From: a bacterium
GTDB lineage: Bacteria; Planctomycetota; J058; JAJDCP01
Length of the DNA: 26,133 nt
Direction: 5' to 3'
Assembly (NCBI GenBank): GCA_030428695.1
Contig: JAUIEM010000099.1
Span: 1 to 26,133, forward strand
Part shown: positions 1-26,133 of the stretch, in pieces
How positions within the stretch are numbered: position 1 is the first letter of the stretch
How the letters are laid out: every line of letters starts with the position of its first letter
The notes under the pieces: generated by a model
Seen by the model: the letters and a program-made list of their open reading frames with translations, nothing else
Database searches by the model: none
What the model was told of the DNA's origin: nothing
Position numbers and translations under genes: made by a program

Positions 1-1
1 T

Positions 2-907
2 GATGTTTACGCCACCTTCGGCGCCGACATCGCCACGCTTAAGGGCACGATCAACGTGGACCTGAACACGAAGATGGACGGCAACGTGACGTTCCAGTCT
101 CCGGTCGGTTTCACCGTCAACGACGCGACCGAGTTCATCAGCCGCCAGGCGACCGAGCTCGGCGTCAAGCTCGTCGACCCGACCCCGGCGCCGGCCGCCG
201 GCACCATCAACGTGCGACTCAACGCCGACGACGAAGAGGTCAAGGCGATGCTCCTCGCGCGCAAGCGCCAGGAGGCCGCGGCGCGCCCGCGCAAGCGCAG
301 GCAGCCGGGCGAGACCAGCGAGGCCCGCCTCGACCGCGCCGCGCCCCCGCCGAACAAGGGCCGGCGGCGCCGGCGCAGCGAACGCGACGGGGAGCGGCGG
401 CGGCGTCCGCGCCGCTCGTCGGCGCGCTCCCAGAGCCGGCAGGACCGCTGGCGCGAGCAGGAACAGAAGCGCTCCCAGGCGCGGGCGATCGCCGAGTACA
501 ACCGCGCGATCCTCGCCTCGAAGTCGGCGATGGCGCACCACAACCAGCTCAAGTCCTACTTCCCGCCGGTCAACCGCTCCAAACGCATCACCGAGAGCAT
601 CAACGGGCGCCACTACACCGAGGTGTTCGAGCTCGAGATGCGCTCGTTCAAGGAGTCGAAGGAGCAGTTCGAGCTGTGCTGCAAGCTGCTCGACAAGGTC
701 GGCGACAGCAAGAGCAAGCGCACCAAGCTGATCGCCGAGGCCCACATCCGCGAGATCGAGAGCTACCTGCAGCAGGGGCGGGAGCTGAAGAAGCTGCTCC
801 ACAACCAGCCGACCGTGCGAGACGAGATGCGCCTCTGGCACAAGTTCGTCCGCGCGACCCGCAGCCGGGCGCTGACCAGCCGCCTGCAGCTGACCGAGCC
901 TACCTGA
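2..907 (+). CDS. Arg-rich protein of unknown function, 5'-truncated
   Basis: The frame is open from the first complete codon (base 2) to a TGA at 905-907, so the gene almost certainly starts before the window. A GTG at 56 is an internal possibility but has no convincing ribosome site. The first ~80 visible residues look folded, with beta-rich text such as GTINVDLN and a helix around NDATEFISRQATELGVKL, loosely like the small domains of secretin or STN proteins; that likeness is weak. Bases ~260-490 encode a very Arg/Lys-rich low-complexity linker (runs such as GRRRRRSER). The last ~130 residues are predicted helical and charged, with one Cys pair (FELCCKLL). The strongly basic linker suggests contact with nucleic acid or another polyanion, but I do not recognise the family. 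Codon use matches the neighbouring genes. Confidence 0.7.
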   Translation, partial: DVYATFGADIATLKGTINVDLNTKMDGNVTFQSPVGFTVNDATEFISRQATELGVKLVDPTPAPAAGTINVRLNADDEEVKAMLLARKRQEAAARPRKRRQPGETSEARLDRAAPPPNKGRRRRRSERDGERRRRPRRSSARSQSRQDRWREQEQKRSQARAIAEYNRAILASKSAMAHHNQLKSYFPPVNRSKRITESINGRHYTEVFELEMRSFKESKEQFELCCKLLDKVGDSKSKRTKLIAEAHIREIESYLQQGRELKKLLHNQPTVRDEMRLWHKFVRATRSRALTSRLQLTEPT

Positions 908-980
908 GCCTGCCCTGCCCGGATTTCGCTACGTCGAGTCGAGAGCACATCGTGTGCGGGCGGCTCTCTCGCGGTCGCTT

Positions 981-1027
981 TCGATCGGTATTCCGATCCC
1001 GATCGGATCGAGCTCCCGCGAAGGGAG
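981..1027. repeat. CCGAT-rich repeat element, copy A
   Basis: A degenerate array of CCGAT/CGATCGG units runs directly into GAGCTCCCGCGAAGGGAG (1010-1027). The block contains an inverted repeat, CTCCC/GGGAG around a GCGAA loop. The same 18 bases end copy B at 1155-1172, 145 bp downstream, again after a CCGAT-rich stretch. Confidence 0.7.
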
Positions 1028-1101
1028 GTCGACTCCCGATCGAACGAGGGGACTGCCCACGGAACCGTTGAGGCATGTCCCCACGCCTGCGGCAGGCGGT
1101 C

Positions 1102-1118
1102 GTAAGCCCCGCCCCTAC
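1102..1118. repeat. GTAARCCCCGCCCCTAC box, copy 1
   Basis: GTAAGCCCCGCCCCTAC lies between the two CCGAT elements. It differs at one base from GTAAACCCCGCCCCTAC at 12158-12174. Both copies are intergenic and both are preceded by a G-rich stretch that can pair with CCCCGCC. Confidence 0.6.
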
Positions 1119-1124
1119 GGGAAT

Positions 1125-1172
1125 CGGATTCCGATACCGATTTCGATCCCGACGGAGCTCCCGCGAAGGGAG
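1125..1172. repeat. CCGAT-rich repeat element, copy B
   Basis: This is the second copy of the element at 981-1027: CCGAT-type units (GGATTCCGATACCGATTTCG) followed by GAGCTCCCGCGAAGGGAG at 1155-1172. The 3' 18 bases match copy A exactly, while the CCGAT part is only similar. Confidence 0.7.
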
Positions 1173-1386
1173 TCACGTCCGGGGGGTCGTCCGCCTCTCG
1201 ACGGGCACCGCGGAGATTTGAACGCGCCGCCCCGCTGATTCTGCACAGGCGCGCTTCACAGCCCCGATGTTCCCTCCCTCCTCGACGCGCGGCACGGCCG
1301 CGCTTCCGCGCGAGCCGGCTCTCTCCCGCACCTCGCGCGAAGCCCGAGGAACGGCACGGCCTTTGTTTTCCTCCTGCCGAAAGCAC

Positions 1387-1392
1387 AGGAGG
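1387..1392 (+). promoter_or_regulatory. Shine-Dalgarno that fixes the DUF922 gene start
   Basis: AGGAGG lies 6 bases before the ATG at 1399. This selects that start over the in-frame ATG at 1267, which has no such site. Confidence 0.8.
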
Positions 1393-1398
1393 ACCCCG

Positions 1399-2178
1399 AT
1401 GGCGATCACGCTTCTCAACCTCGGCGAAGAACGCAGCTTCTACACCTTCCGGGCCGGCTCCCTGACCGAGGCGCGCGCCCGTATCGAGCAGCTCGGACCG
1501 CGCGACCGCGAGGGCCGCCACGCCGCGACCTGCGACACCGTCGCCGACGTGATGCAGGGCCTGCGCGTCGGCGTCGTCCCGAGCTCCGCGCAGCAGGCGG
1601 GGGACAGCTGGGTCGTGCAGAGCCGGGTCGAGGCCGCGACCCTGCGCTACGGGTTCCGTTTCCGGCTGCCGCGCTGGCTCGACGTGCCCGCCTCCTCGCG
1701 CCGGGAGTGGGAGCGCTTCCTGCGCTGCCTGCGGACCCACGAGTCCGGGCACTCGACCTGCTCCTTGCCCGTGATGCAGCGCTACCAGCGCATGCTGTCC
1801 GAGGCGCGCGTGATGGGCATGGGGAACAGCCGGCAGGCCGCCGAGCGCGAGGCCCTGCAGCTGATGCGCCAGCGGGTCCGCTCGCTGTTCTCCTCGCTCG
1901 CCGCGGATGTGCAGCACGCGAGCGACATCTACGACCGGAGGACCGTGCACGGACGCAGCCAGGGCGCCCAGCTCAACGTCGGCGCGGAGAGCGCAGCGGC
2001 GCACGCGTCCGCCGCGCGCAACGCCTGCGGGCAGCCCGGCTGCCCGGGGCACCGCTCGCCGTCGCACCGCTGCAGGGCCGGCGCCCGACCAGGGCGGGAG
2101 GCGGCGCGCCGGGTGCGCAACGCGTGCGGCGCGCGGCGCTGTCCGGGGCACCGCTCGCCCGCGCACCGCTGCTCCTGA
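1399..2178 (+). CDS. DUF922-type putative Zn protease with duplicated Cys/His tail
   Basis: The protein is 259 residues. Residues ~14-190 follow the DUF922 (predicted Zn-dependent protease) pattern: an N-terminal YTF..GSLTEARARI segment, a beta-rich middle ending in LPRWLD, then W-x-x-F-L-x-x-L before THESGH. In that motif H114, E115 and H118 form an HExxH zinc site. The family-typical YDRRT-HGRSQGAQLN closes the domain. Family members are usually secreted, but no signal peptide is visible here (MAITLLNLGEERSF), so either it acts in the cytoplasm or it is exported another way. After the domain come two copies of a 19-residue unit, RNACGQPGCPGHRSPSHRC (207-225) and a variant at 240-258, each with three Cys and two His and 33 residues apart. 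They look like small metal-binding knuckles and are not part of DUF922. The gene stands alone, convergent with the next gene. Proteolytic activity is inferred from the motif only. Confidence 0.8.
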   Translation: MAITLLNLGEERSFYTFRAGSLTEARARIEQLGPRDREGRHAATCDTVADVMQGLRVGVVPSSAQQAGDSWVVQSRVEAATLRYGFRFRLPRWLDVPASSRREWERFLRCLRTHESGHSTCSLPVMQRYQRMLSEARVMGMGNSRQAAEREALQLMRQRVRSLFSSLAADVQHASDIYDRRTVHGRSQGAQLNVGAESAAAHASAARNACGQPGCPGHRSPSHRCRAGARPGREAARRVRNACGARRCPGHRSPAHRCS

Positions 2179-2186
2179 GATGCGAG

Positions 2187-2209
2187 AAGGCGGGGGAGCC
2201 CCCGCCTTT
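2187..2209. terminator. Bidirectional intrinsic terminator
   Basis: AAGGCGGGGG (2187-2196) pairs perfectly with CCCCCGCCTT (2199-2208), and a short T run follows on the plus strand. It lies between the stop codons of two convergent genes (2178 and 2231), so it probably serves both. Confidence 0.75.
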
Positions 2210-2230
2210 CCCTTGCAACGATGCGTCCCG

Positions 2231-3100
2231 TTACTTGAACCACTCGGCCTTCGGGCTGAGCTCTTCTTCGCTGTCGGCGACGCCGGCGCCGATGCTCCAG
2301 GCGGACATCCAGTGCTTCTCGCTGAGGCTGTAGCCCATCGCGGCGAGGCGCTTCTCGAAGTCGGGCATGTGGGCGGCGCCGTAGAACAGGCTGACGGTGC
2401 CGGAGCTGGTGGTCTTCAGGGTCTCGTGCAGGACCTCCATCGCGACCTCGTTGCGGGCCTCGATCAGCACTTCCTGCATCGCTCCGCCCATCGCGCCCAT
2501 GTCGGTGCCGCTGAGCTGACCGGCCATCTGGCGCTTGAGGCCGTCCCGCATCTCGGGCTGGCTGTCCATCATCGGCTTGAGGAAGCCCAGGCCGTTCTCG
2601 AGCATCGGCAGGATCTGCTTCAGGGCGCCGTTCTCGAGCAGGCCGGCCATCGGGAAGAGCTTCGACATGTCGCCGTCGACCGCCTCGAGCAGCTCGCCCT
2701 GGGTCATGTCGGCGTGGACGAGGTTGGTGCGGGTGTAGTCGATGCCGTCCTTCTGGAACTGCAGGCCGAGCAGCTCGCCCATCACGGTCTGCATCTTGCC
2801 GATCATCTTCATCGTCTCGTCCGGCTCGATGCCTTCGGTCGGGCTGACGCCTTCGAACAGCACGATGTCGTGGCTGTCGAGGTGGGCCTGGACGCGCTCG
2901 TAGTAGGCGGCGTCGGCGATGTGGACGACGCCGTAGAGCACGATGTCGACGTCGCTGTCCGGGTGGGTGTAGACGGCCCAGGCGGTCTGCAGGGCGCCGT
3001 CGGCGGAGGTCGCGCCGTCGGCGAAGCGGACGAAGTCGTCGGCGAAGACCGAGGGGGCGAGGAAGAGGGCCAGCAGCAAGGCGAGAATGCGGCGGGTCAT
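2231..3100 (-). CDS. TraB/GumN-family exported protein
   Basis: The protein is 289 residues. The start is the ATG at 3100 on the minus strand, preceded by AGGAG. An N-terminal signal peptide (MTRRILALLLALFLAPSVFA, then DD) predicts export. The TraB/PrgY/GumN pattern is present: VLYGVVHIADAAYYERVQAHL, then DIVLFEGV in the N-terminal half, and VSLFYGAAHMPDFEKRL near the C-terminus, with the paired G-x-x-H-x-x-D and G-A-A-H-M-P motifs typical of the fold. The family is related to Tiki-type metal-dependent peptidases, but the substrate of bacterial members is mostly unknown. The middle (~100-220) is Met- and Leu-rich and probably helical. The gene is monocistronic, divergent from anmK and convergent with the DUF922 gene. 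The frame continues upstream past 3100, but that extension lacks a ribosome site and would bury the signal peptide. Confidence 0.85.
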   Translation of the reverse strand: MTRRILALLLALFLAPSVFADDFVRFADGATSADGALQTAWAVYTHPDSDVDIVLYGVVHIADAAYYERVQAHLDSHDIVLFEGVSPTEGIEPDETMKMIGKMQTVMGELLGLQFQKDGIDYTRTNLVHADMTQGELLEAVDGDMSKLFPMAGLLENGALKQILPMLENGLGFLKPMMDSQPEMRDGLKRQMAGQLSGTDMGAMGGAMQEVLIEARNEVAMEVLHETLKTTSSGTVSLFYGAAHMPDFEKRLAAMGYSLSEKHWMSAWSIGAGVADSEEELSPKAEWFK

Positions 3101-3204
3101 GTGAGCTCCTGATCGGTTGGAAGATGCCCCGAGGGGCGGTTTGCCATACCTACGGTCCGAGCGCCAGAGGCGTTGGACAAATCTCGCGGGAGCGGCCTTT
3201 TTGC

Positions 3205-3234
3205 TTGCTGTCGCTTCCCCCCGCCTGCTAGGCT
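3205..3234 (+). promoter_or_regulatory. Candidate sigma-70 promoter for the anmK unit
   Basis: TTGCTG (3205-3210), an 18-base spacer and TAGGCT (3229-3234) lie in the divergent gap upstream of anmK. Transcription would start near 3241, 23 bases before the ATG. The call is based on motif likeness only. Confidence 0.4.
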
Positions 3235-3263
3235 GCCGGCACATTCCACCGCTAGGAGCTGGC

Positions 3264-4421
3264 ATGTACCCACGGCTCGCCGCCTCTGCGCAGAAGCCCT
3301 CCCGCAAGATCATCGGTCTGATGTCCGGCACCAGCGCCGACGGCGTCGACGCCGCGCTGGTCGAGGTCGGAGGGGCCCCGCCGCGGCTGACGGTCGAGCT
3401 GATCGCCTCGACGACCTTCCCGTTCAAGAAGGAGACGACGAGCAAGATCCTCGACGTCGCGGCGATGTCGGTCGCGGACCTCTGCGCCCTGAACTTCGAG
3501 CTCGGCGAGCTGTTCGCCGCGGCGGCCGTGCGGCTGATCTCCAAGGCTGGCCTCGAGGCGACGGACATCGACGCGATCGCGCTGTCCGGGCAGACCGTCC
3601 ACCACATCCCCCGCTCGGCAGACGGCCGGCGCTCGACCTTGCAGATCGGCGAGGCCAGCGTCGTCGCCGAGCGCACGCAGGTGCCGGTGATCGCCGACCT
3701 GCGGGTGCGCGACGTCGCGGCCGGGGGCGACGGGGCGCCGCTGGTCGCCTACCCCGACCAGCTGCTGTTCCGCAGCCCCGACAAGAACCGCGCCCTGCAG
3801 AACATCGGCGGCATCGCGAACGTCACCTTCATCCCGAGCGAGGGCGATGTCGTCGCCTTCGACACCGGGCCGGGCAACGCGCTGATCGACCTGATCGCGC
3901 GGGCCGTGACCGACAACCCCGACGCGATCGACACCGACGGCAGCTACTCCTCGCTCGGGCGGGTCGACCCGCTGCTGCTCGAGAAGCTCCTCGACCACGA
4001 GTACCTCAAGCTCGAGCCGCCGAAGACCACGGGCCGCGAGCTGTTCGGCCCCGAGATGGCCGAAGAGCTGATCAGCGGGTACGACTCCCTCAAGCTGCTC
4101 GACCTGCTCGCGACGGTCACCCACTTCACCGCCGCCTCGATCGCCCAGGCCTACCGGCGCTACATCCTGCCCTCGCACCAGCTCGACGAGGTCTACGTCA
4201 GCGGCGGCGGCTGCCGGAACAAGACGCTGATGGAAGAGCTGCGCCGTCAGCTCGCGCCGATCGAGGTCCACGACTTCGGCGCCCTCGGCATCCCCGCCAA
4301 CGCCCGCGAGTCGGTCGCCTTCGCCGTGATCGCGAACGAGACGCTGTGCGGGCGGCCGGGCAACCTGCCGCAGGCGACGGGGGCCCGGCGGCCGGTGATC
4401 CTCGGCAAGATCGTGCCCTGA
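3264..4421 (+). CDS. anmK: Anhydro-N-acetylmuramic acid kinase
   Basis: AnmK uses ATP and water to open and phosphorylate 1,6-anhydro-MurNAc, giving MurNAc-6-phosphate in cytoplasmic peptidoglycan recycling. The 385 residues match the family's usual ~370. The diagnostic N-terminal GLMSGTSADGVDAAL (18-32) is intact, as are SGQTVHH, the central ALQNIGGIANVTFIP followed by AFDTGPGNALID, VSGGGCRNKTLMEELR, and the C-terminal GNLPQATGA. The ATG at 3264 follows TAGGAG (3253-3258). An upstream in-frame extension to 3117 has no ribosome site. The next gene, a nagZ-type glycosidase, begins 16 bases after the stop. The two enzymes act in the same recycling route, so this is a functional operon. No murQ etherase is present in the window. 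Confidence 0.95.
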   Translation: MYPRLAASAQKPSRKIIGLMSGTSADGVDAALVEVGGAPPRLTVELIASTTFPFKKETTSKILDVAAMSVADLCALNFELGELFAAAAVRLISKAGLEATDIDAIALSGQTVHHIPRSADGRRSTLQIGEASVVAERTQVPVIADLRVRDVAAGGDGAPLVAYPDQLLFRSPDKNRALQNIGGIANVTFIPSEGDVVAFDTGPGNALIDLIARAVTDNPDAIDTDGSYSSLGRVDPLLLEKLLDHEYLKLEPPKTTGRELFGPEMAEELISGYDSLKLLDLLATVTHFTAASIAQAYRRYILPSHQLDEVYVSGGGCRNKTLMEELRRQLAPIEVHDFGALGIPANARESVAFAVIANETLCGRPGNLPQATGARRPVILGKIVP

Positions 4422-4437
4422 AGAGCAGGAGCCCGCG

Positions 4438-5901
4438 ATGAGTGACTTGCCCGTCGGACCGCTGATCTGGGCGCGCGCCGATCCTCCCGACCTCGCCGAA
4501 GGCTCCGCGCTCGACGCGCACATCGCGGCGGGCCGCATCGGCGGCGTCGTCGTCTTCGACGTGCCGCCCGCCGCCCTGGCCGAGGCGGTACGCCGTTGGC
4601 AGTCCGCGGCCCCCGCGCGCCTGTTCGTCGCCATCGACAACGAGCGCGGCCCCGGCCAGCAGCTGCGGGGCGAGCTGCGCCTGCCGCCCCTCGCCGCCCT
4701 CGGCGCGGTCGGCGACCCCGCCCTCGCCCGCGAGCACGGGCGGCTGACCGCGCTCGGCAGCCGGCAGTTCGGCGTAAACGTCGTGTTCGCGCCGGTGCTC
4801 GACGTGTACAGCCTGCCCTCGAACCCGATCGTCGGCGCCCGCAGCTTCGGGGCCGAGCCCGCCGCCGTCGCCGCCCTCGGCTGCGCGCTGATCGAGGGGC
4901 TGCAGGCGGGCGGGGTGCTCGCCTGTGGTAAGCACTTCCCGGGGCACGGACACACCGCCGCCGACTCCCACGAGCGGCTGCCCGCCGTCGACACGCCGCG
5001 CGCGGTGCTCGAGGCTCGCGAGCTGGTGCCCTTCCGCGCCGCCGCCGCGGCCGGGGTCGACGCGATGATGACCGCCCACGTGTCCTACGCCGCCCTCGAC
5101 GGCGACACCCCGGCGACGCTGAGCCCGCCGATCGTGACCGGCATCCTGCGCGAGCAGCTCGGCTACGAGGGGCTGGTGCTGACCGACGCGCTGTCGATGG
5201 GAGGGGTGTCCTTCATCGGCGAGCGGGAAGCGGCGCGCCGGGCGCTGGCGGCGGGCTGCGACGTGCTGCTGATCCCGACCGACGTCGGGAAGCTGCACGC
5301 AGACCTGAGCGCGGACGTCGCCTCCGGCGCGATCCCTGCGCAGCACGTCGAGCGCGCCCTCCGCCGCGTCGCCGCGGCGCGCGCCCGGCTCGCGGGCTTC
5401 CCCGACGAGCCGGCGCCCGATGCAGCCCCCTTCGCCGAGCGCCTCGCCCAGCGCGCGGTGCGGGTGCTGCGCGAGGGAGAGCTGTGGCCGCTGCCCGCCG
5501 GCACCGCCCCGGTCGTGCTGCTCGCCAGCGAGCCGGGCCGCACCGGCGCCCGCGACGGCGGCGCCGGCTTCGCCCGGGTGCTGGTCGAGGCCTGGCCGGG
5601 CTGCCGGGTCTTCCCGCTGACCGACGGCCTGTCCGACGCGGCCCGGGAGGCGGCGGCGGAAGCGCCGACGGTGGTCGCCGTGTGCTCCGCTGTCGGCGCC
5701 TACAAGGGCACCGCGGGGCTGCTCCCGGGGCTGCGCGACAGCCTGGCCGCGCTGCCGGCCTCGAACCAGGTGTGGTGCCTGTTCGGCGCGCCGCCGCTGG
5801 CCGAGCTCGCGCCCGCGGGGGCGAGCGTGGTGTGCGCCTGGGGCAGCGACGGGGCCAGCCAGGTCGCCGCCGCGGAGCTGTTGCTGCGCGCCGGTCGTTG
5901 A
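4438..5901 (+). CDS. nagZ: GH3 beta-N-acetylhexosaminidase, NagZ type
   Basis: NagZ removes N-acetylglucosamine from GlcNAc-anhydroMurNAc (peptides) during wall recycling. The protein is 487 residues, a GH3 TIM barrel (~1-330) plus a second alpha/beta domain (~340-487). It is therefore the longer two-domain form known from Bacillus rather than the ~340-residue single-domain E. coli form. The NagZ-specific loop KHFPGHGHTAADSH (165-178) supplies the Asp-His acid/base dyad (D176/H178). The nucleophile is most likely D250 in LVLTDALSMGG. IDNERGPGQQLR (67-78) is the sugar-binding segment, with Asn where many homologues read DQEGG. No signal peptide is seen, so it should act in the cytoplasm. AGGAG (4427-4431) lies 6 bases before the ATG, 16 bases after anmK, which supports co-transcription and the assignment. 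Confidence 0.9.
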   Translation: MSDLPVGPLIWARADPPDLAEGSALDAHIAAGRIGGVVVFDVPPAALAEAVRRWQSAAPARLFVAIDNERGPGQQLRGELRLPPLAALGAVGDPALAREHGRLTALGSRQFGVNVVFAPVLDVYSLPSNPIVGARSFGAEPAAVAALGCALIEGLQAGGVLACGKHFPGHGHTAADSHERLPAVDTPRAVLEARELVPFRAAAAAGVDAMMTAHVSYAALDGDTPATLSPPIVTGILREQLGYEGLVLTDALSMGGVSFIGEREAARRALAAGCDVLLIPTDVGKLHADLSADVASGAIPAQHVERALRRVAAARARLAGFPDEPAPDAAPFAERLAQRAVRVLREGELWPLPAGTAPVVLLASEPGRTGARDGGAGFARVLVEAWPGCRVFPLTDGLSDAAREAAAEAPTVVAVCSAVGAYKGTAGLLPGLRDSLAALPASNQVWCLFGAPPLAELAPAGASVVCAWGSDGASQVAAAELLLRAGR

Positions 5902-5942
5902 ACGGCACGCTTCCGGAAGTTTCACCGGCTGAGGTGCTCGCG

Positions 5943-7169
5943 ATGCGCGTCCCCTTCCTGCTCCTGGTCCTCAGCCTGGGCGCTCTGGCCCAGCAGGCCC
6001 CGCCCTGGGAGGTCAGCCGGGGCGAGACCGACCCCGCCCTCGCGCCCCTCGACTCGATGATGGTGCGGATGCTCCGCGAGCACGGCGCCCCCGGCGCGGC
6101 GATCGCGGTGGCGCGCGACGGCGAGCTCCTGTACGCGCGCGGCTTCGGGTACGCCGACCCCGAGACCGGCGAGCCGGTCGAGCCGGACGCGCGCTTCCGC
6201 ATCGCGAGCATCTCGAAGCCGCTGACGGCGGTCGCGGTGATGCAGCTGGTCGAGGCGGGCGCGCTCGCGCTGGACGCGCGGGTCTTCGACCTCCTCGGTC
6301 TCGAGGCCCACGTGCCCGATCCCGCGCACCTCGACCCGCGCTGGCGCGAGGTGACCGTGCACCACCTGCTGCAGCACCGGGGCGGCTGGGACCGCGGCGT
6401 CTCCTTCGACCCGATGTTCCGCGCGGTGCCCTTCGCGCGACAGCGGGAGGTCCCGCCGCCGGCCGACCCCTGGACCATCATCGCCTGCATGCTCGAGACC
6501 CCGCTCGACTTCGACCCCGGCAGCCGCAGCGCCTACTCGAACTTCGGCTACTGCCTGCTCGGGCGGGTGATCGAGGCGGTGACCGGCGAGGACTACGAGA
6601 GCGCCGTCCGCCGCGCCGTGCTCGTGCCCTGCGGGGCGGATTCCACCGCCGTCGGCGCGACGCTCCTGGCAGGCCGCCTGCCCGGCGAGGTGCGCTACAT
6701 CGACCGCTACGGGAAGACCGCCCGCAACGTCTTCGCCCCGGACGGAGCGCGGGTGCCGCGCCCGTACGGCGCCTGGCACCTCGAGGCGATGGACTCCCAC
6801 GGCGGCTGGGTGGCCTCGGCGGTCGACCTCGTGCGCTTCGCCGACGCGGTGCCGCGGCTGCTCGGGGAGGACGCGCGCGAGACGATGTTCGCGCCACCCG
6901 AAGACCACGGGGAGGGCCCGGTCTGGTACGGCTGCGGCTGGTCGGTGCGGCGTGTCAGGGGCGGCCGCAACACCTGGCACAACGGGCTGCTGACCGGCAC
7001 CTCCACGCTGCTGGTGCGGCGCGCCGACGGCTTCTCCTGGGCGGTGCTGTTCAACACCCAGCACGGTGCGGGGGGAAGGACGCTCGCCGGGCTGGTCGAC
7101 GGCCGCGTGCACCGCGCCGTCGACCGGGTCGAGAGCTGGCCCGAGGGGACTTCCCTGGCCGGCGAGTGA
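5943..7169 (+). CDS. Secreted serine beta-lactamase-family hydrolase
   Basis: The protein is 408 residues in the beta-lactamase/PBP-like family (PF00144), a group of esterases, D-amino peptidases and class C-like enzymes. A signal peptide (MRVPFLLLVLSLGALA, then QQ) predicts periplasmic or extracellular location. The catalytic motifs are complete: SISK (S89 nucleophile, K92), YSN (198-200), and a C-terminal HNG in NTWHNGLLTGTSTLLV in place of KTG. VTVHHLLQHRGGW is the usual HLLxHxSG segment. The ATG at 5943 has GAGG 8 bases upstream; an in-frame GTG at 5934 is possible but less likely. It begins 41 bases after the nagZ-like gene and probably shares its transcript, so a role on peptidoglycan stem peptides is plausible. 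The substrate cannot be read from sequence, and true beta-lactamase activity should not be assumed. Confidence 0.85.
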   Translation: MRVPFLLLVLSLGALAQQAPPWEVSRGETDPALAPLDSMMVRMLREHGAPGAAIAVARDGELLYARGFGYADPETGEPVEPDARFRIASISKPLTAVAVMQLVEAGALALDARVFDLLGLEAHVPDPAHLDPRWREVTVHHLLQHRGGWDRGVSFDPMFRAVPFARQREVPPPADPWTIIACMLETPLDFDPGSRSAYSNFGYCLLGRVIEAVTGEDYESAVRRAVLVPCGADSTAVGATLLAGRLPGEVRYIDRYGKTARNVFAPDGARVPRPYGAWHLEAMDSHGGWVASAVDLVRFADAVPRLLGEDARETMFAPPEDHGEGPVWYGCGWSVRRVRGGRNTWHNGLLTGTSTLLVRRADGFSWAVLFNTQHGAGGRTLAGLVDGRVHRAVDRVESWPEGTSLAGE

Positions 7170-7252
7170 CGCGACGTGCGGACGGGGCAGCCCGGACCGG
7201 GCTCCACCGGCCGGCTTTCGGACCAGCATCTGGCGCCCGGGCGGTGAGCGGG

Positions 7253-7258
7253 TAGAAT
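7253..7258 (+). promoter_or_regulatory. Candidate -10 element for the kdsC unit
   Basis: TAGAAT lies 22 bases before the kdsC start. A start point near 7265 would leave a short leader holding the ribosome site. No good -35 hexamer is visible, so confidence is limited. Confidence 0.35.
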
Positions 7259-7280
7259 GGGCGCCACAAGGGAGGCGGAA

Positions 7281-7763
7281 ATGGCTTGGAACGAGGTGCG
7301 CGCGATCGTGTTCGATGTCGACGGGGTGCTGACCGACGGACGCCTCTACTACGGCCCGGACGGCGAGGTCCTCAAGGTCTTCCACGTCCGTGACGGCCAC
7401 GCGATCAAGCAGTTCCCGGCGCTGGGCATCCAGACCGCGATCTGTACCGGGCGCACCGCCGACGCGATCACCGTCCGCGCCGGCGAGCTCGGCTTCGACG
7501 CGGTGCTGCTCGGTTGCGCCGACAAGGCCGCCGGCATCCAGAAGCTCAGCGAGCTGCTCGACTGCCCGGCCGAGGCGATGCTGTACGTCGGCGACGATAG
7601 CCCCGACCTGCCCGCGATCGAGGCCTGCGGCCACAGCGCCTGCCCGTCCGACGCCGTGCCCGAGGTGCGCGCGGCGGTCGAGAAGGTGCTCGAGACCCCG
7701 GGCGGCATGGGCGTCGCCCGCGAAGTCCTGAGCTTGCTGGCGGCGGCCCAGCCCCAGACGTGA
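7281..7763 (+). CDS. kdsC: 3-deoxy-D-manno-octulosonate 8-phosphate phosphatase
   Basis: KdsC hydrolyses KDO-8-phosphate to KDO for the lipopolysaccharide inner core. The 160 residues form a minimal class C0 HAD phosphatase. Motif I is FDVDGVLTDG (D12 nucleophile, D14), followed by the family-typical RLYYGPDGEVLKVFHVRDGHAIK. Motif II lies in AICTGRTADAI, the motif III Lys in CADKAAGI, and motif IV in YVGDDSPDLPAIE. The C-terminal GGMGVAREVLSLL is characteristic of KdsC and contributes to the neighbouring subunit's active site in the tetramer. The ATG at 7281 follows AAGGGAGG (7268-7275); an in-frame start at 7257 is weaker. The stop overlaps the next gene's GTG (GTGA, 7760-7763), predicting translational coupling. 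The gene order, kdsC followed by an exported large protein, echoes kdsC-lptC-lptA of many Gram-negatives. Confidence 0.93.
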   Translation: MAWNEVRAIVFDVDGVLTDGRLYYGPDGEVLKVFHVRDGHAIKQFPALGIQTAICTGRTADAITVRAGELGFDAVLLGCADKAAGIQKLSELLDCPAEAMLYVGDDSPDLPAIEACGHSACPSDAVPEVRAAVEKVLETPGGMGVAREVLSLLAAAQPQT

Positions 7764-10700
7764 AGCGCCGCTCCCGGCTCGTCCGTTTCTGCCTCTACGT
7801 CGCGCCGGCGGCCCTGCTGATCCTGATCGGTGTCGAGTCGGCCGCCGTACCCGATTTCGCCGACGCACGTCTGCCCGAGAGCGCCGCCTTCGGGGGCCTG
7901 CGGGCCGAAGAGTTCGCCGTCGACCTCGCCCTCGCCCGGCCCCGCCAGCGGCTGAGCGACTCCGGGCGCACCTGGCTCGTCCCCGCACCCTACGAGGTGT
8001 TGCTCTACACCCGCGACGCGCGCACCTTCGGCATCTCCTACGAGACCTCCCGCCAGGACTGGCTGCTCGAGGGGGTACGGGCTCGCCTGGTCCGGGCCCA
8101 CGCCCACGTCCGCACCGACACGGTGTACGCGGCCGGTCCCGAGGGTCCCGAGACGCTGTGGGTGCAGACCCGGCGCCCCGAGCCCTCGCCGGACCAGGAG
8201 ACCCTGTGGGTGACCGCGCGGCGCGCGGCGTTGCGCTACTTCCCCCAGGAACATCCCCCCGACCCCGCGGGCGGCGGCCTGAGCGTCGACTTCCTCGGCA
8301 ACTGCGGCGTCGAGAGCTCCCACGGGCTGCTGCTCGCGATGACCGAGGGCTACCTGGAGATCCCGGCCAGCCGCCGCTTCGACGCGAGCGACTCGCTGAT
8401 GCTCGAGCACCTGCGCATGCGCAGCCGGGCCCCGGTGCGCTTCGGCCTGCCCGCCCTGCTCGGCCGCGCCGGCGGCGTGCGGGTGCGGGGGCTGATGGAC
8501 ACGCTGCGGCTGGTCGCGCCGGTGCGGCTGGTCCTCGACACCACCCTCGCGACCTCGGCGGGCGGCGCCGCCCTCGCCGCCCACATCGCCGGCGAGACCG
8601 CCTGGATCGCGGAACCGAGCGGCCGGGCCTGGGGCCTGCGCAGCCTCGAGGACACCTGGATCTACACGGCGAGCCAGAGCGCGGGCGCCTTCGACAGCGT
8701 CGAGGTGGTCTTCCCCGGCCTGACCGAGGCCTGGGAGTCCGACCTGCCCCTGGCCCGGCTGCTCGCGACCGCCCCCTTCGCGAGCCTCGGCCCCGCGCCG
8801 CGCTACCTGCAGGTCGACAGCGCCCGCCTGCGGCTCGGCCCCCGCTCCGCTCCGGTCGCGGACAGCACCGTCCCCGGCCTGCCCCCGCTGCTCTCCGGGG
8901 AGGGCGACCTGCGCCTGGTCGAGGCGCTCGGTCGCGAGCTGTTCGCGCTCTACAGCGGCTGGGAGGTGCGCGCCCCGCACGCCCGGCTCGACACCCTCGC
9001 CCTCGAGCTGCGCGGGCCGGGTCTCAACGCCTGGAAGCGCGCGACCGACGAGCAGCTCGCCGCCGAGCGGCTGGTCTACACCTTCGCGGACGGCGGGCTC
9101 CGCGCCGCCGGGGAGGTGCTGTGCGTGGTCGCGGACTCCCTGCTCGGCGGCCCGCTCGGCGACTCGACCCGCATCCGGCTGCGCGGCGACCAGCTCGACG
9201 CCCGGCTGCGCCACATCGAGGGCGAGGCGACCGTCGACAGCCTGGTCGTGCGCGGGCGGCCGCTGCGCGGCGCGGGGGTCTACGGCGAGGGCCGGCTGCA
9301 GTGCGGCGTCGCGCGCTACCTGCGCGGGCGGCGCCTCGAGATCGGGGGGACGCTGCCCGACGGCGGTCAGCCCTTCCTCGAGCTCGGGCCGCATCGGCTG
9401 AGCGCCGACAGCCTGCACAGCGACCTGGCGTCGCAGAAGACCCGCCTGCTCGGCGCGGTCGCGACCTTCCTCAGCCCCGGCGCCCAGCCCCTGCCGGGGG
9501 CGGAGAGCCTGGCCTTCCGGGTGCTGCGGGGCGAGGCCGACTCCGTGTGGCTGCAGGCGGAGAGCTACACCGACTGGCACAAGCTGCGGCGGCGCCGCTC
9601 CGCCCTGTTCCACCCCTGGCGCCTCGATCGGCTGAGCAGCGCCGCCTGGGCGGCGGCCGGCGAGAAGGCGCGCGGGACCCGCGCCCGGGAGCTGGTGCTC
9701 TTCGGTCGCCCGGCCCTCGTGCGGGCCCGGGTCGACGCCCTGCCCGGGGACAGCCTCGGCTTCGACAGCCTCGAGGTCGGCCTCCTGACGCTCGACGCCG
9801 CCCGCATCGGCCTCGACCTCGTCGCCGGCCGCTACGAGCTGACGCGCGGCGCCCGGCCTGCCCGCCTCGAGCTCGCCGCGATGAGACTGAGCGGTGACAG
9901 TCTGCTGCTAGATTCCGAGCGGCGGGTGTGGTCGGCGCGCGGAGACGTCTCCGCGCGGCTGCGCCCGAGCCTGTTCGGGGCCTCCGGGCCTGGAGCCGTC
10001 GAGCTGCGCTGCGCCCGCTTCGAGGCGGGCGCGGACAGCGCGGGGGGCTTCCGCTTCGAGGCGACGCCGCTGCCCGGGGAGCCGCTGGTCTTCGACTGGC
10101 TCGGCGGCCAGGCGCGGCTGCCCTCGCTCGCCTTCGCGGACTCGGTGCTGATCGCGGGCGGCGGCATCGCCCTGGACCTCGGCGCCCAGCGCTTCTCCGC
10201 GGAGTCGCTGTACTACTTCGTGCAGGCGGACAGCCTGGTCGTCAAGGGAGACGTGCACGCCGTGTTCGAGTGGCAGGACGGGGCCTGGGATGCGCGCTGC
10301 GAGAGCCTCTCGCTGCGCCTGACGCGCGAGCAGACGCTGCTCGGCTTCACCGCGCGCGGCGCCCTGCAGCCGGCCGTCCTGCTCGGACCCGTCGGCCCCG
10401 ACGGCAGCCGCCTGCGGCTGTGGAGCGACCGGCTCAGCGGCTCCCGCGCCGGCGTGCCCGGCAGCTGGACCGTGCGGGCCAGCCGCGTGCGCAACGCGCC
10501 CGGCGTGTCGCAGGTGCCGTTCACGGCGAGCGCGTCGGACATCTCCTTCTCCGAGCGCCTGCAGCGCGTGCGCCTCGACGGGGCCGTGCGGGTCAGCCTG
10601 GTGCACGCTGGCGGAGCGACCAGCCAGCTCGATGCCGACCACGCCGAGGTCTCCCTCGACGGCGGACGCGAGCCGCGTGAGCTGGCGATGTGGGGCGGGC

Positions 10701-10879
10701 TGAGCGGGGTCGCCCCGGCCTGGGAAGGGCGCGTCGAGGGCGAGCGCCTCGATGTCGACCTGTTGCTGCGCACCGGCCTGTTGCAAGGCGACCCGCTGCG
10801 GTTCTTCCACCAGGACGGCGAAGTCCTGGAGCTCGACGAATTCCAGATCGATAAGCTGCCTCCCTGGGAGGGATTGTGA
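7760..10879 (+). CDS. Giant membrane-anchored protein in the LptC/LptA position
   Basis: The protein is 1039 residues starting with GTG, in a 4-base overlap with the kdsC stop. One N-terminal hydrophobic segment (FCLYVAPAALLILIGV, ~10-25) after KRRSR predicts an inner-membrane anchor or uncleaved signal, with the rest in the periplasm. The body is made of many beta-rich stretches with recurring phrases such as ADSLVVRG, LSADSLHSD, LSGDSLLLDS, AESLYYFVQADSLVVKGDV and RLSGSRAG. This repeated D/S-L-x-L-x-G texture is what LptA/LptC/LptD-N (OstA) beta-jellyroll domains look like. No catalytic motif is visible. In proteobacteria kdsC is followed by lptC (~190 aa) and lptA (~180 aa), so a single much larger bridge-like protein is the inferred role, in LPS transport or assembly. 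The family was not confirmed. AsmA-like or other beta-rich envelope proteins are alternatives. The stop shares one base with the next ATG. Confidence 0.8.
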   Translation: MKRRSRLVRFCLYVAPAALLILIGVESAAVPDFADARLPESAAFGGLRAEEFAVDLALARPRQRLSDSGRTWLVPAPYEVLLYTRDARTFGISYETSRQDWLLEGVRARLVRAHAHVRTDTVYAAGPEGPETLWVQTRRPEPSPDQETLWVTARRAALRYFPQEHPPDPAGGGLSVDFLGNCGVESSHGLLLAMTEGYLEIPASRRFDASDSLMLEHLRMRSRAPVRFGLPALLGRAGGVRVRGLMDTLRLVAPVRLVLDTTLATSAGGAALAAHIAGETAWIAEPSGRAWGLRSLEDTWIYTASQSAGAFDSVEVVFPGLTEAWESDLPLARLLATAPFASLGPAPRYLQVDSARLRLGPRSAPVADSTVPGLPPLLSGEGDLRLVEALGRELFALYSGWEVRAPHARLDTLALELRGPGLNAWKRATDEQLAAERLVYTFADGGLRAAGEVLCVVADSLLGGPLGDSTRIRLRGDQLDARLRHIEGEATVDSLVVRGRPLRGAGVYGEGRLQCGVARYLRGRRLEIGGTLPDGGQPFLELGPHRLSADSLHSDLASQKTRLLGAVATFLSPGAQPLPGAESLAFRVLRGEADSVWLQAESYTDWHKLRRRRSALFHPWRLDRLSSAAWAAAGEKARGTRARELVLFGRPALVRARVDALPGDSLGFDSLEVGLLTLDAARIGLDLVAGRYELTRGARPARLELAAMRLSGDSLLLDSERRVWSARGDVSARLRPSLFGASGPGAVELRCARFEAGADSAGGFRFEATPLPGEPLVFDWLGGQARLPSLAFADSVLIAGGGIALDLGAQRFSAESLYYFVQADSLVVKGDVHAVFEWQDGAWDARCESLSLRLTREQTLLGFTARGALQPAVLLGPVGPDGSRLRLWSDRLSGSRAGVPGSWTVRASRVRNAPGVSQVPFTASASDISFSERLQRVRLDGAVRVSLVHAGGATSQLDADHAEVSLDGGREPRELAMWGGLSGVAPAWEGRVEGERLDVDLLLRTGLLQGDPLRFFHQDGEVLELDEFQIDKLPPWEGL

Positions 10880-11487
10880 TGCGTGTTCTTCTGTTGTCCC
10901 TCGTCTGCCTGGCCGCGGTCGGCTGCCAGCAGGACCTGATCGAGCCGGAGTTCGACGTCAACGGCAAGACGATGGTGGTCATCCCCTTCAAGTCCTGGAA
11001 GGACGGCTACTTCGACAGCAAGCAGGGCATCGACCTCGCCAAGGCGATCACCCTGCGGGTCAAGCTCAACGCCGACTCCGAAGAGCTGAAGATGGTGTCG
11101 ATGGAAGAGCTCGAGAAGCTCGACGAGCAGCAGGACATCCGCTCGATGAGCTGGGAAGAGCTCGCGACCGAGCTCGGCGCCGACTACGTCTGCATCGGCG
11201 AGATCTCCGACTTCGAGACCAGCCTCGCGACCGATATCGGCCTGATGCGCGGGAAGATGCGCTGCGAGGTGCAGGTCCTCGACGCGACCCGGAACAACCG
11301 CCTCGTGTTCAACGAGGAGGACGAGTTCCGCTACCCGGACGTGCAGACCAACGAGTTCATCGGCTACTCGACCCTGAACAAGACCGAAGCCGACATCGAG
11401 CGCGGCCTGCTCGCCTCCGCCGCGCGCGCGCTCGCCCTGCACTTCTACTCCCACTTCCCCGACGAGGCGAAGAAGCCGGTCCGCTAG
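10879..11487 (+). CDS. Lipoprotein, CsgG/LpoB-like fold suspected (paralogue 1)
   Basis: The protein is 202 residues. GGGAGGG lies 6 bases before the ATG at 10879, which overlaps the previous stop as TGATG; the GTG three bases upstream is too close to the ribosome site. The signal peptide MRVLLLSLVCLAAVGC ends in a lipobox with C16 as the lipidated residue, followed by QQ, which favours the outer membrane in Lol-type sorting. The mature part starts IEPEFDVNGKTMVVIPFK, then GIDLAKAITLRV, EELATELGADYVCIGEISDFE and a beta strand MRCEVQVLDATRNNRLVF. This order (V-V-x-P-F, helix, LGADYVxxGEI, then a variant of xVxVxDAxTG) is the general pattern of the CsgG/LpoB group of periplasm-facing lipoproteins. 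The exact family is not identified. It is co-transcribed with the giant envelope protein and is paralogous to the next gene. Confidence 0.8.
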   Translation: MRVLLLSLVCLAAVGCQQDLIEPEFDVNGKTMVVIPFKSWKDGYFDSKQGIDLAKAITLRVKLNADSEELKMVSMEELEKLDEQQDIRSMSWEELATELGADYVCIGEISDFETSLATDIGLMRGKMRCEVQVLDATRNNRLVFNEEDEFRYPDVQTNEFIGYSTLNKTEADIERGLLASAARALALHFYSHFPDEAKKPVR

Positions 11488-11504
11488 CCCCCAAGGAGCC
11501 CACC

Positions 11505-12110
11505 ATGCGCGTCCTGTCCCTCAGCCTGTGCGCCCTCACCCTGCTCGCCGCCGGGTGCACGGAGAGTATGATCGAGCCGCAGTTCGACGTGATGGGCAAG
11601 CGGATGGTGGTCATCCCCTTCAAGACCCACCGCGAGAACCACTTCCAGCACCAGGACGGCATCAAGCTCGCCCGCAACATCACCAACGAGGTGCTGACCA
11701 AGAACCTGCCCGAAGAGCTCGACATGGTCGACAGCAGCGAGCTCGAGAACCTCGAGAACGAGGTCGACGTCCTCGCCCTCGGCTGGGAGGAGATCGCGAC
11801 CGAGCTCGGCTGCGACTACGTCTGCGTCGGCGAGATCATCCGCCTGCAGACCCGCCTGCCCAGCGACATCGGCCTGGCGCGCGGGAAGATCCGCCTCGAG
11901 TACTCGGTGTACGACTACACCCGGGACGGCGAGGTGGTCTTCTCGGAGAAGCGCGAGTACATGTACCCCGACCCGCGCAGCAAGGACTACCTCGACTACA
12001 GCGTCGTCGAGTCGGACGACGACGACGTCCGCCGGGGGCTGCTCAAGCTCGCGGCGAAGAAGATCGCGCTGAACTTCTACTCGCACTATCCCGAGGATCA
12101 GTGGGAGTAG
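11505..12110 (+). CDS. Lipoprotein, CsgG/LpoB-like fold suspected (paralogue 2)
   Basis: The protein is 201 residues, with AAGGAG (11493-11498) 6 bases before the ATG and a 17-base gap from its paralogue. The lipobox is LLAAGC with C18. The mature sequence aligns with the previous lipoprotein along its whole length without large gaps. Shared blocks include MIEPQFDV, MVVIPFK, the EEIATELG-DYVCVGEI segment, SDIGLARGKIR, and the C-terminal LNFYSHYP against LHFYSHFP. The pair clearly arose by tandem duplication. This copy is more acidic near its end (ESDDDD) and has Cys in LGCDYVCVGE. Position at the end of the kdsC transcript suggests an outer-membrane partner of the same envelope system; LptE-like or Lpo-like roles are possible but unproven. 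Confidence 0.8.
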   Translation: MRVLSLSLCALTLLAAGCTESMIEPQFDVMGKRMVVIPFKTHRENHFQHQDGIKLARNITNEVLTKNLPEELDMVDSSELENLENEVDVLALGWEEIATELGCDYVCVGEIIRLQTRLPSDIGLARGKIRLEYSVYDYTRDGEVVFSEKREYMYPDPRSKDYLDYSVVESDDDDVRRGLLKLAAKKIALNFYSHYPEDQWE

Positions 12111-12150
12111 GCGGTCAGTGCCTGCTTCGCCTGTTTGTCCGGGCTCGGCG

Positions 12151-12174
12151 GGCGGGGGTAAACCCCGCCCCTAC
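12151..12174. terminator. Hairpin with C-rich box, copy 2, between convergent genes
   Basis: GGCGGGG (12151-12157) pairs with CCCCGCC (12163-12169) around GTAAA. The hairpin overlaps GTAAACCCCGCCCCTAC (12158-12174), the near-copy of 1102-1118. It sits between two convergent stop codons (12110 and 12233) and may end transcription from both sides, although no T run follows. Confidence 0.45.
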
Positions 12175-12232
12175 ATGGCTTTCGAGCCGTCGCCTCACGG
12201 GACAGAGCCTACCCGGAGGTCAGCAACCCCCC

Positions 12233-14905
12233 CTACCCCGGCGCTGTCAGCGCCCGCCGGATCCCCGCCGGCAGCTGCGCCCACAGCTCGCGGCCGAACT
12301 CCTCGCCGGAGAGCAGGCGTTCGAGGGCGCTGCGCAGCTCGACGTTGGCGTCGAAGGTGACCAGGCGCGTGCAGCTCTGGGTCGGGTGGGCGCTGTCGAG
12401 GTACTCGGCCAGGGCGCCGAGCTCGGGGCTCTGGCGCTTCCACTCCCGGGCCGCCTCGCGCAGGCCGCGGGCGAAGGGATGGGGCCGGCTCTGAGCGCGG
12501 ATCACCAGCTCGGACAGCGCTTCGACCTCGTCGGCGCGCAGCTTCCAGACCTGGCGCTTGAGCTCGCCGTAGCCGAGGGTCTTGTCGGCCGGGCCGGCGA
12601 GGTGCTCGGCGAGGCCGGCGCCGAACTCGGAGAGCGCGGAGTTGCCGGTGAAGACGTAGAGCTGGAAGTACAGCCGGCCCTTGGTGTCCGCGATCTGGAT
12701 CTCGCCGGCCTGGCCGATGTCGACGGGCGAGCCGGGCTTGACCGGGAACAGCCCGGTGCTCGGCAGGCTGGTCGCCGAGACCGGCAGGCGCGTGCCGGGC
12801 AGGGTGTGGACCAGCAGGCTGCCCTGCTCGCGGCAGAGCACGAAGTGGGCGCGGCTGATGCGGCTGAGGAAGCTGAGGTTGAGGAAGCCGACCGAGCGCG
12901 TCCCGAGCATCTCCTCGAGCATGTCCCAGCGCTTCTGCAGGCGCTTCTTGTCGGCCGCCGAGCCGCGCGGGCGCAGGTCGTCGAGGCTGGTGGTGCGGCC
13001 GACGACGACGGCGGCCTGCTTGAACTCCTGCTCGAGGCCGACGATCTCGCCGTGGTGCGAGCTCGGGAAGAGCAGGATCTTGATCGGCGCCTGGCCGGGG
13101 TCGCGCAGCAGGTCGGGCAGGGTGCGGTGCAGGCCGACCAGGTCGATCGGCCCCTCGAGGTTGCTGCAGACGGCGGTCAGCTCCCGCGACAGCTCGGTGA
13201 AGTTCCCCCACCAGGTGCGCCGCTCGAGGGCGCGCAGCACCTGCTGGCTGACCGGCCGGCCGCCGAGGGAGCCGAGGATGGCGTTGCGCAGGCAGGCGCT
13301 GCCGCGCTCGGCCAGGGGCGGGACCTGCAGGGTGACCGCGACGACCTTCTGGATCTCGGTCTTGTTCAGGCACCACTGCGCGGCCCGCTCCTCGCGGGCC
13401 TCGCTGCTGGTCACCAGCACCGGGGCGGAGGCGCTGCCGGCGCGCAGCGGCCCGAGGTGGGCGGGGCCGATCTGCGCCTCCGGGCACTCGATCGCCGCCG
13501 CCTCGACGGTGTGGCGCAGCTCGCGCACGTTGCCCGGCCAGTTCCACTCCTCGAGCCGCAAGAGCGCCTCGGCGCCGAGGGACTTGCCGGTGCCGCTGAG
13601 GAAGTGGGCCGCGAGGGCGGCGATGTCCTCGGGCCGCTCGCGCAGGGCCGGCAGGCGGCAGACCGCGCTGGGGTTGAAGCGGTACAGCAGGTCTTCGCGG
13701 AAGTCGCCCGCGCGCACGAGCTCTTCGAGGTTGGCGTTGGTCGCCGCGACGATGCGCAGGTCGACCTCGATCGAGCGGTCCGAGCCGAGGGGCTGGACGG
13801 TGTGCTGCTCGAGCAGGCGCAGCAGCTTGGCCTGGGTCGACAGGCTGAGGTTGCCGAGCTCGTCGAGGAACAGCGTGCCGCGGTCGGCCTGCACCGCCGC
13901 TCCCTGGCGCGGGGCGGCGGCGCCGGTGAAGGCTCCCTTGGCGTGGCCGAAGAGGGCGCTCTCGAGCAGCCCGACGTTGCGGGTGTTCAGGTCGATCGCG
14001 ACGAAGGGACCCGTCCGCCCGCTCGCCTCGTGGATCGCCCGGGCGAACAGCTCCTTGCCGGTGCCGGTCTCGCCGTAGACCAGCATCGGCAGCCGGCTCC
14101 GGGCGTAGCGCGCGGCCTTGGCGAGCACCCGGCACATCGCCGGGCTGTCGCCGACGATCGGGTCGAAGGCGCCGTCCTCCGGCCGCTCCGGCGCGTCGTG
14201 CCAGGCCTCATCCCAGCCGCCGCCCCCCTCCTCGGCCTGCAGCCGGTCGCGCAGGGGCACGAGCTGCTCCGGGCTGAGCTGGGCGATCTCCTCGTACAGC
14301 TGCCAGCCGTGGGGGCTGATGCGATCGCCGCCGCCCTGGCGCACGGTCTCGAGCGGCGTCTGGCCGAGGCTGGCGTGGGCCCAGCGCGCCAGGCTGCGCT
14401 TGCCGGAGCCCGGCGGGCCGGACAGGTGGAGCACCAGCTGCGCCCGGCAGTAGGCGAGGGCCGCCCTGCGCAGCCGCGCCATGCTCGGGTCGCTGGCGAG
14501 CAGGTGGAAGGGATCGCGCCGCAGCAGCCAGGCCCGCAGCCGCGGCCGCAGGGGCAAGAGCTCGTCGCTCTCGGTGACGATGCGCAGGGCGTGGCGGGCG
14601 GAGAGCTCCTCGAGGGCCGCCGGATCCCACAGCGCGCAGGGCCCCGGGCCGATGTACAGCCAGCCGCCGGCGGCGACGGCGAAGGGCTCGCTCTTGACCC
14701 AGTCGGGCCCTCCCTGTGGACAGTGGGCCGGGTCGATGTGGACGAAGGGCCGCCAGCGCGGCGCGCGCTCGAGCCAGGCGCGGTACAGGGCGCGGGCGAC
14801 GACGACGGTCGGCACGCCGGCGAAGCGGGGGAGCGCGCCGACGCCGGGGCTGCCGGTGGTCCAGGGCAGGAAGGGGGCGAGGGCGTCGGCGTCGGGGAAG
14901 TCCAC
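12233..14905 (-). CDS. Sigma-54 AAA+ activator-like protein with extra P-loop and FHA domain
   Basis: The protein is 890 residues. The start is the GTG at 14905 on the minus strand with GGAG five bases upstream. Residues 1-150 are unassigned. A first P-loop GPPGSGKR (163-170) is followed by too little conserved sequence for a full AAA+ module. A complete sigma-54 interaction module spans ~245-490: Walker A GETGTGKE (278-285), GAFTGA (324-329), Walker B GTLFLDE (343-349), FREDLLYRF (402-410) and WPGNVREL (456-463). A second lid-like segment (~557-598, LERRTWWGNFTELSREL) echoes the first lid. Residues ~634-760 look like an FHA phosphothreonine-binding domain (VVGR, ISRAHF, a GTRLPV turn, VDIGQAGEIQIAD). 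The last ~110 residues are helical, with no recognised DNA-binding HTH. It probably activates sigma-54 promoters in response to Ser/Thr phosphorylation. No kinase or rpoN is present in the window. Confidence 0.88.
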   Translation of the reverse strand: MDFPDADALAPFLPWTTGSPGVGALPRFAGVPTVVVARALYRAWLERAPRWRPFVHIDPAHCPQGGPDWVKSEPFAVAAGGWLYIGPGPCALWDPAALEELSARHALRIVTESDELLPLRPRLRAWLLRRDPFHLLASDPSMARLRRAALAYCRAQLVLHLSGPPGSGKRSLARWAHASLGQTPLETVRQGGGDRISPHGWQLYEEIAQLSPEQLVPLRDRLQAEEGGGGWDEAWHDAPERPEDGAFDPIVGDSPAMCRVLAKAARYARSRLPMLVYGETGTGKELFARAIHEASGRTGPFVAIDLNTRNVGLLESALFGHAKGAFTGAAAPRQGAAVQADRGTLFLDELGNLSLSTQAKLLRLLEQHTVQPLGSDRSIEVDLRIVAATNANLEELVRAGDFREDLLYRFNPSAVCRLPALRERPEDIAALAAHFLSGTGKSLGAEALLRLEEWNWPGNVRELRHTVEAAAIECPEAQIGPAHLGPLRAGSASAPVLVTSSEAREERAAQWCLNKTEIQKVVAVTLQVPPLAERGSACLRNAILGSLGGRPVSQQVLRALERRTWWGNFTELSRELTAVCSNLEGPIDLVGLHRTLPDLLRDPGQAPIKILLFPSSHHGEIVGLEQEFKQAAVVVGRTTSLDDLRPRGSAADKKRLQKRWDMLEEMLGTRSVGFLNLSFLSRISRAHFVLCREQGSLLVHTLPGTRLPVSATSLPSTGLFPVKPGSPVDIGQAGEIQIADTKGRLYFQLYVFTGNSALSEFGAGLAEHLAGPADKTLGYGELKRQVWKLRADEVEALSELVIRAQSRPHPFARGLREAAREWKRQSPELGALAEYLDSAHPTQSCTRLVTFDANVELRSALERLLSGEEFGRELWAQLPAGIRRALTAPG

Positions 14906-15019
14906 GGCGGCTCCGTGAGCCTCATCAGGCTGTGGGACAAACCGCCACCATAGCGCCCCGGGCGAGGGTGGGCAAGCCGGGCGTAGCGCTGACGACCGTC
15001 AGCAGGAGCGCGGCGAGCT

Positions 15020-15295
15020 TCAGGTCGGCATCTTCGGGGTCGGTCCCCCGCCGAACTTCTTCTCGTAGAAGCCGTCCTTGTTCTTCTCGTACTTCGTGAA
15101 GCCGAGCCGGTTCAGGTTCGCGTCGCCCATCGAGTTCCTGACCGTGTTCGACGGCGCCGAGATCAGGCGCTTGACCGGCGCCCCGCATTCCGGACAGGTC
15201 TCGACCGCCGGGTCGGACATGCGCAGGAAGACTTCGAAGCGGTCGGCACACTTCTCACACGAGGCGTCGACCGCGCGGTACTCGTAGATCGGCAT
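15020..15295 (-). CDS. FmdB-family zinc-ribbon protein
   Basis: The protein is 91 residues starting with the family signature MPIYEYRAVDASCEKC. Two Cys pairs (C13/C16 and C34/C37, the second in ETCPECGAPVKRLIS) form a zinc ribbon, and the tail ends in a Gly/Pro-rich stretch typical of FmdB proteins. The name comes from a proposed regulator of formamide use, but most members have no proven role, and this one's function is unknown. The ATG at 15295 (minus) has GGAGGA seven bases upstream; an in-frame ATG at 15310 would add five residues and overlap that site. The gene has its own promoter candidate and is divergent from the MFS gene. Confidence 0.88.
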   Translation of the reverse strand: MPIYEYRAVDASCEKCADRFEVFLRMSDPAVETCPECGAPVKRLISAPSNTVRNSMGDANLNRLGFTKYEKNKDGFYEKKFGGGPTPKMPT

Positions 15296-15325
15296 CAGGC
15301 TGTCCTCCATCGCTCGCCTGCGGGT

Positions 15326-15353
15326 ATTATCCTGACGGGGAAGAGCCAAGCAA
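15326..15353 (-). promoter_or_regulatory. Candidate sigma-70 promoter for the FmdB gene
   Basis: Reading the minus strand, TTGCTT (15353-15348), a 16-base spacer and GATAAT (15331-15326) precede the FmdB start by about 30 bases. This is the best-matching promoter seen in the window. Confidence 0.5.
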
Positions 15354-15456
15354 GTCTGTGCCGGCGTGGCCGCGTGGCTACGGGCTGGAGAGCTGCGCCG
15401 TGGCGCCGGATTCCATCCGCCGCAGCGTCCCCGGAGGCCTCGCGCAGGGAGCAGAG

Positions 15457-16689
15457 ATGCGTTGGCTCGCCCGTCTGGTGTCGACCTACCGCGCCGCCTT
15501 CGCCGGCCTGCCGCGCCCGATCTGGTTGCTCGCCCTGCTCGCGCTGGTCAACCGGGCCGGCTCGATGGTCATCCCCTTCGTCGCGCTCTACCTCTCGACC
15601 CAGCTCGGCTACTCCAAGGAGGAGGTCGGCTTCTTCCTCGCCGCTTTCGGCTTCGGCGGCCTGACCGGCTCGGCCCTGGGCGGACCCCTGACCGACCGCA
15701 TCGGCGCGGCCCGCGTCGGCGCCCTGTCGCTGTTCGCGATGGGAGCGCTGTTCGCGCTCTTCGGCCAGCTGAGCGGGACCGTGGCGATCGTCGCCTGTCT
15801 GTTCGGCATCGCGCTGTGCGCCCAGGCCTTCCGGCCCGCGGTCGGGACGCTGACCGCGGAGGTGTGCCCGGCCGAGCTGCGCACCCGCGCCTTCGCCCTG
15901 ACGCGCCTCGCGGTCAACCTCGGCATGGCGATCGGGCCGGCGGCCGGCGGCTTCCTCGCCGTCTACAGCTACCAGTGGCTGTTCTGGATCGACTGCCTGA
16001 CCTGCGTCGCGGCCGGCGTCCTGATGCTCCTCTGGTTCACCGGCCGCCGCGCCACCGCGCCGGTCCCGAGCGCCCGCCTGCCGGGCCAGAAGGGGGTCCC
16101 GCCCTGGCGGGACGAGGTGTTCCTGTGCGTGTGCCTGCTGACCTTCCTCAGCGCGATGATCTTCTTCCAGACGTTCTCGACCCTGCCGCTCTTCCTCGAG
16201 GAGGTCTGGGGCTGGGCGGAGAGCGACTTCGGGCTGCTGTTCGCGATCAACCCGGTGCTGATCGTGCTGTTCGAGATGGTCCTGATCCACCGCCTCACCC
16301 GGCCGAACCCGCTGCGCTTCGTCGGGCTGGCGGGGGTGCTGCTCGGCGTCGGTTTCGCGCTCTTCCCCCTCGGCAGCGGCTTCGCGTGGGGGACCCTGTG
16401 CATCGTGATCCTGACCTGGGGGGAGATGCTCGAGCTGCCGCTGTTGATGGGCTTCGTCGCCAACCGCGCCCAGACCGCGACCCGCGGCCGCTACATGGCC
16501 GGGATCGCGCTGACCTTCTCGCTGGCGATGATCTGCGCGCCGGTGCTCGGCACGCAGATCGCCGAGCGCTTCGACTTCGCGACCCTGTACGGGGCCTGCG
16601 CCGTCCTCGGCGTGGCGGTCTGCATCGCCTACCAGCTCGTCGCCCGGGAGGTGGATGAGGAGCTGGCCGCGAGCGAGGCGCCGGACTGA
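15457..16689 (+). CDS. MFS transporter
   Basis: The protein is 410 residues with about 12 hydrophobic segments, typical of the major facilitator superfamily. The loop after the second segment, GGPLTDRIGAARVGAL, is the MFS motif A. A long basic loop (RRATAPVPSARLPGQKG) falls in the middle, between helices 6 and 7, as expected. The first helices (LVNRAGSMVIPFVALYL) resemble the multidrug/sugar efflux branch, but substrate and direction cannot be told. The ATG at 15457 follows AGGGAG (15446-15451) by five bases. A longer in-frame reading from 15358 has no ribosome site and adds non-membrane residues. The downstream riboswitch controls the next gene and not this one, so a vitamin link is not implied. 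Confidence 0.9.
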   Translation: MRWLARLVSTYRAAFAGLPRPIWLLALLALVNRAGSMVIPFVALYLSTQLGYSKEEVGFFLAAFGFGGLTGSALGGPLTDRIGAARVGALSLFAMGALFALFGQLSGTVAIVACLFGIALCAQAFRPAVGTLTAEVCPAELRTRAFALTRLAVNLGMAIGPAAGGFLAVYSYQWLFWIDCLTCVAAGVLMLLWFTGRRATAPVPSARLPGQKGVPPWRDEVFLCVCLLTFLSAMIFFQTFSTLPLFLEEVWGWAESDFGLLFAINPVLIVLFEMVLIHRLTRPNPLRFVGLAGVLLGVGFALFPLGSGFAWGTLCIVILTWGEMLELPLLMGFVANRAQTATRGRYMAGIALTFSLAMICAPVLGTQIAERFDFATLYGACAVLGVAVCIAYQLVAREVDEELAASEAPD

Positions 16690-16721
16690 GGAATTCCCGG
16701 GCGCGCGCTCTCCCTCCCTGG

Positions 16722-16727
16722 TAGACT
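16722..16727 (+). promoter_or_regulatory. Candidate -10 element for the riboswitch transcript
   Basis: TAGACT lies just upstream of the structured leader; a start near 16734 would place the riboswitch at the RNA 5' end. The same hexamer occurs at 18346 and TAGAAT at 7253. No clear -35 is seen. Confidence 0.4.
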
Positions 16728-16733
16728 CGCCCC

Positions 16734-16890
16734 CTCACGGGCTCCATCGAAGGATGGAAACGGGAAGCCGGTGCGAATCCGGCGCGGACCCGCCGCTGTG
16801 ATCGGGGACGAAAGCGACACGTAGCCACCCGCTGTCGGGGAAGGCGTCGCCGGTAGGACGAACCGAGAGCCAGAAGACCGGCCCGTGTTG
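16734..16890 (+). ncRNA. Cobalamin (adenosylcobalamin-type) riboswitch
   Basis: The leader contains the hallmarks of the B12 riboswitch aptamer. These are a 5' hairpin (CCATC/GGATGG around 16750), the core block GGGAAGCCGGTGCGAATCC (16762-16780) running into CGGACCCGCCGCTGTGA, and a B12 box AGCCAGAAGACCGGCC at 16868-16883. It lies 80-90 bases upstream of a lipoprotein gene on the same strand. Binding of a cobalamin should lower expression of that gene, as is usual for this class. The boundaries are approximate. Confidence 0.93.
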
Positions 16891-16902
16891 CAGTGGAGGT
16901 TG

Positions 16903-16951
16903 CCGGAAGGGGTTTCCGGAAGCTCCGCCGCAGCGACGCCAGGGGCGTCGC
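16903..16951 (+). promoter_or_regulatory. Riboswitch expression-platform hairpins
   Basis: Two stems lie between the B12 box and the start codon: CCGGAA/TTCCGG (16903-16919), and the stronger GCGACGCC/GGCGTCGC with a three-base loop (16933-16951). The second ends 5 bases before GAGGAG (16957-16962). No T run follows, so control of translation start is more likely than an intrinsic terminator. This is inference from base pairing by eye. Confidence 0.5.
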
Positions 16952-16969
16952 GACACGAGGAGTCTACCT

Positions 16970-18331
16970 ATGATGCGCACCCGCGCGGCAGCCCTGGGCT
17001 GCCTGTGGGCGGTGCTGATCGTCGCGGGATGCAGCCGCAGCGACAGCGACCGCTCGAACCCGACCGTCGGCACCGTCGAGCTCGACGCCGCCACCAACTT
17101 CGAGGCCGGCCTGGATCTGCAGGACCTGGTCGTCGCCTGTCCGAGCGAGCGGCTCTACACCCTCGAGTTCGATTTCGCCGGCCACGCCTTCGTCAAGACC
17201 TTCGGGATCGCCTTCGACGGCACCCTGAGCACCCTGTTCAACGCCGACCTCAGCGCGGCGCTCGGCGGCAACCTCGCCAACGACCTGTCCGTGTTCTCCG
17301 ACTCGAACGCCGTGTTGGTCGCCCAGGCGCCCTTCGGCGGCAACGGCGAGGAGGCCCTGTACGCCTTCGATCCCCGCTCCGCGAGCCCCTCGACGAGCTT
17401 CCGCGACGTCAGCGCCGACTCGCTGAGCGCGCCCTTCGTCGACATGGCCGGCGACACGATGACGCTGCTGTCCGAGGCGGGCGACACCCTCGACACCGTG
17501 ACGATCTCCTTCCTCGAAGACGCGGTCGCCTACGGCGCGCGGCTGTTCGCGGTCAGCTCCAACGTGCAGTTCTCGGCCGGCCCGACCGTGCGTCAGCCGG
17601 GCACCATCCTGGTCTACGGCTACGACCGCTCGAGCAACACCATCCTGAGCAACGAGGGCGTGATCTTCACGGGCAAGTCCGGCACCACCGCCTCGGGCGT
17701 CTACAACCCGGTCAAGCTCGAGGTTGCGACGGTCTCGGGCCGCGACGTGCTGATCGTCACCAGCGCCGGCAGCTTCAGCGGCGACGGCACGGTCGAGATC
17801 ATCGACCTGAGCAGCTTCGAGACCATCGCCTCGCTGGCGGTGTCCGGGGCGCCTCTCAGCAACATCGCGGTCGACGAGGCGGGCGGCTTCATCTACCTCG
17901 GTGACGGCCTGACCAGCGTGATCCACGCACTCCAGCTCAGCTTCCCCCGCGGCAGCGCGAGCCTGAGTGCGGTCGCGGGCAGCCCCTTCGACCTGCCCGA
18001 CGGCCTCGGGGGCACCGGCTCCTTCGTCGGCGGCCTCGAGGTCTCCGACGACGGCACGCGGCTGGCGGCGGTCAACTTCATGGGCAACGAGCTGACGGTG
18101 TTCTCGTTGACCGGGGGCGTCCCGACCGCGATCGTGTCGGAGTCGCTGCAGCACGACACCGGCCTGCCGGGCAGCACCACCCAGCGCAGCGTCGCCCTCG
18201 GCATGCGCTGTGGCGTCGCCGGCATCGACTACAGCGGGCCGGACGTCTACCTCGGCGTGATCGACCTCGACCCGTCGGCGCAGACCGTCAGCGGCGTCGG
18301 CTCGGGCCTCGACGCGGCCTTCGCGTACTGA
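16970..18331 (+). CDS. Riboswitch-controlled beta-propeller-like lipoprotein (BtuG-like candidate)
   Basis: The protein is 453 residues, with GAGGAG (16957-16962) seven bases before the first of two adjacent ATGs. The signal peptide ends in a clean lipobox, VAGC with C21, followed by Ser, which favours the outer membrane. The mature part is beta-rich with blade-like repeats: LYTLEFDFAGHAFVKTFGI, VLVAQAPFGG-EALYAFDP, GRDVLIVTSAGSFSGDGTVEIIDLSSFE, NIAVDEAGGFIYLGDGLTSVIHAL, and VGGLEVSDDGTRLAAVNFMGNELTVF. These alternate an observation phrase with a value phrase, as in YncE/lactonase-type propellers. A cobalamin riboswitch precedes it directly. In Bacteroides, BtuG is a surface lipoprotein with a seven-bladed propeller that binds B12 tightly and works with the BtuB receptor. 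The same architecture and regulation make a B12-capture role plausible, although no btuB, btuF or btuCD lies in this window. Sequence homology to BtuG was not tested. Confidence 0.85.
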   Translation: MMRTRAAALGCLWAVLIVAGCSRSDSDRSNPTVGTVELDAATNFEAGLDLQDLVVACPSERLYTLEFDFAGHAFVKTFGIAFDGTLSTLFNADLSAALGGNLANDLSVFSDSNAVLVAQAPFGGNGEEALYAFDPRSASPSTSFRDVSADSLSAPFVDMAGDTMTLLSEAGDTLDTVTISFLEDAVAYGARLFAVSSNVQFSAGPTVRQPGTILVYGYDRSSNTILSNEGVIFTGKSGTTASGVYNPVKLEVATVSGRDVLIVTSAGSFSGDGTVEIIDLSSFETIASLAVSGAPLSNIAVDEAGGFIYLGDGLTSVIHALQLSFPRGSASLSAVAGSPFDLPDGLGGTGSFVGGLEVSDDGTRLAAVNFMGNELTVFSLTGGVPTAIVSESLQHDTGLPGSTTQRSVALGMRCGVAGIDYSGPDVYLGVIDLDPSAQTVSGVGSGLDAAFAY

Positions 18332-18345
18332 TCGCGCAGGTCGTG

Positions 18346-18351
18346 TAGACT
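18346..18351 (+). promoter_or_regulatory. Candidate -10 element for the small membrane protein
   Basis: TAGACT, identical to the element at 16722, lies 18 bases before the start codon. The predicted transcript would begin near the ribosome site, so the leader would be very short. No -35 was recognised. Confidence 0.3.
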
Positions 18352-18369
18352 GCTTGGGGGAGGACGGAC

Positions 18370-18561
18370 ATGGGGAAGAAGAAGGCGCGCCGGAAGAAGA
18401 AGCCGGAGGGCCGGCCCCCCGAGCGGAGAAAGCTCCCCCGCTGGCAGGTCGTCCTGCTGGTGCTGTTCGGCCTCGCCATCCTGTCGCTGACCATCGGCCT
18501 CGCCCTCGCGGAGATGCAGCGCATGGCCGAGACCGACACGACGCCAGTGCTGCCGCCGTAG
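18370..18561 (+). CDS. Small single-pass membrane protein
   Basis: The protein is 63 residues. A strong ribosome site (GGGGGAGG, 18356-18363) lies six bases before the ATG, which is the main reason to accept it. The first ~24 residues are very basic (MGKKKARRKKKPEGRPPERR), then one hydrophobic helix (WQVVLLVLFGLAILSLTIGLALA), then a short tail ending in TTPVLPP. By the positive-inside rule the basic end is cytoplasmic. No family was recognised. It lies 38 bases after the propeller lipoprotein and could be co-transcribed with it or use its own promoter. A CG-rich inverted repeat (GGCCG/CGGCC near 18590) follows the stop and might end the transcript. Confidence 0.65.
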   Translation: MGKKKARRKKKPEGRPPERRKLPRWQVVLLVLFGLAILSLTIGLALAEMQRMAETDTTPVLPP

Positions 18562-18721
18562 CGGGCCGGAAAGGAACAAGGAGCAGAGGCCGCAGCGGCC
18601 GAACATCGCCTCCGCGAGGTACCCCTCCCCTACACGTTTGTTCTCAACTGCTCGAATCTTCTGTAGGCAAGGTTTACTCCCGCCCGTTGATCTTGGACAG
18701 AACGTACGCTGAGATCAGTCT

Positions 18722-18781
18722 TTTCCCTCACCTCCGCGCCTCTGTCCCTCTGCGCCTCTGCGTTAAGACTCTTTATCCTGC
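18722..18781. repeat. Relic of a dispersed CGCCTCTG-type intergenic repeat
   Basis: CGCCTCTG occurs at 18737-18744 and 18753-18760 within CTCTGCGCCTCTGCGTTAA-like text. The minus strand reads as LNAEAQRDRGAEVRE, a phrase that I recall as a common spurious translation of intergenic repeats in many phyla. It is not a gene. Confidence 0.5.
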
Positions 18782-19015
18782 CTTCGTCACACCCCGATGA
18801 CAATCGACAACCCGAAAGCAAGCAACAGTCCTTCCTCTGCCTCTTCTTGTCTCTTCCTGGATCCTGGTTCCCTGGTTTCCTTATAGATTCTTTCTTGTCT
18901 TCGCCTTCTTCTTCCTCTTCATCTACGCTCCCCTTCCAGTTCCCGCTCCGGGCCCCAAGACCGCTCCCTCTCCCTTTTTGAGATTCTGCTGGACAGGGAG
19001 CATCCTCCGCGGGAA

Positions 19016-19033
19016 GATAACCGAACGATCGTT
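19016..19033 (+). promoter_or_regulatory. tetR promoter/operator
   Basis: AACGATCGTT (19024-19033) is a perfect palindrome 21 bases before the regulator's ATG, directly downstream of a possible -10 GATAAC (19016-19021). It shares its core with the longer palindrome at 19733-19752. Autorepression by the TetR protein is the simplest reading. Confidence 0.55.
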
Positions 19034-19054
19034 TTCCAACCTGAGGACCACGCG

Positions 19055-19690
19055 ATGCCCCGCCCCCCGACTCCCGGCCTGCGCGACCGCATGCTCGACG
19101 CGGCGGAGAGTCTGTTCGTCCAGCGCGGCTTCCACGGCGTCAGCGTGCGCGACATCGCCCGCGCCGCCGAGACCCCGGTCAGCAACCTGTACGCCCACTT
19201 CGGGAACAAGCAGACGATCTTCTCGACCCTGCTCGAGCGCTACGAGGCGGCCTACTTCGACGTCGACACGCCGATGGCCCGCGTGTTCGCGAGCTTCCGC
19301 CTGCCGGAGTCGATCGTCGAGATCGGCTTCGCGATCGGCGAGACCGTCTCCGCCTTCGCCTCCTACCTCAAGCTGATCTACGTCGACGTCGTCGAGTTCG
19401 ACGGCGTGCACATCGGCCGCCTGTTCGCGACCATGCGCAGCCGCTACGAAGAGAAGCTCGGCCCCTACCTGCGGAAGCTGCAGGAGGAAGGGAAGCTCGC
19501 CGCTGGCGACCCGACCCTGGCGCTGATGACCATCAGCCTGAGCTACTTCAACTACTTCACCGTCGAGAAGCTGTTCGGCGTGCGCCGCCACTTCGGCGTC
19601 GACGACGACGAGGCGGTGCGCGCGATGGGCCGGCTGTTCGAGTCCGGCCTGATGGCTCCCCTTCCGCAGATGGCCCCGATCCAGGAGTAG
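19055..19690 (+). CDS. TetR-family transcriptional regulator
   Basis: The protein is 211 residues. The N-terminal TetR helix-turn-helix is intact: RDRMLDAAESLFVQRGFHGVSVRDIARAAETPVSNLYAHFGNKQTIF (~10-56), with the usual YAHFGNK turn. The remaining ~150 residues are the helical ligand and dimer domain, which has no diagnostic motif. GAGGA lies seven bases before the ATG. The stop (TAG, 19688-19690) is inside the spacer between the next gene's ribosome site and its ATG. Palindromes containing AACGATCGTT or its extended form lie upstream of this gene and at the start of the next, so it probably represses itself and the lipid/PHA operon. An acyl-CoA or fatty acid is a reasonable guess for the ligand, from the genes it precedes. 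Confidence 0.9.
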   Translation: MPRPPTPGLRDRMLDAAESLFVQRGFHGVSVRDIARAAETPVSNLYAHFGNKQTIFSTLLERYEAAYFDVDTPMARVFASFRLPESIVEIGFAIGETVSAFASYLKLIYVDVVEFDGVHIGRLFATMRSRYEEKLGPYLRKLQEEGKLAAGDPTLALMTISLSYFNYFTVEKLFGVRRHFGVDDDEAVRAMGRLFESGLMAPLPQMAPIQE

Positions 19691-19693
19691 ACG

Positions 19694-20560
19694 ATGCCCG
19701 CTGTCCGAGAACGCTGCACCCACGCCAAGTTTATAAACGATCGATCGTTTATTGATGTCGACGGCCTGCGCCTGTCCTACATCTCCGCCGGCCCGGCGCA
19801 TCCCGCCCCGGTGCTGCTGCTGCTGCCCGGTCTCGGCCGCGGCGCCGACCTCTACGCCCGGCTGCTGCCCGGCCTGGCCCGCGGCTTCCGGGTGCTCGCC
19901 GTCGACAACCGCGGCGCCGGGCACAGCGACGCGCCCGAGGGACCCTACACCGTCGCGCAGCTGGCGGAAGACGCCCGCGCCCTGCTCGATACCCTCAGCG
20001 TCGAGCGGGCGCACGTGCTCGGCTGCTCCCTCGGCGGCATGCTCGCCCTCGAGCTCGCCGCCAGCCATCCCGAGCGCGTCGCCCGGCTGGTGCTGCTGTC
20101 GACCACCCCCGGCGGCCAGCTCGCCGTGCCCCTCAGCCCGGAGACCTGGCAGCGCCTGCTCGCCCCCCGGGGTCGTAACGCCGCCGAGCAGCTGCTCGAC
20201 AAGATGCGCCTCGCCCTCGCCCCGGAGTTCTGCGCCCGCCGCCCCCGCGCCCTCGCCGCCCGGGTCGCGCGCCGCCTCGCCCTGCAGCCGCCGGCCCACG
20301 CCTGGCTCGCCCAGGCGACCGCCGGGGCGCAGTTCGCGATCGGCGACCGGCTCGCGGGCATCGCGGCGCCGACCCTGCTGCTCAGCGGCGACCGCGACCG
20401 CATCGTGCCGCTGGAGAACAGCCGCCGCCTCGCCGCGCGGCTGCCCGACGCGCGGCTGCGCGTGTTCCGCGGCGCGGGCCACTACCTTACCCTGGAGAGG
20501 CCGCGCGCGGTGCTGCGCGCGACCGTCGAGTTCCTGGAGGAAGACCCGTGCGCGCGCTGA
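19694..20560 (+). CDS. Alpha/beta hydrolase
   Basis: The protein is 288 residues in the alpha/beta hydrolase superfamily. The oxyanion region is LLLLPGLGRGADLY, the nucleophile elbow GCSLGG (S112), the acid lies in GDRDRIVP (D235 likely), and the His is in GAGHYLTLERP (H263). The triad is complete and no signal peptide is present, so it is cytoplasmic. Members of this type include carboxylesterases, enol-lactonases and intracellular PHA or lipid hydrolases; the substrate is not readable. The ATG at 19694 has AGGAG (19683-19687) six bases upstream, overlapping the tetR end. Oddly, a 20-bp perfect palindrome falls inside codons 14-20, and no other in-frame start would keep the first beta strand. 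The stop overlaps the next gene's start by 13 bases. Confidence 0.85.
   Translation: MPAVRERCTHAKFINDRSFIDVDGLRLSYISAGPAHPAPVLLLLPGLGRGADLYARLLPGLARGFRVLAVDNRGAGHSDAPEGPYTVAQLAEDARALLDTLSVERAHVLGCSLGGMLALELAASHPERVARLVLLSTTPGGQLAVPLSPETWQRLLAPRGRNAAEQLLDKMRLALAPEFCARRPRALAARVARRLALQPPAHAWLAQATAGAQFAIGDRLAGIAAPTLLLSGDRDRIVPLENSRRLAARLPDARLRVFRGAGHYLTLERPRAVLRATVEFLEEDPCAR
19733..19752. promoter_or_regulatory. TetR-type operator inside the hydrolase gene start
   Basis: ATAAACGATCGATCGTTTAT is a perfect 20-bp palindrome. It contains two overlapping registers of the AACGATCG half-pattern seen upstream of tetR. A -10-like TATAAA (19732-19737) overlaps its left edge. It lies within codons 14-20 of the hydrolase reading frame. 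Confidence 0.7.
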
Positions 20561-21870
20561 TCCTGCTCACCCTCGCCCTGCCCATCCTGGCCGACGGCCC
20601 GGACATCGAGCTGCAACGCACCCTGGAAGGCGCCGACTGCTGGCCCTGGGAGCGCATCGAGTGCTGGGCCCACGAGGGCGAGCACTTCGAGCAGGAGGCC
20701 TTCCTGCCCGCGACCCGGCACCTGCCGGCGAGCATCTTCGGCGTCGGCATCCCCGAGGCCTTCGGCGATACGCGGGAGCCGCACTCCCGGAACTTCCTCC
20801 TGCACTACGCGCAGGGCTGGGAAGACGCGCGCCACAAGACCCCGGTGCTGCTGGTCCACGGCTGCCAGTCCGACGCGACGCGCTCCTGGGCCTCGACCTG
20901 GTTCGACGGCCGGCCCGGGCTGATGCAGTTCCTCAGCGAGCACGGCTTCGCGGTCTTCGCGCTGACGATGCCCTGCGGCCAGGGCGACCTGTACTTCCAG
21001 ACGGAGCACATCGCCGGCGCCCTCGAGGTGATCAAGGAGCGCACCGGCGCCCGCACGGTCGACGTGCTCGCCCACTCCGCCGGCGGCATCAGCGCCCGCA
21101 TGTACCTGACCGGCGTGCGCAAGCGCTGGGGCACGAAGTACCAGAAGGACATCCGGAAGCTGCTGTTCGTCGCGACGCCGCACCGCGGGCTCGACTTCAT
21201 CTTCCGTCACCCGATCGCCTTCGTGCGCTTCGCCGCCTACGGCATGCCCGCGCCCTGGACCTGGTACGCGCCGATGGGCGAGGTCGAGTCCCACAGCATC
21301 TACGCCGACGCCTACCGCATGCAGCAGCAGCTGCTCGGGGACCTCAGCGACGTGCACCCGCTCAACGAGACCGAGGTCGACTGGTACTCGACCTGGCACG
21401 GTGGCGCGGGCTACGTCAGCCGCGGCCACGGGCTGAAGGACGCGATCGCCCTCGGGGACGACCACATCGCGACGGTACGCGCGGCGCGCTTCCCGAAGAA
21501 GACCGAGGTCTACGTCCTCGCCGGGACCCACAACGAGCTCGAGTACTACGAGCTCGGCACGCAACGGCTCGTGATCGAGCCGGGGGAGTACGACGGGCCG
21601 TCCGACGGCATCTGCTTCCTCGCCTCGGCCACCGATCCGGAGGGCTTCCGGGCCGCGCGGGCGAACCTGCGCGACACCCGGATCCTGCCCCTCAACCACG
21701 TCGCGTTGCTGTTCGACGCCGACGCCCAGACCTATATCGCTGAAACCTTCGCCGGAGGATCCCTCGATGAAGAAGACCGCATCGCCCGTGATTGGACCCG
21801 CCCTGATGGAGCTGCCGAAGATCCGGAAGCTGTGGGAGGAAACGGTACGGTGGTGGGCCCTCGAGACTGA
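20548..21870 (+). CDS. Secreted triacylglycerol lipase-like hydrolase
   Basis: The protein is 440 residues. The GTG at 20548 has GGAGGA six bases upstream and overlaps the previous gene's end by 13 bases. A signal peptide (MRALILLTLALPILA, then DGP) predicts export. The lipase core shows LLVHGCQSDATRSW (oxyanion region), VDVLAHSAGGISARMYL with S177 as nucleophile, and the following LLFVATPHRGLD, all typical of bacterial lipases. A candidate catalytic His is in LNHVALLFDADAQTYI. Cys residues near the N-terminus (C31, C39) and around C106/C143 could form disulphides outside the cytoplasm. The last ~35 residues (from GGSLDEEDRIARD) are charged and run 104 bases into the next gene, so the original C-terminus may have been shorter. 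Context suggests that it feeds fatty acids to the acyl-CoA synthetase. Confidence 0.85.
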   Translation: MRALILLTLALPILADGPDIELQRTLEGADCWPWERIECWAHEGEHFEQEAFLPATRHLPASIFGVGIPEAFGDTREPHSRNFLLHYAQGWEDARHKTPVLLVHGCQSDATRSWASTWFDGRPGLMQFLSEHGFAVFALTMPCGQGDLYFQTEHIAGALEVIKERTGARTVDVLAHSAGGISARMYLTGVRKRWGTKYQKDIRKLLFVATPHRGLDFIFRHPIAFVRFAAYGMPAPWTWYAPMGEVESHSIYADAYRMQQQLLGDLSDVHPLNETEVDWYSTWHGGAGYVSRGHGLKDAIALGDDHIATVRAARFPKKTEVYVLAGTHNELEYYELGTQRLVIEPGEYDGPSDGICFLASATDPEGFRAARANLRDTRILPLNHVALLFDADAQTYIAETFAGGSLDEEDRIARDWTRPDGAAEDPEAVGGNGTVVGPRD

Positions 21871-22048
21871 GGTCGTGCGCCGCCGCCGCGCCCAGCTCGG
21901 CGCGATGAGCGACGCCGTCGGCCTGTTCCCGCCCAGCGCCCTCCTGCGCCCGGGCTTCGAGCTGTTCGACGCCGCGCAGGACGCCTGCCTGGCGACCGCC
22001 ACCGCCTTCGGCAGCGCGCTGCTCGGAGCGGATGCAGAGGAAGACTGA
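21767..22048 (+). CDS. Small phasin/PhaE-like protein (by context)
   Basis: The protein is 93 residues. GGAGGA (21754-21759) lies seven bases before the ATG, although the start is 104 bases inside the lipase frame. It is helical with an amphipathic first half (LMELPKIRKLWEETVRWWALETEVVRRRRAQL) and an Ala-rich second half, and has no signal peptide. The stop shares one base with the start of the PHA synthase gene (TGATG). Class III synthases need a partner subunit, PhaE, usually ~330 residues, and PHA granules carry small helical phasins. A protein of this size directly before phaC could be a reduced PhaE or a phasin. There is no sequence motif that proves either, so the call rests on position and composition. 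Confidence 0.65.
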   Translation: MKKTASPVIGPALMELPKIRKLWEETVRWWALETEVVRRRRAQLGAMSDAVGLFPPSALLRPGFELFDAAQDACLATATAFGSALLGADAEED

Positions 22049-23154
22049 TGCTCTTCGCCCTCGACGGAGGCCTGAAGATGCTCGAGCGCGGGGCCCGGCT
22101 GTGGAGCCGGGTCGGCGCCGCGCCGGCCCTCGCGGCTCCCTGGTCGCGCTTCGTCAGCCTGGCCGGCCGCGCCCGCGATCCCCTGTGGTGGCTCGAGCGC
22201 GGCGTGGCGGGCCAGGAGGTCCGGCTGGAGCCGACCCCCTGCAAGGTGGTGTGGCGCTCCGGGCCGACCCAGCTGCGCGCCTACCAGCCCGCGCAGGCGC
22301 GCACCCGGCCCCTGCTGCTGGTCTACGCAATGGTCAACAGGCCCTCGGTGCTCGACCTCCTGCCCGGCCGCAGCGTGGTCGCGGCGCTGCTCGCCCGCGG
22401 CGTGCCGGTCTACCTGCTCGACTGGGGGAAGCCGGGCCGGGCCGAGGCCGACCTGCCGCTCGACGCCTTCGTCGAGCTGACCCTCGCCGGCGCGGTCGAG
22501 GCGATCGTCGAGCGCGAGGGCTGCGATGCCCTGCACCTGCTCGGCTACTGCCAGGGCGGGACGCTGTCGACGATGTACAGCCTGTTCCGGCCGGAGCGGG
22601 TGCAGAGCCTGACGCTCCTCGCCGCACCGGTCGACTTCGCGGCGATGGGCCCCCTGCGCCGCTGGTCGGCGGAGTTCGACCCGCGCGCCGTGCGCGGCCC
22701 CGACGGCAACGTGCCCGGCGCCTTCCTCAGCACCGGCTTCGCGGCGTTGGAGCCCTTCTCCGCCGGCCTGCGCTGGGGCTCCTTCGCCGCCCGCCTGGGG
22801 CGCGGGGAGGTGTCCGACGCGGCGCGCGAGCACTTCTGCGCGATGGAGCGCTGGATGGCGGAGGATGTCGACCATCCGGGCCGGGCCTACATCGAGTTCC
22901 TCGAGCGCTTCTACCAGCAGAACCGCCTGCTCGAGCAACTGCCCGCCCTGCGCGCCCCGCTGCTGACCGCGGTCGGACGACGCGACAAGCTGGTGCCGGC
23001 GGCGGCGACCGAGGCCGCGCTGGAAGCGACCGGCTCGCCGGACGTCGCGCGCCTGCGCTGCGACTGCGGGCACATCGGCCTCAGCGTCGGCTCCCGCGCC
23101 CACCGCGAGCTGTGGCCGCGCATCGTCGCCTGGCTGGAGGATCACGATGGTTGA
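22048..23154 (+). CDS. phaC: Class III-type polyhydroxyalkanoate synthase
   Basis: PhaC polymerises (R)-3-hydroxyacyl-CoA into storage polyester. At 368 residues it has the length of class III enzymes (~355) rather than class I/II (~560). The lipase-like box is GYCQGG with the catalytic C168; D313 in GRRDKLVP and H342 in CGHIGLSVG complete the triad. Other family text is present: LVYAMVNRPSVLDLLPGRSVV, VPVYLLDWGKPG, and DVDHPGRAYIEFLERFYQQNRL, close to the PDQAGEAYRQF-type segment. AGAGGAAG precedes the ATG, which overlaps the previous stop. The end overlaps the next gene by eight bases. No phaA, phaB or phaJ lies in the window, so the monomer source must be encoded elsewhere, perhaps beta-oxidation given the lipase and acyl-CoA synthetase alongside. 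Confidence 0.9.
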   Translation: MLFALDGGLKMLERGARLWSRVGAAPALAAPWSRFVSLAGRARDPLWWLERGVAGQEVRLEPTPCKVVWRSGPTQLRAYQPAQARTRPLLLVYAMVNRPSVLDLLPGRSVVAALLARGVPVYLLDWGKPGRAEADLPLDAFVELTLAGAVEAIVEREGCDALHLLGYCQGGTLSTMYSLFRPERVQSLTLLAAPVDFAAMGPLRRWSAEFDPRAVRGPDGNVPGAFLSTGFAALEPFSAGLRWGSFAARLGRGEVSDAAREHFCAMERWMAEDVDHPGRAYIEFLERFYQQNRLLEQLPALRAPLLTAVGRRDKLVPAAATEAALEATGSPDVARLRCDCGHIGLSVGSRAHRELWPRIVAWLEDHDG

Positions 23155-24613
23155 GGGGAACTGGACGGACTGGCTGCGCGCGGGCGCCGCGCGCGATCCC
23201 TCGCGGATCGTGCTGCGCTGGGGCAGCGAGGACTACAGCTACGCCCGCCTCGACGCCGAGGCCCAGCGTCTGGCCGAGGCCCTCGGCCCGCTGCCGGCAG
23301 GCGCCCGCGTGGCCCTGGCCGCCGCGAGCAGCCCTTTCAGCCTGCTGCTCGGCTTCGCCTGCTGGCGCCGGGGCGCGACCCTGGTGCCGCTGAACACGCG
23401 GCTCGCGGCGCAGGAGCTCGAGGGCGTGCTCGACGACTGCTCTCCGGCCCTCGTGATCAGCGACGGAAGCTACGCCGGCCGCCGGCCCTGGCTCCTGCCG
23501 GAGGCTCTCGGTACGCGGGCGGGGACGCCCTGCCCGGAGCATGTCTTCGATGCGGAGTCCCCCGCGCTGGTGCTCTACACCTCGGGGAGCACGGGCCGGC
23601 CGAAGGGCGTGCTGCTCTCGTTCCGGATGCTCGCGGCGAACATCGCCCAGACGGTGGCGGGCTTCGGGCTCTCCCGGGACGACCGCACGCTGTTGTACGC
23701 GCCCCTCTTTCACACCGGCGGCTGGAACGTGCTGACGCTGCCCCTGCTCGCCGTCGGGGGCTGCACGCGCATCCTGCCGCGCTTCGATGCGGCGCTGGTC
23801 ATCGCCCATCGCGAGGATGCGACCGTGCTGTTCGGGGTGCCCGCGATGTTCCGGATGCTGCTCGAGGCGGGCCTGCCGGGGACGGATCACCGGCTGCGCT
23901 TCGTGATCTCCGGCGGCGCTCCCTGCCCGCGCACGCTGCTCGAGGCCTGGCTGGACGCCGGCATCGACTTCCGCCAGGGCTACGGCATGACCGAGGTCGG
24001 GCCGAACTGCTTCGCCTTCCCGATCGGCCAGGAGCGGGAGAAGGCGGGCAGCGTCGGCTTCCCGATGCCCGGCACGGAGGTGCGCCTGGGCACGGACGGC
24101 GAGCTGCTGATCCGGGGGCCGCACCTGTTCTCGGGCTATCTCGGCCAGCCGGAGAAGACCGCCGCCAGCCTGCGCGACGGCTTCCTCCGCACCGGCGACC
24201 TGGCCGTGCGCGACGCTGACGGCTGCTTCCGCATCGTCGGGCGCAAGAAGGAGATGTACATCTCCGGCGGCGAGAACGTGTACCCGGCCGAGGTCGAGGC
24301 GGTCCTGCTCGAGCACCCTGCCGTCGCCGAGGTCGCCGTCCTCGGCGTCCCCGACCCGCGCTGGGGGGAGGTGGGCTGCGCCTTCTGCGTGCTGCGCGCC
24401 GGGGAGCTGACGCTCGGGGAGCTGCGCGCCCACTGCGACGGGCGGCTGGCGCGCTACAAGCATCCGCGGCACCTGCGGGTGCTCGATGCGCTCCCGCGCA
24501 GCGGTCTGGGGAAGGTGCTCCGGGCGGAGCTGGCGCGGGCCGAGCAGGCGCGCGACGAGGGGCGCATCCGCGACATCATGAGCGAAGTCAACGCACTCAT
24601 GCGGGCCTCGTAG
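23147..24613 (+). CDS. Acyl-CoA synthetase (AMP-binding family)
   Basis: The protein is 488 residues of the ANL superfamily, which activates carboxylic acids to acyl-AMP and then acyl-CoA. The motifs are complete: the P-loop-like LYTSGSTGRPKGV (143-155), PLFHTGGWN, GYGMTEVGPN (A5), LRTGD (A7), GRKKEMYISGGENVYPAEVE (A8) and the C-terminal lysine in PRSGLGKVLR (A10). The H-T-G-G-W-N segment and overall pattern are those of medium/long-chain fatty-acid or phenylpropanoid ligases (MenE/FadD-like); chain length cannot be set. GGAGGA lies five bases before the ATG, which overlaps the phaC end by eight bases. It is the last gene of the tetR-hydrolase-lipase-phaC operon and would supply acyl-CoA from lipase products. 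Confidence 0.92.
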   Translation: MVEGNWTDWLRAGAARDPSRIVLRWGSEDYSYARLDAEAQRLAEALGPLPAGARVALAAASSPFSLLLGFACWRRGATLVPLNTRLAAQELEGVLDDCSPALVISDGSYAGRRPWLLPEALGTRAGTPCPEHVFDAESPALVLYTSGSTGRPKGVLLSFRMLAANIAQTVAGFGLSRDDRTLLYAPLFHTGGWNVLTLPLLAVGGCTRILPRFDAALVIAHREDATVLFGVPAMFRMLLEAGLPGTDHRLRFVISGGAPCPRTLLEAWLDAGIDFRQGYGMTEVGPNCFAFPIGQEREKAGSVGFPMPGTEVRLGTDGELLIRGPHLFSGYLGQPEKTAASLRDGFLRTGDLAVRDADGCFRIVGRKKEMYISGGENVYPAEVEAVLLEHPAVAEVAVLGVPDPRWGEVGCAFCVLRAGELTLGELRAHCDGRLARYKHPRHLRVLDALPRSGLGKVLRAELARAEQARDEGRIRDIMSEVNALMRAS

Positions 24614-24620
24614 GGCCCGC
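24601..24620 (+). terminator. Hairpin across the operon's last stop codon
   Basis: GCGGGCC (24601-24607) pairs perfectly with GGCCCGC (24614-24620) around the TAG stop. No T run follows, so it may be only a weak or partial terminator between the PHA operon and rpoD. Confidence 0.35.
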
Positions 24621-24646
24621 ATCGCAGCATCGATCGGAGGCAGTCA

Positions 24647-26133
24647 GTGTCGAGCTACGGAAGCAGCAACGCAGTCATCGAGCAGCCGACCGGAGATCCG
24701 GAGCCGCCGCGCGCCTCGGAGCTCGAGGTCGACCTCGAGAAGCTCGTCGAGGACGCCAACGCGCGCGGCGGACAGCTGACCCACGACGAGCTCTACGCGC
24801 TCATCTCGGGTCAGGGGATGGACAGCCCCTCGTTCGAGCAGATCAACGAGATCCGGTCGGCGCTCGAGGAGAAGGGCATCGAGCTGACCGAGGACGACGA
24901 CGACGACGACCGTCCGCGGCGCGAGGAGCCGGCGGCGGCGCGCTCGGAGAAGGAGTCGAAGGAGCAGCGCAAGCGCGCGCGCTCCGAGCGGATCGACGAC
25001 CCGGTGCGGATGTACCTCCAGCAGATGGGCGAGATCCCGCTGCTGACGCGCGACGAGGAGATCCGCCTGGCGAAGAAGATCGAGCTGACCCGCAAGCTGT
25101 TCCGGCGGACGCTGATGCTCTCGCCGCTCGCGGCGCGCGAGGCGGCGGCGATCCTGCGCGACGTGCTCGAGCGCCGGCTGGCGTTCGAGCGGACGCTGCG
25201 GATCAGCCAGGACCTCGGCAAGCCCGAGCTCGAGCAGCGGCTGCCGACGAACCTCGACACGCTGGTCGAGCTGCTCGACTGCAACGAGGCCGACTACGAG
25301 CGGATCCTCGCCAAGGCGGGCAACAAGGCCGACCGCACCCGTCTGCAGTGGCAGATCTACCGCCGGCAGACGAAGAGCATGAAGCTGATCGAGGAGCTCC
25401 AGATCCAGATCAAGAAGTTCAAGCCGATCATGGAGAAGCTCGAGCAGTTCCACCGCCAGATGGAGGGCGCGCGCAAGCGCTACGAGGAGATGGCGGCGCG
25501 CGGCTCGGGTGCCAGCCGGGCCGAGGTCGCGCAGGCCAAGGACATCCACTTCGGCCTGATGGCCCTCGCCGGCGAGTCGGGCGACGACCTGCGCCAGCGC
25601 CTGGCCGAGGTCCGCCGCCGCTTCGCCAACTACGAGCAGGCCAAGCGCGAGCTGTCGTCGGGCAACCTGCGGCTGGTCGTCTCGATCGCCAAGAAGTACC
25701 GCAACCGCGGGCTGACCTTCCTCGACCTGATCCAGGAGGGCAACACGGGCCTGATGAAGGCGGTCGAGAAGTACGAGTACCAGCGCGGCTACAAGTTCAG
25801 CACCTACGCCACGTGGTGGATCCGGCAGGCGATCACCCGCAGCATCGCCGACCAGGCGCGGACGATCCGCATCCCGGTCCACATGATCGAGACGATGAGC
25901 AAGCTGCGCAACGCCGCCAAGCGCCTGACGCAGGAGAACGGCCGCGAGCCGACCGTCGAGGAGATCAGCGAGGCGACCGAGATCAGCGTCGACGAGACCC
26001 GGCGCGTGATGAAGATCAGCAAGCTGCCGATCTCGCTCGACCGGCCGATCGGCGACAGCGACGACTCGTACTTCGGCGACTTCATCGAGGACGAGAACGC
26101 GGAGAGCCCGGTCAACTCGGCGGCGCAGGAGAT
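24647..26133 (+). CDS. rpoD: RNA polymerase primary sigma factor, 3'-truncated
   Basis: The first 495 codons are present; the frame is open at the window end, so regions 3.2-4 are missing. The GTG at 24647 has GGAGG six bases upstream. Residues ~20-80 resemble sigma region 1.1 ([24 protein letters not shown], then a helix ending in KGIELTE), followed by six consecutive Asp (83-88) and a charged linker. Region 1.2 is [30 protein letters not shown] long non-conserved insert (~145-335) follows. Region 2 is strongly conserved: [13 protein letters not shown] through [20 protein letters not shown] to the -10-recognition helix [20 protein letters not shown]. Region 3 begins with [14 protein letters not shown]. 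The presence of region 1.1 and the insert marks a group 1 (housekeeping) factor. It lies 33 bases after the PHA operon, with no obvious promoter of its own in that gap. Confidence 0.96.

Follow-up and report, generated by a model that had tools for sequence, protein, structure and literature searches.

In the window, that is the whole stretch of 26,133 bp that was analysed, a cobalamin riboswitch directly precedes a gene whose product is predicted to be an exported lipoprotein with a beta-propeller fold. This arrangement, observed at one locus, suggests a B12-capture protein that is unrelated in sequence to BtuG. We put the probability at roughly one half that the gene encodes an envelope corrinoid-capture lipoprotein which is made when B12 is scarce and resembles BtuG in its action while standing outside the BtuG family. 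The riboswitch in the 5' leader would control an exported, lipid-anchored seven-bladed propeller protein, and most likely the cell would make this protein when corrinoids are scarce. The lipoprotein would be located on the outer membrane, exposed at the surface, would bind corrinoids and would hand them over to an outer-membrane transporter whose gene lies elsewhere. The locus comprises the following features:

15358-16689: MFS transporter gene (PF07690)
16722..16900, plus strand: cobalamin riboswitch aptamer (RF00174, cmscan)
16736-16742 with 16881-16887, plus strand: P1 of 7 bp (arms located in the sequence)
16868-16883, plus strand: B12 box AGCCAGAAGACCGGCC (read from the sequence)
16957-16962, plus strand: Shine-Dalgarno-like GAGGAG, 7 nt before the ATG of the 453-aa ORF (from the sequence)
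16970..18331, plus strand: acidic 453-aa predicted lipoprotein, predicted seven-bladed beta-propeller (ORF, lipobox and predicted fold)
18370..18561, plus strand: 63-aa ORF; the product is basic at its N-terminus and has a single hydrophobic (TM) segment (ORF list; third-position GC 0.97)

The aptamer is contained in the region 16690-16969 between the MFS transporter gene and the 453-aa ORF. Its match to RF00174 on the plus strand scored 103.6 bits (cut-off 31.5, E 3.2e-25), extended over model positions 1-189 of 189 and was the sole match at gathering score within the 26-kb window. As a control, the leader of E. coli btuB reached 87.0 bits against RF00174. Both leaders carry a full-length aptamer, but the btuB leader controls the TonB receptor itself. 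A sequence-only reading of this DNA had claimed a cobalamin riboswitch starting at 16734 with a visible B12 box; the full-length model match bears out the class, the box was found where listed above, and the 5' arm of P1 starts close to the earlier start, at 16736. Genes under this riboswitch class mostly serve uptake, synthesis or B12-independent enzymes, and from the riboswitch a surface B12 scavenger can fairly be inferred.

The usual sign of control for the class is repression by B12, and the sign assumed here is taken from the class. We considered how the leader could switch. The relevant elements are:

16722..16727, plus strand: weak candidate -10 element TAGACT (from sequence and spacing only)
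16721-16727 (before the riboswitch), 18345-18351 (before the 63-aa ORF) and 16961-16967 (minus strand): copies of GTAGACT
16884-16891/16950-16957, plus strand: alternative helix of 8 bp, candidate expression platform (from folding)

A consensus scan found no sigma-70 promoter. If the weak candidate TAGACT at 16722 were a -10 element, the transcript would begin at about 16733-16735, where P1 has its base. The three copies of GTAGACT in the window compare with 0.62 expected, and this number was reached in 1 of 100 shuffles; the shorter TAGACT is no more frequent than expected at random, since 28 of 100 shuffles contained at least three copies.

The alternative helix and the 3' arm of P1 have part of the strand in common and are mutually exclusive. 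Forced minima were -141.1 kcal/mol for the P1 state and -138.4 kcal/mol for the alternative state. For transcripts starting at 16722, 16730, and 16733 the mean pair probability of P1 was 0.00, 0.13, and 0.35, respectively; the alternative helix had values of 0.49, 0.51, and 0.28. Longer transcripts thus favour the alternative helix over P1 in the folding, and the outcome depends on the transcription start, since the probabilities shift across the three starts tried. In this model the two exclusive states would be what a switch needs. The two central G of the Shine-Dalgarno-like sequence are unpaired with a probability of about 0.44 in the P1 state and below 0.1 in the alternative state. As the site is more open in the P1 state, the folding, a calculation that leaves kissing-loop contacts outside its model, does not support the usual repression. 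The 264-nt leader as a whole is not clearly more stable than shuffled sequences (z -1.25; 19 of 200 fold equally well).

A perfect 7-base inverted repeat flanks the leader (TAGACTC at 16722-16728 and GAGTCTA at 16960-16966), and the last bases of the Shine-Dalgarno-like GAGGAG fall within its second arm. Pairing of the two arms prevails when the longer transcript is folded. It was set aside as a leader structure on the guess that TAGACT, if a -10 element, is not transcribed; perhaps the repeat is due to chance if its first arm is a promoter element.

The 453-aa ORF begins with an ATG 69 nt downstream of the aptamer and is the next gene on the plus strand. Its third-position GC of 0.97 is similar to that of its neighbours. 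The protein has a signal-peptide-like N-terminus with the lipobox LIVAGC ending at Cys21, in agreement with the earlier claim of a lipoprotein, and the residues at the lipidated cysteine are CSRSDSD. The mature part has a pI of 4.05 and a charge of about -34, and contains no Trp. These mature-part values were used for the window protein only; the lipobox pattern was recognised in 16 of 72 proteins, and the close homologues P0002 and P0003, perhaps also others, were cut at the wrong cysteine. Besides Cys21 the mature protein contains Cys57 and Cys414 as its only cysteines. The two close homologues retain both, and a disulfide between them may close the propeller.

Structure prediction likewise returned the propeller that had been claimed (pLDDT 74, pTM 0.80); the count of seven blades is our reading of the predicted model. 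In the structure comparison YncE was the top match and WD40 chains were nearly as good, so that the fold does not identify the ligand. BtuG was absent from the best 50 of 974 aligned chains, which is not evidence for a different fold.

The top match to YncE leads to the first alternative. The protein could be an envelope protein of the YncE/YVTN type that does not bind B12 and has another role, be it structural, enzymatic or in metal or siderophore handling. Low B12 would then switch it on to serve a pathway that substitutes for, or assists, a B12-dependent one. Members of the distant family described below provide some further support: at E<=0.1 the YVTN repeat model TIGR02276 of NCBIfam matched 9 of 69 (best E 1.3e-5) and the YncE model 1 of 69 (0.096), while the window protein matched neither. 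This family is also much larger than the window protein's own group, and no link to B12 was seen in it. Against this stands the riboswitch class: given its usual targets, an exported lipoprotein fits uptake best. The window protein also differs from the YncE/YVTN seven-bladed propellers by its lipobox and by an identity of 11%, and in the open literature we found no paper joining a cobalamin riboswitch with YncE. On balance we regard a YncE/YVTN-type protein without B12 binding as rather unlikely, though it is the strongest of the competing explanations.

Among the matches listed (search of about 5.8 billion proteins, limited to 7995 candidates) there were two close homologues, P0002 with 58% and P0003 with 56% identity. 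A profile search reached P0004 with E 9.6e-3. For this protein and the window protein, BLASTP of the pair gave 6e-10 over residues 191-441. When profile A1 was aligned with a profile of 14 P0004-family members, the probability was 98.5 over 246 columns. A search with a joint profile collected 69 proteins (P0004-P0072), which constitute a distant lipoprotein family; the lipobox cysteine column is conserved in at least 90% of them. Source names were available for 5 of the 69 (Myxococcota, Myxococcales, Deltaproteobacteria or "bacterium"), and the named proteins are called hypothetical. Most members have 500-555 aa. The family has almost no Pfam matches and shows a conserved DSDGDG-type motif, which we presume to be calcium-site-like.

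The window protein itself matched no Pfam or NCBIfam family, also at E<=0.1. At the same threshold Pfam gave NHL in 2 of the 69 distant members (best 0.0022) and a DNA polymerase lambda domain in one (0.081), and five NCBIfam models other than the YVTN repeat matched one to three members each. Profiles of 69 and of 14 members had no match at E<=1 among solved-structure sequences; the 3-member profile gave two weak matches to maltose-binding protein (E 0.24 and 0.58). Used as queries against genome contigs, the single protein and the 3-sequence profile yielded 176 and 41 pattern stretches, and two scans of viral contigs gave 149 and 42. None of these stretches was confirmed as a close relative, and tblastn with P0004 found no match in plasmids. 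By sequence comparison the 453-aa protein would thus belong to an undescribed family, for which no placement was found in Pfam or NCBIfam. More tentatively, and at clearly less than even odds, this could be a second, independently evolved family of propeller lipoproteins for B12 capture at the cell surface, with its own riboswitch and a distant transporter, whose distant Myxococcota relatives could capture other ligands.

A further alternative concerns the 63-aa ORF. It had been claimed that the propeller gene is the only gene behind the riboswitch. The propeller gene does come next; that it is the only one is not certain, since the 63-aa ORF starts just 38 bases downstream of it. The riboswitch might serve an operon in which the 63-aa single-TM protein does the work, alone or together with the propeller, for example as a small envelope accessory with a propeller partner. 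This short gap, a GGAGG shortly before the ATG and the third-position GC given above speak for such an operon, as does the consensus scan of 16400-19100, in which no terminator-like site was found on the plus strand (two on the minus strand), and the ORF may be co-transcribed with the propeller gene. Conversely, GTAGACT at 18345 could be a -10 element of the 63-aa ORF itself and hence part of a separate promoter, and the 63-aa protein has no Pfam match. We consider it distinctly improbable that the 63-aa protein, alone or jointly with the propeller, carries the function of such an operon.

The comparison with BtuG bears most directly on the reading as a corrinoid-capture lipoprotein. BtuG (PDB 3DSM) is the surface B12-capture lipoprotein of Bacteroides. 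Like BtuG, the window protein is predicted to be a seven-bladed propeller, has a lipoprotein signal and is encoded at a riboswitch-controlled locus; unlike BtuG, it lacks Trp in its mature part, stands in a window in which no BtuB was recognised, and has no sequence match to BtuG. With three profiles no BtuG chain was found among solved-structure sequences at E<=1, in a library that includes BtuG according to its description. The earlier description as BtuG-like stands for the predicted fold class and the lipoprotein signal, not for membership in the BtuG family. BtuG, a seven-bladed propeller lipoprotein, is reported from Bacteroidetes alone in a set of 313 human gut genomes, where 106 of the 112 homologues belonged to btuB operons (PMC6143338). 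Another report describes binding on the negative face of BtuG, and a pocket of BtuG2 narrowed by Trp194, Trp272, and Tyr316 (PMC10404256). The missing Trp is a weak argument against BtuG, since both close homologues have Trp. A true but very divergent BtuG family member would share fold class, lipoprotein signal and riboswitch, but the missing profile match and, in the human gut genomes, the reported restriction of BtuG to Bacteroidetes and its location mostly in btuB operons make it very improbable. In our analysis the 453-aa protein may work like BtuG, which is not to call it BtuG.

Other capture proteins offer partial parallels. XusB (DUF4374) is described as a siderophore-binding propeller of seven blades that is lipid-anchored and supplies a TonB transporter (PMC13142918). 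The window protein is predicted to be a lipid-anchored propeller too, but the ligands of XusB are iron-siderophores rather than B12, and no sequence match between the two was found. The DUF4465 (BtuH) proteins are exported B12 binders with more than 1000 members reported from eight bacterial clades (PMC13398666); export and B12 binding would be common to both, but the domain is another one, and the window protein has no Pfam match to DUF4465. In the B12 operons of B. theta ten proteins are reported to bind cobalamin (PMC12751083).

B12 binders outside Bacteroidetes (DUF4465) and propeller-type capture by BtuG were already known from these reports. In the open literature, judged by title and the start of the abstract, we found no description of a riboswitch-propeller gene of the present kind. 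Microbial communities trade B12 as a nutrient. If the reading as a corrinoid-capture lipoprotein is correct, propellers that capture scarce cofactors would have evolved repeatedly, and an unnamed protein family would gain a concrete ligand that can be tested cheaply.

A partner transporter would have to be encoded outside the window: no TonB receptor, BtuFCD component or B12-synthesis gene was recognised within the 26 kb. The claim that no BtuB is nearby agrees with a Pfam scan for the TonB-receptor domain, which was negative for 20 ORF stretches (some of them overlapping or in noncoding frames), and it holds for the window only. Recognised in the window were AnmK, KdsC, a TetR regulator, an acyl-CoA ligase and alpha/beta hydrolases, one of them PhaC-like at a score below the cut-off of that model. 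Also recognised were a beta-lactamase-fold hydrolase, a family-3 glycosidase, TraB-like and DUF922 proteins, and a sigma-54 activator on the minus strand. One further gene lies at the right edge:

24647-26131: start of an rpoD-like gene, perhaps of a Planctomycetota type (reading of the translation); a search of plasmids with it reached 80% coverage for no record, which decides nothing about the lineage

At 10876-12110 we observed two tandem paralogous small lipoprotein-like ORFs of no clear family, about 200 aa each, of which the second begins at roughly 11500; both contain MVVIPFK.
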